Of a DNA stretch of 59,622 nucleotides, positions 1 through 59,622 are shown one piece after another; position 1 is the first letter of the stretch, and every line of letters starts with the position of its first letter. The notes beneath the pieces were generated by a model, which was not told where the DNA came from, ran no database searches, and saw only the letters and a program-made list of their open reading frames with translations. A program made the translations under genes and the position numbers. The stretch covers positions 1-59,622 of the forward strand of contig JADCEN010000021.1 of NCBI GenBank assembly GCA_020250175.1. Reading direction: 5' to 3'. The DNA is from Rhodobacter sp. GTDB taxonomy: Bacteria > Pseudomonadota > Alphaproteobacteria > Rhodobacterales > Rhodobacteraceae.

Positions 1-123
1 GCCGCCGGAAAACCCGCCAAACTCGCCCTCGTCGCCGCGATGCGCAAACTCCTCATCCTCGCCAACACACTCCTGCGCGAAAACAGGGAATGGCAGGAAA
101 CAAGACCCGTACAAACCGCTTGA
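1..123 (+). mobile_element. 3' end of an IS110-type transposase gene (partial)
   Basis: The first frame is open from base 1 to a TGA at 121-123 and encodes the last 40 residues of a protein; the start lies outside the window. The peptide, with AAGKPAKLAL, VAAMRKLLIL and ANTLLRENR segments, matches the conserved C-terminus of IS110/IS1111 family DEDD transposases, which normally end in a GKPAK...MRKLL.LAN.LLR pattern. In that family the C-terminal domain carries the serine motif used with the RuvC-like domain. The part seen here has no internal stop, so the copy may be intact upstream. No element end could be recognised just downstream, where hairpin repeats begin. Confidence 0.72.
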
Positions 124-154
124 CGAACACGGATACTGGCCTTTCGCGGTGCCT

Positions 155-394
155 GGACCTGCCGGTCTACGGGGCACCGTCCCGCGCGGGCGGGGAAACG
201 CGGTGCGGTTTCTCTCCCCTCCCGGAGAGGTGTTCCTGTGCGTTCCGGGATGTCCGGTCTGTCTGGCAGGGGCCATCGCCCCTGCCACAGCGCTGTGCTG
301 GGATGAGGACCAGCCGGGGGCCAAAGCCCCCGGCCAGCGCCCGACCCGCCCACGGCGGGCGCTTCTCGCCCGCCGGGTCGGGCGCTGGCCTGCG
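155..394 (+). repeat. Hairpin-rich intergenic repeat, left copy 1
   Basis: One unit of a repeat family seen at both ends of the window. It starts with gacctgccggtct, continues with a gggcggggaaacgc block, and ends with cgctggcctgcgttg. It carries three hairpins: 265-286 (9-bp stem, 4-base loop), 313-334 (around gccgggggcc) and a compound one at 334-388, where a perfect 14-bp outer stem (334-347 with 375-388) encloses an 8-bp inner stem (354-361 with 367-374). Open frames cross the unit in several phases, but none resembles a protein and the pattern is that of a structured non-coding repeat. Confidence 0.8.
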
Positions 395-403
395 TTGTTC
401 CCG

Positions 404-621
404 GACCTGCCGGTCTGCAGGGTACCGTCGCGCGGGCGGGGGAAACGCGGCGCGTTTCCTGATCCCGCCCGAAGGAGCGGTCCTGTGCATTCCGGTATGC
501 CCGGTCTCTTTGGCAAAGGCCATCGCTTTTGCCACAGCGCCCCGCTGTCATCAGGCCGGCCGGGGGCCACTGCCCCCGGCCCGCGCCCGGCCCGCCTCCG
601 GCGGGCGCTGGCCTGCGTTGC
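404..621 (+). repeat. Hairpin-rich intergenic repeat, left copy 2
   Basis: Second, directly adjacent unit in the same orientation as the copy at 155-394, again running from gacctgccggtct to cgctggcctgcgttg. The hairpin at 512-533 occupies the position of 265-286 in copy 1, but its stem is AT-rich in the middle (ggcaaaggc against gcttttgcc). Two G-C pairs have become A-T pairs and a third is a G-T wobble, so the hairpin is preserved although its sequence changed. A gccgggggcc hairpin follows near 560-580, and the compound stem is shortened. Confidence 0.78.
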
Positions 622-911
622 GCTTGCATGACGGGTCCTGTGCGACCGTGGTCTCCAACCGGGCGGGGAACCGCGCTGCGTTTTGGGGTCCCGGAACAGT
701 AAGCCGCCTTTCCGGCGGATAAGGATGATTTCCCCGTGCGGCACCGGGGATACTGTTTCAGCACTGTGTCGGACAGTCGCCGCAACTGCGCAGGGCCCCC
801 TGCCCGACCGCGCAAGCGCGTGGCAGGGGGCCTTGCGCAGGTTCTGCGCCCGCCAATCCGCCGATAGAGCCGCGCGGGTGCGAAGGGCGGGCCAAAGGGA
901 CCGCAGCGCGG
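622..911. other. Non-coding stretch between the repeats and murI
   Basis: No credible gene. The first part looks like a decayed continuation of the repeat array (ggcggggaaccgcgctgcg near 662). A small dyad ccgcc/ggcgg lies at 704-718. The main feature is the long hairpin at 786-840, listed separately. The stretch ends at the stop codon of murI. Confidence 0.6.
786..840 (-). terminator. Long hairpin downstream of murI
   Basis: Bases 786-804 and 822-840 are inverted repeats of 19 bp with one mismatch, and the loop contains a second small stem (809-813 with 816-820). It lies about 70 bases past the murI stop codon in the direction of murI transcription, so it could end or protect the acyltransferase-murI transcript. 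There is no T-run, so it is not a textbook intrinsic terminator and may instead be an intergenic palindromic repeat. Confidence 0.45.
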
Positions 912-1724
912 TCAGGCAGCCTCGAACCTGATCGGCAGGCGCAGGAATTGCGTGGCGCGGTCTGAGACCGCGCGGGCATCTCCCGTCGTCAGGAATTTCG
1001 CTTCCCGGCCCGGCCCGACAAATTCGGGGCGGCGGGTCAGATAATCGGCCAGACTTTCGGCCACCAGAGCGGCTTGGGAAAACACCTTCACCCCCGGCCC
1101 CAGCGCTTCGGCAAAGACCTTTTCCATCAGCGGATAATGGGTGCAGCCCAGCACGGCGGCCTGCGGATGGGGCATGCGGCGCTTCAGCGCCTCGACATGG
1201 CTGCGCACCAGCGCCTCTGCCAGCATCTCGTCCCCCGCCTCGATCGCGTCCACCACGCCGCCGCAGGGCTGGGCTTCCACATCGACGCCGATCGCGCGAA
1301 AGGCAAGTTCGCGCTGGAACGCGCGGGACGACACGGTGGCAGGCGTGGCAAACAGCGCCACATGCTTGACATCCACCTCGCGCGGCGGGGAATTGTCGCC
1401 CCACTGGCGTTCGGTCAGCGCTTCGATCAGGGGCACGAAAACGCCCAGAACGCGCTTGTCCGGCGGCACCCAGGTTTCCTGCATCCGCTTCAGCGCGGCG
1501 GCCGAGGCGGTGTTGCAGGCCAGAATCACCAGATCACAGCCCTCGGCCCACAGCCGTTCCACCCCGGCGCAGGTCAGGGCAAAGATTTCGTCAGGGGTGC
1601 GCGTGCCATAGGGCGCATGGGCGTTGTCGCCGTAGTAGACAAAGGGCACATCCGGCAGGCGGCGCGTCAGCGCCTGAAGCACGGTCAAGCCGCCAAGGCC
1701 GGAATCAAACACGCCAACAGCCAT
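912..1724 (-). CDS. murI: Glutamate racemase MurI
   Basis: Cytoplasmic, cofactor-independent interconversion of L- and D-glutamate, supplying D-Glu for peptidoglycan. The 270-residue protein has the family motifs in order: GVFDSGLGG (4-12, with Asp7 and Ser8), [11 protein letters not shown] (30-40), ACNTASA with catalytic Cys70, and GCTHYPL with catalytic Cys194. Length is normal for the family. The ATG at 1724 gives a full N-terminus beginning just before the FDSG motif. It lies 36 bases downstream of the acyltransferase gene on the same strand and is probably cotranscribed with it. Confidence 0.96.
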
Positions 1725-1760
1725 GCCCTGCCCCGCATTGCGGCGCGCCGGGCCGAAAGG

Positions 1761-2639
1761 TCAAAGCGCGCGGTATTTTTCCTCGAACTCGTAGCCATAC
1801 CCATACGACTTGATCGGCTCGGGCGAAAGATCATAGGTGGCCTGCCGCAGATAGGCCATCAGCGCACGCGGGTCGGTTTTCAGGGCTGCCAGCTCATGGG
1901 CGGGCAAGGGCTGGCCCACAACGAGGCGAACCGGTTCATCCACGCGCGACCGGAATTCCTTGATCAAAAGGCCAAGGCGCAGGTTGTAATGCAGATGGCT
2001 GGCCAGCTGGAACATCCGGCTGTTGTGGCCGTGAAAGAAGATCGGCACCACGGTTGCGTCCGATTTCGCAATCATCTTGGCGGTAAAGTTGCGCCAGCCA
2101 GGGTCCATGGGGCGCGAGAAGGGCCGCGCGGCGGTGGATACGGTGCCCCCGGGAAAGACGCCGATCGCCCCGCCTTCGGAGAGATACCGCAGGCAGGTGG
2201 CGCGGGTTTCGACGTTCTGGCGGATCGCCTCTTTCGTCTCGTCGAAAGAGATCGGCAGGATGACACGGTTCAGCGCCTCGGCCCGGCGGAACACGGAATT
2301 GGCCAGAATGCGGAAATCGCCCCGCATCCGGTCCAGCACATGGCCCATCATCAGACCGTCCAGAATCCCGTAGGGATGATTGGCAATCAGAATCAGCGGA
2401 CCGTTGGCCGGGATGTGAGTCAAGGCTCCGCCCACCACATCCAGGCTCAGCCCGTAGCGCTCGACAATCACGTCCCAGAAGCTGCGCCCCGATGCCACGT
2501 CCTGCTCATAACCTTCGGCGCGGCGGATCAGCGACAGGCGGCCCGTCGCATTTTCCAGCACCCGGACCAGCGCGCGGCCTGGGGCCGAGCGCGCCGATGT
2601 CGCATAGGTGATATCCCGGGTGACTTCACTGGTTGCCAT
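1761..2639 (-). CDS. Lysophospholipid acyltransferase family protein (PlsC-like)
   Basis: A 292-residue protein with a PlsC/LPLAT acyltransferase domain. The catalytic segment reads ANHPYGILDG (86-95), with His88 and Asp94 spaced HX5D as in the hemolysin/OlsA-like branch rather than the classic HX4D. A VFPGGTV block (161-167) corresponds to the substrate-binding EGT/PGGT motif. It probably transfers an acyl group from acyl-ACP or acyl-CoA to a lyso-lipid or an aminolipid precursor at the inner face of the membrane; the actual acceptor cannot be told from sequence. No clear transmembrane helix is visible, suggesting peripheral association. It is the first gene of a likely operon with murI. Confidence 0.85.
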   Translation of the reverse strand: MATSEVTRDITYATSARSAPGRALVRVLENATGRLSLIRRAEGYEQDVASGRSFWDVIVERYGLSLDVVGGALTHIPANGPLILIANHPYGILDGLMMGHVLDRMRGDFRILANSVFRRAEALNRVILPISFDETKEAIRQNVETRATCLRYLSEGGAIGVFPGGTVSTAARPFSRPMDPGWRNFTAKMIAKSDATVVPIFFHGHNSRMFQLASHLHYNLRLGLLIKEFRSRVDEPVRLVVGQPLPAHELAALKTDPRALMAYLRQATYDLSPEPIKSYGYGYEFEEKYRAL

Positions 2640-3182
2640 GCCAGAAACCTTCCTGCAACTTGCCGCAACTTAACGCACGGCCCTGAATGTGACCAGAAAA
2701 GATGACGGATTGGTAACGCTTTCAGCGGTGGGCAGCGATGCCCGGCCATGTTTCTATGGCAACTCTGCCACATCGTCCCCGACAAGCTTTGCAAGATCAG
2801 TCCGACCGCCGCCTGGACGGGAAATCTTGCCCAAGTCCGGGAAATGGGTCGGCCATCCGGGCGGACAGGGAAAGGCACCGCGTTTCCCCGCCCGCGCGGA
2901 ACGCCGCAACCTGGGCCGGTGCCACCCGCGCAACAAAGGCCAGCGCCCGCCGGTAGCGGGGCGCGCGCAGGCGGACGAGCTTCCTGTTCTCCAGCCAGAG
3001 GCCCATGCGGCTGGCATTTCTTCGGCAGTCTGCTATCCTGCATTTGGTTAATCCGCCATTCTTGAGGCTCGGCACCCGGCAATCGTGCGCAACCCTCGAA
3101 CGGAGAATGCTGCGCGAAAGGCCGCTGATCCGGTCAGATCAGAACGCGATGATGGGGTCTGGATGCGGGACTCGTGGGGGGG
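2640..3182. other. Intergenic region with a repeat fragment
   Basis: Divergent spacer between the acyltransferase (minus) and the protease (plus). Apart from the repeat fragment at 2862-2962 it holds no recognisable gene. Promoters for both flanking genes must lie here, but no box pair was convincing enough to mark. Confidence 0.6.
2862..2962 (-). repeat. Partial copy of the hairpin-rich repeat
   Basis: Read on the minus strand, this segment shows the cgctggcc.ttgttg block, a degenerate middle, the gcgcgggcggggaaacgcggtgc block and a ccctgtccgcccgg tail. That matches part of the units at 155-621 and 59165-59622. The hairpin-bearing half is missing. It seems to be a truncated or decayed insertion of the same family. 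Confidence 0.65.
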
Positions 3183-3758
3183 ATGATGGGCAGCGACGAC
3201 ACCGCACGACTGATCTATCTGCTTCTGCTTCTGGCGGCCGTCGGGGCTTGGGTGCTGGTCGAGTACCGCAGGCGTCCGGGGGCCGCCCTGCGGACCGCGA
3301 TGGCCTGGGGCCTGATCTTTGTCGGGGTCATGGCGGGCTACGGTCTTTGGACGGATATGCGCAGCGATGTGCACCGGCAGGCGGTCATGGTGGGCGACAG
3401 GATGGAGGTGCCGCGCGCGCCGGACGGGCATTACTATCTGACGCTGACGATCAACGGCACACCGGTGGAATTCATGGTCGACACCGGGGCCACCAATATC
3501 GTCCTGTCGCGCCGTGATGCCCGGCGCCTGGGCATTGATCCGGACCGTCTGATCTACCTTGACGAGGCCCAAACCGCCAATGGCACGGTGCGCACCGCGC
3601 GCGTCAAGCTGGACGAGGTGGTGCTTGGACCCTGGCGGGATCAGGCGCTGGCAGCCTGGGTCAATGACGGCGAGATGGACGGATCGCTTCTGGGCATGGA
3701 CTATCTTGGGCAGTTCCATGTGGAACTTGCGGCAGACAGGATGCTGCTGCGCCGGTAA
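3183..3758 (+). CDS. Retropepsin-like aspartic protease (TIGR02281 type), membrane-anchored
   Basis: About 191 residues. Two hydrophobic helices occupy the N-terminal 60 residues (LIYLLLLLAAVGAWVL and AMAWGLIFVGVMAGYG). A single clan AA domain follows, with the active-site motif FMVDTGATNIVLS (catalytic Asp near residue 100) and a second-half LLGMDYLGQF segment typical of TIGR02281 proteins. Such proteases dimerise like retropepsins and face the periplasm here; the substrate is unknown. Start choice: tandem ATGs at 3183 and 3186 follow a G-run that may serve as ribosome site; an upstream in-frame GTG at 3174 is also possible. No operon partner is evident. Confidence 0.85.
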   Translation: MMGSDDTARLIYLLLLLAAVGAWVLVEYRRRPGAALRTAMAWGLIFVGVMAGYGLWTDMRSDVHRQAVMVGDRMEVPRAPDGHYYLTLTINGTPVEFMVDTGATNIVLSRRDARRLGIDPDRLIYLDEAQTANGTVRTARVKLDEVVLGPWRDQALAAWVNDGEMDGSLLGMDYLGQFHVELAADRMLLRR

Positions 3759-4030
3759 GGGGCCTGCGGCAGCAAAGCCCGCCTGCGCCCCCGGATGAGG
3801 CAACGGCGCGGTGGCACGGTTGGCCCGGCGCAGGTCACGCGGCAAAAGCCGGGCCGGAACGCGCGCGCAGATCAGGGTTGCCGACCGCATCGCGAACCGG
3901 GGCAGCCATGCCCCGGCCTTGCGCACCGGCACGGGCCGCGACCGCAGCCGTCACGGCCGCCCCGCTCATATCCTGCGGTTGAATGGCCCGCCAGCCGCTG
4001 GGCGGCCCGATCCCCTGACAGGCGCTGCGG

Positions 4031-4504
4031 TCAGACCGGGGCCGCAGCCTTTTCCTGCTTTTTTTCCCAGCGGCCGCCGTCTTCGGACCAGTATTGCGCC
4101 CCCAGCCCTGCTGCGGTGACGTCGCGCCACTGCTGGCGGGCAAGGGTCAGCGCGCCGGGATCAGCGCCGTCAAACAGGATGCAGACCCTCTGCAGGCCAG
4201 CGGCCTCGACCGGTGCGATTGCGGCCCCGTCGACGGACATCAGGCAGGCCACGCCCGGGGGCAGATGCGCGCCGGCGGTCAGAAGCACCGGTTGGTCGGC
4301 ATCCTGCGGGCCGCCCTCGATACCATGCGGCAGGAAACCGTCCCCGGACACCAGCCAGAGCCGCTCATCCAGCCAGGCCAGCCTGCCTGCGTCGCGGCTG
4401 CGCACCGCAACACGCCAGCCCGCCGCCAGCGCGCGGGTCAGCAGCCGGGACAAGGCCACCTCCAGCGGCGACCGCGTGAGGTGGTAGAAATAGACCTCGC
4501 CCAT
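4031..4504 (-). CDS. holC: DNA polymerase III chi subunit HolC
   Basis: 157 residues, matching the family in length and in the N-terminal pattern VYFYHLTRSPLE, the AGWRVAVRSRD strand, WLDERLW and a DGFLPHG segment. HolC is the clamp-loader accessory subunit that bridges the polymerase III holoenzyme to single-strand binding protein. The gene starts 2 bases after the pepA stop codon, and pepA-holC adjacency is common in alphaproteobacteria. The C-terminus (KKQEKAAAPV) is a charged tail. Confidence 0.9.
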   Translation of the reverse strand: MGEVYFYHLTRSPLEVALSRLLTRALAAGWRVAVRSRDAGRLAWLDERLWLVSGDGFLPHGIEGGPQDADQPVLLTAGAHLPPGVACLMSVDGAAIAPVEAAGLQRVCILFDGADPGALTLARQQWRDVTAAGLGAQYWSEDGGRWEKKQEKAAAPV

Positions 4505-4506
4505 CG

Positions 4507-5976
4507 TCAGCCTTCGAAAAGGTCACGGATCATCCGGTCCAGCGTAACAACCCCCCAGCCGGTCGCACCTTTGGGCGCGAAAGCGGTGTCGGTCTTGACA
4601 CTGGCCGTGCCCGCGATGTCCAGATGGCACCACGGCAGGCCGGGCTTGACGAAGCGTTGCAGGAACTGTGCGGCCGTGATGGCACCGCCTTCGCGCCCCG
4701 TGACATTCTTCATGTCCGCAATGCGCGATTTCAGCAGCGCGTCATAGGCCTCGCCCATCGGCATGCGCCAGGCCCCCTCGCCCTCGGCCTTGGCTGCCTT
4801 CAGCAGGGCCGCGCAGAGCGTGTCGTCGTTGGAAAAGACGCCCGCAGTCTCGTGGCCCAGCGCCACAACCATGGCCCCGGTCAGCGTGGCCAGATCCACC
4901 ATGCCGCCGGGCTTGAACCGCTCCTGCGCGTACCACATGGCGTCGGCCAGCACGAGGCGGCCTTCGGCATCGGTGTTGATGACCTCGATCGTGTCACCTT
5001 TCATCGATTTCACCACATCGCCGGGGCGCTGGGCATTGCCGTCGGGCATGTTTTCCACCAGCCCGACGATGCCCACCACATTGGCCCTGGACTTGCGCAG
5101 CGCCAGCGCGCGCATCACCCCGGCCACAACCCCGGCCCCGCCCATGTCGCCGGTCATATCCTCCATCCCGGCGGCGGGCTTGATCGAGATGCCGCCGGTG
5201 TCAAAGGTCACACCCTTGCCGATCAGGGCGAAGGGCGCGTCGCCCGCCGGTCCGCCGTTCCATTGCATCACCACGATCTTGGACCGGTTGACCGACCCCT
5301 GCCCCACGCCCAGAAGTGCGTTCATGCCAAGTGCCTTCATCGCAGGTTCTTCGATGATCTCGACGTTCAGCCCCAGATCCTGCATCGCGGCAAGACGGGC
5401 GGCGAAATCATCCGGCGTCAGCACGTTGGCTGGTTCATTCGTCAGGTCGCGGGCAAAGAACACGCCTTCCGCCAGGGCGGCCTTCGGACCGGCCTGCGCC
5501 GCGACGGCTTCCGGGGTTGCCACCATCATCGTCACCTCGCCCGGCAGTTTCGTCTCGCCGGTGCGGTAGGTCACGAAGTCATAGGCGCGAAGGGCCAGCC
5601 CGAACGACACTTCGGCGGCTTTCGGATGCCCTTCGGCCATAACCAGCGCGCCCGCCGTGCCCAGCGATCTGCCGATGGCGGCCCCCGCCTTGCGCGCGGT
5701 AACGGGATCGGCGCTGCGGTCCAGCTTGACCACCTGCAGCGCCTCGGCCAGCAGGCCGGTGGGCCAGCCGATGTCGGCCGCCTCGCCCTGTTTCATCCGC
5801 CCGAATGCAGCCGAGCCCAGAAACCGGTCCAGCGCGCCCCTCGTCAGCCGGTTCACCCGGCGCGCCGCCGGGCCTGTGGCACCGCCGGTTCCGGCAAAGA
5901 TCACGACGCGGCCCGGGTGGGTGGCAATCGCATCAAGGTCGGTGGCACGGAACTGGATCGAAACCGGTGTTGTCAT
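4507..5976 (-). CDS. pepA: Leucyl aminopeptidase PepA (M17)
   Basis: 489 residues, a cytosolic di-metal aminopeptidase releasing N-terminal residues from peptides. The N-terminal macro-like domain is divergent. The C-terminal catalytic domain is complete: GKGVTFDTGGISIKP with Lys254, Asp259 and Lys266, Asp277 in DMTGDMGGAG, and the signature NTDAEGRL with Asp336, Glu338 and Arg340. These sit at a constant offset of 16 from the E. coli PepA numbering. Followed after 2 bases by holC, so the pair is translationally close. The start ATG at 5976 is preceded by a ggaga ribosome site. Divergent from lptF across 141 bases. Confidence 0.96.
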   Translation of the reverse strand: MTTPVSIQFRATDLDAIATHPGRVVIFAGTGGATGPAARRVNRLTRGALDRFLGSAAFGRMKQGEAADIGWPTGLLAEALQVVKLDRSADPVTARKAGAAIGRSLGTAGALVMAEGHPKAAEVSFGLALRAYDFVTYRTGETKLPGEVTMMVATPEAVAAQAGPKAALAEGVFFARDLTNEPANVLTPDDFAARLAAMQDLGLNVEIIEEPAMKALGMNALLGVGQGSVNRSKIVVMQWNGGPAGDAPFALIGKGVTFDTGGISIKPAAGMEDMTGDMGGAGVVAGVMRALALRKSRANVVGIVGLVENMPDGNAQRPGDVVKSMKGDTIEVINTDAEGRLVLADAMWYAQERFKPGGMVDLATLTGAMVVALGHETAGVFSNDDTLCAALLKAAKAEGEGAWRMPMGEAYDALLKSRIADMKNVTGREGGAITAAQFLQRFVKPGLPWCHLDIAGTASVKTDTAFAPKGATGWGVVTLDRMIRDLFEG

Positions 5977-6117
5977 TGGGGTCTCCGCGATGGAATCCGG
6001 CGCCCTGGCGCCCCTGCGCGAACCCTAGCCTGCCCCCCCGGAGTTGACCAGATAGCAGTTTTCCCTGCCGCCGAATTCCACTAGCGTCTTGCCACATTCC
6101 TTCGGAGGGTCCGCGCC

Positions 6118-7254
6118 TTGACAAGATTCGACAGATATCTGCTGTCGCAACTTCTGGCGCTGTTCGGCTTCTTCTCATTGGTTCTTGTGGCGGTCTACTG
6201 GGTCAACCGTGCGGTAAGCCTGTTCGGCCAGCTGATCGGTAACGGGCAATCTGCCCTGGTGTTTCTGGAATTCACGGCCCTGACCCTGCCCAACGTCATT
6301 CGGCTTGTCCTGCCGGTTTCTGCCTTTGCTGCGGCTGTTTACGTGACGCACCGGCTGACGCGCGAAAGCGAGCTGGTCGTCATGCAGGCCACGGGATTCT
6401 CGCCCTGGCGCCTGGCGCGGCCCGTTTTCTATTTCGGCATCATCGTGGCGGTCATGATTGCCGTCCTGATGAACATCGTGGTTCCGGCCAGCCGGCTGAC
6501 CCTGGCGGCCCGCAGCGCCGAGATCGAGGCGAATGTCACGGCGCGGTTCCTGCGCGAGGGCACCTTTCTGCATCCCGCGCCGGGAGTGACACTCTACATC
6601 CGCGAAATCGCCCCGACCGGCGAGTTGCTGGATGTCTTTCTGTCTGACGCGCGCGATCCTGCCAGCCGGATCACCTATTCCGCCCTACGCGCGCTGGTCG
6701 TGCGGGGGGATACGGGGCCAAAACTGATCCTGCTTGACGGGATGGCCCAAACGCTAGACCGGGCGTCCTCACACCTGACCGTCACCCGCTTTGTCGATGT
6801 CACCTATGATATCGGCGGATTTATGGCGGGCAGCGGACCGCGCGGGCGGTCGCCGGAAGAGCTGCCGACGCCCGATCTGCTGCGGGCGGATCCTGCCCTT
6901 GCCGCCGAACTGGGAACAACCCCTGCCGTGCTTTTGCAGGAAGGGCACAGCCGCATTTCCAACCCGTTGCTCGGGTTCGCAGCACCGCTTATCGGGTTTT
7001 CGGCCCTGCTCCTTGGAACCTTCAGCCGTTTCGGCCTTTGGCGGCAGGTCCTGGGGGCCGTGATCCTGCTGGTGATCGTTCAGTTTGCCGATAATGTCGC
7101 GGCACAGACGGTCCTGCGGGACGCAACGCTGTGGCCGCTGCAATATGCTTCTGCCGTCCTTGGCCTTGGGGTCACTGTCGGGTTTCTGGCAGTTGCGGCT
7201 GGACCGGGCGTTGCGACGCGGCGCAGGGCCAGACCACAGGGTTCGGCTGCATGA
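6118..7254 (+). CDS. lptF: LPS export ABC transporter permease LptF
   Basis: 378 residues; inner-membrane half of the LptB2FG complex that extracts lipopolysaccharide and drives it along the Lpt bridge. Three N-terminal membrane helices (about 13-33, 55-78, 100-122) are followed by a periplasmic beta-jellyroll region (about 135-270) and three C-terminal helices, the YjgP/YjgQ layout. The start is a TTG at 6118, chosen because a GGAGGG ribosome site at 6104-6109 sits 8 bases upstream and the TTG gives the conserved RFDRYLL N-terminus. First gene of the lptF-lptG-lptD-surA-pdxA-rsmA operon. Confidence 0.95.
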   Translation: MTRFDRYLLSQLLALFGFFSLVLVAVYWVNRAVSLFGQLIGNGQSALVFLEFTALTLPNVIRLVLPVSAFAAAVYVTHRLTRESELVVMQATGFSPWRLARPVFYFGIIVAVMIAVLMNIVVPASRLTLAARSAEIEANVTARFLREGTFLHPAPGVTLYIREIAPTGELLDVFLSDARDPASRITYSALRALVVRGDTGPKLILLDGMAQTLDRASSHLTVTRFVDVTYDIGGFMAGSGPRGRSPEELPTPDLLRADPALAAELGTTPAVLLQEGHSRISNPLLGFAAPLIGFSALLLGTFSRFGLWRQVLGAVILLVIVQFADNVAAQTVLRDATLWPLQYASAVLGLGVTVGFLAVAAGPGVATRRRARPQGSAA

Positions 7255-8345
7255 CGCTGAGCCTTTACATCGCCCGCCGCTTTGCCCTGTCGGTCCTGCT
7301 TGTCTTCGGGGTCTTCTTCGGTCTGATGATGCTGATCGAAATGGTGGAACTGGTCGGCAGGTTTCCCGACAGCGGCGTCAGCCTTGCCCAGGTGGCGGGT
7401 CTGGCGGCCCTGAAGGTTCCCCAAAGCCTGTACCGGATTCTGCCCCTGATCATGATTCTCGCCGCCATTGCGCTGTTCCTGGCTTTGGCGCGATCCAGCG
7501 AGCTTGTCGTGGTGCGCGCCGCCGGACGATCGGGGCTGCGGCTGCTGGTGGCACCGGTCTGCGTCGCGCTGGCGCTGGGAGCCGTGTCTGTCATGGTCTT
7601 GAATCCCCTGGTGGCGGCAACGTCCCGGCACTTTGACGAATTGGTTGCGCGTTACGCCAATGGTCAGGTAAGCGTTCTGTCCTTCAGTTCCGAAGGTCTG
7701 TGGCTCCGCCAGGGGGGCGACGGGTTCCAGACTGTCATCCGCGCGACGCAGGCCAATGATGACGGAACGGTCCTGACCGGGGTGACTTTCCTTGAATTTG
7801 ACCGGGATGGCCGGCCGGCAGCCCGGATCGAGGCGGAGCAGGCCGCGCTGTCCGCCGGGGCCTGGATGTTGACCGACCTCAAGCGGTGGAACCTTGCCGC
7901 AGACAATCCCGAAAGCACGGCAGTCACCGAGGCGCAGGGCAGGATTGCATCCGACCTGACGCGGGACCAGATCCGCGACAGTTTCGGCGACCCCTCTGCC
8001 GTGCAGGTCTGGGATCTGCCGGGCTTTATCGCAAACCTGGACAGGGCAGGGTTTTCGTCGCGCCAGCACCGGGTCTGGCTGCAAATGCAGTTTGCCTTGC
8101 CCGTTCTGCTGGCCGGAATGGTTCTGCTGGCCGCAGGCTTTACCATGCGCCATGTCAGATTTGGCAATACCGGGGCGATGGTGCTGGCGGCCGTCCTGGC
8201 GGGATTTGGAATCTTCTTTCTTAGAAACTTCGCGCAGGTTCTTGGATCAAATGGACAAATTCCGGTTTTCCTGGCCGCGTGGAGCGCCCCTGTCGCCTCG
8301 GTCCTGCTTGCGCTTGGCCTTCTGCTGCACATGGAGGATGGCTGA
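7251..8345 (+). CDS. lptG: LPS export ABC transporter permease LptG
   Basis: 364 residues with the same fold as LptF: helices near the N-terminus (about 10-35 and 50-120), a periplasmic beta region, and three helices in the last 90 residues. It pairs with LptF and the ATPase LptB (not in this window). The start ATG overlaps the lptF stop in an ATGA, indicating translational coupling, and begins with MTLSLYIARRFA, typical for the family. Its stop overlaps the lptD start by one base (TGATG). Confidence 0.95.
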   Translation: MTLSLYIARRFALSVLLVFGVFFGLMMLIEMVELVGRFPDSGVSLAQVAGLAALKVPQSLYRILPLIMILAAIALFLALARSSELVVVRAAGRSGLRLLVAPVCVALALGAVSVMVLNPLVAATSRHFDELVARYANGQVSVLSFSSEGLWLRQGGDGFQTVIRATQANDDGTVLTGVTFLEFDRDGRPAARIEAEQAALSAGAWMLTDLKRWNLAADNPESTAVTEAQGRIASDLTRDQIRDSFGDPSAVQVWDLPGFIANLDRAGFSSRQHRVWLQMQFALPVLLAGMVLLAAGFTMRHVRFGNTGAMVLAAVLAGFGIFFLRNFAQVLGSNGQIPVFLAAWSAPVASVLLALGLLLHMEDG

Positions 8346-10474
8346 TGCGCCATTTGCTCTGGGCGGCGGTGCTGGCCCTGTGCGCCGGCCCTTCGCTGGC
8401 GCAGGACCCCGCCACTCTGGTCGCCGACCGGGTCCTGATCCTGGGCGACAATGTGCTGGTTGCGGAAGGTTCCGTCGAAATCCTGCAAATGGGCATGACC
8501 CTGACTGCCGCGCGCGTGACCTTTGATGCAGCGAAGGACAGCCTGTCCATCGACGGCCCGATCCTGCTGACAGATGACAGCGGCAGCCGCATTCTGGCCG
8601 ATCAGGCAGAGCTTTCGGCGGATTTTCGGAACGGCATCCTGACCGGGGCGCGGCTTGTGCTGGCACAGCAGCTGCAACTGGCAGCGGCCGAAGTGCAGCG
8701 CGTGGGCGGACGCTATACCGAACTGGGGCGCACTGTAGCCTCGTCCTGTCAGGTTTGTGCGGCAAACCCTGTTCCCTTCTGGGAAATCCGGGCGCAAAGC
8801 GTGGTGCACGACCAGGTGGCACAGCAATTGTATTTCAAGGGGGCGCAGCTGCGCTTTTCGGGGGTTCCGGTGTTCTACATTCCCCGGTTGCGGATGCCGG
8901 ACCCCGGCCTGAACCGCGCGACCGGCTTTCTTCGGCCGGATTACCGGATCACCAACCAATTGGGATACGGGATCATCCAGCCCTATTTCATCGTGATCGA
9001 TCCAAGCCGCGATCTGACGCTGGCACCTTATGTGACGTCACGGCAGGGGCGGTCGCTGGGGTTGCGCTATCGTCAGGCCTATGACAGTGGGCAGCTCGAG
9101 GTGAACGGGGCCCTGTCAACCGACAACATCCTGCCCGATGAGTTGCGCGGCTATCTTTTCGCGTCGGGCGGGTTTTCCCTGCCGCGCGACTTTGCCCTGA
9201 CCTTCGGGCTTCAGGCGGTCAGCGATAACGGCTATCTGATCGATTACGGCATATCCGAACAGGACTATCTGGACAGCTTCGTCGAAGTGCAACGGGTCAA
9301 CCGGGATGACTTTGTGCTTGGACGGTTGCACTATTACGAATCGCTGCGCGAGACTGCGGGTACCATACCCACATCCTCGCTGGGTGATCTGCTGAAGATC
9401 AGGCGCTTCACCTTTCCCGGTTTGGGGGGTGCTGCCAATCTGCGCTACCTTCTGACGGGTGAGAACCGCGTTTCGTCCAGCGTTCAGGACGTGAATGGCG
9501 ATGGTATCCCGGACGGTCTTGATACGGCCCAGGCATTGATCGGGCTGGACTGGAGCCGGGAGTGGTATCTGCCGGGCGGGCTGGTCGGGACGGCGCAGGT
9601 GCTGGGCCAGGCTGACGTTACCGCAGTCAATCAGGACCCAAGCTATCCGGCGCGGATTGGCCGGCTTTACGGGGCCGTGGGCGGCAAGCTTGGCTGGCCG
9701 CTGCGGCGGGTAGAAGACAGCGGCGCGATTCAGGTGCTGGAACCGGTGGCCCAGGTCTTGCTGTCACCAGATTCCAGCCCGGATGTTCCGAACGAAGACA
9801 GCCAGCTTGTCGAGTTCGACGAAGGCAACCTCTTTTCGCTGAACCGCTTTCCCGGCACCGACGAGGTTGAACTGAGCAACCGTGCCGCCCTTGGCCTGAA
9901 CTGGACGCGGTTCGGGGCTGACGGATCGACATTGGCACTGACGCTGGGCCGGGTCCTGCGCGCGCAGGACCTGGACCAGTTCAGCCTGTCATCCGGGCTG
10001 GATGGTGCTGCGTCAGACTGGCTTGTCGGAATGCAGGTGTTCACGGCTTGGGGATTGGGGCTGACACAGCGCTTTCTGGTCGGCGACAAGGCGGCGCTGA
10101 CGGCCGCCGAAGCGCGGCTGAACTGGGCCGCAAGCGATTTCGGCCTGACATCGGGCTATTACTACAGCATTGCCGATCCCGCCGATGGCAAGCCGGATGC
10201 GATTTCAGAACTGACGATCGGCGGCACCTGGAATCTTGCCGCCAACTGGACCGGCGAGGCCGGCGTCCGGCATGATTTCATCGCCGGACGCACCTCGCGC
10301 GCAAGTGTCGGCATGCAGTTCCGGAACGAGTGCCTTCTGGTCAATCTTTCCCTCTCGCGTTGGTTCGCCGACTCCACTAGTGTCAATCCGACGACGGAAT
10401 TCAACGTTTCGCTTGATCTTCTGGGCTTCGGCGGCGCAGCCTCGCCGGGTCCGGCACGCCAGTGCCGCAGTTGA
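8345..10474 (+). CDS. lptD: LPS-assembly protein LptD (OstA/Imp)
   Basis: 709 residues. A signal peptide (MRHLLWAAVLALCAGPSLA, cleavage before QD) directs export. The N-terminal OstA/LptA-like jellyroll domain (about 20-130) receives LPS from the Lpt bridge, and the rest is the outer-membrane beta-barrel that inserts LPS with LptE. Cys residues in an SSCQVCAANP segment and near the C-terminus (NECLLV, ARQCRS) could form the disulfides that control LptD maturation. The start overlaps the lptG stop by one base. Confidence 0.95.
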   Translation: MRHLLWAAVLALCAGPSLAQDPATLVADRVLILGDNVLVAEGSVEILQMGMTLTAARVTFDAAKDSLSIDGPILLTDDSGSRILADQAELSADFRNGILTGARLVLAQQLQLAAAEVQRVGGRYTELGRTVASSCQVCAANPVPFWEIRAQSVVHDQVAQQLYFKGAQLRFSGVPVFYIPRLRMPDPGLNRATGFLRPDYRITNQLGYGIIQPYFIVIDPSRDLTLAPYVTSRQGRSLGLRYRQAYDSGQLEVNGALSTDNILPDELRGYLFASGGFSLPRDFALTFGLQAVSDNGYLIDYGISEQDYLDSFVEVQRVNRDDFVLGRLHYYESLRETAGTIPTSSLGDLLKIRRFTFPGLGGAANLRYLLTGENRVSSSVQDVNGDGIPDGLDTAQALIGLDWSREWYLPGGLVGTAQVLGQADVTAVNQDPSYPARIGRLYGAVGGKLGWPLRRVEDSGAIQVLEPVAQVLLSPDSSPDVPNEDSQLVEFDEGNLFSLNRFPGTDEVELSNRAALGLNWTRFGADGSTLALTLGRVLRAQDLDQFSLSSGLDGAASDWLVGMQVFTAWGLGLTQRFLVGDKAALTAAEARLNWAASDFGLTSGYYYSIADPADGKPDAISELTIGGTWNLAANWTGEAGVRHDFIAGRTSRASVGMQFRNECLLVNLSLSRWFADSTSVNPTTEFNVSLDLLGFGGAASPGPARQCRS

Positions 10475-10535
10475 TCGCCATGGCAAACGTACCGGGCCGC
10501 CGTCCGCCTGAGTGAACTGAAGACACGGATCTGAC

Positions 10536-11756
10536 ATGCGCCTGACCTTCCTGATCGCCGCCTGCATCGGCCCGCTGCTGATGGTGGGGTCTGCCTTGGC
10601 CGTTGACGGTCCGTTTGCCCCAAGGGTGATTGTCAATGGCAGCGTGGTTACGAACTTCGAGGTCGAACAGCGGGCCATGTTCCTTCAGGTGATCAATTCG
10701 CCCGGTGATCCGGAACAGACGGCTGTCCGCGGCCTGATCGATGACCGTCTTCGGTTCCAGGCCGGGGTGACCAACGGCGTGGAGGTCACCGAAGAGGACA
10801 TCAAGGCAGGTCTGGAAGAGTTTGCCGGCCGGGCCAACCTGACGGTTGAGGAATTCCAAAAGGGCCTTGCCGAAAACGGCATCGAACCCGAAACCTTCCG
10901 TGATTTCGTGCAGGCCAGCCTGGTGTGGCGCGAGGTGGTGCGGGCGCGGTTCATTCCGCGCGTCTTCGTGTCGGACGGGGACGTGAAACGGGCACTGGCG
11001 GTGACCAATCAGCGGGGCAATGTCCGCGTGGCACTGGCAGAACTGATCATTCCCGCCCCGCCGGGGCAGGAGGCCGATGCGCTGGCACAGGCCGAGGAAC
11101 TTCGGGCATCGATCCGCACGAACGAGGATTTTTCGGCGGCGGCCGCGCAGTTTTCTGCGGCCCCCTCTGCCGCCGAAGGCGGCGTTGTCGGCTGGCTTGA
11201 ACTGGGAAACCTTCCCCCGGCAATCCGGATACTCATCCTGCCTTTGGGCCCGGGCGGTGTGACCCAGCCCATTGCGATCCCGAATGCAGTTGCGATATTC
11301 CAGCTGCGCGGGCTTGAAGACAGCGGCACGCCGCCGACCGAGGCGGTAGAGATGGATTACATTCAGGTGCTGCTTCCCGATGACGGGCAAGGTGCCGCCG
11401 AAGCCGCACGGCTGCGCGCCAATGCCGATCAGTGTGACGATCTGTTCGGTCTGACCCGGGGCCTGCCGGAAGACCGGCTTGTTCGGACCAAGCTTCCGGT
11501 GGGCGAGGTGCCGCGCGATCTGGGCCTTGAACTGGCCAAGCTTGATCCGGGCGAGTCATCCTTTGCGCTTCGGCGCGGTGCGGCGCGCATTTTCCTGATG
11601 CTTTGCAGCAGGAACGTGGCAATAACAGAAAACCCGCCGACGCCCCAGGCTATTCGCGACCAGCTTGTCAACCAGCGGCTGGCGGCCCTTGCCGAATCCT
11701 ATCTCAACCAGCTGCGCGCCGCAGCGATCATCCGCGAGCCGCAGGCGCAGCAGTGA
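10536..11756 (+). CDS. surA: Periplasmic chaperone/peptidyl-prolyl isomerase SurA
   Basis: 406 residues: a signal peptide (cleaved after about residue 22, ...GSALA), a SurA N-terminal helical domain (about 25-150, with VNGSVVTNFEVEQR), one PpiC/parvulin-like domain (about 165-270, with AAAAQFSAAPSAAEGGVVGWL), and a C-terminal region. It escorts unfolded outer-membrane proteins to the BAM complex; LptD is a well-known client, which fits its place right after lptD. Only one parvulin domain is clear, against two in E. coli. Its stop overlaps the pdxA GTG start. Confidence 0.92.
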   Translation: MRLTFLIAACIGPLLMVGSALAVDGPFAPRVIVNGSVVTNFEVEQRAMFLQVINSPGDPEQTAVRGLIDDRLRFQAGVTNGVEVTEEDIKAGLEEFAGRANLTVEEFQKGLAENGIEPETFRDFVQASLVWREVVRARFIPRVFVSDGDVKRALAVTNQRGNVRVALAELIIPAPPGQEADALAQAEELRASIRTNEDFSAAAAQFSAAPSAAEGGVVGWLELGNLPPAIRILILPLGPGGVTQPIAIPNAVAIFQLRGLEDSGTPPTEAVEMDYIQVLLPDDGQGAAEAARLRANADQCDDLFGLTRGLPEDRLVRTKLPVGEVPRDLGLELAKLDPGESSFALRRGAARIFLMLCSRNVAITENPPTPQAIRDQLVNQRLAALAESYLNQLRAAAIIREPQAQQ

Positions 11757-12718
11757 AGCCCGTTGCCCTGACCTGCGGTGAACCGGCGGGCATCGGCCCC
11801 GAGATTGCGGTTGCGGCACGGCGCAGGCTTGGCACATCCGTGCCGTTCTTCTGGATCGGCGATCCGCGCCACCTGCCCGAGGGTGCAGACTGGCAGCCGA
11901 TCACCGCACCGGATCAGGCCCTGGCGCTGCCTGCCGATGTCCTGCCGGTGTTGGTGCATGCCTTTCCCGCCCCGGCGCGGCCGGGCCGCCCGGACCCGGC
12001 AAATGCCGCCGATGTGGTCGCCGTCATTGCGCGGGCCGTCGGTGTTGTGCAGTCGGGCGCTGCATCGGCAGTTTGCACCGCGCCGGTCCACAAGAAGGCG
12101 CTGATGGACGGGGCCGGCTTTGCCTTTCCGGGCCATACCGAGTTTCTGGCACATCTGGCCGGGGTCGGGCGGGTGGTGATGATGCTGGTCTGCCCGGGCC
12201 TGCGCGTGGTGCCCGCAACCATCCATATCCCGCTGGCCGATGTCGCGCGCAGCCTGACGGCGCGGCTGCTGGAAGACACCATCCGCCTGACCCATGCCGG
12301 GCTGATCCTCGATTTCGGCATCCCTGCCCCCCGGCTGGCTGTGGCCGGGCTGAACCCCCATGCGGGCGAAGGCGGCGCGATGGGCCATGAAGAGATTGAC
12401 CTGATCATCCCGGTGCTGGACCGCCTGCGCGCCGGGGGGTTTCTGCTGGACGGGCCGAAACCGGCGGACACGATGTTTCATGCCGCCGCGCGGGCCCGAT
12501 ATGACGCGGCCATCGCGATGTATCACGATCAGGCGCTGATCCCTGTCAAGACGATCGACTTCGCGCGTGGCGTGAATGTGACCCTGGGCCTGCCGTTCAT
12601 CCGCACCTCGCCCGATCACGGCACTGCCCTTGACATCGCAGGTCAGGGCCGGGCCGATGCCTCGAGCCTCGTTGCGGCGCTGCAACTGGCCGCAGACATG
12701 GCCGTGGCGCGGCAGTGA
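11753..12718 (+). CDS. pdxA: 4-hydroxythreonine-4-phosphate dehydrogenase PdxA
   Basis: 321 residues; NAD-dependent oxidation of 4-phosphohydroxy-L-threonine in the DXP-dependent vitamin B6 pathway. The N-terminal GEPAGIGPE motif is present, and the three metal-binding histidines are seen at His158 (HIPL), His203 (NPHAGE) and His258 (MYHDQ). The start is a GTG at 11753 forming a GTGA overlap with the surA stop; it places the GEPAGIGPE motif at residues 9-17, as expected. Coupling of pdxA with surA and rsmA is conserved in proteobacteria. Confidence 0.95.
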
Positions 12719-12755
12719 CACATCCTGCCGCCACACCCCGGAAGGACGGCCCCCC

Positions 12756-13598
12756 GTGGCAACGATAGACGGGCTGCCGCCGCTGCGTGCCGTGATTGCG
12801 CAGCATGACCTGGTTGCAAAACGGCAATTGGGCCAGAACTTCCTTCTGGACATGAACCTGACCGCAAAGATCGCCCGGCTGGCCGGCGATCTTTCGGCCT
12901 GCGACGTGCTGGAGGTGGGCCCCGGTCCCGGCGGGCTGACGCGTGGCCTGCTGGCCGAAGGTGCCCGGCATGTGCTGGCGGTGGAAAAGGATGCACGCTG
13001 CCTGCCCGCGCTGCAGCAGATTGCGGCGGCCTGCCCCGGCAGGCTGGAGGTGGTGATCGGGGATGCCCTTGCGCAGGATGTCGCCGCCCGGCTTACCCCG
13101 CCGGTCCGGGTTATCGCCAACCTGCCGTATAATGTGGGCACCGAACTGCTGATCCGCTGGCTGAACCCGCCCCGCTGGCCACCGTTCTGGGACAGTCTGA
13201 CCCTGATGTTCCAAAAGGAGGTGGCCGAACGGATCGTGGCGCGCCCCGGATCAAAGGCTTACGGTCGTCTTGCCCTGCTGTCGCAATGGCGGGCCGATCC
13301 GAAAATCGTGCTGACCCTGCCGCCCGAGGCCTTCACCCCCGCGCCGAAAGTGCATTCGGCGGTCGTGCATTTCACCCGGCGCGACGCGCCGCTTTATCCG
13401 GCGGATCAGCGCGTGCTGGAAAGGATCACAGCAATGGCTTTCAACCAAAGGCGCAAGATGCTGCGGTCCAGTCTAAAGGGCCTGGGCGCGGATATCGAAG
13501 ACAGGCTTCGCGCCGCAGGCCTGGCCCCGACAGCCCGTGCGGAAGAAATATCCCTGGAAGGGTTCTGCGCCCTGGCGCGCGAGGTGGCGCGGGCCTGA
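12756..13598 (+). CDS. rsmA: 16S rRNA dimethyladenosine methyltransferase RsmA (KsgA)
   Basis: 280 residues. Dimethylates A1518 and A1519 of 16S rRNA late in 30S assembly. Visible motifs: [11 protein letters not shown] near the N-terminus, the SAM-binding [12 protein letters not shown] (51-62), and the catalytic NLPY (122-125). A C-terminal helical domain with [14 protein letters not shown] is typical. The GTG start at 12756 follows a ggaagga ribosome site; the 37-base gap after pdxA keeps it in the operon. Converges with the DUF4167 gene, 17 bases between stops. Confidence 0.95.
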
Positions 13599-13615
13599 CG
13601 GCTGCCGCACCCCTT

Positions 13616-14506
13616 CTATTCGGCGGCTTCCGCAGGGCCGGACGATCCGCCATCGGGCGCATCGCCGCGCGGCTTGCGCGGGGCGCGCGGCTTTTTCGCG
13701 GCGGCAGGCGGGGCGACGGCGGCAGCGGGGCTTGCGGCCTGCACGGCGGGCTGGCGGGCCGGGGCCGGGGCGTCCTGACCGGTCGGGTCAGCTTGCGCCG
13801 TTGCCGCGGGCCGCAGGGGCCGCTCGCCGCGCGGCCTGCGGTCATCGCGGCGGTCCTGCCGCCGTTCCTGCGCCGGTGCGGCCCGCTCGGGGAACGGGCT
13901 GCGGTCGCGCCGGTCGGCATGGTCACTGCGCGGCGCTGCACCCTGGTCGGTGCGCCGGGTTTCGGGTGTTTCCACCAGACCGCTGTCGGAAATCTCCCCG
14001 ATGAAATCCATCATCGATGCCGACCGGACGGGTCCGACATCAGGCTGCGCTTCGTCGCGCGGGTAGGGCCGGTCAGTGCCGAAGCTGCGGTCGCGGTTCT
14101 GTGCGGTGCCATGCTGCTGGCCGCCCTGGCCGGTTGCGCCCGGATTGCCCTGCCCGCCCTGATAGCCGGTCTGTCCGGTTTGTCCCATAGGGGGACCGGC
14201 GGTCTGGGCCGTACCTTGCGCATAATCGTGGGGACGGCGCTGATCCTGCTCTGCCGCAAGCTCGCGCTGGGCTTCGGCAAGCATCCGCGTGTAATGCTCG
14301 GCGTGCTGCATGAAATTCTCTGCCGCGACCCTGTCGTTGGACAATTGGGCATCACGGGCCAGGAACTGATATTTTTCGATGATCTGCTGCGGCGTGCCGC
14401 GCACCTTGCCCTCGGGGCCAGAGCTGTCGAAGACGCGGTTGATGATATTGCCGATCGACCGGGGCCGGTTCGACTTTGAGCGCGAACGTGATTTCGATGA
14501 TCTCAT
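13616..14506 (-). CDS. DUF4167 domain-containing protein
   Basis: 296 residues. The N-terminal 80 residues carry the DUF4167 pattern: a basic start rich in R, S and K (MRSSKSRSRSKSNRPRS), then NRVFDSSGPEGKVRGT and a helical IIEKYQFLARDAQ...MQHAEHYTRML segment. The remainder is low-complexity, rich in Q, G, P, A and R, and probably disordered. The basic, disordered make-up suggests a nucleic-acid or ribosome-associated role, but the function is not established. The family is widespread in alphaproteobacteria next to prmC/prfA. Start at 14506 excludes an unrelated upstream extension. Confidence 0.88.
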   Translation of the reverse strand: MRSSKSRSRSKSNRPRSIGNIINRVFDSSGPEGKVRGTPQQIIEKYQFLARDAQLSNDRVAAENFMQHAEHYTRMLAEAQRELAAEQDQRRPHDYAQGTAQTAGPPMGQTGQTGYQGGQGNPGATGQGGQQHGTAQNRDRSFGTDRPYPRDEAQPDVGPVRSASMMDFIGEISDSGLVETPETRRTDQGAAPRSDHADRRDRSPFPERAAPAQERRQDRRDDRRPRGERPLRPAATAQADPTGQDAPAPARQPAVQAASPAAAVAPPAAAKKPRAPRKPRGDAPDGGSSGPAEAAE

Positions 14507-14696
14507 GTTTTCCGTTGTTCCGGAGTCGGTCTGGCATTGCCCGAAGCGCCTGTGTCCTGCCGCGCGCATTGCCCGCAGGGGCAAGGTCGACCGATGTCAG
14601 GCTTGCGAGAAGGACATATTCATGGGGCGGCCAAGAAAACGACACCCCGCATCCTTGCGTCCGAATAAACACGCGGCGACCGGTGTGACAAGGGGG

Positions 14697-14717
14697 TTCC
14701 GCCGGACTCAGGCGGAA
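14697..14717 (-). promoter_or_regulatory. Small hairpin between prmC and DUF4167 gene
   Basis: A perfect 7-bp dyad, ttccgcc (14697-14703) with ggcggaa (14711-14717), lies about 50 bases past the prmC stop in the prmC direction. On the minus strand the T-run precedes the stem, so it does not fit an intrinsic terminator for prmC; it may stabilise the prmC 3' end. The rest of the 259-base spacer shows nothing definite. Confidence 0.3.
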
Positions 14718-14765
14718 AAACACCTTTTCGGCACCGATGTGGCCTATTTCCTGCACAACCCGCCT

Positions 14766-15596
14766 TTACGCCGCCACAGCCGAAACCACACGGTCACGTC
14801 CATCCATGTCCGGCAGCACGCGTACAGCCTGCAGACCGGCGCTTTGGCACAGGGCGGCCACGGCATCGCCCTGACCCGCGCCGGTTTCAAGCAGAACACG
14901 CCCCCCCGGCACCAGAACAGACCGGACATCCCGCAGGATGCTGCGATAGGCCCCGAGACCATCGCCCCCCGGCGTCAGCGCAAGCCGGGGCTCCCACAGG
15001 CGCACTTCCGGGGAAAGGCCGGGCATTTCGGCCTCGGCGATATAGGGCGGATTGGCCACGACAAGGTCAAAGCTGCCGCTGACGGCACTGAGCCAGTCCG
15101 ACTGAAAAAAGGTCGCCCGCCCTGCCACCGCAAGGGCTGCGGCATTGGCGGCGGCAACGGACAGGGCTTTGCCGGACAGATCAACCCCCGTCCCGGTGGC
15201 CTCGCCCCGTTCGGCAAGCAGCGTGATCAGGATGGCCCCCGATCCGGTGCCCAGATCAAGCACGCGGCTGAAGGCCCCGTCCAGCGCTGCGGCAATCAGC
15301 GTTTCAGTCTCGGGGCGGGGGTCCAGCACATCGGGCGTGACCCTGAACCAGCGCCCCCAGAACTGGCGGCCCCCGACAATCTGGCTGACCGGCTGGCGCG
15401 ACGCCCGCGCCAGGACCGCAGCCTCGAACCGGGCGGCGGCGGCATCGGGCAAAGGGTCGGCCAACGCCGGCGTCAGCCGCCCGGGCGGCAGTTCCATCGC
15501 GAAAGCCAGCAGCAGGCGCAGATCGCGCGCCGCTGCTTCCACCCCCGCCGCCTGCAGGCGCGGCAAGGCGGCGCGCAGCGCCTCAGCGCCCGTCAT
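14766..15596 (-). CDS. prmC: Release factor glutamine methyltransferase PrmC
   Basis: 276 residues. N5-methylates the glutamine of the GGQ motif in release factors. It has the N-terminal helical substrate-recognition domain, the SAM-binding LDLGTGSGA (113-121) and the catalytic NPPY (182-185). The start ATG overlaps the stop of prfA, its substrate gene, by 4 bases. This enzyme-substrate pairing is a conserved operon. Confidence 0.95.
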
Positions 15597-16648
15597 GCCT
15601 CCATCTCGGCCAGTTTCGCCGCCTGGTCATGCGCAGTCAGGGCATCGATGACTTCGGTCAGATCGCCACCCATGATCTGCGGCAGGGAATACAGCGTCAG
15701 GTTGATGCGGTGGTCGGTCATCCGCCCTTGCGGAAAGTTATAGGTGCGGATGCGTTCGCTGCGGTCGCCCGAGCCGACCTGGGATCTGCGGTCGGCGGCG
15801 CGGGCGCTGTCGATGCGGGCGCGTTCCAGATCGAACAGGCGCGCACGCAACACCTGCATCGCAATCTCGCGGTTGCGGTGCTGCGATTTCTCAGACGACG
15901 TCACGACAATGCCGGTGGGCAGATGCGTGATGCGAACGGCGGAATCGGTGGTGTTCACATGCTGCCCGCCGGCCCCCGACGCGCGCATGGTGTCGATGCG
16001 GATGTCGTCGGCGGGAATGTCGATGTCGATCTCTTCCGCCTCGGGCAGCACAGCCACGGTGGCGGCAGAGGTGTGGATGCGCCCCTGGGCTTCGGTTTCG
16101 GGCACGCGCTGCACCCGGTGAACGCCCGATTCGTACTTGAGGCGCGCAAAGACGCCGTCGCCCTGGACATGGGCCGTCACATCGCGGATGCCGCCCAGAT
16201 CGCTTTCCTGCAGGTCCAGAATGTCGAACCGCCAGCCCTGCTGTTCGGCATGGCGCTGATACATCCGCAGCAGGTCGGCGGCAAACAGGGCGGCCTCTTC
16301 GCCGCCCGTGCCGGGGCGAATCTCCAGGATGGCGGGCCGTGAATCGGCGGCATCCCGTGGCAACAGGGCAAGGCGCAGCGCCTGTTCCAACCCGGCGATG
16401 TGTGCCTTGAGCTTTGGCATCTCCTCTTCGGCCAGGCTGCGCATGTCGGGATCGGCCAGCAGCGCCTGACAATCGGCCAGATCCGCCAGAGCGCGGCGAT
16501 AGGCGCTGATTTCCATGACCACGGGCTTCAACGCGCTGTATTCGCGGCTGAGTGCCGCAATCTCGGCCGGGGGGGCACCAGCCGAAAGCCTGGCCTCGAG
16601 AAACTCGAAGCGCTGCGTGATAAGGGCAAGTTTATCCAGTGAAACCAT
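15593..16648 (-). CDS. prfA: Peptide chain release factor 1
   Basis: 351 residues. Recognises UAA and UAG stop codons and triggers hydrolysis of peptidyl-tRNA. The stop-codon reading tripeptide appears as PET (183-185) inside [14 protein letters not shown], and the catalytic GGQ is at 227-229. The start at 16648 (MVSLDKL) gives the normal family length; an in-frame upstream ATG at 16714 would add an unlikely 22-residue extension. Overlaps prmC by 4 bases. Confidence 0.96.
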
Positions 16649-16782
16649 GCCGGGCGGTTTGGCCCAAGCGCCAGGGCCGGTCAAGGGCCAGCGGCGGGAC
16701 CCACACGGTGCCAAGAGGGCTGTCTGCCCCCCTAGCCCAGACCAGGCTCACCCCCCGAAGATATCTGTGAACAGAAGATGAC

Positions 16783-17235
16783 TTACTGGGTCAGGCGCGC
16801 AACCCAGTCTTCCACCCGGGCGCGGTTCACACCGAAATCGCTTTCCCCGAAGCGGGACCGGGCAAAGATCAGCACCTCTGACCCGGTCGCGGTGGGCAGG
16901 ATGCGAACCGAAGTATAGTCGGGAAAGCCGACAACGGCAGAGCGGGTAAGGTAGGTGACGAAATCACCCTGCCCCGCCAGCCGGGTGGTGCGCGGTGTGG
17001 CCAGGGCGACGGCGTCAAGCCGGGCCGCAGCCTCGTCCGGCGGCAGCGGCAGTTCGAGCGGCCCGGCGTCCCCGCCAGCGGCCAAGAGAAAGCTGTTCTC
17101 GGCCCCGCGATCCGTCACCGTTGCAGGGTCGACATGCCAGACTGCCGGGTCTGACGGCACCAGCCGCATCCAGGCGGCATACCCCAGCAGCGCCAGAACG
17201 CCAAGTCCAAGGATCAGCTTCGCCAGCTTCTTCAT
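16783..17235 (-). CDS. DUF1499 domain-containing membrane-anchored protein
   Basis: 150 residues: one N-terminal hydrophobic helix (LAKLILGLGVLALLGYAAW) and a DUF1499-type domain rich in beta strands, with FVTYLTRSAVVGFPDY and a C-terminal SEVLIFARSRFGESDFGVNR segment characteristic of the family. It is likely anchored in the inner membrane and faces the periplasm; function unknown. The start at 17235 (MKKLAK) puts the charged residues directly before the helix. Lies 16 bases after the ureohydrolase gene, so likely cotranscribed. Confidence 0.82.
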   Translation of the reverse strand: MKKLAKLILGLGVLALLGYAAWMRLVPSDPAVWHVDPATVTDRGAENSFLLAAGGDAGPLELPLPPDEAAARLDAVALATPRTTRLAGQGDFVTYLTRSAVVGFPDYTSVRILPTATGSEVLIFARSRFGESDFGVNRARVEDWVARLTQ

Positions 17236-17251
17236 GCGCGTTGTCCCTTCT

Positions 17252-18220
17252 TCATGCGCGCCGTGCCTTTGCCCAGGCAAAAAGCGCGATCAGGTCATAG
17301 GCCACATGCGCGCCTGCGACGGCGGTGGCCCCGGTGGTGTCATAGGGGGGCGACACCTCGACGATATCACCGCCCACCATATTGATGCCGGCCAGGTCGC
17401 GCAGCATCGCCGCCGCCTGCCAGCTGGCCAGCCCGCCCCAGACCGGCGTGCCGGTGCCGGGCGCAAAGGCGGGGTCCAGCGCATCAATGTCGAAGGTCAG
17501 ATAGGTCGGCCCGTCGCCGACGATGGCGCGCACCTTGGCCACGGCGGCGGCAGCGCCCTGTTCATGCACCTCGCGTGCATCGATCACCGACACGCCGAGA
17601 TAATCGTCGGTATGGGTGCGGATGCCGATCTGGACCGAGCGTCGCGGATCGACAAGGCCGGATTTCACCGCCTTGTACATCATCGTGCCATGGTCGATGC
17701 GGCTGTCATCGTCATCCTGCCACAGGTCGGAATGGGCATCGAAATGGATCACGCCCATCGGCCCGTATTTCTCGGCATAGGCGCGCAGGATCGGATAGGT
17801 GATGTAGTGATCCCCGCCCAGCGTCACCGTTCCCGCCCCGGCCGCCAGAATGGTGCGGATATGGGCCGTCAGCGCCTTGGGAAAATCGCTGACCCTGGCG
17901 TAATCGAAGGCCAGGTCGCCATAATCGATCACGCCGATGTCTTCCAGCGGATCAAACCCCCAGCCGAAGGGCGGATCAAAGGGCAGCAGGGCCGACGCCT
18001 CGCGGATGGCGCGGGGGCCAAAGCGGGTGCCGCTGCGATGCGTCACGGCCTGATCGAAGGGCACGCCGGTGACGGCCAGATCAACACCCGCCAGGTCCTT
18101 GGTATAGGTGCGGCGCAGGAAACTTGTGGCCCCGCCGAAGGCATTCTCGAAGGCGTAGCCGCGCAGCCCCTTGCGGGTGAAGGCGCTGTCCACTTCGTTT
18201 CCTGCGTCTTCCAGTCCCAT
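17252..18220 (-). CDS. speB: Agmatinase-type ureohydrolase (SpeB family)
   Basis: 322 residues of the arginase/agmatinase fold. All manganese ligands are present: GGDH (135-138, His138), DAHSD (161-165; Asp161, His163, Asp165) and DIDALD (244-249; Asp244, Asp246). Agmatinase hydrolyses agmatine to putrescine and urea; guanidinobutyrase or guanidinopropionase activity is possible in the same family. The start at 18220 overlaps the aminotransferase stop by one base (TGATG), so the two are coupled, which favours a role in breaking down a guanidino compound or polyamine. Confidence 0.88.
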   Translation of the reverse strand: MGLEDAGNEVDSAFTRKGLRGYAFENAFGGATSFLRRTYTKDLAGVDLAVTGVPFDQAVTHRSGTRFGPRAIREASALLPFDPPFGWGFDPLEDIGVIDYGDLAFDYARVSDFPKALTAHIRTILAAGAGTVTLGGDHYITYPILRAYAEKYGPMGVIHFDAHSDLWQDDDDSRIDHGTMMYKAVKSGLVDPRRSVQIGIRTHTDDYLGVSVIDAREVHEQGAAAAVAKVRAIVGDGPTYLTFDIDALDPAFAPGTGTPVWGGLASWQAAAMLRDLAGINMVGGDIVEVSPPYDTTGATAVAGAHVAYDLIALFAWAKARRA

Positions 18221-19614
18221 CAGCCGATCCTGATTCCATCCCTGACCAGGCGGTCGGCAACCTGCATGATCGCCCTGCCCAGTGTTGCTGCGACAAACTC
18301 TGCCTGCTCTTCGGTGATTACAAGGGGGGGCGACATCACATTCAGATGCCCGATCGGGCGCACCAGCAGGCCCATCGCCTCGCAGGCGTCGGAAATCCGC
18401 TTGCCCACGTCCAGCTCGGCGGGCAGCAGCGCTTTTGTGGCCTTGTCGGCCACGTTTTCCACACAGATCATAAGCTTGCGGCCCCGGACCTGGCCGACCA
18501 TCGGCAGGGCTTCCAGCTCTGCCAGGCGCTGCTCGAACAGGGCACCGACGCGGGCGGCATTGCCCAGCAGGTCTTCGGCTTCGATGATCTTGATGTTTTT
18601 CAGCGCAGCGGCACAGGCCACGGGATGCCCCGAATAGGTATAGCCGCTGGTGAACCACCGCGCCCCGTCTGCGGCCATCGCGGCCCAGATCCGGTCCGAG
18701 AAGATCACCGCCCCGATCGGGACATAGCCCGAGGACAACCCCTTGGCGGTGCAGATGATATCCGGCTGCACGCCGAATTCATCCCGGCTGGCGAACCAGT
18801 GGCCCAGACGGCCAAAGGCGGTTACCACCTCGTCCGCGACGAACAGGATGTCATGACGGCGGCAGACCTCGGCCATGCGGCGCAGATAGCCTTCGGGGGG
18901 CACGATCACCCCGCCCGAGGCTTGGATCGGCTCGGCGAAGAAGCCGCCGATGGTCTCGGCGCCTTCACGGGCGATCAGCGATTCGAATTCGGCCACCAGC
19001 CAATCGCAGAAGGTCGCCTCATCCATGCCTGCGGGCGCGCGGTAGGGGTTGGGCACGCTGAGGTGGTGTATCCCCTCGGTCTTGTAGCGGAACTGCTCCA
19101 CCCGGTCGCCGGGGCGCTTGCCGATGCTTTGCGACAGGTAGGTGGAGCCGTGATAGCTGTGATCGCGGGCGACAAGGCCCATCTTGGCCGGGCGGCCCAT
19201 GCAGCTTTGATAATACTGCACCATCCGCGCGGCGGTATCGATGGCGGTGGACCCGCCGGTGGTGAAATGCACGCGGTTCAGATCGCCGGGCGCAAGGCTG
19301 GCCAGCCGGGCCGAAAGCCGGGCCGCCGGATCATTGGTCATGTCGACAAAGGTGTTGGAAAAGGCCAGCCGTTCGGCCTGTGCCGCAATCGCCTGCGCCA
19401 TGTCGCGGCGGCCGAGGCCGATGTTGGTGCACCACAGCCCGCCGACGGCGTCGAAATAGCGCTGCCCGCTGGCATCCCACAGCCAGGCCCCTTCCCCGCG
19501 CGCGATGACCAGCGCGCCCTGATCCTCGAACGGGCCGAAGTTAGTCCAGGGGTGCAGGCTATGTGCGCGATCCATCTCCCACGACGACTGGACGGCAAAG
19601 TTCGGGGCGGTCAT
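18220..19614 (-). CDS. Class III PLP-dependent aminotransferase (omega-transaminase, polyamine-type)
   Basis: 464 residues of the aspartate aminotransferase superfamily fold type I, class III. The PLP lysine is Lys291 in TAKGLSSGYVPIGA, Asp261 in FVADEVVTAFGRLG pairs with the pyridine nitrogen, and TTGGSTAID (118-126) binds the phosphate. It resembles putrescine/diamine-pyruvate and omega-amino acid transaminases. The 1-base overlap with the ureohydrolase gene suggests that it uses the amine released by that enzyme, for example putrescine or 4-aminobutyrate. The exact substrate is inferred only. Confidence 0.85.
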   Translation of the reverse strand: MTAPNFAVQSSWEMDRAHSLHPWTNFGPFEDQGALVIARGEGAWLWDASGQRYFDAVGGLWCTNIGLGRRDMAQAIAAQAERLAFSNTFVDMTNDPAARLSARLASLAPGDLNRVHFTTGGSTAIDTAARMVQYYQSCMGRPAKMGLVARDHSYHGSTYLSQSIGKRPGDRVEQFRYKTEGIHHLSVPNPYRAPAGMDEATFCDWLVAEFESLIAREGAETIGGFFAEPIQASGGVIVPPEGYLRRMAEVCRRHDILFVADEVVTAFGRLGHWFASRDEFGVQPDIICTAKGLSSGYVPIGAVIFSDRIWAAMAADGARWFTSGYTYSGHPVACAAALKNIKIIEAEDLLGNAARVGALFEQRLAELEALPMVGQVRGRKLMICVENVADKATKALLPAELDVGKRISDACEAMGLLVRPIGHLNVMSPPLVITEEQAEFVAATLGRAIMQVADRLVRDGIRIG

Positions 19615-19686
19615 CAGACACTCGTCGGTTGCTTCGGGCAGGACACTGTAGCAATTTGATCAAACACTGCCAGCCCCGGCGACGCC

Positions 19687-20085
19687 ATGTTGCACAAAAT
19701 CGCCTTGTCCGCCCTTGTCTATGTCGCCGCGGTCTTTGCTGCGGCCTTCGTGCTGGGCACGCTGCGGGTGCTTCTGGTGGCACCGCGTCTGGGCGAGCTT
19801 GCCGCAGTGGCGCTGGAACTGCCGGTTGTGCTGTGCCTGTCCTGGGTGGTGGCGGGCCGGGTCCTGCGGCGCTGGCCCCTGACGGGTCAGGGGCAGCGGC
19901 TGGCCATGGGCGGGCTGGCCTTCGCCTGTCTCATGGCGCTGGAACTGTTCCTGGCGACCCGCCTGTTCGGCAGACCGCTCGACGGGGTGCTTGCCGCCAT
20001 GACCACCCTGCCCGGCCTTGTCGGGCTGGCGGGGCAGATTGGCTTCGCGCTTGTCCCGGCGCTGCGCGGTCAGCCCGCTGGCTGA
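19687..20085 (+). CDS. Small integral membrane protein, function unknown
   Basis: 132 residues with four predicted membrane helices (about 5-27, 38-55, 75-92, 105-125) and short polar loops. It is not recognised as a named family. Its last 16 bases overlap the 3' end of the M20 peptidase gene on the opposite strand, a tail-to-tail arrangement. It is divergent from the aminotransferase gene across 72 bases. Confidence 0.7.
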   Translation: MLHKIALSALVYVAAVFAAAFVLGTLRVLLVAPRLGELAAVALELPVVLCLSWVVAGRVLRRWPLTGQGQRLAMGGLAFACLMALELFLATRLFGRPLDGVLAAMTTLPGLVGLAGQIGFALVPALRGQPAG

Positions 20086-21233
20086 GCGCGTTCCACCAGC
20101 CGGGCGAAAAAGCTGGCCCCGATGGGGGCTGCGTCATCGTTGAAGTCGAAGGCAGGGTGGTGCAGGCCAGCCCCCGGCCCGGTGCCCAGAAACAGATAGG
20201 CCCCCGGCCGCGCTTCGAGCATATAGGCGAAATCCTCGGACCCCATCTCGCGGTCCGCATGGTCATCGACCCCGTCCGCCCCGGCAATCTCGCGCGCCAC
20301 TTCGGCGGCGAATTCGGCCTGGGCCGGATGGTTGACGGTGGGGGGATAGCCGATGTCGTAGTCGATGCGCACCGCAACCCCGTAGGCCGCCGCGTGACCT
20401 TCGACGATCTCGTGGAACCGGCGCTGCACCATCTGGCGCACTTCGGGCGAAAAGGTGCGGATCGTGGCGCAGAACCACCCCTCTTCCGGAATGATGTTCG
20501 AGGCTGATCCGGTGTGAATCTGGGTGACCGACAGCACCAGATCGTCCAGCGTGTGCAGGTTGCGGCTGATGATCGTCTGCAGCGCCGACACCATGCCGAC
20601 GATGGCCACAACCGGATCGACGGTTTCATGCGGCGTCGCCCCATGGCCGCCGCGCCCGGTGACATACACAAAAGCGGTATCGACGGCGGCCATATAGGGC
20701 CCCGGCGCGGTCAGGAACCTGCCGAAGGGCAGGTTGGGCGCGTTGTGGATGGCATAGACCTGCCCGACATCGAAGCGGTCCATCACCCCCTGCTGCACCA
20801 TGATCGCGCCGCCGCCCCCATCTTCTTCGGCCGGCTGGAACAGAAGGGCCACCCGTCCGGCAAAGCGGCGCGTTTCGCACAGGTATTTCGCGGCCCCCAG
20901 CAGCATCGTGACATGGCCGTCATGACCGCAGGCATGCATCCTGCCGGGCACGGTCGAGCTGTGATCCGCGCCGGTGATCTCGTGGATCGGCAGGGCATCG
21001 ATATCGGCGCGCAAACCGGTGGTGGGACCGGCCCCCTGCCCGTTGATGATCGCCACGATGCCCGAGGTGGCGATGCCCTGGTGAATCTCATCCACCCCGA
21101 AGTCGCGCAGCCGGTCGGCGATGAAGGCAGCCGTGCCCTGGCAATCGAAGGCAAGTTCGGGGTGCCGGTGCAGATGGCGTCGCCACGCCGTCATATCGGC
21201 AGAGTAATCGGCGATGCGGTTCAGGACGGGCAT
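20070..21233 (-). CDS. M20 family amidohydrolase (hippurate hydrolase/IAA-amino acid hydrolase type)
   Basis: 387 residues. M20D metallopeptidase features: LRADIDALP (74-82), HACGHDGH (100-107) with metal and base residues, QPAEEDGGGG (133-142), a lid domain with VTGRGGHGATPHETVDP, and a C-terminal GSEDFAYMLE. Such enzymes cleave N-acyl or N-carbamoyl amino acids; the true substrate is unknown. The start MPVLNRI at 21233 is preferred, since an upstream in-frame codon at 21308 would overlap the mazG start region. Transcribed away from mazG. Confidence 0.9.
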   Translation of the reverse strand: MPVLNRIADYSADMTAWRRHLHRHPELAFDCQGTAAFIADRLRDFGVDEIHQGIATSGIVAIINGQGAGPTTGLRADIDALPIHEITGADHSSTVPGRMHACGHDGHVTMLLGAAKYLCETRRFAGRVALLFQPAEEDGGGGAIMVQQGVMDRFDVGQVYAIHNAPNLPFGRFLTAPGPYMAAVDTAFVYVTGRGGHGATPHETVDPVVAIVGMVSALQTIISRNLHTLDDLVLSVTQIHTGSASNIIPEEGWFCATIRTFSPEVRQMVQRRFHEIVEGHAAAYGVAVRIDYDIGYPPTVNHPAQAEFAAEVAREIAGADGVDDHADREMGSEDFAYMLEARPGAYLFLGTGPGAGLHHPAFDFNDDAAPIGASFFARLVERAQPAG

Positions 21234-21295
21234 TGTGGACTCCGGGCCAGTGTCTCGGCTAAGCCCTGACATGACGCGAAAACCGCAGGCCCGCA

Positions 21296-22135
21296 ATGCC
21301 CCACACACCCCTTGACCCTGCGGCCAGCGCCGCGCTGATCGCCGATCCTGCAGGTGGCATGCCCCGCCTGCTGGAAATCATGCGCCGCCTGCGTGACCGT
21401 GACTCTGGCTGCCCCTGGGATATCCAACAGACTTTTGCCACCATTGCCCCCTGTACGGTGGAAGAGGCGCATGAGGTGGCCGATGCCATCGCGCGGGCCG
21501 CCTGGGACGAATTGCCCGGTGAACTGGGCGATCTGCTGTTCCAGACCGTCTATCATGCGCAAATGGCCGACGAGGCCGGGCTGTTCGACTTTGATGCGGT
21601 CGTGGCGACGATCTGCGACAAGATGATCCGGCGTCATCCGCATGTTTTCGGCGACCAAAGCCGCGACAAGACCGCCCGGCAGCAGACGGCGGACTGGGAC
21701 CGCGCCAAGGCCGCCGAACGCGGGACTGCGCGGGTGCTGGACGGTGTCGCACTTGGCCTGCCCGGCCTGACCCGCGCGGTAAAGCTGCAAAAGCGTGCCG
21801 CCCGCGTCGGCTTTGACTGGCCGTCAACGGACGAGGTTCTGGACAAGGTCCTTGAGGAAACCCGCGAGCTGACCGAAGCGCGCCAGTCGCTGGGCGCCGC
21901 CGCGATAGAAGAGGAATTCGGTGATCTGCTGTTCGTCATCGCCAATCTGGCCCGCCATTGCGAGGTTGACCCCGAGGCGGCCCTGCGCGCGGCCAATGCC
22001 AAGTTCGAACGCCGGTTCCGCAAGATCGAAGACTGGCTTGCCGACAGCGGCCGGCACCCCGCCGACAGCACGCTAGCCGAAATGGACGCGCTGTGGAACC
22101 GCGCCCGGGCCGAGGACAAGGCCGCGCAGAAATAG
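21296..22135 (+). CDS. mazG: Nucleoside triphosphate pyrophosphohydrolase MazG
   Basis: 279 residues with two tandem MazG helical domains. The first shows CPWD (39-42), EEAHEV (56-61) and ELGD (76-79), the magnesium-binding EExxE...ExxD pattern. The second (about 160-260) carries EETRELTEA and EEFGDLLFVIANLAR. MazG hydrolyses NTPs, dNTPs and possibly (p)ppGpp to monophosphates. The ATG at 21296 is the first in frame. Divergent from the M20 gene. Confidence 0.94.
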   Translation: MPHTPLDPAASAALIADPAGGMPRLLEIMRRLRDRDSGCPWDIQQTFATIAPCTVEEAHEVADAIARAAWDELPGELGDLLFQTVYHAQMADEAGLFDFDAVVATICDKMIRRHPHVFGDQSRDKTARQQTADWDRAKAAERGTARVLDGVALGLPGLTRAVKLQKRAARVGFDWPSTDEVLDKVLEETRELTEARQSLGAAAIEEEFGDLLFVIANLARHCEVDPEAALRAANAKFERRFRKIEDWLADSGRHPADSTLAEMDALWNRARAEDKAAQK

Positions 22136-22158
22136 TTCCTGACAACTTCAGTCATCTA

Positions 22159-22187
22159 TTGACGGTCGGGGCCGGATCGGGCCTATG
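22159..22187 (+). promoter_or_regulatory. Possible promoter of the ferric-binding protein gene
   Basis: A ttgacg hexamer at 22159-22164 with a 17-base spacer to cctatg at 22182-22187 resembles a sigma-70 promoter. It lies about 35 bases before the start codon, and an aaaagga ribosome site follows at 22206-22212. The spacing is good but the -10 box is weak. Confidence 0.35.
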
Positions 22188-22219
22188 GGGGGCACAATAC
22201 TTTACAAAAGGACTCAACA

Positions 22220-23233
22220 ATGATGGTACGGAGTTCCGCCCTTGCCCTTGCGCTTGCACTGTCCTCTGCGGCGCTTCCTGTTCTGGCCGAGGAGGTGAAT
22301 GTCTATTCCCACCGCCAGCCGGAACTGATCCAGCCGCTGATCGATGCCTTCACCGCCGCGTCGGGGATCACCGTCAATGTCGCCTTTGTCGACAAGGGCA
22401 TGGTCGAGCGGCTTGTGGCCGAAGGCAACCGGTCGCCCGCCGATCTGGTCCTGACCGTGGACATCGCGCGCCTGGCCGAAGTGGTGAACGCGGGCGTGAC
22501 CCAGCCTGTCGACTCGGCCGTGTTGCAGGCCAACATTCCCGCCCGGTACCGCGACCCGGCGAACCGGTGGTTCGGCCTGACCAGCCGCGCCCGCATCATC
22601 TATGCTTCCAAAGACCGCGTGGCCGAGGGCGAGGTAACCACCTATGAGGATCTGGCCGACCCGAAATGGAAGGGGCGCATCTGCACCCGGTCAGGCACGC
22701 ATGACTACAACCTGGCGCTGCTTGGGGCAGTGATCGCCCATGACGGCGCGCCTGCGGCCAAGGCCTGGGCCGAAGGGGTTCGGGCCAATCTGGCGCGCAA
22801 GCCCGCCGGTGGCGACCGTGATCAGGTCAAGGCGATCTGGGCCGGGGAATGCGACATCGCGCTGGGCAACACCTATTACATGGGCCAGATGCTGGCCGAT
22901 CCGGAGCAGGCCGAATGGGCCAATGCCGTGCGCATCGTCTTTCCGGCCTTTGCCGGGGGTGGCACGCATATGAACATCTCGGGCATGGCCATGACCAGGG
23001 CCGCCCCGAACCGGGACGCGGCACTGAAGCTGATGGAATTCCTGTCCTCGGACGAGGCGCAGAGGATTTATGCAGAAACCAACCACGAATTTCCCGTAAA
23101 GCCGGGGGTGCCGGTTTCGCCGCTGGTGGCAAGCTGGGGGCCGTTCACGCCCGATTCGCTGCCCCTGACCGAGATTGCGGCCCAACGCCCCGTGGCGCTG
23201 AGGATCATGGAAGAGATCAACTTCGACGGCTGA
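22220..23233 (+). CDS. Ferric iron-type ABC transporter substrate-binding protein (FutA/FbpA family)
   Basis: 337 residues with a signal peptide (cleaved after ...LPVLA, residue 23). The mature start EEVNVYSHRQ has the Tyr29 region typical of FutA/FbpA proteins, and the iron-coordinating Tyr pair is present at Tyr219-Tyr220 (GNTYYMGQM). It would bind Fe3+ in the periplasm and deliver it to an ABC permease. No permease or ATPase gene is adjacent, so the partners must be elsewhere. It has its own likely promoter and a terminator directly after, consistent with a monocistronic unit. Confidence 0.9.
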   Translation: MMVRSSALALALALSSAALPVLAEEVNVYSHRQPELIQPLIDAFTAASGITVNVAFVDKGMVERLVAEGNRSPADLVLTVDIARLAEVVNAGVTQPVDSAVLQANIPARYRDPANRWFGLTSRARIIYASKDRVAEGEVTTYEDLADPKWKGRICTRSGTHDYNLALLGAVIAHDGAPAAKAWAEGVRANLARKPAGGDRDQVKAIWAGECDIALGNTYYMGQMLADPEQAEWANAVRIVFPAFAGGGTHMNISGMAMTRAAPNRDAALKLMEFLSSDEAQRIYAETNHEFPVKPGVPVSPLVASWGPFTPDSLPLTEIAAQRPVALRIMEEINFDG

Positions 23234-23238
23234 TCCTG

Positions 23239-23263
23239 CGCGCCGGGGCATCACCCCGGCGCG
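23239..23263 (+). terminator. Hairpin after the ferric-binding protein gene
   Basis: A perfect 10-bp stem (23239-23248 with 23254-23263) and a 5-base loop, starting 5 bases after the stop codon. The following bases are ttccgg, so the U-tract is short. It probably terminates or stabilises the transcript before the nucleoside hydrolase gene. Confidence 0.55.
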
Positions 23264-23331
23264 TTCCGGTGATGGACAAGCCGCCGCCCTTCGGCTTTTC
23301 TGCGCCCCGGCACGGGCGAAGGAAACAGGCT

Positions 23332-24270
23332 ATGGCACGTCAGATCATCATTGATACCGATCCGGGGCAGGACGATGCCGTGGCGATCCTGCTGGCGCTG
23401 GCCAGCCCCGAGGATCTGACGGTGCTGGGCCTGACAGCCGTCGCCGGCAACGTGCCGCTTCCGCTGACCCAGAAGAACACACGGATTGTCTGCGAACTGG
23501 CCGGCAAGCCGCAGATGCGCGTCTTTGCGGGTTGCGATGCGCCCTTGCAGCGCAAGCTGGTCACGGCAGAGCATGTGCATGGCAAGACCGGGCTGGACGG
23601 CCCGAAGCTGGATGATCCGGTGATGCCGCTGCAACCGCAGCATGCCGTGGATTTCATCATCGACACGCTGCGCAGCGCGCCTTCCGGCACCGTTACGCTG
23701 TGCCCGCTTGGCCCCCTGACCAATATCGCCACAGCCTTTCTGAAAGCGCCCGACATCATCGCCCGCGTGCAGCAGGTTGTGCTGATGGGCGGGGCCTATT
23801 TCGAGGTGGGCAACATCACCCCCGCCGCCGAGTTCAACATCTTTGTCGATCCCGAGGCGGCGGCGGTTGTTTTCGGATCGGGCGTGCCCCTGGTGGTCTT
23901 GCCGCTGGACGTGACCCATAAGGCGCTGACCAGCGCGGCGCGCATCGCCGCCTTTCGCGCCATGGGCACGCGGGTGGGCGCGATGGTAGCGGAATGGACC
24001 GATTTCTTCGAGCGCTTCGATGTGCAGAAATATGGCAGCCAGGGCGCGCCGCTGCATGACCCTTGTGTGATCGCCTATCTGCTGCGCCCCGACCTGTTCT
24101 CGGGGCGGTTCATCAATGTCGAGATCGAAACGAAAGGCGAGTTCACCCTGGGGATGACCGTCGCCGACTGGTGGGGCGTGTCGGGCCGCAAACCGAACGC
24201 GCTGTTCATCGGGCATGTCGACGAGGCCGGTTTCTTCGATCTGCTGACCGGGCGCATCGCGCGGCTTTGA
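23332..24270 (+). CDS. Inosine-uridine-type nucleoside hydrolase
   Basis: 312 residues of the IUNH family, which splits ribonucleosides into base and ribose. The calcium-binding N-terminal motif DTDPGQDDA is at 8-16, GPLTNIA and a VLMGGA segment follow, and the C-terminal HDPCVIAYLL supplies the last metal aspartate. Base specificity cannot be predicted. The start ATG at 23332 follows a ggcgaaggaaacagg ribosome site; longer in-frame starts would run through the upstream terminator hairpin. Confidence 0.92.
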   Translation: MARQIIIDTDPGQDDAVAILLALASPEDLTVLGLTAVAGNVPLPLTQKNTRIVCELAGKPQMRVFAGCDAPLQRKLVTAEHVHGKTGLDGPKLDDPVMPLQPQHAVDFIIDTLRSAPSGTVTLCPLGPLTNIATAFLKAPDIIARVQQVVLMGGAYFEVGNITPAAEFNIFVDPEAAAVVFGSGVPLVVLPLDVTHKALTSAARIAAFRAMGTRVGAMVAEWTDFFERFDVQKYGSQGAPLHDPCVIAYLLRPDLFSGRFINVEIETKGEFTLGMTVADWWGVSGRKPNALFIGHVDEAGFFDLLTGRIARL

Positions 24271-24300
24271 GCGGGCCCGCGCCGGAACCGGCAGCGCCCG

Positions 24301-25557
24301 TTACAGATCGCGGTAGCGCGCCTGCTGCCGTGCCGTCCAGCGCACGGCGATGTGGTAGCCGGTTTTCGTCTGGCGCTCTGCCTGCACCACCCCAGCCTCA
24401 TGCAGCCAGGCGCGGCGGCGGCCATCCTCAAACCCAAGGCGCAGCTCGCGGTCCGTCTTTTCTTCCTCGAAGGCAGCGGATACCGCCTCCAGCAGGCGCG
24501 GCAGGCCTTCGCCGGTCAGCGCCGACAGGGCAAGAACGGTGTCGCTGCGCGCGGCCTGCACAGCCAGCGCCGCGCGCGCTGCCGGTTCGACCAGATCGAG
24601 CTTGTTCCACACCTCCAGCAGCGGGGTATCGGCGCTGACGCCAAGGCTTGCCAGAATCCCGGCCACATCGGCAGCCTGCTGTTCCGTCTCGGGGTGAGAG
24701 ATGTCGCGCACATGCAGGATCAGGTCCGCCTCCAGCACCTCTTCCAGCGTGGCGCGAAAGGCCGCGACAAGCTGTGTGGGCAGGTCGGAAATGAACCCCA
24801 CCGTGTCCGACAGGATGACGCGCCGCCCCGAGGGCAGTTCCAGTGCGCGCATCGTCGGGTCCAGCGTGGCAAAAAGCATGTCCCTGGCCAGAACCCCGGC
24901 CCCGGTCATGCGGTTGAACAGCGTTGATTTGCCCGCGTTGGTATAGCCGACCAGCGCCACCACCGGAAACGGCACCTTGCGGCGCGAGGCGCGGTGCAAC
25001 TCGCGGGTTTTCACCACACGGTCCAGTTGGCGCCTGATCCGGATCACCTGATCGTCGATCGCACGCCGGTCTGATTCGATCTGCGTCTCGCCGGGGCCGC
25101 CGACAAAGCCGAAGCCGCCGCGCTGCCGTTCGAGGTGGGTCCAGGCGCGCACAAGACGGGTGCGCTGATAGCTCAGCGCGGCAAGTTCCACCTGCAGCAC
25201 CCCTTCGCGGGTCCGGGCACGGTCGGCAAAGATTTCCAGGATCAACCCGGTCCGGTCCAGAAGCTTGACGCCCCATTCCTTTTCCAGGTTGCGCTGCTGC
25301 ACCGGGCTGACCGGGCCGTCCACCAGAACCAGACCCACATCCAGCGCGGCAAATCTGGCCTTCAGCGCGGCAACCTTGCCGGTGCCGAACAAAAGCCCCG
25401 GATGCGCCCGGGCCAGGTGAACAGCCTCGGCCCCCGTCACCTCCATGTCCGGAAGGGCTGTGGCCAGCGACACGGCTTCGGCCAGGGCCGGTGCGGCGGG
25501 GCGGCGCGCCCTGCCGGACCCTGTGTCAGGATGCAGCACATAGGCCCGCATCGGCAC
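24301..25557 (-). CDS. hflX: GTPase HflX
   Basis: 418 residues. Ribosome-binding GTPase that splits stalled or heat-damaged ribosomes. The N-terminal HflX domain contains LFGTGK and GGFGFVGGPGETQIE; the G domain has GYTNAGKST (204-212), a DTVGFISDLP switch region and NKLD. The chosen start is a GTG (25557) followed two codons later by ATG. The frame stays open upstream and looks coding (DDIRAPGRDPRDRRA) without an ATG, GTG or TTG, so the true start may be unusual. Downstream of hfq, as in many proteobacteria. Confidence 0.94.
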   Translation of the reverse strand: MPMRAYVLHPDTGSGRARRPAAPALAEAVSLATALPDMEVTGAEAVHLARAHPGLLFGTGKVAALKARFAALDVGLVLVDGPVSPVQQRNLEKEWGVKLLDRTGLILEIFADRARTREGVLQVELAALSYQRTRLVRAWTHLERQRGGFGFVGGPGETQIESDRRAIDDQVIRIRRQLDRVVKTRELHRASRRKVPFPVVALVGYTNAGKSTLFNRMTGAGVLARDMLFATLDPTMRALELPSGRRVILSDTVGFISDLPTQLVAAFRATLEEVLEADLILHVRDISHPETEQQAADVAGILASLGVSADTPLLEVWNKLDLVEPAARAALAVQAARSDTVLALSALTGEGLPRLLEAVSAAFEEEKTDRELRLGFEDGRRRAWLHEAGVVQAERQTKTGYHIAVRWTARQQARYRDL

Positions 25558-25631
25558 CGCCCGCCTGTCGCGCGGATCGCGGCCCGGGGCGCGGATATCA
25601 TCGCCGCCGACGTCTGCGGGAAGATCAGAGA

Positions 25632-25865
25632 TCAGTCTTCACCTTCATAAAGGTTGATCGGCGCACCCGGCATGATGGTCGAGATCGCGTGCTTGTAGAC
25701 CAGCTGCGATTGCCCGTCCCTGCGCAGCAGCACGCAGAAATTGTCGAACCAGGTGATGACGCCCTGCAGCTTCACCCCGTTGATCAGGAAGATCGTCACC
25801 GGAACCTTGGCCTTCCGGACATGGTTGAGAAACGCATCCTGCAAATTCTGTTTATCGGCAGCCAT
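25632..25865 (-). CDS. hfq: RNA-binding protein Hfq
   Basis: 77 residues. Sm-like hexameric RNA chaperone pairing small RNAs with mRNAs. Sm1 ([25 protein letters not shown]) and Sm2 ([11 protein letters not shown]) are intact, with the conserved YKHA. The ATG at 25865 is preceded by an aaggg site; a longer frame reaching 25994 runs through unrelated sequence. hfq-hflX order is conserved, here following trkH. Confidence 0.97.
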
Positions 25866-26013
25866 CGGATTTATACCCTTGTTCTCTGGCAGTTTCTTGT
25901 CGTTCTTCTTCGTGCCGCCCCCTTTGGCCGGCGTCAGACGGGGGATAGCCTGAATATGATGCGGGACAGGCGGAGATTCCAGAGCCAAAAGCACAGCCGG
26001 TTGCCCGCCCGGT

Positions 26014-27531
26014 TCAGCGCCGCCAGCTTTCGGGGATCAACAGCGCCAGAATTGCCAGGGTTTCCAGACGGCCAAGAACCATGGCGGCAGCCACCACGAT
26101 CTTCGCGGCAGGGCCAAGACTGTTGTAGGACAAGGGGGCCTCGGCAGCGACCGCAACCAGGGGGCCGGTCGTGGACAGGGCGGCGACGGCAAAGATCATG
26201 GCAGGTTCAAATTCCAGGCCGGTCAGCGTCAGCGCCGCCATGACGATGGCAATCGAAATGGCAAACAGCATGAAAAAGATCCAGGCAACATAGGCCCCAT
26301 CGCCGCGCAGGTGCCGCGCCACCGCCCCGTCACCGCCGACGGAATTGGGATGGATCAGCCGTTCCACCTCGCGCTGCCCAAGCCTGTACAGGGCGAAGAC
26401 CCGCAGCAGCTTGACCCCGCCCGCCGTTGTGGCCACCCCGCCGCCGATCAGCGCAAGGCCCAGCAGGACCAGGCCCGACGACCCCGGCCCGGCCCAGTTG
26501 CGCGAGGCCCCCCAATCCTGCGAGACAAAGCCCGTCGTGGTCAGGAAGGACAGCGTGGTAAAGACCGATCCCCACAGCGCCTGTGCCCCGTGCAGGGCGC
26601 TGGCGAGGGTGCCCTTTTCGTAAGGCCCCGTCCAATGCTGCAGGAATTGGACAAGCGGCAGCACCGCAAGGCAGATGATCGCCATCCTGACTTCCGGGTC
26701 CCGGTGGATGGGAACCAGGGTGGAGGACATGATGTTGCCGTAAAACGCCCGCCGGCTGATCGCAAAGAACAGGAAGACAAAGATCATGGCCTCGCCCATC
26801 CCCCCGGACGGGCTTTCCGCAACGCCGGTTCCCGGCGAAATGCCGCTGGTCGACAGCGTGGACATCGCATGGCACAGGGCCACCAGGCCGCCGTCCCCCG
26901 CCATCAGAAGCAGGACCCACAACACCAGGGTCAGGCCTCCGTAGACCGGAAAGATCGCTAGGGCATAGCGTGTGATCCGTTCGGACGGATCGGCGATCCG
27001 GGTGATCTGCGATGTGCCATAGGTGCTGCGGCCGACCGCCCCGCCGGAAATCACCTCGAACCCGCCCAGGTTCAGCGGTGCCAGAATGGCCACCGCCGAA
27101 AGCAGCACAAAGAACCCGCCCAGCCATCCCACCAGCGCCCGCCACAGATGCATCGACGCGGGCAGCCGCCCGGGATCATCATAGAGCGTGGCCCCCGTGG
27201 TGGTGAACGACGACACCATTTCAAACCAGGCATTCAGGAAGGTGGTGTCGCGCAGCGCCTGGTGGAACGGGATTGCCAGCAGGACCGGCAGCACAAGATA
27301 GGCCGCCACAAGGGCGGTCAGGTGGCTGCGCGCGGCGTTGCGCGGATGAAAGCTGGCCGTGGCAATGCCGATCATCGCCGTCAGCATCAAAAGCAGCACC
27401 GCCCCGTAGAAGAAGGACCGCGCGACATGCATGTCGCGCAGCGTCAGCGCATGGGCGGCCGGCAGCAGCATGGCCAGCGCGCCGATCCCCATCAGGATCA
27501 CCAGAAACGGCAGATCAAGGATGCGCCGCAT
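26014..27531 (-). CDS. trkH: Trk-type potassium uptake membrane subunit TrkH
   Basis: 505 residues, an inner-membrane potassium-translocating subunit with about ten membrane helices and four degenerate P-loops. Selectivity-filter-like segments are visible as [31 protein letters not shown] and AALSTTGPL. It works with cytoplasmic TrkA, encoded 10 bases upstream in the same operon. The start ATG at 27531 gives [11 protein letters not shown]; frames extending further upstream overlap trkA. Confidence 0.95.
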
Positions 27532-27541
27532 CGCGGTGCCG

Positions 27542-28918
27542 TCAGAAAAAGTCGATGGAGACCTGCAACAGGCGCTCCACTTCCGGCACGTCTTTTGCCA
27601 TGGCGAACAGGGCCACAACATCGCCTTCGGTGATGCGCAGCGATCCGGTCGGCTTGAGCACCGCCTCGCCGCGCAGCACGGCCCCGACCAGCACGCCTTC
27701 GGGGAACTCGATGTCGCGGATCGGCCGGCCGGCCAGCGGCGAGGTGGACAGAACCTGCGCCTCAATCACCTCGGCTTCGGCATCGCCAATCGAATAGATG
27801 GCCCGCACCTTGCCATGGCGCACATGCCGCAGGATCGACGACACCGTGGTCGCGCGCGGATTGATATAGGCGTCGATGTCCAGCGGCCCCATCAGCGGCA
27901 CCAGGGTAGGATCGTTGACCAGCGCAATCGCCATGGGACAGCCCGCCGATTTCGCCCGCACGGCAACCAGCATGTTGGTCTTGTCGTCATCGGTCACCAC
28001 AAGCACGGCATCGGCGCGGTCGATGTTGGCTTCCATCAGGATGTCGATATCCATGCCGTCGCCGTTCAGAACGATGGTGCGCTGCAAGGTGTCGGCGGCG
28101 CGTTCTGCGCATTGCCGGTCAAGCTCGATGATCTTGACACGCACCCGGTCGGTGCGCGTTTCCAGCGCATGGGCCACCGCAAGGCCCACGTTGCCCCCGC
28201 CGACAATCACGATCCGTTCCTGCTTTTTATTTGTCTTGCCAAATATTTCCAGCGTTCTGTTCACATCTTCGGTATGGCTGAAGACATAGATCTGATCTTC
28301 GGCAAAAAGCTGATCTTCGGGGTCGGGCGCAAACAGGCGGTCCTGGCGGCGGATCCCCACGACAATGGCGCGCAGGGTCGAAAACAGGTCAGACAGCTGG
28401 CGCAAGGGTGTGTTGAGCACCGGGCATTCCTCATCCAGCGCGATTCCCAGAAGCTGGGCCTTGCCCCCCATGAAGCTTTCCGTGTCAAAGGCGGCAGGGG
28501 CTGCCAGCCGTTGCAGCGCCGCTTCGGCCACTTCGCGTTCCGGGCTGATCACCACATCGATGGGCAGGTTCTTTGTGCTGAAAAGATCGCCGTAGATTGC
28601 ATCAAGGTAGCTTTGGGCGCGCAGCCGGGCGATCTTGCGCGGCACCGAAAACACCGAATGGGCCACCTGACAGGTGACCATGTTCACCTCGTCGGAATGG
28701 GTTGCGGCGATGATCATGTCGGCATCGCGCGCGCCCGCCCGTTCCAGCACATCGGGGTAAGAGGCGAAACCGGCAACCCCCTGTACATCCAGGGTGTCGG
28801 TGGCGCGGCGCACCAGATCGGCATTGCTGTCGACCACCGTCACGTCGTTCTTTTCGCCCGACAGATGGCGCGCGATCTGCCAGCCGACCTGCCCCGCACC
28901 GCAGATGATCACCTTCAT
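27542..28918 (-). CDS. trkA: Trk system potassium transporter TrkA
   Basis: 458 residues: two RCK/KTN NAD(H)-binding domains, each with a C-terminal RCK_C domain. The first Rossmann motif is GAGQVG (7-12), the second GGGNVG near residue 240. TrkA gates TrkH in response to nucleotides. The ATG at 28918 follows an aaaggga ribosome site. It lies 69 bases after ntrX and 10 bases before trkH, so potassium uptake is physically tied to the ntr operon, as in Rhodobacter and other alphaproteobacteria. Confidence 0.95.
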   Translation of the reverse strand: MKVIICGAGQVGWQIARHLSGEKNDVTVVDSNADLVRRATDTLDVQGVAGFASYPDVLERAGARDADMIIAATHSDEVNMVTCQVAHSVFSVPRKIARLRAQSYLDAIYGDLFSTKNLPIDVVISPEREVAEAALQRLAAPAAFDTESFMGGKAQLLGIALDEECPVLNTPLRQLSDLFSTLRAIVVGIRRQDRLFAPDPEDQLFAEDQIYVFSHTEDVNRTLEIFGKTNKKQERIVIVGGGNVGLAVAHALETRTDRVRVKIIELDRQCAERAADTLQRTIVLNGDGMDIDILMEANIDRADAVLVVTDDDKTNMLVAVRAKSAGCPMAIALVNDPTLVPLMGPLDIDAYINPRATTVSSILRHVRHGKVRAIYSIGDAEAEVIEAQVLSTSPLAGRPIRDIEFPEGVLVGAVLRGEAVLKPTGSLRITEGDVVALFAMAKDVPEVERLLQVSIDFF

Positions 28919-28987
28919 GCCGCATCCCTTTCAGGCCGTGACCTGTCCCATGGCAGAAGCGCCCTTCAGGGTCAATCTGGCGCGCCG

Positions 28988-30406
28988 TCAGTCTTCAAGG
29001 GCCTCTTCCTCTTCGTCCTCCAGATGCGCCACGCGGGCACCGGCCTTTGAAGTTGTCACAACACCCAGCGACTTCAGCTTGCGGTGCAGGGCAGATCGTT
29101 CCATGCCCACAAAGCTGGCCGTCCGGCTGATGTTCCCGCCAAAGCGGTTGATCTGGGTCAGCAGATACTCGCGCTCGAACAGCTCGCGCGCCTCGCGCAG
29201 CGGCAAGGTGGCCAAGGCACCGCCCAGCAACATCTGACCGTCCGATGCGACCGTCTCTTCCCGGCCCGGCAGTTCCCTGGCCTCGATCGCGCCATTGCTT
29301 TCGCCAAGAATCAGAACGCGTTCCATCACGTTTCGCAACTGGCGCACATTGCCGGGCCAGGGCATGGTCTGCAACATGGCCTCGGCTTCCGATGTCAGTT
29401 CGCGTGCGGGCAGGCCCTGGGTGCGGTGAAACATCGACACGAAATGCCGGGCCAGTTCGGGAATATCCTCGCGGCGGTCCTCCAGCGCGGGAACGGCGAT
29501 GGGCACGACGTTCAGACGGTCGTACAATTCCTGCCGGAACCTGCCCTGGGCGATTTCCTGCTTCAGATCGCGCGTGGTCGAGGAGATGACGCGCAAATCC
29601 ACCCGGACCTTGTCGGCCCCGCCCGCGCGCGAAAACTGCTGTTCCACCAGAACGCGCAGAATCTTCGACTGCGTTCCCAGGGGCATTTCGGCCACCTCGT
29701 CGAAATAGACAACGCCGCCATGCGCCTGTTCCAGAAGCCCCTGTTCGATGCCGCGCCCGGCACTTTCGCGACCGAACAGAACCTCTTCCATGCGCTCCGG
29801 CTCGATCGTGGCGGAAGAGACCGAGACAAAGGCGGCCGCCGCCCGGTTCGATTGGGCATGGATGAAGCGTGCCGCCAGTTCCTTGCCGCATCCGGCCGGT
29901 CCGGTCAGCATCACCCGGCCATTCGATTTCGCCACTTTCTCAAGCTGTGTCTTCAACCCTTTGAAAGCCGTTGAATTTCCCAGCATCTCGGCCGAAGACA
30001 CTTCGCGGCGGCGCAGATCGTTGTTCTCGCGCCGCAGGCGCGAGGTTTCCATCGCCCGCGACACCACCACCATCAGCTGGTCGATGTTGAACGGTTTTTC
30101 GATGAAATCATAGGCCCCCTGCCGGATCGCGGCCACGGCAATCTCGATATTGCCATGCCCCGAGATGATCACCACCGGCACATCCGGGTTGGACCGTTTC
30201 ACAGTCTTGAGAATGTCGATCCCGTCCATGCGGCTGTCCTTCAGCCAGATGTCCAGGATCATCAGCGCGGGCGCCTCGGCGTTAATCTCGGCCATGCAGC
30301 TGTCTGAATTGCCCGCAAGGCGCACCGTATAGCCTTCATCCCGCAGGATATCCCCGATCAGCTCGCGGATGTCGCGTTCGTCGTCAACGATCAGAATACT
30401 GCTCAT
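28988..30406 (-). CDS. ntrX: Response regulator NtrX
   Basis: 472 residues: receiver domain (phospho-acceptor Asp52 in LDIWL, Asp8-Asp9, Lys in FIEKPF), AAA+ central domain (Walker A GPAGCGKE 169-176, Walker B VVYFDE 232-237) and a C-terminal Fis-type HTH (NISRTASFVGMERSALHRKL). The loop that normally carries GAFTGA reads LFGRESAGRGIEQG (210-223), so it lacks the sigma-54 contact motif. It is the partner of NtrY; NtrYX regulates nitrogen metabolism, redox and envelope genes in alphaproteobacteria. An acidic tail (EDEEEEALED) ends the protein. The ATG follows an aaggacagg site. Confidence 0.94.
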   Translation of the reverse strand: MSSILIVDDERDIRELIGDILRDEGYTVRLAGNSDSCMAEINAEAPALMILDIWLKDSRMDGIDILKTVKRSNPDVPVVIISGHGNIEIAVAAIRQGAYDFIEKPFNIDQLMVVVSRAMETSRLRRENNDLRRREVSSAEMLGNSTAFKGLKTQLEKVAKSNGRVMLTGPAGCGKELAARFIHAQSNRAAAAFVSVSSATIEPERMEEVLFGRESAGRGIEQGLLEQAHGGVVYFDEVAEMPLGTQSKILRVLVEQQFSRAGGADKVRVDLRVISSTTRDLKQEIAQGRFRQELYDRLNVVPIAVPALEDRREDIPELARHFVSMFHRTQGLPARELTSEAEAMLQTMPWPGNVRQLRNVMERVLILGESNGAIEARELPGREETVASDGQMLLGGALATLPLREARELFEREYLLTQINRFGGNISRTASFVGMERSALHRKLKSLGVVTTSKAGARVAHLEDEEEEALED

Positions 30407-30424
30407 GGTCCTGTCCTTTCGGCC

Positions 30425-32692
30425 TTAGCGGGCCGCATTCCGCGCCCCGCGCTCCCGCGCTGGGCGCGGGCTGCGGGGCAGTCTGATTTCGGCCAGTGCC
30501 CCGGCATGGGACTGGCCATCGAACATCTCTGCGTCTCGAAGCGTCAGCGTGCCACCATGTTCCTCGATGATCTTCTTGACGATCGGCAGACCCAGGCCGG
30601 TTCCCTTCGCCCGCGTCGTCACATAGGGTTCGAACAGGCGCAAGCGATCTTCGGGCAAACCGATGCCATTGTCGGCAATCTGGATCGAAACGGCGTCAGT
30701 CTCGGCCCGAAGGGTGACCCGGATTTGGGGCACAAAATCAACAGGCGCGCCTTTTTCCTTCAGTGTATCAATAGCTTCCCCTGCGTTCTTTATAAGGTTT
30801 GTCAAGGCTTGGGAAATCATCGTTGCATCCACCTCCAGCAGCACCGGATCAGCGGGCAGGTCGGCCAGAACCTGCACATCGGGCTGCCCGGAGTCCTGCA
30901 GCAGGACCGCGTCGCGCAGGATGGCGACCAGGTCTTCCTCGCGGCGGTCCGGTTCAGGCATCCGGGCAAACTTCGAAAACTCGTCCACGATCCGCCGCAG
31001 ATCGTTGGTCTGCCGCACGATCACATCCGTGTACTGGTCAAGATCGGCGGCAGCGGCATCCCCGACCAGCGGGCGGAACTTGCGCCGGATGCGTTCGGCC
31101 GAAAGCTGGATCGGCGTCAGCGGGTTCTTGATCTCATGGGCGATGCGCCGCGCCACATCGCCCCAGGCCGCCATCCGCTGCGCGCTGACCAGATCGGTCA
31201 CATCATCAAAGGCCACGACATAGCCCTCGGGCGCGCCCTTTTCATTGCGCCGGACGGTCATGCGCACCAGCAGGCTTTCCAGCTTGCCGCGCCGCGACAG
31301 GCGCAGTTCTTCCTGCACCGCCCCGCCTTCATTGTCACGCAGACGGGCGAACAGGGCCGAGAATTCGGGAACGGCCATTTCCAGCGACAGATCGGTGTTG
31401 ACAGAGGAAAGCTCCAGCAGCCGGGTCGCCGCGGGGTTGATGAAATCCACCCGCCCGCCTGCATCCAGGCCGATGACGCCTGCCGTGACGTTGGACAGCA
31501 CCGAATCAAACAGGCGACGCCGGGTTTCCGTCTGGTTGTGGCCATCCACAAGGGCTTCGCGCTGGCCCTTGAGCTGGCGGGTCATCTGGTTGAACAGCCG
31601 GCCCAGCATTGCAATTTCATCATCGCCGTCTTCTTCGGGCACCTGCACGTCCAGATCCCCGCCGCCCACGCGCTGCGCCGCCCCGGCAAGCCTGCCGACC
31701 GGGCGCGACAGCCGCTCGGCAAACCACAGCCCCAGCCAGACTGCCGCCAGAATGAGGATGATCGCAAACCCGAGGTACAGCAGGCCGAACTCGAACAACA
31801 GCCGCCCGCGTTCGGATTCAAGCTGATGATACAGCCGGACGGTTTCCCGCGTTTCATCCAGCAGCCCGAGAAGCGAGCCGTCGACCGTTCTGGTTACCTG
31901 CAACAGCCGGTCCGCAAAGGCGTCCAGCCGGACAAGCGCGCGGAATTCGTTGTTCTTCCAGTCTTCGATGATGACGGTTTCGCCCTTATTCGCCGCGGCA
32001 ATCTGCGCGGCCGTCGGGGGCTCGAAATCGAAAAGGTAGGAATTGTCGCCCCGCGCCTTGATGCCGCCGTTACCGTCGATCACATAGGCCTCGCGCAGGC
32101 CGCGCTGGATCTGGGCCTGGGCATTGGTCAGAAGCAGCCGCAGGTCCCCGTCCCTGATCATGATGTTGGCTTGCCGCTGCTGGTCCAGAAAGTCTGCAAT
32201 GGCTTCGGCATCCTGGGTCAGATCGCGCAGGTGTTCATTGCGGTAGGCCTCGGCCGCGCGCAGGGATGATCCGACCACCTCGCTGACGCGCTGCGAAAAC
32301 CACCCCTCCAGGCCGAAGTTCACGGTCAGCACGGCAAAGATCGCAACCAGAACCGTGGGCATCAGGGCAATCAGGGCGAAAACGCCGGTCAGACGCAGAT
32401 GCAGCCGCGAACCGGCAGATCGGGCGCGCCGGGCGGCAATCATCCGGGCAACGCGGGCCAGCACAAGGGTTGCCACGACAAGGATGTAGACAAGATCGGC
32501 CAGCAGCACGAGCCGAAGCGCCGGCGAGTTCGCCGTCTGGTTCAGCGGGCCCAGAGTCAGGAAGGTGGCAATCGCCAGTGCAGGCCCCAGAACCACCAGC
32601 CCAAGCGTCGCCCAGGTCTGAACCCGGCGGCGCCTGCGCAGCCGGTTCAGCCGCAGCCACGTGTTGCCTTGCGCCACACGTTCCAATCGCAC
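30425..32692 (-). CDS. ntrY: Sensor histidine kinase NtrY
   Basis: About 755 residues. Membrane helices near the N-terminus (about 30-50, 60-85, 100-125) are followed by a large periplasmic sensor region, another helix (about 305-325), a HAMP domain with ERLSRPVGRLAGA, a PAS domain (NVTAGVIGLDAGGRVDFINP), HisKA with His519 in RRIAHEIKNPLTP, and HATPase with GTGLGLPIVKKI. It phosphorylates NtrX. The start is uncertain: GTG at 32692 is preferred because a longer GTG start at 32770 lies inside a hairpin after ntrC. Stop to ntrX start is 18 bases. Confidence 0.92.
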   Translation of the reverse strand: MRLERVAQGNTWLRLNRLRRRRRVQTWATLGLVVLGPALAIATFLTLGPLNQTANSPALRLVLLADLVYILVVATLVLARVARMIAARRARSAGSRLHLRLTGVFALIALMPTVLVAIFAVLTVNFGLEGWFSQRVSEVVGSSLRAAEAYRNEHLRDLTQDAEAIADFLDQQRQANIMIRDGDLRLLLTNAQAQIQRGLREAYVIDGNGGIKARGDNSYLFDFEPPTAAQIAAANKGETVIIEDWKNNEFRALVRLDAFADRLLQVTRTVDGSLLGLLDETRETVRLYHQLESERGRLLFEFGLLYLGFAIILILAAVWLGLWFAERLSRPVGRLAGAAQRVGGGDLDVQVPEEDGDDEIAMLGRLFNQMTRQLKGQREALVDGHNQTETRRRLFDSVLSNVTAGVIGLDAGGRVDFINPAATRLLELSSVNTDLSLEMAVPEFSALFARLRDNEGGAVQEELRLSRRGKLESLLVRMTVRRNEKGAPEGYVVAFDDVTDLVSAQRMAAWGDVARRIAHEIKNPLTPIQLSAERIRRKFRPLVGDAAAADLDQYTDVIVRQTNDLRRIVDEFSKFARMPEPDRREEDLVAILRDAVLLQDSGQPDVQVLADLPADPVLLEVDATMISQALTNLIKNAGEAIDTLKEKGAPVDFVPQIRVTLRAETDAVSIQIADNGIGLPEDRLRLFEPYVTTRAKGTGLGLPIVKKIIEEHGGTLTLRDAEMFDGQSHAGALAEIRLPRSPRPARERGARNAAR

Positions 32693-32763
32693 ATGCCCTT
32701 TATTCGGGATCGCCGCGCGACCCACCCGCCATATCTTGTGGCTTGGGATCGGTTGACGCCGAC

Positions 32764-32783
32764 CCGCCACTTTTCTGTGGCGG
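32764..32783 (-). promoter_or_regulatory. Hairpin between ntrC and ntrY
   Basis: A perfect 7-bp stem (32764-32770 with 32777-32783) with a 6-base loop begins 2 bases past the ntrC stop. On the minus strand no T-run follows, so it more likely stabilises or attenuates the ntrBC transcript than ends it. On the plus strand it is followed by tttt and could end antisense transcription. Confidence 0.4.
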
Positions 32784-32785
32784 TT

Positions 32786-34150
32786 TTACATCAGCTTGCG
32801 GCGGCGAGTCACGCGAATATCAAGGTCTGTGATCTTCTTGCGCAGGGTATTGCGGTTGATGCCCAGCAGGTCGGCGCATTTGGCCTGATTGCCCGCCGTC
32901 GCATCCAGGGCAATCTCGATCAGCGGCAGTTCCACCTCGCGCAGGATGCGCTGATAGACACCTGCCGGCGGCAGGGCACCGCCGTGCAGATCAAAATAGC
33001 GTTTCAGGTGTCTGGCGACACTGGCCGACAGCTTTTCGCCTTCGCCGCCGCCCCTGAGGGGTTCCATCGCAGGCTGGTTGCCCAGCACGGCTTCCACTTC
33101 GGACCGGGTGATCTCGGCCTCGGCCGAGGTGACCATCAGGCGGCGCAGCGTGTTTTCCAGTTGCCGCACATTGCCGGGCCAGGAATAGGCCCGCACCAGA
33201 TCGCGGGCCTCCGGGGCAAGGCGGCGCTGGCCGGCAAGGTCGCGCTCGCCCCTGGCCAGAAAGCAGTCGGCCAGAAGAGGGATGTCATCCACCCTTTCGC
33301 GCAGGGCCGGCACATGCAGGGTGACACCGCCCAGACGATAGAACAGATCCTGCCGGAACGCGCCCGCGTCCATCCGTGCCGACAGATCGGCCTGCGAGGT
33401 TGCCATGATGCGCGGGGCCGGGTCGCCCGGGATATCCAGCATCCGCACGATGCGCGCCTGGGCGTCATCGTCATAATCGGCCACCTCATCGAACACCAGA
33501 CTGCCGCCGCGCACCCGCGACAGCAGGGTTGTCGGGCCGTCCACCCCGGCAAGGTCGCTGGCCTGGGCCACGACAAAGGGCAAGGTGCGCCGGTCGGAAA
33601 AATCATGGATCGCGCGGGCGATCAGCGATTTTCCGGTCCCCGATTCGCCGGTGATCAGCACCGAAAGGTCGGTGTTCATCACCCGCGCCACCAGCCGGTA
33701 CAGCGCCTGCATCGCCGGGGTGCGCCCCACCAGCGGCAGGTCCTCCACCGCTTCGCGCGGCTCTGCCTTGCGGACCGGGACGCGCCGCTTTTGATCCAGC
33801 GCGCGGGCTGACCGCTTCATCAGATCGGGAAGGTCGAAGGGTTTGGGCAGATAGTCATAGGCCTCTGCCTCGGCGGCCTGGATGGCGGTCATGATGGTGT
33901 TCTGCGCCGAAATCACGATCACCGGCAGGCCCGGTCGAAGTCTGCCGATCCGCGGCAGGGCTTCCAGACCGTTGCCGTCGGGCATGATCACATCGGAAAT
34001 GACCAGATCGCCCTTCCCCTCTTCAACCCAGCGCATCAGGGTCATCAGCGAGGATGTGGCATGCACCTTGCAGCCCGCGCGCGTCAGGGCCTGGGTCAGG
34101 ACCGTGCGGATCGTGCGGTCATCATCCGCGACAAGAACTGTGCCGTCCAT
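32786..34150 (-). CDS. ntrC: Nitrogen regulator NtrC, sigma-54-independent type
   Basis: 454 residues: receiver domain with phospho-acceptor Asp53, AAA+ domain (Walker A GESGTGKS 168-175, Walker B SLVFDE 217-222, arginine-finger region with FRQDLFYRL) and a Fis-type HTH at the C-terminus ([18 protein letters not shown]). The GAFTGA loop expected near 198-212 is absent and the segment between the Walker motifs is short. Rhodobacter capsulatus NtrC shows the same loss and activates sigma-70 RNA polymerase; the same mode is inferred here. Starts directly after the ntrB stop. Confidence 0.95.
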
Positions 34151-35263
34151 CTATCTGCTCTCCTGTCTTGCGGCCTGGGCCTGTTCCTTCGACACCACGG
34201 GAAGCGACACCCTGAACACCGTGCGCCGTGGAACCGAATCGACGGCAATCCAGCCGCCATGGTCCGCGATGATCTTCGACACCAGCGCAAGGCCCAGCCC
34301 CGTGCCGTTTTCGCGGCCGCTGACGAAGGGTTCAAAGATGTCGTCCGCGATCCCGGCGGGAATGCCGGGGCCGTCGTCGATGACTTCAACCTGCAACGGC
34401 AGGGCCTGGCCGGGCCCGCCGCTGTGCCTTATCCGCAGCGACAGGTCGTAGAAGGTGTGCAGCCGGATGGTGCCGCCGTGGCACCCCGCCGCCTCGGCAG
34501 CATTCTTGATCAGGTTCAGGAAGACCTGCATCAGCTGATCCGGATCGGCAAAGGTGGCGGGAAGCGATGGATCGTAATCCTCGACGATGCTCATGTTGGC
34601 GGCAAAACCGACGACGGCCGATTTGCGCGCGCGGTCCAGCGCATCATGGATGTTGACCGGGCGGCGGTCCGGCGGGCGCAGGTTGCCGAACTGTTCCACC
34701 TGTTCCAGCAGCTTCACGATCCGGCGCGTTTCCTCCACGATCAGATCGGTCAGCTCGCGGTCGGCGGCACCAAGCCCCATCGACAGCAGCTGTGCCGCAC
34801 CGGCAATCCCGGCCAGTGGATTCTTGATTTCATGCGCCAGCATTTCGGCCATCCCGATGGCTGATCTGGCGGCCGTAGTCACGTTCATTGACCGCCCCAG
34901 ACGGTCGGCGATTTCGCGCGGCGAGATCAGCAGCAGCACGATGTCGGGGTTGTCGTGCATCGGGGCAACCTGGATGTTGCACTGCACCGGCGGGCGTTCG
35001 CCCGTCGTTACATCGACATCGTTGATGAACAGCGCAGACTGGTTGGCTCGCGCCCGCGCCAGGGCCTCGTCCATCGGGGCATCTATGTGCAGGCGGTCAA
35101 AGGCGGGCACGCCGGACAGGGATCTGGACGACGCGTTCAGAAAGGTCTCTGCCGCCGGGTTGACCGCGGCGATCTTTCCGGCGCGGTCGATCAGAAAGGC
35201 CGGAACCGGCAACGAGGCCCAGATGACGCCGGGGACAGGATGGGGGGGCTGGCCGTCTGTCAT
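34151..35263 (-). CDS. ntrB: Nitrogen sensor histidine kinase NtrB
   Basis: 370 residues, cytoplasmic, no membrane helices. PAS domain (about 12-120), HisKA with His144 in EMLAHEIKNPLAG, and HATPase with N box NLIKNAAEAAG, G1 DDGPGIP and G2 GTGLGLALV. It phosphorylates or dephosphorylates NtrC depending on PII (GlnB) signalling. The start overlaps the dusB stop by 4 bases and the stop abuts the ntrC start, so dusB-ntrB-ntrC are tightly coupled. Confidence 0.95.
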   Translation of the reverse strand: MTDGQPPHPVPGVIWASLPVPAFLIDRAGKIAAVNPAAETFLNASSRSLSGVPAFDRLHIDAPMDEALARARANQSALFINDVDVTTGERPPVQCNIQVAPMHDNPDIVLLLISPREIADRLGRSMNVTTAARSAIGMAEMLAHEIKNPLAGIAGAAQLLSMGLGAADRELTDLIVEETRRIVKLLEQVEQFGNLRPPDRRPVNIHDALDRARKSAVVGFAANMSIVEDYDPSLPATFADPDQLMQVFLNLIKNAAEAAGCHGGTIRLHTFYDLSLRIRHSGGPGQALPLQVEVIDDGPGIPAGIADDIFEPFVSGRENGTGLGLALVSKIIADHGGWIAVDSVPRRTVFRVSLPVVSKEQAQAARQESR

Positions 35264-36252
35264 GCCGCCGCCCGATCCTGTTCGCCGAAGGCCGCGCGCA
35301 GGGCGCGGATCACCTGTGCCGGGCAGTCCGCCGTCAGGACCGGGCCGCGCAGGGCCGTCAGGCCCGCCTCCTGCAGGTACCAGCCCAGATGCTTGCGGGC
35401 GACCTTGACGCCCAGTTCCTCGCCATAAAAGGCCAGCATCGCCTGATAATGGCCGATCACCAGATCGGCCAGCGCATCGCCCCGGGGCACCACCGGCGCC
35501 GGCGTGCCGAACAGGGCGGCCGCGATCTGGGCCAGGCGCCAGGGTGCCCCCTGTGCGCCGCGCCCCACCATGACGCCCGCCGCAGCGGAAAGCGCCAGAG
35601 CCCGGCCTGCGGACGGCGCATCGATGATATCGCCGTTGGCAATGACCGGAATGTGCACGGCACCGGTCACGGCGCGGATGGCCGCCCAGTCGGCGGCACC
35701 GCCATAGAACTGGCAGCGCGTGCGCCCGTGGATCGTCACCATCTTCACGCCGGTGCTTTCAGCCCGCCGTGCCAGGATGGGCGCGTTCATCGTCATATCA
35801 TCCCAGCCAAGCCGCGTCTTGAGGGTGACGGGCACCGAAACCGCGCCGACAACGGCATCGATCAGGGTCAGCGCATGGTCCAGGTCCTTCATTAGGGCCG
35901 ATCCGGCATAGCCATTCGTCACCTTCTTTGCGGGGCAGCCCATGTTGATGTCGATCACCCGCGCCCCCTGCCCTTGCAGGTATTTCGCGGCCTCTGCCAT
36001 CCAGTAGGGGTCGCGCCCGGCAATCTGAACCGAGGTTGCCGCCTGATCAAAGCCAAGCTCGGCCCGGGCCCGCGCCAGCGGACGGGCCTGCACCACCTCC
36101 TGGCTGGCCACCATCTCGCTGACCACCAGACCCGCCCCGAACGAGGCGACCAGCCTGCGAAACGGCAGATCGGTGATCCCGGCCAGCGGGGCCAGCAGCA
36201 CCGGGGGGTCAATGACAACCCCCGCAGTCCCGGATGCCAGCAGAATGGACAA
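35260..36252 (-). CDS. dusB: tRNA-dihydrouridine synthase DusB (NifR3)
   Basis: 330 residues. FMN-dependent reduction of uridine in the tRNA D-loop. The TIM-barrel motifs are present: PPVLLAPLAGITDLPFR near the N-terminus, catalytic Cys106 in DINMGCPAKKV, and IHGRTRCQFYGG and IANGDI. The start is taken as TTG at 36252 because an aagga site lies 8 bases upstream and no ATG gives a sensible N-terminus. The classical name nifR3 comes from its place ahead of ntrBC in Rhodobacter. Confidence 0.93.
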   Translation of the reverse strand: MSILLASGTAGVVIDPPVLLAPLAGITDLPFRRLVASFGAGLVVSEMVASQEVVQARPLARARAELGFDQAATSVQIAGRDPYWMAEAAKYLQGQGARVIDINMGCPAKKVTNGYAGSALMKDLDHALTLIDAVVGAVSVPVTLKTRLGWDDMTMNAPILARRAESTGVKMVTIHGRTRCQFYGGAADWAAIRAVTGAVHIPVIANGDIIDAPSAGRALALSAAAGVMVGRGAQGAPWRLAQIAAALFGTPAPVVPRGDALADLVIGHYQAMLAFYGEELGVKVARKHLGWYLQEAGLTALRGPVLTADCPAQVIRALRAAFGEQDRAAA

Positions 36253-36318
36253 ATGCTTAATCCTTGTGCGATGTCGTTGAGCTATCCCGCGCCGCCCGCA
36301 AATACAACAAAAGCGCAG

Positions 36319-36346
36319 GCCCGATGGGCAGGTCGGGCGCATATGC
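36319..36346. promoter_or_regulatory. Dyads in the dusB/ispDF divergent promoter region
   Basis: Between the divergent dusB and ispDF genes, a 6-bp dyad gcccga (36319-36324) with tcgggc (36333-36338) abuts a gcatatgc palindrome (36339-36346). They may be operator sites for either promoter. No regulator can be assigned. Confidence 0.3.
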
Positions 36347-36436
36347 CCGCTTTTTGGGCAATCCGCCTGGGTTGAACGCTGCATTGTCAGGCTTTCGCTG
36401 TTCCCGTAAAACAGACCACGGCAAGACGGAGGCACC

Positions 36437-37561
36437 ATGACAGTCGCGGCCATCATCGTTGCGGCCGGGCGCGGCACGCGGGCGGGCGGCGCGGTTCCAA
36501 AGCAGTGGCAGCAGCTGGCAGGCAAACCCGTGGTCGCGCACAGCATCCTGGCCTTCGCCGGTCTTGCAGACCTTGTGATCCTGGTGATTCACCCCGATGA
36601 CATGGCCTTTGCGGCACCCTTGGGCGTGCGGCTGGTCGAAGGTGGCGCGACGCGCGATGCCTCTGTGCGCAACGCGCTGGAACATCTGTCGGGAACCGGC
36701 ATCACCCGCGTGCTGATTCATGACGGGGCGCGTCCGCTGGTGTCGCGCACGCTGATCCGGCGGCTGATCGCAGCCCTAGACGGGTCGGTTGCGGCAGCCC
36801 CCGCAGTGCCGGTCACCGACGCCCTGTGGCGCGGGCGTGACCTGCACGTCATCGGCACGCAGGACCGGACCGGGCTGTGGCGGGCGCAGACGCCGCAGGC
36901 GTTTCACTGTGATGCCATCCTGGCCGCCCACCGCGCCCATCCGGGCGGTGCCGCCGACGATGTGGAAGTCGCCCGCGCGGCAGGTCTTGACGTGGCGATC
37001 GTCGAGGGCGACGAGGATAACCTGAAGCTGACCTTTGCCGCCGATTTCGCAAGGGCCGAGCGTATCCTGAAGGAACGCGGCATGGACATTCGTGTGGGCA
37101 ACGGCTTTGACGTGCATGCCTTCGGGCCGGGCGATCATGTCTGGCTGTGCGGAACAAGGGTGCCGCATGGCAAGGGGCTGGTGGGGCATTCGGATGCGGA
37201 TGTCGGCATGCATGCCCTGACCGATGCCATTTACGGTGCCCTGGCAGAGGGCGATATCGGGCGGCATTTTCCGCCGTCCGACCCGCAGTGGAAGGGGGCG
37301 CAAAGCCATGTCTTCCTGCGCCACGCCGCCGCCCGCGCCGCCGCGCGCGGCTTTGCCATCTCGCATGCCGATGTCACGCTGATCTGCGAGATGCCGAAGA
37401 TCGGCCCCCATGCGGCGGCGATGCGCCAGGTGCTGGCCGACATCCTGGGACTTGACCCCGACAGGATCAGCGTCAAGGCCACCACGTCAGAGCGGCTGGG
37501 TTTCACGGGCCGCGAAGAGGGCATCGCAGCCCTTGCCACGGCCACGCTGGTTGCGGCATGA
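36437..37561 (+). CDS. ispDF: Bifunctional IspD/IspF (MEP pathway)
   Basis: 374 residues, a natural fusion of two MEP isoprenoid pathway enzymes. Residues 1 to about 220 are the CDP-ME synthase: [19 protein letters not shown] and [12 protein letters not shown]. Residues about 221-374 are the MEcPP synthase: [19 protein letters not shown] with zinc ligands Asp228 and His230, [16 protein letters not shown], and [16 protein letters not shown]. Such fusions are common in alphaproteobacteria. It overlaps pgpA by 4 bases and starts the ispDF-pgpA-cinA operon. Confidence 0.96.
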
Positions 37562-38046
37562 CGCGGCTGATCTGCATCGTCTTCGGCACGGGCCTGCTGC
37601 GCCCTGCCCCGGGCACCTGGGGATCGGCCCTGGCCATCGGACTGGGCATGGTGATCCTGCGCTATCCGGGCTTTCCGGTTCTGGTGCTGGCCACCGCCGC
37701 CGTTACCGCCCTGGGGTTCTGGGCCGTCAGCCGCGAACTGGCAGCCACCCCCGATGCCGACCCGTCTGAAATCGTCATCGACGAGGTGGCGGGCCAATGG
37801 CTGGCGCTGCTTTTTCCCGCCGCCGCCTTCTGGGCACGCGGGTTCGAGGGCTGGTTGCCCTGGCCCGCGCCGGTTGCCGCATTTCTGTTCTTCCGCCTGT
37901 TCGACATCTGGAAGCCCTGGCTTGTCGGGCGCGCCGATGCACGGCCCGGCTGGCAGGGGGTGATGCTGGACGATCTTTGGGCCGGTCTGTTCGCAGGGAT
38001 CGCCACGCTGGCCGCCGCAGGCCTGGCCCACGGGGTGCTGATGTGA
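37558..38046 (+). CDS. pgpA: Phosphatidylglycerophosphatase A
   Basis: 162 residues with three to four membrane helices. It dephosphorylates phosphatidylglycerol phosphate in phosphatidylglycerol synthesis. Family hallmarks are the N-terminal [14 protein letters not shown], the acidic [10 protein letters not shown] and the [10 protein letters not shown] segment, followed by [11 protein letters not shown]. Overlaps ispDF by ATGA and cinA by GTGA. Confidence 0.94.
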
Positions 38047-38528
38047 CCGGGGCAGAGGCGCTGCTGGTACTGGCGCGCCGCAGGGGCGCAAAGATCGCCA
38101 CCGCCGAAAGCTGCACCGGCGGGCTGATCGCCGGGGCCATCACCGACGTTGCCGGATCGTCCGATGTTTTCGACCGGGGCTTTGTCACCTATTCCAACGC
38201 GGCCAAGTCCGACATGCTGGGGGTGCCTGCGGCCAGGCTGCGCCAGTTCGGCGCAGTGTCGGAAGAGGTGGCCCGGGACATGGCCGAAGGCGCCCTTGCG
38301 CGGTCTGCCGCAGACCTAGCGGTTTCGGTCACGGGCATCGCCGGGCCGGGCGGGTCCGGGCACAAGCCGGAAGGCCGGGTGTGCTTTGGGCTGGCCGCAA
38401 CGGGCACGGAAACGCGGACCGAGACGGTGGACTTCGGCCCGCTGGGGCGCGCCGAGGTGCGCCGGGCGGCGGTAGAACATGCGCTTGCGATGCTGCTGCA
38501 GGCACTGCGCGGGGCTGACCTTGGGTGA
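38043..38528 (+). CDS. cinA: Nicotinamide-nucleotide amidase, CinA C-terminal type (PncC)
   Basis: 161 residues, only the CinA C-terminal domain. It deamidates NMN to NaMN in pyridine nucleotide recycling. Motifs: [27 protein letters not shown] and [10 protein letters not shown]. The GTG start forms a GTGA overlap with the pgpA stop. A weak dyad (38543-38548 with 38555-38560) downstream may end the operon. Confidence 0.92.
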
Positions 38529-38725
38529 TCCGGGCCGTGTCAGGCGGGCGGCGTCCCGCCAACACGCGCGGGTGATCGACCGGCGCATCTGTGGACGAAA
38601 CACAAAGGTTTTGCTTGCGCGCGCCGGATTCGCGACTATTGCTTTGGGGGTGTTGAAGGCTGTGGCACGTTGCGATCTGTCCGCAGGTGACGCTGTTGTT
38701 GGTGAGGATCAGGAGTGTGCGGCCC

Positions 38726-39400
38726 ATGAGTAAACTTGTGCATAGCAAACGTCGGACTGCGGTTGCCTTGGGCGCCGTAGCGCTGCTGGTCGGGGGATGT
38801 TCGGGATCGTCCGGAACACCCCAGGACGATTTTGCTGTCAGGCCGATTGCATCGTTCGCGGCGACCGATGCACTCAGCCGCCAGCTGTTCGCCGAGACAG
38901 TCGGTTTGAACCCCACGCGCAGTTCCCAGCTTCCGGTTACGGGCACGGCAAGGTACACGGGCGCTGTTTCTTACGTGGACAGCAACACCACTTTCATTCC
39001 AAAAGACATGAAGTTTCCAGAGTATGAGACTTTCATCATCAATAACCCGGATTATGTATCGCGGATACGGATGACGGCAGATTTCGCGGGCGACAGTATT
39101 TCCGGTTCCATGGACAGCTTTCGCAACGCCAACAACGTGCCGTTTCGTATCGGCATTACCTTTGATGGCGCAATAGAGGATAGCAGAGACAATACTGCCG
39201 CCTTCACTGGCACGCTTTCAGGAACCAACGAGATTCAAACGGGACCAACCGAGTTTGAAACAAAGAATTTTACTGGCAGTCTGGCGGGAAACTTCTTGGG
39301 TGGTCAGGGTGACTCGGCCCTTGGTACTCTTGCGATCAAGAGGGGCTTTACCGGTGAGGAGTTTGGCGATGTTTTCGGGGTGTTCACTGCGAAACAGTGA
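38726..39400 (+). CDS. TbpB-like beta-barrel surface lipoprotein (Slam-substrate type)
   Basis: 224 residues. A lipoprotein signal peptide ends with the lipobox LVGGC (acylated Cys25). The mature part is rich in alternating strands and ends GDVFGVFTAKQ. Segments such as RMTADFAGDSISGSM, GTLSGTNEIQ and SLAGNFLGG follow the pattern of TbpB-type eight-stranded barrels, the class of lipoproteins moved to the cell surface by Slam proteins. The ligand is unknown. AGGAG at 38711-38715 lies 10 bases before the ATG. Base composition is clearly lower in GC than the neighbours. The stop overlaps the start of the barrel gene. Confidence 0.72.
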   Translation: MSKLVHSKRRTAVALGAVALLVGGCSGSSGTPQDDFAVRPIASFAATDALSRQLFAETVGLNPTRSSQLPVTGTARYTGAVSYVDSNTTFIPKDMKFPEYETFIINNPDYVSRIRMTADFAGDSISGSMDSFRNANNVPFRIGITFDGAIEDSRDNTAAFTGTLSGTNEIQTGPTEFETKNFTGSLAGNFLGGQGDSALGTLAIKRGFTGEEFGDVFGVFTAKQ

Positions 39401-40482
39401 TGACGATTGCGGATCGCATGACCTTCGTGCAACTTGTCCGGTTTGCAGGCGCAATCTTCATTGTCTTCGGTTCGGCGGCTGTATCGCTTGCCCAGACAAC
39501 GGGTAACCTGGCGCGGGACCGGCAGGGTTCATTTTTTTCCGTTTCGCCGCGTCTGGTCTTTTACACCCTGGTACAAAGGGCCGTTCCCGGAACTGAAGGC
39601 GCGGCTGCGGTTTTGGCACAGGGACTGGGCTTTCTGCACCAGACGGGCAAGGGCCCTCAACGCGCCTGGAACATCAGAAGCCTGCAGCCGGTTCTGTCCT
39701 ACAGCCCCAACATCAATGGCGGACTGGCGGGGGATTCGTTCAAGATCGGCGGACTCGTGTTCGAGATCGATCCCGAATATCGGGCCGTCGCCGGTCCGGT
39801 GGTAGGCGGCGCGTTTTCACAATCTGTCGGGTGGAGTATTGGCACCGGTCAGACCGTTTCTGTGGCCGGTGGCGTATCCATCGTCTATTCGCCGGATTAC
39901 GACATCAGCAGAACCAAGGCGAACGGTCAGGCCTGTTTACGCTCTTACTTGGAAGACTGGCGGTTCCTTGACCTGTGCGGCGGAGCCTTTTATGAAAGTG
40001 CCGACCTGAGCGAGGCCGACGGCTCTTTCCTCAGTGCCAACTTTGCTCAACTCTTCTCGGCGCGGAACGGAACCGGGCTGGCCAATGCCTCGATCAACCG
40101 CGAATTCCAGCAGAATTACCAGAAGACATCCGTATCAGCCGGCGTCGAGCGCTATTTTGACGGACGCGGCGTGATAACGGCGCGCGTCGCCCTGGGCGAA
40201 GAGATCAAGGGTGAAAACACCCTGCTTTATGGCGGCTATCTGTCTTACGGGCAGCTTGTGCTTGGGGTCGGAACCAATATCGGCCTGTCCTATGAGCGCG
40301 ACGGCGGGGACGTGTTCTTTGGACAAGACCGAGCCGACGACGTCATTACCCTCGACCTTACCGGCCAGATCAACCCGTCGCTCAGCGCCACCCTGTCGGT
40401 TGAGAACCGCAGGTCCAGCATCGACCTGTTCAGCGGCGTGACGATCAGCCTGGATCTGAACCTCCTGAGCCTTCAGTTCTGA
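39400..40482 (+). CDS. Slam-like outer-membrane beta-barrel without TPR domain
   Basis: 360 residues: a signal peptide (cleaved after about ...AVSLAQ), a short leader, then an outer-membrane barrel ending in Phe. The segment IGGLVFEIDPEYRAVAGPVVGG and the closing strands with ENRRSSIDLF recall the barrel of Slam (surface lipoprotein assembly modulator, DUF560). Slam normally carries an N-terminal TPR domain of more than 150 residues, which is missing here. The start ATG at 39400 overlaps the lipoprotein stop (TGATG); a GTG at 39397 and an ATG at 39418 are alternatives. It is inferred to flip or assemble the lipoprotein encoded upstream. The assignment is by eye only. Confidence 0.6.
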   Translation: MTIADRMTFVQLVRFAGAIFIVFGSAAVSLAQTTGNLARDRQGSFFSVSPRLVFYTLVQRAVPGTEGAAAVLAQGLGFLHQTGKGPQRAWNIRSLQPVLSYSPNINGGLAGDSFKIGGLVFEIDPEYRAVAGPVVGGAFSQSVGWSIGTGQTVSVAGGVSIVYSPDYDISRTKANGQACLRSYLEDWRFLDLCGGAFYESADLSEADGSFLSANFAQLFSARNGTGLANASINREFQQNYQKTSVSAGVERYFDGRGVITARVALGEEIKGENTLLYGGYLSYGQLVLGVGTNIGLSYERDGGDVFFGQDRADDVITLDLTGQINPSLSATLSVENRRSSIDLFSGVTISLDLNLLSLQF

Positions 40483-40487
40483 ATCCC

Positions 40488-40937
40488 TCAGCCGCCGTAC
40501 AGCGTCGCCGCGCGCCGCTCGAACGCGCGGACCACGCGCTGCATCGCGTCATTGAACACCACGCCGATGATCCCCTGCAGGATGGCATTGCGAAACTCGA
40601 AATCCACGAAGAACTCCACCTCGCAGCCACCTTCGGGACGGTCGCGAAAGGCCCAGAACGATTTCATCCTGCGGAAGGGGCCGTCCAGATATTCGGTGTC
40701 GATCCGCTTCTTGCCGGGCCACAGCGTGACGCGGCTGGCGAATGTCTCGCGGAACACCTTGAAGGAAATCACCAGATCGGCCTCCATCACCTCGCCCTCC
40801 GGCACGGGGCGGCGGGCGGTGATGCGGGCGGCAGAGTTCCAGGGCAGGAATTCAGGGTACCGTGCCACATCGGCGACCAGATCATACATCTGCTGCGCGG
40901 TATAGGGCAGCACTTTGGTTTCGTGATGTGTCGGCAA
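40488..40937 (-). CDS. RatA/COQ10-type START-domain protein
   Basis: 149 residues of the polyketide-cyclase/START fold. The pattern YTAQQMYDLVADVARYPEFLPW, the ESCVEFFVDFEFRN-like strand (CEVEFFVDFEFRN) and the final helix with FERRAATLYG match COQ10/RatA proteins. In alphaproteobacteria these probably bind ubiquinone or help its delivery; the toxin label RatA comes from E. coli. TTG at 40937 is taken as start: a ggggga site lies 8-9 bases upstream and no ATG or GTG fits. Converges on the barrel gene, 5 bases apart. Confidence 0.85.
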   Translation of the reverse strand: MPTHHETKVLPYTAQQMYDLVADVARYPEFLPWNSAARITARRPVPEGEVMEADLVISFKVFRETFASRVTLWPGKKRIDTEYLDGPFRRMKSFWAFRDRPEGGCEVEFFVDFEFRNAILQGIIGVVFNDAMQRVVRAFERRAATLYGG

Positions 40938-41009
40938 GGACCAGTTCCCCCGGGGCGTGACTTGGGGGCGGGTTGTCGTTAAACGGACTAGGGAAATCAA
41001 GGGGTCCCC

Positions 41010-41546
41010 ATGCCGCAGCGCGCCTATGTGATCGACGAACTCATTTCCGCCAAGGCGATTGCCGCACGGGTGGAAACGCTTGCCCGCGACATCACCCTGC
41101 ATTTCGCCGGAACCGACAAGCTGATCGTCGTGGGCCTGCTGCGCGGGTCCTTCGTGTTCATCGCCGATCTGGTGCGTGAACTTGACCTGCCGGTCGAGGT
41201 CGATTTTCTGGAAGCCTCGTCCTATGGCGACGGCATGGAAAGCTCTCGCGAGGTGCGCATCCTCAAGGACCTGCGCGGCGAAATCGCGGGGCGCGACGTG
41301 CTGGTGGTCGAAGACATCGTCGATACCGGCTTCACGCTGAGCCATGTCGTCCGGCTGCTGCAAAGCCGCGACCCCAAGCGGCTGGAGGTTTGCGCGCTGC
41401 TGGACAAGCCGACGCGTCGCGAGGTTGACATCCGCGCCACCTGGACCGGCTTTGTCATTCCGGACGAATTCGTTGTCGGCTATGGCATCGATTTTGCGCA
41501 GCGCAACCGGAATCTGCCCTTCATCGGCAAGGTAAGGTTCACCTGA
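41010..41546 (+). CDS. hpt: Hypoxanthine phosphoribosyltransferase
   Basis: 178 residues. Purine salvage: joins hypoxanthine (and often guanine) with PRPP. The PRPP loop [11 protein letters not shown] is at 99-109, LRGSF at 44-48 and the flexible-loop [10 protein letters not shown] at 70-79. A C-terminal [22 protein letters not shown] is typical. Divergent from the COQ10-like gene across 72 bases. Confidence 0.94.
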
Positions 41547-41677
41547 CCCTGACCGCGCGCCCGCATCCTGCGGCTGTGGACGGGGCGGGGCTTGCGCCCT
41601 GGCCCGCAATGCCTATCGTGGTGCCACCGACCGGGTCAGCAAGGCCCGGCGGACTGTTTCGGCGGACAGGTGCGCGC

Positions 41678-42568
41678 ATGTGGCGGTGGATGGCGGGATT
41701 GGCCCTTCTGGCGGTGGCCATGCTTGCCGCCGCCCTCATCATCACCCGGCCGCAAAGCTCTGATCCTGCCACCCTGGCCGGTCTGGTCGGCGATCCGGTT
41801 CACGGCGGGATGGTCTTCTGGGCCGGGGGCTGTGCCTCCTGCCATGCGGCCCCCGGTGCCGAAGGCGATGCGCGCCTGGTGCTGGCGGGGGGCCTGCGGC
41901 TTTCGACCGGGTTCGGAACCTTCGTTGCCCCCAACATCTCGCCGGACCATGTGCACGGGATCGGGACCTGGACGGTTGAAAACCTTGATACCGCAATGCG
42001 CCACGGCACCTCGCCACAGGGGCGGCACTATTTTCCGGCCTTCCCCTATACCTCCTACACCCATGCAACACCGCAGGACGTGGCGGACCTGCACGCTTTC
42101 CTGATGACCCTGCCCGCCTCGGACCGCGCCAGCGAACCCCATGAGATCGGCTTTCCCTTCAACCAGCGGCTGCTTCTGGGGGGATGGAAGCTGCTGAATT
42201 CCGGGACCGGATGGGTGGTGACCGGCGATCTGACGGCAGAGGAAACGCGCGGGCGCTACCTTGTCGAAGGCCTGGGGCATTGCAGCGAATGCCATACGCC
42301 GCGCGGCGTGCTGGGCGGGCGCGACCTGTCGCGCTGGCTGGCGGGGGGGCCGAACCCGGAAGGTCAGGGCACAATTCCCAACATCACCCCAGCGCATCTG
42401 ACCTGGACCGCGTCCGAAATCGCCGAATATCTGAACAGCGGTTTCACGCCAGATTATGATTCCGCCGGCGGATCAATGGCTGCGGTGGTGACCAACCTGT
42501 CGCACCTGCCCGATACCGACCGGCGGGCGATTGCGGCCTATCTGGCCCGCGTCCCACCGCTTCCGTGA
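41678..42568 (+). CDS. Membrane-anchored diheme cytochrome c
   Basis: 296 residues: an N-terminal uncleaved helix (MAGLALLAVAMLAAALII) and two cytochrome c domains with CASCH (52-56) and CSECH (202-206). Met residues such as that in GGSMAA may serve as axial ligands. It resembles the cytochrome subunit of membrane-bound dehydrogenases (alcohol, gluconate or sorbitol type) but no dehydrogenase gene is adjacent. The start ATG at 41678 gives a normal positive-inside N-terminus; a longer frame from 41576 adds an unlikely proline-rich leader. Confidence 0.88.
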   Translation: MWRWMAGLALLAVAMLAAALIITRPQSSDPATLAGLVGDPVHGGMVFWAGGCASCHAAPGAEGDARLVLAGGLRLSTGFGTFVAPNISPDHVHGIGTWTVENLDTAMRHGTSPQGRHYFPAFPYTSYTHATPQDVADLHAFLMTLPASDRASEPHEIGFPFNQRLLLGGWKLLNSGTGWVVTGDLTAEETRGRYLVEGLGHCSECHTPRGVLGGRDLSRWLAGGPNPEGQGTIPNITPAHLTWTASEIAEYLNSGFTPDYDSAGGSMAAVVTNLSHLPDTDRRAIAAYLARVPPLP

Positions 42569-42669
42569 TGCAGCGCGGGGCGCGCCAGCCGGCCGTGCGG
42601 GGCGCTTTTCGCGGTTGACTCCCTGTGGCTTTCGCGGCCTTCCTGCACGATCAGGACAGATTGTTCGCA

Positions 42670-43872
42670 ATGTCAGATCAAACCACCCCAGCCGCGCCAT
42701 CGCATGACACCACGGTCCTGCCGATCATCGCGGCGGTGGCGCTGTGCCACCTGCTCAATGACCTGATGCAATCGCTGATCCCGGCAATCTACCCGCTGCT
42801 GAAAGGCGAACTCGCGCTCAGCTTCGGGCAGATCGGCCTTGTCACCTTCGTGTTCCAGGGCACAGCCTCGGTGCTGCAACCCCTGGTCGGCCTTTACACC
42901 GACCGTCGGCCCCTGCCCTTTTCCCTGGTTTTCGGCATGGGTCTGACGCTGTCGGGTCTGGTCGTGCTGGCACATGCGCACAGTTTTCCGATGCTGCTTG
43001 TCGCGGTGGCGCTGGTCGGCTGCGGCAGTTCCGTGTTTCACCCCGATTCCAGCCGCATCGCCCGCCTTGCCGCAGGGCGCAGGCCGGGCTTCGCCCAATC
43101 CTTCTTTCAGGTTGGCGGCAATGCGGGGTCGGCGCTGGGGCCCCTGCTTGCGGCCTTTATCGTGGTGCCGTTCGGCCAGATCAGCGTGCAGTGGTTCGCC
43201 CTGGTCGCGCTGGCCGGAATGGCGGTGCTGTTCGGCGTGGGCCGCTGGTATGCCTCCGAAGGCCGGGCACGCATGACCGCCGCGCGCAACCGCCCGCGCG
43301 GACCGGGCTTTGCCCGGCCCGTGGTGCGGCGCGCCCTGCTGGTGCTGATTGCGCTGACATTTTCCAAGTTCGTCTATATGGGCGCCTATTCCAGCTATTT
43401 CACCTTCTACCTGATCGAACATTTCGGCCTGTCGGTGGCCGGGGCCCAGATCAGCCTGTTCCTGTTTCTGGCCGCCGTCGCCTTTGGCACCATCATCGGC
43501 GGCCCCATCGGCGACCGGATCGGGCGCAAGCGGGTCATCTGGGTGTCGATCCTTGGCGTTGCCCCGGTTGCCCTGCTGATTCCCCATGTCGGGCTGGCAG
43601 GCACGGTGACGCTCAGCGCCCTGGCCGGACTGATCCTTGCTTCCGCCTTCCCGGCGATCATCGTCTTTGCGCAGGATCTGATGCCGGAAAAGGTTGGCAT
43701 GGTGGCCGGGCTGTTCTTTGGCCTTGCCTTTGGCATGGGGGCGCTGGGGGCGGCAGCCATCGGCATGATTGCGGACGCAACCTCGATCACCTTTGTGTTC
43801 TGGCTGGTCTCGTTCCTGCCGCTGATCGGTGTGCTTGCCATCTTCCTTCCCGACGTGCAGCACGGGCCCTGA
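42670..43872 (+). CDS. MFS transporter, fosmidomycin-resistance (Fsr) type
   Basis: 400 residues with twelve predicted membrane helices. The family-typical N-terminal AVALCHLLNDLMQSLIPAIYP, VGLYTDRRP between helices 2 and 3, GCGSSVFHPDSSRIARLAAG and the second-half GGPIGDRIGRKR are present. Fsr exporters extrude fosmidomycin and probably natural small molecules. Start ATG at 42670 chosen over an in-frame ATG-like start at 42625, since it yields the expected short cytoplasmic leader. Confidence 0.9.
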   Translation: MSDQTTPAAPSHDTTVLPIIAAVALCHLLNDLMQSLIPAIYPLLKGELALSFGQIGLVTFVFQGTASVLQPLVGLYTDRRPLPFSLVFGMGLTLSGLVVLAHAHSFPMLLVAVALVGCGSSVFHPDSSRIARLAAGRRPGFAQSFFQVGGNAGSALGPLLAAFIVVPFGQISVQWFALVALAGMAVLFGVGRWYASEGRARMTAARNRPRGPGFARPVVRRALLVLIALTFSKFVYMGAYSSYFTFYLIEHFGLSVAGAQISLFLFLAAVAFGTIIGGPIGDRIGRKRVIWVSILGVAPVALLIPHVGLAGTVTLSALAGLILASAFPAIIVFAQDLMPEKVGMVAGLFFGLAFGMGALGAAAIGMIADATSITFVFWLVSFLPLIGVLAIFLPDVQHGP

Positions 43873-43908
43873 ACGGCGGTTGGTCTGGCGGACGGCACCG
43901 CGCGGCGG

Positions 43909-44859
43909 TCAGGCCTGCCCCAGCTTTGCCAGCCGCGCCGCCCGCAGCCGCAGGAAATCCTCGCCCGCATGGTAGGACGACCGCGTCAGGGGCGTGGCCG
44001 ACACCATCAGGAACCCCTTGCCATAGGCCGCCGTCTCATAACCCCTGAATTCGTCCGGCGTCACGAAGCGGTCGACACGGTGGTGCTTGGGCGTGGGTTG
44101 CAGATATTGCCCGATGGTCAGAAAATCGACAGCCGCCGCGCGCATGTCATCCATCACCTGCAGCACCGACTGGCGATCCTCGCCCAGGCCCACCATGATG
44201 CCGGACTTGGTGAACATCGCAGGATCAATCTCCTTCACCCGCTGCAGCAGGCGCAGCGAATGGAAATAGCGCGCGCCGGGGCGCACTTCGGGATAAAGAC
44301 CGGGCACGGTTTCCAGATTGTGGTTGAACACATCGGGCCGCGCCGCGACCACCGTTTCCAGCACGCCGGGCGCGCATTTCAGGAAATCGGGCACCAGAAC
44401 CTCGATGGTGGTTTCCGGCGCACGGTGGCGGATCGCGCGGATGGTCTGGGCGAAATGCCCTGCCCCGCCATCTTCCAGATCGTCCCGGTCAACCGAGGTC
44501 ACCACCACATGATTCAACCCCAGCTGCGCCACCGCATGGGCGACCCGGCCCGGTTCAAACGCATCCAGCGCCTGCGGCCTGCCGGTGGCCACGTTGCAGA
44601 AGGTGCAGCCGCGCGTGCAGATCTCGCCCATGATCATCATGGTCGCGTGACCCTGGCTCCAGCATTCGCCGACATTGGGGCAGCCCGCCTCTTCGCAAAC
44701 CGTCACCAGCTTTTGCGCGCGGATGATATCGCGCGTGGCCTTGTAGCCCTGGCTGACCGGGGCCTTGACCCGGATCCAGTCCGGTTTCTTCGGCTGGGCG
44801 GAATCGGCGCGATGCGCCTTTTCGGGATGGCGCTGTTCGGGCACAGAAAGATCACGCAC
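43909..44859 (-). CDS. lipA: Lipoyl synthase
   Basis: 316 residues, radical SAM enzyme inserting two sulfurs into octanoyl-bound carrier domains. The auxiliary cluster cysteines are Cys55, Cys60 and Cys66 ([12 protein letters not shown]), and the radical SAM CX3CX2C is Cys81, Cys85, Cys88. The closing RSSYHAGED supplies the serine ligand of the auxiliary cluster. The GTG start at 44859 is preferred: it follows a purine-rich aggggaaaaaa site, while the upstream ATG at 44964 adds a Cys-rich, unlikely leader. Confidence 0.95.
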
Positions 44860-44999
44860 TGCTTTTTTCCCCTGACGCGCGCATGTTGCACAGATATGCT
44901 TCTTGCAGCCGCAAGGCAACCGGGGGCGTGAGGCCACCGGGAACGAAGACGAGAACCGGTGCAATCACGACGTGATCGGGCACCGACCAAGGAGGGAAC

Positions 45000-45704
45000 A
45001 TGTCAAAGAAATTGATTGCCGAAGCTCTGGGAACCTTGATCCTTGTGCTGTTCGGCTGCGGCGCTGCGGTCATCGGGCAGAAGGTTGTCGGTGCGGACGG
45101 CGTGATGGTTGGCATCGGCTATGCGGGCATCTCGCTTGCCTTCGGCCTGTCGATCGTGGCTGCGGCCTATGGTCTGGGCGCGATCTCGGGCGCGCATCTG
45201 AACCCGGCGGTGTCGCTTGGAATGGTGGCTGCCGGCCGGATGAGCATCAGCGACTTTCTGGGCTATGCCGCAGCACAGATCGCCGGTGCGATCATCGGTG
45301 CGGCGATCCTTTACATCATCGCCAGCGGCGCCCCCGGCTGGGGTGGCGGGATGGGCACGAACGGCTGGGGCGAAGGCTATGGCGGCGGCTACAGCATGAC
45401 AGCGGCGCTGGTCTTTGAATTCGTGATGACCTTCATCTTCGTCACCGTGATCCTGGGCGCGACCGGATCGGGCGCGGCTGCAGGGTTTGCGGGCCTGGCT
45501 ATCGGGCTGACGCTGGCGGCGATCCATCTGGTCGGCATTCACGTCACCGGTGTGTCGGTGAACCCGGCCCGGTCCATCGGCCCGGCCCTGTTCGAGGGGG
45601 GGCGCGCCCTTTCGCAACTTTGGCTGTTCATTGTCGCCCCGCTGGCGGGCGGCGCGGTGGCCGGCCTTGTCTATGCCGCCGGCCTGACCCGCGCCGGGGA
45701 CTGA
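45000..45704 (+). CDS. aqpZ: Aquaporin Z
   Basis: 234 residues, six membrane helices plus two half-helices bearing the NPA motifs HLNPA (68-70) and VNPARS (188-190). His181 in the GIHVTG stretch and the Arg after the second NPA form the water-selective filter, which favours AqpZ over a glycerol facilitator. A glycine-rich loop (about 110-130) is slightly long. An aaggagggaac ribosome site precedes the ATG. Confidence 0.93.
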   Translation: MSKKLIAEALGTLILVLFGCGAAVIGQKVVGADGVMVGIGYAGISLAFGLSIVAAAYGLGAISGAHLNPAVSLGMVAAGRMSISDFLGYAAAQIAGAIIGAAILYIIASGAPGWGGGMGTNGWGEGYGGGYSMTAALVFEFVMTFIFVTVILGATGSGAAAGFAGLAIGLTLAAIHLVGIHVTGVSVNPARSIGPALFEGGRALSQLWLFIVAPLAGGAVAGLVYAAGLTRAGD

Positions 45705-45831
45705 CCCGGCCTTTCGGGATATGCCTTGGCGCGGGGCCTTTTGGCCGCGCGCCCCGGAACCTGGAGCTTTATCAGGACGGGCAGGCAACAGGCCCTTCCA
45801 AAGTGACCGATGTCATGCTTTGCAGACCGTC

Positions 45832-46407
45832 ATGCCCTTGCCCGACCTGATCATCGCCCTGACGGTGCTGCTGCTGACACCGGGGCCAACCAACACGCTG
45901 ATGGCGCTGGCCGGGGCCGAACGCGGGGTACGGGGCGCGTCGGGATTGATTGCGGTTGAAACCTGCGCCTATCTGTGTGTGGTGGTGCCGTTGGCGCTGT
46001 TCGGGTCCGGGGCCATGGCCGCCGCGCCCGGCCTGGTGCCCGTGGTCACGGCGGCGGCGGCGGCCTAGGTGCTGTGGCTGGCGATCCGCATGTGGCGCAG
46101 CCCGCTTGCGCTGCAGGACGCCCCGGCCACGGTCACGCCCCGGCGCCTTTTTCTGACGACCCTGCTGAACCCCAAGGCGCTGATCATCGGCCTTGTGCTG
46201 CTTCCCGGACAAGACCTGCCCTTGCGGATTGCCGTCTTTGCAGGGCTGATCTGCGGTGCTGCCGCCGCATGGATCAGTCTGGGCGCGCTGCTGGTACGCC
46301 GGGGCGACGCCCCGGTGACCGGCCTGCCACCGCTGCTGCGCCGCAGTGCCGCCGTTTGGCTTGGGCTGCTGTCGGCGGCGCTGGCCCTGCGCGCCGTCTT
46401 GCCCTGA
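45832..46407 (+). pseudogene. LysE/RhtB-type exporter gene interrupted by an amber codon
   Basis: The frame encodes a LysE-superfamily amino-acid exporter of about 191 residues: MPLPDLIIALTVLLLTPGPTNTLMAL at the start, helices throughout, and LLNPKALIIGLVLLP in the second half. Codon 79 (46066-46068) is TAG. The frame continues without a shift as VLWLAIRMW, which is the usual sequence here after a tyrosine, so a single base change from TAC or TAT explains it. Nothing else is damaged. Either a recent pseudogene, a suppressed stop or a sequencing error. Confidence 0.82.
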
Positions 46408-46459
46408 CGCCCGCATAGCCCTGATGCCGGCACGGGGGCCGAAACCGCGACGCCCTGCG

Positions 46460-47602
46460 CTATCCGATCAGCGGCCCGGTCTTGCCATAGCGGTCTTCAT
46501 AGTGCCGTTTCAGGCGCTGCAGGGCGATGCGCAGCACGATCTTTCCTGATCGCGCCGACCAGCCCATCCGCCTTTCGGCGGTCTCCAGCCCTTCAAGATA
46601 GCAGCCACAGCGCAGAACCATGTCGCCCAGACCCGGACCAAGATCGGCCAGCGCTGCGGCCACGCGTTCCCGCGCGGCACGCGGACCGTCCGATGGTCCG
46701 CCGTCCGGACGGAAGCTGCCGCGTTCACCCCCGGTCAGGAAGCGGTCCCAGTTCTGGGCCACGCGCTGGCCCATCTGCGCCAGTTCGAAATCCTCGCGCA
46801 GCCGTTCGGCGGCATTGACAAGGGCAATCTCCAAAAACGGCTTTCCATCCTTGTCGCGCCGCCGTCCCAGAACGGCAATCGGGCTTTCAACCGCCCCGTA
46901 GCGCACGCGCGACCCGGCATCTTCTGCATCCCGGTCGCCGGTCAGATCGCCGCGCCCCGCCGTCATCAGTTCGGCAAACCGGCGCAGCGCCGCCCGTCCG
47001 GCACCGGTCAGCTCATAGCTTGCAACGCGACCGGGCTTGCGGCAGGCAATCCAGCCCTTCAGGGCAAAGGCCTGTGCGACGGGGCGGTCCACCGCCCCGA
47101 GATGCGCTGTCCGGCCATCAGGCAGCGCGCGCAGCACCGCCGCCTTTTCCATGTCCTGCGCAATCGCAAGCATTGCACCCGGCTCGGAAAGACGGCGCAG
47201 AATGCGGCGGGCCTCGCGCGCGATTGTGGCGTCGTCGAGCATGATATCTTCGGCACGGATCGGGGCGGTCATGGCGGGGTCACTCTCCTTCACTGGGATA
47301 CGGCTGCGCCCGGCATGCGCCTTGCCAAGCATCGCCAGAGCTTCGTCGATCAACGGGTCGTCGCGGCGGTTCTCGCAGCGGCGGACCTGGCGCAGCACCG
47401 TCGAGGCGGCACAGCCTTCGCGGCGGGCCAGCGACCGCAGGGAATGCCCGTCTTCGATGTGATCAAGATAAAGCCGCACCGCGTCCGGCAGCCAGGCCGG
47501 CAGGGATCCGACCGGCCCGATGTTTGAACCCACTTGCCCCGAATGGCCGGGGCCGGGGCGCATTGTGGCGGACGCTGGGGCAGACACAACCTTGGCACGC
47601 AT
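46460..47602 (-). CDS. DUF6456 domain-containing, HTH-bearing protein
   Basis: 380 residues. An N-terminal HTH-like segment (DGHSLRSLARREGCAASTVLRQVRRCENRR, about 52-80) suggests DNA binding. A middle part has a winged-helix appearance (VAQAFALKGWIACRKPGRVASYELT). The C-terminal part, with ESPIAVLGRRRDKDGKPFLE and QNWDRFLTGG, fits DUF6456. The function is unknown; a regulatory role is inferred from the HTH and from divergent transcription with the gene at 47751. A minus-strand ttgctt with a 17-base spacer to tatcgg upstream may be its promoter. Confidence 0.8.
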   Translation of the reverse strand: MRAKVVSAPASATMRPGPGHSGQVGSNIGPVGSLPAWLPDAVRLYLDHIEDGHSLRSLARREGCAASTVLRQVRRCENRRDDPLIDEALAMLGKAHAGRSRIPVKESDPAMTAPIRAEDIMLDDATIAREARRILRRLSEPGAMLAIAQDMEKAAVLRALPDGRTAHLGAVDRPVAQAFALKGWIACRKPGRVASYELTGAGRAALRRFAELMTAGRGDLTGDRDAEDAGSRVRYGAVESPIAVLGRRRDKDGKPFLEIALVNAAERLREDFELAQMGQRVAQNWDRFLTGGERGSFRPDGGPSDGPRAARERVAAALADLGPGLGDMVLRCGCYLEGLETAERRMGWSARSGKIVLRIALQRLKRHYEDRYGKTGPLIG

Positions 47603-47750
47603 TTCCTACCCGATTGTTAACGCTGGCCTTTTGCCGATAATTCTTTACAATTTCTAAAGCAATCCGTAACCCCCCGCGCGCACCGCGACAGATTCCGCAA
47701 CGCCCGGTTGCGGCGGGGCAAAGTGGGCCTTCCCCATCTGGAGGCCTCTC

Positions 47751-48041
47751 ATGACGGAACTGCGCAGCCATATCGCCAGGTTACAGCGTCCCCGGCTTTT
47801 GATTCAGGCGGCACGCCTTGGTCTTCCGGATTACCGGCGGGACCGCGACCTGCGCCGGCTGATCGGCATGGTCGCCGCCCCGCCGCCGCCGGTCTCGGTC
47901 GCCCGGCTACTGGAAGCGGAAGATCAGGTTGAAGAGGTTCGCAGGACCGGGGCCACCGGGTACAGTGCGGTCCGCCATGTCGATCTGCTGATTGCCCTGA
48001 TGGCCGAGGCGCGCCTGTTGCCGCGCGACCCGCGGCAGTGA
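47751..48041 (+). CDS. Small conserved protein, likely DUF6477 family
   Basis: 96 residues, no membrane helices. The N-terminal RLQRPRLLIQAARLGLPDYRRDRDLRRL and C-terminal RHVDLLIALMAEARLL match from memory a small Rhodobacteraceae family (DUF6477). It is transcribed away from the DUF6456 gene across 148 AT-richer bases. Function unknown. Confidence 0.65.
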   Translation: MTELRSHIARLQRPRLLIQAARLGLPDYRRDRDLRRLIGMVAAPPPPVSVARLLEAEDQVEEVRRTGATGYSAVRHVDLLIALMAEARLLPRDPRQ

Positions 48042-48105
48042 CCCCGCAAAAGGAAACGCGCCGCCAGGATCACCGGCGGCGCGTTCGGATGTCGGTCGGG
48101 AAAGA

Positions 48106-49653
48106 TCAGATGAAAGCGTCGGGGACCGAAGCCTTCTTGCGCGCCACGTAATCGTGCAGCGCTTCGGCCGTACCTTCGTCAAGGGCGGGCGGCTGGTAAT
48201 CGGCCAGCATCTTGGCCACCCGCTCTGCCGCCAGCGCCTCGGTGTCGCGCGCGCCTTCCTCGTCCCAGGTCTCGAAGGGCTTGTAGTCAAACAGGTCCGA
48301 CCGCCAGAAGGCACTTTTGAAGTTTGCCTGCGTATGCCCGCAGCCCAGGTAATGGCCGCCCGGACCAACTTCGCGGATGGCGTCCATGCCCTGGCCGTTC
48401 TCATCCATGATGATGCCCTTGGCCAGATGGTGCAGCGTGCCCAGCTGATCGGCATCCATGACGAACTTCTCGTAAGACGACACCAGACCGCCTTCCAGCC
48501 AGCCGCAGGCATGCAGCATGAAATTGACGCCCGAGAGCAGCGCCATGTTCAGCGAATTGGCGCTTTCATAGGCCGCCTGCGCATCGGGCAGCTTCGATCC
48601 GCAAAAGGCCCCGCCCGAGCGGTAGGGCAGGCCCAGGCGGCGCGCCAATTGCCCCGCGCCATAGGTGATATGCGATGCCTCTGGCGTGCCAAAGGTGGGC
48701 GCGCCCGAGTTCATGTCGATGCTGGTCACAAAGGCCCCGAAAATCACCGGCGCGCCGGGCCGGACCAGCTGCGAATAGGCCACGCCTGCCAGAACTTCGG
48801 CCAGCACCTGGGTCAGCGTCCCCGCCACGGTCACGGGGGCCATGGCCCCGCCGACGATGAAGGGGCTGATGATCGTGGCCTGGCCTGCGCGGGCATAAAC
48901 CTCCAGCGCGCCCATCATCGTCGAATCAAAGGTCAGCGGCGAGTTGATGTTGATGAGCGAGGTCATCACCGTGTTCTGCGCAACGAAATCCCTGCCGAAC
49001 AGAATCTCGCACATCTCGATGGAATCCTGCGCCCGGACGGGTTCGGTCACAGACCCCATAAAGGGTTTGTCCGACAGTTCCATATGCGCCAGCAGCATGT
49101 CGAGGTGGCGCTTGTTCACCGGCACATCCGTAGGCTCGCACACCGTGCCGCCGGAATGGTGCAGCCATTTCGACATATAGCCCAGCTTCACGAAATTGCG
49201 GAAATCAGCCAGGGTGGCATAGCGCCGCCCGCCGTCGCGGTCCCGCACAAAGGGCGGGCCGTACACCGGGGCCAGCACAAGGTTGCGCCCGCCCACTTCG
49301 ACCGACCGCGCCGGGTTGCGCGCGTGCTGGGTAAAGCCCGACGGGGCGGTGGCGCACAGCTTGCGCGCCAGTCCGCGCGGAATATGAACCCGCTCGCCCG
49401 TCACCGCGGCCCCGGCGGCACGCCAACGGTCAAGTGCCTGCGGATTGTCGACGAAATTGACGCCGATCTCCTCCAGCACGGTGTCCGCGTTCCATTCGAT
49501 GATCTGAAGGGCCTCTTCGTTCAGGATCTCGAAATTCGGGATGTTGCGCTGGATGTAGCCTGCCACGTCAAAGCTGACCGCCGTCCGCTCTGCCCGCCGT
49601 GCCGATCCGCCGCCGCCCCGTGCCCGCCGCCCCGCCACTGCCACATCGCTCAT
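48106..49653 (-). CDS. MttB-family methyltransferase, non-pyrrolysine type
   Basis: 515 residues of the trimethylamine methyltransferase (MttB) superfamily, TIM-barrel type. The frame has no internal amber codon, so it lacks the pyrrolysine of true archaeal MttB. Such homologues demethylate quaternary amines (for instance glycine betaine, carnitine or proline betaine) by passing a methyl to a corrinoid protein. No corrinoid protein gene is adjacent. GHTQANF near residue 425 and [18 protein letters not shown] are conserved in the family. A ggagga site precedes the ATG at 49653. Substrate unknown. Confidence 0.88.
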
Positions 49654-49919
49654 CCGCAATCCTCCGTGCCCGATCTTTCGGGGAGTGCGCCGGTTATGCC
49701 CGCAATCCCGGCCCGCCCGCCCTGCGGAATCGTCACCTGCGGGGCAAAACCGACATTGCCGCATGTCGCTTCCGGTCAGGCTTGCGCGGCCCCTGCCCGC
49801 TTCCGGTTTACAGCCATCCTGCGGGGATGCTGCGCGTTCAGAACAGCCCCGGCGGGGCGATGCGGCACCGCGCGCCACCGCCCCTTGCGAAGCGCCCCCC
49901 CTGCCGCTATCCCGCGCGG

Positions 49920-51476
49920 ATGACCCAGCATGACCGCCTTCTGATCATCGACTTCGGCAGCCAGGTAACGCAGCTGATTGCGCGACGCCTGCGCGAGTTG
50001 AACGTCTACTGCGAGATTCATCCGTTCCAGAAAGTGACGGACAGCTTCCTGGCAGAGTTTGCGCCAAAGGCGATCATCCTCTCGGGCGGGCCTGCCTCGG
50101 TCTTTGCAAATGGCGCGCCGATGCCCCCGCAGGCGGTCTTTGAGCTGGGCGTGCCGGTGCTGGGCATCTGCTACGGCCAGCAGGTGATGATGCACTGCCT
50201 GGGCGGCAAGGTGGAGCGCGGGCAGGGCACGGCAGAGTTCGGCCGGGCCTATGTGACACCGACAGCCGACCGGCTGGCCCTGCTGGAAGGGTGGTTTGAC
50301 ACGGGCCGCGAACAGGTCTGGATGAGCCACGGCGATCATGTATCGGAAATCGCGCCAGGATTTCAGGTTTATGGCACATCGCCAAACGCGCCTTTCGCCA
50401 TCACCGCCGATCCCGCGCGCCGGTTCTTCGCCGTTCAGTTTCACCCCGAAGTGCACCACACCCCCAAGGGCGCGACACTTTACAGGAATTTCGTCCGTCT
50501 GGCCGGCTTTCGCGGGGACTGGACGATGGGGGCCTACCGGGAGGACGCCATTGCCAGAATTCGCGCCCAGGTGGGCGGCGAACAGGTGATCTGCGGCCTT
50601 TCAGGCGGGGTCGACAGTTCGGTTGCCGCCGTGCTGATTCATGAGGCGATCGGCGATCAGCTGACTTGCGTCTTCGTCGATCATGGTCTGCTGCGCCAGG
50701 GCGAGGCCGAACAGGTTGTGACCATGTTTCGCGACCATTACAACATGCCGCTGATCCATGCCGACGAATCCGACCTGTTCCTGGGCGCGCTGGAAGGGGT
50801 CAGCGACCCCGAGGTCAAGCGCAAGACCATCGGGCGGCTGTTCATCGAGGTGTTCGAGAAACATGCCAAATCGGTGGGGGGGGCGCGGTTTCTGGCGCAG
50901 GGCACGCTCTATCCGGACGTGATCGAATCGGTCAGCTTTTCCGGCGGGCCCTCTGTCACCATCAAATCGCACCACAATGTCGGCGGCCTGCCCGAAAAGA
51001 TGGGCATGACCTTGGTCGAACCCCTGCGCGAGTTGTTCAAGGACGAGGTGCGGGCGCTGGGCCGCGAACTTGGCCTGCCCGCCAGCTTCATCGGGCGTCA
51101 TCCCTTCCCGGGGCCCGGCCTTGCCATCCGCTGCCCCGGCGAGGTTACCCGCGAAAAGCTGGCGATCCTGCGCCAGGCCGATGCCGTGTTCATCGACCAG
51201 ATTCGCCGGCATGGGCTGTATGACGAGATCTGGCAGGCCTTTGTGGCGCTGCTGCCGGTGAAGACCGTGGGCGTGATGGGTGACGGGCGCACCTATGACC
51301 ATGCCTGCGCCCTGCGGGCGGTGACGTCAGTTGACGGGATGACAGCCGATTACTACCCCTTCACCCATGACTTCCTGGGCGAAACCGCAACCCGGATCAT
51401 CAACGAGGTGCGCGGCATCAACCGGGTGACCTATGACATCACCTCAAAGCCGCCAGGCACCATCGAGTGGGAATGA
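49920..51476 (+). CDS. guaA: GMP synthase (glutamine-hydrolysing)
   Basis: 518 residues: class I glutamine amidotransferase domain with the catalytic triad Cys84 (GICYGQQ), His175 and Glu177 (FHPE), then the ATP-pyrophosphatase domain with the P-loop SGGVDS (228-233), and the C-terminal dimerisation domain ending KPPGTIEWE. It converts XMP to GMP. The start ATG at 49920 gives [15 protein letters not shown], standard for the family. Confidence 0.97.
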
Positions 51477-51797
51477 TCCCTGCCCAGCCAAGGGTATCCT
51501 GACCTGTGCCAGACTGCCCCTTACCCCCTGAGCGATATCAACACATGCAGCGGCTTCTGTCGGGGGCTGTTGGCGGTCAGCGCCGCTTTCGCATCGCGGG
51601 CCGGGCAGAACGGCGATCCGGCGCTTTGCCGGTCCGGCCCACGACCGCGCCGGTGGCCGGGCCTTGACGGTCGCGACAGCTTGGCCATGACCCGGACAGA
51701 CCGGAGCAGACCATGGCAGCAGATCGGGGGGTCCGCAGGCCCCGGCACGGACCGCAACCAGCGCAGTGCGTGACGTGCCGGGGCCTGATAGCCACCC
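51477..51797. other. Spacer with no recognisable gene
   Basis: 321 bases between the convergent guaA and the DUF1566 gene. Short frames exist on both strands but none resembles a protein. A clear terminator for guaA was not seen. Confidence 0.5.
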
Positions 51798-53033
51798 TCA
51801 CCCCGCCAGATCGCTGACGCAAAGGACGTGATTATGTCCGCGGACATCATCGCCCTGCGGGCCAAAACCGCTGGGGAAGGCACCGGGACTTGCCGTCTTG
51901 GGGTCGCTGCGCATCGCCCCCGCGCCATGGACATCAAGCCACCGGCGCTGCCCTGATCCGGGAGGGTTTTCCATATAACCCATCGCTGGCCCGATTGCCG
52001 CATAGACCGCAAGTTCGCCGCGGCGCGAGAAGGCGCGGTTGTGCTCTGACGCGGGGGGCGGCCCTTCAAGATGCGTGGTTGATGACCAGAGATAGACCTG
52101 GTCATCGCCCAACCCGAACAGCGGATCGATGGCCGGACTGCGGGAATAGTCGACGATCGAATGCAGTTCCTTTGCATCGGGCAGCCGCCAATCCCCCTGT
52201 CCGGCCAGCGAAAGTGCGTCGCAATAGGCCAGGGCATCCGCCCAGCCCAGCGCCCCTGCCGTATCGCGCCGCTGCCAGACAAGGCCCGTTGCGTGATCGG
52301 TCACCGTTTCGCCCTTCGCCTCGAAATCGTTCTGGCCATAGGCCGGGCCGCGAACCAGCCGCACCGCAAGCCGGTTCGGCGTTTGCATGCGGTTGGCCGG
52401 GTCCATGACCGGGTAGCCCTTGATCCGGCCGTCTGCGAAGTTGACGCCGAAGACGGTTTCGTCGCCGTTCATGGTCCGGCGGACATAGGGTGTCGCGCTC
52501 CATTCCTGCACGTCAATCGGCCTTGGGCCGTGCGCGGCGTCGCCCAGGCCCGTGCCGGTGCCATAGGCGAAATCGAAGACGGCCGTGTCGATGTAAGGGC
52601 GCGAGGATCGCGGATCGCCCGTAAAGCTGCCGCGATAGTCGATCAGCGAATAAAGCTCGCGGATCGTGGGCACGCGCCAGTCGTCTTGGCCGCCAAGACG
52701 GCTGGCCTGGGCGAAACCGTCAAGATCGGCGACCGCCACCGGACTGGCTGGCGCCTTTGCCCAGACCAGTCCCGTCACCAGATCCGTGACAGTGCCGTTG
52801 CCGTTATCATGATACCAAGGCCGCTTGCCGCGATGCTGCGCGTCCTGCCCCGACAGAAACGTCCCCGCCGCCGGGCAGTCGATGGCGTCGCCGTGTTCGC
52901 TGTAACAGCTGTCCTGTCCCGTGCCGACAACAGGGTAATGCGCGGCACTTGCCGGGGCCGCCCCCAAGCCCCAGGACTGGGATACGCCAAGGAAAAGGCC
53001 GCCCAGAGTGATGACTGCAAGAAGTGGCTTCAT
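51798..53033 (-). CDS. Secreted protein with two DUF1566 (Lcl-type) repeats
   Basis: 411 residues with a signal peptide (MKPLLAVITLGGLFLGVSQSWG...). Two related domains are visible: one starting VTDLVTGLVWAK with DDWRVPTIRELYSLIDYRGS, the other starting VTDHATGLVWQRR with GDWRLPDAKELHSIVDYSRSP. The pattern (G)DWRxPxxxEL is the DUF1566/Lcl hallmark, found in surface or exported proteins of unclear role. The start at 53033 is chosen because sequence further upstream lacks coding character and includes a C-run. Neighbours are an IS fossil and a spacer, so it lies in an accessory pocket. Confidence 0.82.
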   Translation of the reverse strand: MKPLLAVITLGGLFLGVSQSWGLGAAPASAAHYPVVGTGQDSCYSEHGDAIDCPAAGTFLSGQDAQHRGKRPWYHDNGNGTVTDLVTGLVWAKAPASPVAVADLDGFAQASRLGGQDDWRVPTIRELYSLIDYRGSFTGDPRSSRPYIDTAVFDFAYGTGTGLGDAAHGPRPIDVQEWSATPYVRRTMNGDETVFGVNFADGRIKGYPVMDPANRMQTPNRLAVRLVRGPAYGQNDFEAKGETVTDHATGLVWQRRDTAGALGWADALAYCDALSLAGQGDWRLPDAKELHSIVDYSRSPAIDPLFGLGDDQVYLWSSTTHLEGPPPASEHNRAFSRRGELAVYAAIGPAMGYMENPPGSGQRRWLDVHGAGAMRSDPKTASPGAFPSGFGPQGDDVRGHNHVLCVSDLAG

Positions 53034-53481
53034 GAGGTTACCGCGACCGTTCGAATGGCACGGCTGTCGCCGCCGGCAGTGTGACGTTCGGCGCACGGCA
53101 CAGGCCGCCCCCCCCCCCGATGTCCGGGACCGGGGTCCGGGACCGGGGCGCAGCACCGGCCAAAGGTTGCCACCCCGGCAGAAGACGCCAAGGCACTGCG
53201 CGTCGGCATGTCGTGGCGCAGGCAAGCAGAAGGGGCATGGAAAGCAGGCATGTGCCGCCTTTGCACTGCGGATTGTCTTCATGTGTACCACCCGGATCCT
53301 GATTTGCCCAGACCGCGCGAGCGTGCGCGAGCACGGATGGGTGGTGGAACCGCGCGGCTTTACAAGCCTGCCGATCTACAGCGTGACGCCCGCCATAGAC
53401 TTCTGGCGGCCCTTTCGATCGTGTCCCATAGCGTGGTGAGGCTTCGATTGCTCACCGTGATCCCGGACCTGTCCGGGCTGG
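53034..53481. other. Upstream region of the DUF1566 gene with an 11-base C-run
   Basis: Non-coding region between the DUF1566 gene and the IS256 remnant. It holds a run of 11 C (53108-53118; G on the DUF1566 coding strand) about 75 bases before the start codon, followed by a tandem ccgggaccgggg repeat near 53124-53148. The rest shows no gene; bases near 53410-53480 may belong to the outer end of the IS element. Confidence 0.55.
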
Positions 53482-54836
53482 TCATGCTCCGGGGACTGCC
53501 GAGAGCATGAAGGTGGGATGGTCGCTCATCGGGGCCATGGTTTCGCTGCGCGGACCATCGGTTCAAGGGTCATGTAGCGGGCCCGCTGGACGGCCCATTC
53601 CTCGGATTGCTCGATCAGGATGGCAACGATGGTCCGGCCATGCGCCGGACGGTGATGGCTTGTTCATTCGGAAAGATTCCCACGACCTCGGTGCGGCGTT
53701 TGATTTCGCCGTTAAGGCGCTCGATCGGGTTGGTTGAGTGCAATTTGGCGCGGTGGGCGGCGGGAAAGCCCATATAGGCCAGCACAACGTGCCCGGCATT
53801 CGCCATTGTCCTCCGACCCTTGGCGGACAATCGCTCATTCCATGAGGGTAGCCATTTTGGGGATTTTGGGTCGGAGCTGATCGGCAATCCCGCGCCACTG
53901 GGTCTTGGCGGCCTGCGCATCGTTTTGGGCAAAGGCGGTGGCGATGAAGGCGGATATGACGCGTCGCCCGCACTTGCCGGCATGGGCGAGGGCGTTGCGC
54001 ATGAAGTGAACCCGGCAGCGCTGCCACGTCGCGCAAAGCACCTTGGAGACGGCGGCCTTGATGCCCTCGTGCGCGTCACTGGTTACCAGCTTCCCTCCGC
54101 GCAACTCGCGGCGGGTCAGTTTGCGTGAGACAACTCGGCCCAGAAGGGTTCCGCCTCGGAGGCCGCAATGACCAGACCCAGCACTTCGCGGCGACCGTCG
54201 CTGTTGACACCCACGGCGGTGATCGCGGCGACCGAAACGATCCTGTTGTTCTGGCGTACTTTCATGCAGGTCGCGTCGATCCACGGACGGGGCCGTTGAC
54301 CGCGCCGACTGTCCCCCGGACAGTCGGGGAATGGGTCCGGGGGACCGTCTCCATGCGGATCAACCCTCCAAGGGGCGGTTCAGGAACCCCTGCACCTTCT
54401 CGTCGATTTCCCCGCACAGGCGGCTGACCTGGCTCTTCGAAATGCCGTCCATGCCCACGGCCTTGACCAGGTCATCGACGGAACGGGTGGAGATGCCCTG
54501 AACGTAAGCTTCCTCGATCACCGCAGTGAGGGCCTTCTCCGCCATCCGGCGCGGCTCCAGAAAGCCGGGGAACCAGCTGCCCTTGCGCAGCTTCGGGATG
54601 CGCAGCTCCACCGTGCCCGCCCGCGTGTGCCAGTCGCGCTCGCGGCAGCCGTTGCGCTGCGCCAGCCGCTCCGGGGTCTTCTCGCCATAGCCCGCCCCGG
54701 TCAGCGCACCGACCTCCAGCGCCATCAGCCGTTCGGCGGCAAATCGTCGGGCGCATGGGCCGACCATCTCGCGCAGCATGTCGGCGTCAGACGTCTTCTC
54801 AGGCAGGGCATTCAGGCCCATCACCGCACCGGTCAT
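53482..54836 (-). pseudogene. IS256-family transposase, decayed
   Basis: Read from 54836 down, the pieces of one mutator-type transposase appear in order but in different frames. Piece 1 (54836-54360): [12 protein letters not shown]-like N-terminus to FLNRPLEG, then stop. Piece 2 (about 54285-54110): PWIDATCMKVRQN with the first DDE Asp, to EAEPFWAEL, then stop. Piece 3 (to 53835): KLVTSDAHEGIKAAV and TWQRCRVHFMRN, carrying the second Asp region. Piece 4: LAYMGFPAAHRAKLHSTNPIERLNGEIKRRTEVVGIFPNE. Piece 5 (to 53482): EEWAVQRARYMTLEPM to the C-terminus. At least four frame breaks make it inactive. No terminal inverted repeats could be identified. Confidence 0.88.
54307..54346. repeat. Two palindromes inside the IS256 fossil
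   Basis: gactgtcc/ggacagtc (54307-54325, 8-bp arms) and ggtcc/ggacc (54334-54346) sit where the transposase should run from ..NRPLEG straight into ..PWIDAT. About 55 bases are extra here compared with intact relatives, so this looks like a small palindromic insertion rather than simple decay. Confidence 0.6.
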
Positions 54837-55132
54837 CGGGGTTCCTCAGATCAAGGTTGACGCTCGCAACCGATACCTACCCGAGATCACCGATGACCAG
54901 CCGCAAAGCCGCCCGCGCCGCCAGCTATGTGAAAGCGCTGCGCGGGCGGCCTTGCTGTCGGCGAGCTACACCACGCGGAGGGACAGGATCCCGGCCTGCA
55001 CCCGTGCACGGTGGCGTTCCCCCTGCGCGGCGCGCGCGTCACGCGAATGTCACCCCTTTTCGCTATTCCTTTGCAGCAGCCTTGATTTTTGAAAAGCATT
55101 CGCAACCATTCAGCAGCGACAAAGGACAGGCG
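54837..55132. other. Spacer between the IS256 fossil and the 116-residue gene
   Basis: Probably contains the outer end of the IS element (near 54840-54900) and the promoter of the next gene. No coding frame is convincing. Confidence 0.45.
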
Positions 55133-55483
55133 ATGCTGGAGTTTCTGCCGAAAGAGGTGCGCGACGGCCTGGAAGCGGCCCGCAAGCGCGAACGCAGCCG
55201 CAAGACGCGCCTGCGCGTCCGGTCGGGCGAAGCGGAGTTTCCCGTTCTGCGCCTATGGGTTGACGGTTTTGCCCTGAAGGCCGACCGCGCGCCCAAACTG
55301 CGCGGCCTTGTCGATGTCTATGACGGCTCCCGCCACATCTGCCAATGCCTGATCATTGCCTCCAGCATCGAAAACGAAGAGCTGATCTGCGACTTCAAAC
55401 AGTCCACCGTTGCCGAAGACCGTCCCGCGCTTGACTTCTGGCGGGACGAAAACGCCCCGGTGGGCTATCTGACCCACAGTTGA
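55133..55483 (+). CDS. Conserved hypothetical protein, 116 residues
   Basis: Soluble, with a charged helical start (MLEFLPKEVRDGLEAARKRE) and then beta-rich sequence (LRLWVDGFAL, LRGLVDVYDGSRHICQCLIIAS). The shape is somewhat reminiscent of PilZ-like domains, but the signature residues are not evident, so no function is given. An aaaggacagg ribosome site lies 2-3 bases before the ATG at 55133. Convergent with the lyase gene, 4 bases between stops. The coding pattern and ribosome site support a real gene. Confidence 0.75.
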   Translation: MLEFLPKEVRDGLEAARKRERSRKTRLRVRSGEAEFPVLRLWVDGFALKADRAPKLRGLVDVYDGSRHICQCLIIASSIENEELICDFKQSTVAEDRPALDFWRDENAPVGYLTHS

Positions 55484-55487
55484 CGGG

Positions 55488-56660
55488 CTATTGCAGGTCG
55501 CCGAAAGCCTGCTGCAGGCGGTGGACCGCCTCGATGATCTGCGCACGGGGCGCGCCGATGTTGAAGCGCAAAAAGGTCTCGCCGCCCGCCCCGAAGGTAT
55601 AGCCGTGGTTCGTGGCAATCCCGGCTGTCTTTTCGACCCGGCCCGTAAACTCTGCCCGGTCCATCCCGGTGCCGGAAAAATCCACCCAAGCCAGATAGGT
55701 TGCTTGCAGCGGCATCGAGGCAAGGCCGGGAATGGCATTGACCCCGGCATCAAAGACCCGCCGGTTTTCATCCAGATAGGCCATCAGCGCATCAACCCAG
55801 GCCGCCCCTTCGGCGCAATAGGCGGCGGTGGCCATATGCATGCCAAAGGCATTGGGCGAAATGCCCAATGCCATCATCCGGTTGGCAAAGCGCGCCCGAA
55901 GCGCCGCATCGGGGATGATGACATTCCCGATATGCGCGCCCGCGATGTTGAAGGTCTTTGTCGTCGCGGTCATCATGATCAGCCGGTCGATGATTTGCGG
56001 GGCCGCGACGGGCATCGGCACATGGGCCTGACCGGGAAAGACCAGATCATGGTGCACCTCGTCCGAGATCAGCAGAAGGTCATGGCGCTGACAGAACGCG
56101 GCCACCCCCTGCAACTCGTCAGCGGTCCAGACCCGCCCGCCCGGATTGTGCGGTGAACACAGCACCAGCAGCCTTTCGCGCCCGGTCATCTGGCGGTCCC
56201 AGGCGGCAAAATCCATTTCATGGTGCCCGGTGACGGTTTTCAGCGGGCATTCCACCACATTGCGCCCGGCCGCCTTGATGACCTTTGCGAAAGCATGGTA
56301 AACCGGCGTCATCAGGACAATCCCGTCGCCGGGGGCTGTAAAGGCATCCAGACAGATGCCGAACCCGTTCACCAGCCCATGCGTGGAAAAGATCGCCGCC
56401 GCGTCCACCTCCCAGCCGTGGCGGGTCCGCATCCACCACCGGATTGCGTCCAGACAGGCGGTATCATCGCCGAAATAGCCGTAAACGCCATGCGCGGCCA
56501 TCTTCTCGACCGCCTGCTGAACACAGGCCGGTGGGCGGAACTCCATATCGGCGACCCACATCGCAAGACCGGTATCTGCCGGAATGCCGTAAATCTTTTC
56601 CATCATGTCCCATTTGACGGAGTGGCTTGCTCTGCGGTCGATCAGCTGGTCAAAGTTCAT
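55488..56660 (-). CDS. MalY/PatB-type cystathionine beta-lyase/aminotransferase
   Basis: 390 residues, fold type I PLP enzyme of the MalY/PatB branch. PLP lysine is Lys235 in TATTKTFNIAG, with Asn172 (HNPGG), Asp200 (LISDEVHHDL) and the N-terminal VKWD pattern at 15-18. These enzymes cleave C-S bonds of cystathionine or cysteine conjugates; some also act as regulators, as MalY does in E. coli. The start ATG at 56660 gives MNFDQLIDRR, normal for the family. Confidence 0.9.
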   Translation of the reverse strand: MNFDQLIDRRASHSVKWDMMEKIYGIPADTGLAMWVADMEFRPPACVQQAVEKMAAHGVYGYFGDDTACLDAIRWWMRTRHGWEVDAAAIFSTHGLVNGFGICLDAFTAPGDGIVLMTPVYHAFAKVIKAAGRNVVECPLKTVTGHHEMDFAAWDRQMTGRERLLVLCSPHNPGGRVWTADELQGVAAFCQRHDLLLISDEVHHDLVFPGQAHVPMPVAAPQIIDRLIMMTATTKTFNIAGAHIGNVIIPDAALRARFANRMMALGISPNAFGMHMATAAYCAEGAAWVDALMAYLDENRRVFDAGVNAIPGLASMPLQATYLAWVDFSGTGMDRAEFTGRVEKTAGIATNHGYTFGAGGETFLRFNIGAPRAQIIEAVHRLQQAFGDLQ

Positions 56661-56827
56661 CCGACATATCCTGAACGGGGGTGTCTATGCGGCAGGGCGG
56701 GCCATTGGCCGCGCCGGGGTTCTGCTTAGGAGAATTGGCCGGGGGCGTCCAGTTCGCATGCCGGCCCCGCAGGGCCGGGCGGCCCGGAGGCATTGCGCGA
56801 CCGGTCGCCTTCCCTTAAATCGGGGCC

Positions 56828-57361
56828 ATGATACGCACGATCCTGATCCACCCCGACCCGCGCCTGAAGAAAGCGTGCGAGCCTGTCGCCACAGTCACGC
56901 CCGACATCGCCAAGCTGGCCGGGGATATGCTTGAAACCATGTATGATGCCCCCGGCGTCGGGCTTGCGGCACCGCAGGTGGGTGTGATGAAGCGGGTTCT
57001 GGTGATGGATTGCGTGAAGGACCCGGCCCTTGCGCCGCGCCCGATGGTGCTGATCAACCCGTCCGTGACGTGGCAGTCCGAAGACCTGTCGACCTATGAG
57101 GAAGGCTGCCTGTCGCTGCCCGATCAATATGCCGAAATCGAACGGCCCGCCGAGGTGCGCGTGCAATGGACCGGTCTGGACGGCACGGCGCAGGAGGAAC
57201 AGTTTTCGGGGCTGTGGGCCACCTGTGTCCAGCACGAGATCGATCACCTCGACGGCAAGCTGTTCATCGATTATCTGCGCCCCCTGCGCCGCCAGATGAT
57301 CACGCGCAAGATGGAAAAGCTGAAGCGCGACCGCGCGCGCGACGCAGAGGGGCGCGGCTGA
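56828..57361 (+). CDS. def: Peptide deformylase
   Basis: 177 residues. Removes the formyl group from nascent proteins. All three motifs are intact: GVGLAAPQVG (43-52), EEGCLSLPD with metal ligand Cys94, and QHEIDHLDG with His136, catalytic Glu137 and His140. First gene of a def-def2-fmt cluster, pairing the deformylase with the formylase for initiator tRNA. Confidence 0.96.
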   Translation: MIRTILIHPDPRLKKACEPVATVTPDIAKLAGDMLETMYDAPGVGLAAPQVGVMKRVLVMDCVKDPALAPRPMVLINPSVTWQSEDLSTYEEGCLSLPDQYAEIERPAEVRVQWTGLDGTAQEEQFSGLWATCVQHEIDHLDGKLFIDYLRPLRRQMITRKMEKLKRDRARDAEGRG

Positions 57362-57398
57362 TGGCCGGTCTGCGCCCGGCAAAGCGCGGCCCGGCCGC

Positions 57399-57902
57399 GT
57401 GACCGTCCGGCTGTGCCTGCCCTGGCCGCATCGCAGCCTGCGTACGCCCGCAGCGCCGGTCGGGGCGATCACCGAAGAAATCCGCGCGCTTTGGGCCGAC
57501 ATGGTCGAAACGATGGAGGCGATGCCGGGCTACGGGCTTGCGGCCCCGCAGATCGGGGTGGGGCTGCGCCTTGCGGTTGTCGATTGCTCTGAGGTGCGGG
57601 GGCAGGCGGTTCTGCTGGCCAACCCCCAGGTTCTGCACGCTTCGGCACAGACCCGCGACCATGACGAGGCCAGCCCCAATCTGCCCGGTGTGTCTGCCGT
57701 CATCCGCCGCCCGCAGATCGTGACCGTGCGCTACATGGCTGCGGATGGCGCGATTGTGGAAAGGGATTTCAGGGATCTCTGGGCGACCTCGGTCCAGCAT
57801 CAGATCGACCATCTGGAAGGACGGATGTATTTCGATCATCTGTCGCCGCTGAAGCGCAGGATGCTGATCACGAGGGCGGAAAAGTTGCGGTTGCGGAAAT
57901 GA
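57399..57902 (+). CDS. Degenerate peptide deformylase paralogue
   Basis: 167 residues of the deformylase fold. Motif 1 is kept ([10 protein letters not shown], 44-53), but motif 2 reads EASPNLPG (90-97), with Ser92 in place of the metal-binding Cys, and motif 3 reads HQIDH (134-138), with Gln135 in place of the catalytic Glu. It should therefore not work as a normal deformylase. The GTG start at 57399 fits the spacing. Its stop overlaps the fmt ATG by 4 bases. The frame is intact, so it is maintained rather than decaying. Confidence 0.88.
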
Positions 57903-58795
57903 AAATAATCTTCATGGGAACGCCGGAGTTTTCCGTACCCATCCTGCAAGCCCTGGCTGCGGCGCATGAGATTGTCTGCGTCTATTGCCAGCCCCCGCGC
58001 CCCGCCGGACGCGGCAAGGCGCTGCGCGCAACCCCCGTGCAGCATGCCGCCGAAGCTCTTGGCCTGCCGGTGCGCTTTCCGTCCGGTCTGCGGTCCGCCG
58101 CAGAGCAGGCGGCCTTTGCCGGTCTGAAGGCCGATATCGCCGTGGTCGTGGCTTACGGCCTGATCCTGCCGCAGCCGGTGCTGGATGCCCCGGCGTTGGG
58201 CTGCGTCAACATCCATGCCTCGTTGCTGCCGCGCTGGCGCGGCGCGGCCCCGATCCACCGGGCCATATTGGCCGGTGACGCGGAAACCGGCGTCTGCCTG
58301 ATGCAGATGGACGCGGGCCTTGATACCGGCCCGGTCCTGGCGCGCGCGGCCACGCCCGTTGGTCCCGAAGAGACGACGGCAGATTTGCATGACCGCCTGT
58401 CGCGGATGGGGGCCGACCTTGTCCTGTCCGCCCTGCCGCGCCTGTCCTTACTGCGGCCCGTGCCGCAACCGGCTGATGGCGTGACCTATGCCGCAAAGAT
58501 CGACAAATCCGAAGCGCGGATCGACTGGCACGCCCCCGCCCCGGTGATCGACCGCCAGATTCGCGGCCTGTCGCCGTTTCCCGGCGCCTGGTGCGCGATT
58601 GCGGGCGAGCGGGTGAAATTCCTGCGCTGCCGTCTGGCCGAAGGGCAAGGCCCGCCGGGGCAGGTGCTGCACGGGCTGACCATCGCCTGCGGAACCGGGG
58701 CGGTCGAGATCACCCTGGCGCAGCGCGAAGGCCGGCGTCCCGCAGTGCCCGAAGACTTCCTGCGCGGATTTGCAATGCCCGACAGGCTGTCCTGA
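57899..58795 (+). CDS. fmt: Methionyl-tRNA formyltransferase
   Basis: 298 residues. Formylates Met-tRNA(fMet) with 10-formyl-THF. The catalytic residues are Asn104, His106 ([17 protein letters not shown]) and Asp142 (AGLDTGPV), plus the N-terminal [13 protein letters not shown]-terminal OB-like domain for tRNA binding follows. Coupled to the degenerate deformylase by an ATGA overlap. Confidence 0.96.
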
Positions 58796-58874
58796 CGCAA
58801 AACAAAACCCTGTCCATGTTGCATTTTCCGCAAGGGATGCACATCTCGACCCTCAGGCCGGTAAGGACAACCAG

Positions 58875-59114
58875 ATGCAAATGTTGCTGATGATCGTGAT
58901 TGTCGGGGCCGCGGCCGGGTTTCTGGCGACCCGCTTCATGCGCCTGCAAACCGATGTGCCGACGACCATCGTGATCGGCATTGTCGGCGCGCTTGTGGGC
59001 ACGCTTGCACTGCGCCTTTTGGTGGCGATCACCGGGTGGCTTGCGATGTTCGCAGGCGCGGTATTGGGCGCGATGCTGGTGATCTGGCTTTGGCGCACCT
59101 TCGTGCGCCGTTAG
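58875..59114 (+). CDS. GlsB/YeaQ/YmgE-type small membrane protein
   Basis: 79 residues, three predicted membrane helices (about 3-18, 30-48, 52-72). The glycine-rich IVGAAAGFLATRFMR and GIVGALVGTLALRLL segments match the transglycosylase-associated (GlsB/YeaQ/YmgE) family, small envelope-stress proteins of unclear function. A gtaaggacaacc ribosome region precedes the ATG at 58875. Confidence 0.75.
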   Translation: MQMLLMIVIVGAAAGFLATRFMRLQTDVPTTIVIGIVGALVGTLALRLLVAITGWLAMFAGAVLGAMLVIWLWRTFVRR

Positions 59115-59164
59115 CCGGGTGCCCAAACAAGTGCTCCGGCCATCTGCAGGGCGCGAGAATCCCG

Positions 59165-59264
59165 CGATCCGGAGAAAGGGTTCGCCATTCCGGGCGGACA
59201 GGGAAACGCAACGCGTTTCCCTGCCCGCGCGCGACGGTGCCCTGCAGACCGGCAGGTCCGGGGA
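59165..59264 (-). repeat. Hairpin-rich intergenic repeat, right partial copy
   Basis: Read on the minus strand, it begins with gacctgccggtct (59246-59258 complement), has the gggcagggaaacgcgttgcgtttccctgtccgcccgg type block and then leaves the consensus near 59165. It is the 5' part of a unit only, like the fragment at 2862-2962. Confidence 0.7.
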
Positions 59265-59483
59265 CAACGCAGGCCAGCGCCCGCCAGGGGCGGGTCGGGC
59301 GCTGGCCGGGGGCTGTGGCCCCCGGCTGGTCATGATGCCATCGTGGCGCTGTGGCAGGGGCGATGGCCCCTGCCAGAGAGACCTGGCATCCCGGAATGCA
59401 CAGGACCGCCCCTCCGGGCGGAAACAGGAAACGCATCGCGTTTCCCCGCCCGCGCGCGACGGTGCCCTGTAGACCGGCAGGTC
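59265..59483 (-). repeat. Hairpin-rich intergenic repeat, right complete copy
   Basis: A complete unit in minus orientation, from gacctgccggtct (complement of 59471-59483) to cgctggcctgcgttg (complement of 59265-59279). The 9-bp hairpin is at 59353-59374 and the gccgggggcc hairpin lies just downstream near 59305-59330. Closest in layout to the left copies but inverted. Confidence 0.8.
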
Positions 59484-59622
59484 CAAGCGCAACAGAGGCC
59501 AGCGCCCGACCCGGCGGGCGAGAAGCGCCCGCCGGGGGCGGGGCGGGCGCTGGCCGGGGGCTTTGGCCCCCGGCTGGGCAAGGGGCTACGTGGCGCTGTG
59601 GCAGGGGCGATGGCCCCTGCCA
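59484..59622 (-). repeat. Hairpin-rich intergenic repeat, cut by the window end
   Basis: The 3' half of another minus-strand unit. It shows the 9-bp hairpin at 59600-59621, the gccgggggcc hairpin near 59551-59575 and the compound hairpin with gcgcccgacccggcggg near 59500-59545. Its beginning lies outside the window. Confidence 0.78.

Follow-up and report, generated by a model that had tools for sequence, protein, structure and literature searches.

The lipoprotein P0001 and the barrel protein P0002, encoded by two overlapping genes of Rhodobacter sp., probably constitute a two-gene surface-lipoprotein system with P0002 as a Slam-type translocator, a reading to which we assign a rough probability of two in three. 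It is based on the kinship of P0002 to Slam barrels and on the pairing of both genes, which recurs among relatives, and from these we infer translocation. P0001 holds a domain of the class present in Slam cargo, while P0002 lacks the TPR array of the described Slams. Since neither a match to PF04575 nor a TPR domain was found in P0002, this protein is considered here a barrel-only Slam/T11SS variant and not a Slam proper.

The gene pair and its locus

In the window (the whole stretch of DNA that was analysed, 59,622 nucleotides), the P0001 gene (38726..39400, + strand; ATG at 38726, stop codon TGA at 39398-39400) encodes a presumed cargo lipoprotein of 224 residues, and is followed on the same strand by the P0002 gene (39400..40482, +; ATG at 39400, stop codon at 40480-40482), which encodes a TPR-less Slam-like barrel of 360 residues. 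As proposed in the initial annotation, and as confirmed by the ORF coordinates and translations, both genes overlap in a TGATG stop/start sequence (39398..39402, +), with one base common to both. Because this pairing is kept in relatives, it is not attributable to chance.

P0001 was previously read as a lipoprotein with a TbpB-like barrel pattern, and both traits are corroborated. By sequence reading, its type II signal peptide (38726..38800, +) holds the lipobox LVGGC with the lipidated residue Cys25, and the lipobox cysteine is invariant in all 13 rows of an alignment of partner lipoproteins (A4). The barrel pattern corresponds to a TbpB_B_D domain in residues 69-224 (38930..39397, +), which matches PF01298 above the cut-off (30.2 bits, cut-off 26) and is the sole match to this model at E 0.001 in the window's genome (99.96% complete). 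This domain is preceded by a linker of approximately 43 residues, so a large separate handle domain would not fit in P0001. The NCBIfam model slam_lipo (NF041636) scored 20.6 bits on P0001, below its cut-off of 80, and the comparison of P0001 alone with the PDB gave no convincing match.

The pair is flanked upstream by genes for IspDF, PgpA, and CinA, and downstream by those for a Polyketide_cyc (COQ10-type) protein, a phosphoribosyltransferase, a cytochrome c, and an MFS protein. Its position between housekeeping operons and its low GC content had been taken as signs of acquisition. The GC content is indeed low for this pair (54.1% in the P0001 gene and 59.1% in the P0002 gene vs 65.4% in the window), but it is not a trait of the family: among 14 other loci, the GC content fell below that of the rest of the locus for the barrel in 4 and for the 900 bases upstream in 7. 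Low GC content as the sign of a foreign family was consequently rejected.

Five of the seven genomes of the genus carry the barrel, and the other two gave no match. Four of these five carriers share the same site, as the pair lies between CinA and the COQ10-type gene in G274, G297, and G298 as in the window, whereas the fifth (G295) has it elsewhere. A simple empty site was not demonstrable, as CinA and the COQ10-type gene are arranged differently in G299 and G295, where the CinA/PgpA block has a different order and orientation; in G296, CinA was absent from the stretch examined. Due to this reordering, the CinA/COQ10-type junction (window positions ~38530-40490 compared with L087 and L089) resembles a rearrangement point within the genus. 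Acquisition of the pair is plausible, and this part of the earlier proposal is partly supported by the plasmid-borne relatives described below and by the different location in the fifth carrier, along with a site common to the other four.

Kinship of the P0002 family to Slam barrels

The kinship of the P0002 family to Slam is well supported. A sequence search of 295 genomes of the bacterial family revealed 21 relatives of P0002 in 20 genomes, which were used to build a barrel profile. PF04575 was matched in 98 of the 295 genomes at E 0.001, and over the cut-off in 90. Out of 113 PF04575 matches, 30 were taken as Slams, 27 of which (all except L026, L031, and L034) were used in A5, in the tree, and in the TPR counts. 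In hhalign comparisons, the 21-barrel profile aligned with the 30 Slams at 98.8% (E 7e-17) over 251 columns, and the same number of columns was aligned with the 27-row Slam set (98.9%, E 3e-17) and with 28 rows, from which two Slams with a short N-terminus were removed (98.9%, E 2e-17). From the Slam side, the alignment comprises 299 columns, including a helical hairpin.

As controls, porins reached 14.0% with 27 checked rows, which resulted from 29 of 30 loci (L146 was left out) after removing two wrong ORFs, and 11.0% with the 29 rows including them, whereas FadL proteins reached 2.4% against the barrel profile (10 checked rows). The Slam profile aligned with that of FadL at 91.1%, with a score of 57.5 compared to 131 for the barrel and Slam profiles, which indicates some background similarity between barrel profiles. 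When the 295 genomes were searched with the barrel profile, the same 21 proteins were retrieved. The additional hits were a partial copy and two Slams that match PF04575 (E 2.6e-12 and 1.9e-7), and each of these Slams has a TbpB_B_D match no more than 2.5 kb away. PF04575 itself was matched by none of the 21 family members at E up to 1, P0002 had no match in Pfam or NCBIfam up to E 1, and Porin_4 was matched by 4 of the 21 members (best 7.1e-5). The profile check that had been suggested for both proteins thus recovers P0001 through PF01298 and P0002 through profile comparison with Slams, with PF04575 unmatched. In addition, PF11059 (DUF2860), a family of unknown function, was matched by 8 of the 27 Rhodobacteraceae Slams (best E 9e-6), and may be another relative of the Slam barrel.

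P0002 starts with a signal-peptide-like stretch, and its last residue is Phe, as the initial annotation claimed. The former comprises residues 1-31 (39400..39492, +), with a cleavage site placed by eye near SLA/Q and a helix predicted at residues 3-28. Residues 87-360 (39658..40479, +) form a 14-stranded barrel in the AlphaFold2 model (mean pLDDT 88.8), whose topology is like that of the model of a TPR-bearing Slam (L022), which also exhibits 14 strands, a like mini-hairpin, and short helical turns. The relationship to the Slam barrel noticed from sequence motifs is therefore upheld by a whole-barrel profile alignment and by the predicted topology, and not by the PF04575 model. At strand 1, an NINGG motif (39709..39723, +) is the counterpart of the Slam PSSN.N motif in the profile alignment, and two of its residues, N106 and G108, are invariant in all 21 barrels. 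Between strands 1 and 2, the model places a small beta-hairpin around IGGLVFEI (residues 113-123; 39736..39768, +), with a like element in the TPR Slam model, and before strand 14 it places a short helical turn; there, according to alignments and models, the closing motif ENRRSSIDLF (40402..40431, +) corresponds to the Slam SN...Y.Y motif. On the other hand, the cysteine pair C179/C193 (39934..39978, +), located in the neighbouring strands 4 and 5 of the model and invariant in 21/21 barrels, is specific to this family, as it is missing from the columns that are conserved across the Slam set. A disulfide between both cysteines is possible.

The fold as such was dropped as proof of Slam kinship, because the best solved matches, CymA and OmpG, are the same for P0002 and for the TPR Slam. 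Both are 14-stranded barrels, and they are the closest solved folds to P0002 at 6-9% identity in structural alignments. When the PDB was searched by sequence profile, none of their chains appeared at E up to 10. Foldseek alone returned only low TM-scores.

The absence of an N-terminal TPR array, which was a central point of the initial annotation, is borne out. TPR models gave no match on P0002 and matched 1 of the 21 family members, at E 0.085, while TPR_19 is matched by 24 of the 27 local PF04575 Slams. Where Slam has its TPR array, P0002 still holds a helical hairpin before the barrel (residues 50-75; 39547..39624, +; model helices 50-60 and 66-75), located where P0002 aligns with the end of the N-terminal region of Slam, and the N-terminal helices amount to seven in the TPR Slam model compared to two confident short ones in P0002. 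In a barrel-domain tree, a single branch (support 100/99) splits 29 TPR-less rows from 27 PF04575 rows. This distribution on one side of the tree points to a family and not to a local truncation, so the description of the system as reduced is not supported if it is taken to mean that this lineage lost the TPR domain recently. The tree is unrooted, and does not give the order in which the TPR-less and the TPR forms arose.

Two PF04575 Slams, L032:1216-2340 (77.2 bits) and L046:1195-2358 (53.6 bits), also exhibit a short N-terminus, their barrels being preceded by 83 and 95 residues, respectively, signal peptide included, and neither matched TPR models at E up to 0.1. A PF01298 match lies within 2.5 kb of L046 (G260:C3, E 7.5e-4). 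As both proteins branch among the Slams in the tree, the shortening of the N-terminus seems to be a separate event there. These proteins, which are DUF560-only members in Rhodobacteraceae, leave the P0002 family less lonely, and make the barrel-only reading more plausible.

Partner lipoproteins and distribution of the family

The conserved pairing for which a survey of relatives had been proposed recurs throughout the family. A lipobox gene lies directly upstream and on the same strand in 12 of the 21 barrels (G000, G274, G057, G205, G051, G091, G222, G273, G175, G050, G086, and G046). Three further genomes of the genus and six further named loci also have an upstream lipoprotein gene. A lipobox protein appears in another arrangement in 4/21 (G107 twice, G090, and G207), and no nearby lipoprotein was found in another 4/21 (G195, G224 near a contig end, G030, and G236), with lipoboxes called by script and by eye and misses possible; the barrel of G181 is cut by the contig end. 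The four barrels without a lipoprotein neighbour (L069, L071, L073, and L075) fall in one subgroup of the tree (support 88/71), and three of them, all but L073, hold an N-terminal KREG...GLGLPG stretch. G107 encodes two TPR-less barrels (L057 and L065), one with downstream lipoproteins and the other with a divergent CAP-domain lipoprotein.

Regarding the nature of these partners, PF01298 was matched at E 0.001 by 6 of the 16 lipoprotein neighbours (G000, G274, G057, G273, G046, and G090). The other ten comprise four proteins of a 290-aa type, one with a weak TbpB_B_D match (0.12), one with a weak HphA_C match (0.015), three that match nothing, and one CAP-domain protein. The 290-aa (A7-type) partners initially aligned with the TbpB type at 97%. 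However, the set compared included L169 and L170, which match TbpB-type models themselves (L169 weakly), and the divergent L171; once these were removed, the alignment was confined to the signal peptide, and no TbpB-type match outside it was found in the four neighbours, so that their assignment to the TbpB type was discarded.

Partners near the branch of P0002 are of the TbpB type in all 13 chosen for A4, at E up to 0.1. This alignment gathers partners chosen as the shorter kind, among them P0001, its genus relatives, and those from Paracoccus, whereas A2, the plasmid set, and eight further partners were scanned apart. Within A4, TbpB_B_D was matched by 13/13 at E up to 0.1, FHBP_C by 8/13, and HphA_C by 1/13. 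In the scan of A2, 4 of the 8 rows gave a match. Against the PDB, the 13-row A4 profile strongly matched LbpB (1.8e-13) and TbpB (1.2e-9), followed by fHbp, GNA2132 (which we take to be NHBA), and haemophilin with E values from 0.005 to 0.03, and the unrelated MtrC falls within this range too. The barrel and lipoprotein profiles are unrelated to each other. A PF01298 match lies within 2.5 kb of 6 of the 21 barrels and 16 of the 113 PF04575 matches, whereas approximately 0.011 and 0.058, respectively, would be expected by chance according to a rough estimate that assumes a uniform distribution. The genome with the most TbpB_B_D matches in the list, G294, holds 12 at E 0.001 or better.

Members of the family are found in Tabrizicola rongguiensis, Paracoccus versutus, P. 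alkenifer, P. solventivorans, Limimaricola pyoseonensis, and six metagenome-assembled genomes, as well as in 20 plasmid records (10 from Cereibacter, 5 from Ketogulonicigenium, 2 from Alloyangia, and one each from Gemmobacter, Paracoccus, and Ruegeria). In a thin draw of 385 genomes of the class, the window's own genome was the sole match, even though the family includes other carriers. At each of seven distinct plasmid loci, the barrel gene is preceded by a gene on the same strand, whose product matches TbpB_B_D at 2.9e-5 (just under the cut-off) in one case and at 0.014 in another. In the plasmid records of L165, L168, L169, and L172, the barrels are misleadingly named lipocalin or hypothetical protein, and their partner lipoproteins viral aspartic protease or ribosome-recycling factor. 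At L167 and L168 (Gemmobacter fulvus and Alloyangia pacifica), genes for cellulose synthesis (bcsA; bcsB and a glycosyl hydrolase of family 8) lie a few kb away from the pair.

The initial annotation also suggested a system dedicated to one substrate. PF04575 was not matched in the window's genome at E 0.001, in a search that was silent in its control genomes and positive in the 98 family genomes mentioned above, and this result, together with the single PF01298 match of the genome, fits one cargo per translocator. A PF04575 match was found in 3 of the 20 genomes with the barrel, which leaves 17 devoid of it, vs 95 of the 275 without the barrel (Fisher p 0.087). The TPR-less barrel seems not to require a standard Slam alongside it in the cell.

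A proposed barrel-only translocator and its alternatives

Lipoproteins are made with a dedicated signal, lipidated, and carried to the outer membrane. P0001 would follow this pathway by means of its lipoprotein signal, and P0002, as a 14-stranded barrel of the Slam/T11SS type, would then take the incompletely folded P0001 by recognising its TbpB-type C-terminal barrel domain. The lipoprotein would be passed to the cell surface, where it would fold and stay anchored by its lipid. As described Slams have a TPR array and P0002 has none, recognition would have to reside in the periplasmic face of the barrel and in the short helical hairpin that precedes strand 1. The translocation step, its direction, the recognition site, and the surface exposure of P0001 are predictions.

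P0002 resembles the Slam/T11SS proteins (SlipAM, PF04575, DUF560) in its predicted 14-stranded barrel, mini-hairpin, closing motif, full-length profile alignment, and adjoining PF01298 lipoprotein gene, but differs from them in the lack of a TPR array (also missing, as a TPR match, in 2 of the 27 PF04575 Slams) and of a PF04575 match, in the invariant cysteine pair, and in its position on the other side of the tree. Likewise, P0001 resembles the Slam cargo proteins TbpB, LbpB, and fHbp in its TbpB_B_D domain and in the PDB matches of the A4 profile, but unlike them has a single barrel domain, preceded by a short linker. Slam is described with two TPRs and a predicted 14-stranded barrel (PMC7857515), and a 2017 survey reports an N-terminal domain together with DUF560 in every Slam found, and DUF560 alone in none (PMC5449769). 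Small deletions in the TPR domain of NilB are reported to cause defects that are ameliorated when the whole N-terminal domain is removed (PMC8406197), which fits a barrel able to work alone. The 'Marine cluster 3' T11SS proteins treated in PMC12282271 belong to the same bacterial families (Rhodobacteraceae/Roseobacteraceae), and lipoproteins of 282-375 aa are proposed as their cargo at some loci. However, that set, compared here by its description, was drawn from DUF560, which is matched by no member of the P0002 family, and the DUF1194 and thymidylate synthase neighbours of cluster 3 are absent among the annotated genes in the examined flanks of the seven plasmid loci. The words 'TPR' and 'tetratricopeptide' do not appear in the main text of PMC12282271, and no paper describing a barrel-only family of Slam relatives was found among those judged by their titles and the beginnings of their abstracts.

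Several observations count against a translocator. PF04575 is unmatched in the whole family (0/21), Porin_4 is matched by 4/21, and the closest solved structures are channels. P0002 could instead be a 14-stranded uptake channel of the CymA or OmpG kind that moves no lipoprotein and is served by P0001 as a ligand-binding feeder, either at the surface or in the periplasm. This explanation is unlikely but deserves some weight. It also counts against translocation that only 6 of the 16 neighbours match PF01298 at E 0.001, and that 4 of the 21 barrels lack a detected lipoprotein. A degenerate or unrelated barrel kept for some other reason, next to a periplasmic P0001, is very improbable: the site between housekeeping genes says nothing about function and would be compatible with it, but the conserved barrel holds residues invariant across the family, and PF01298 proteins adjoin it far more often than by chance.

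TPR proteins are common in bacteria, and P0002 could be a Slam-type translocator working with one of them encoded elsewhere in the genome. Such a partner in trans would agree with the TPRs that described Slams carry (PMC5449769), but the genome has no PF04575 match, and this arrangement appears quite improbable. The partners of other kinds and the TPR-free Slams within PF04575 pull in opposite directions, so that they are taken to leave the odds for P0002 as a translocator acting through its barrel and hairpin unaffected. Extended to the family, the proposal that barrel-only Slam relatives of Rhodobacteraceae, as a separate family, export TbpB-type lipoproteins to the cell surface with no TPR domain involved is put forward with a slight leaning in its favour.

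If this proposal is true, a barrel and a short helical hairpin would suffice for both the recognition of the substrate and its translocation. The role of the TPR domain becomes directly testable with a barrel-only family that occurs naturally and is paired with Slam-type cargo, and small two-gene systems are available in cultured bacteria, such as Paracoccus versutus, with a TbpB-type partner, and Cereibacter sphaeroides 2.4.1, whose plasmid pC encodes a partner of the 290-aa type. Furthermore, the naming of the barrels examined as lipocalins or hypothetical proteins points to an undercount of surface lipoprotein export in Rhodobacteraceae.
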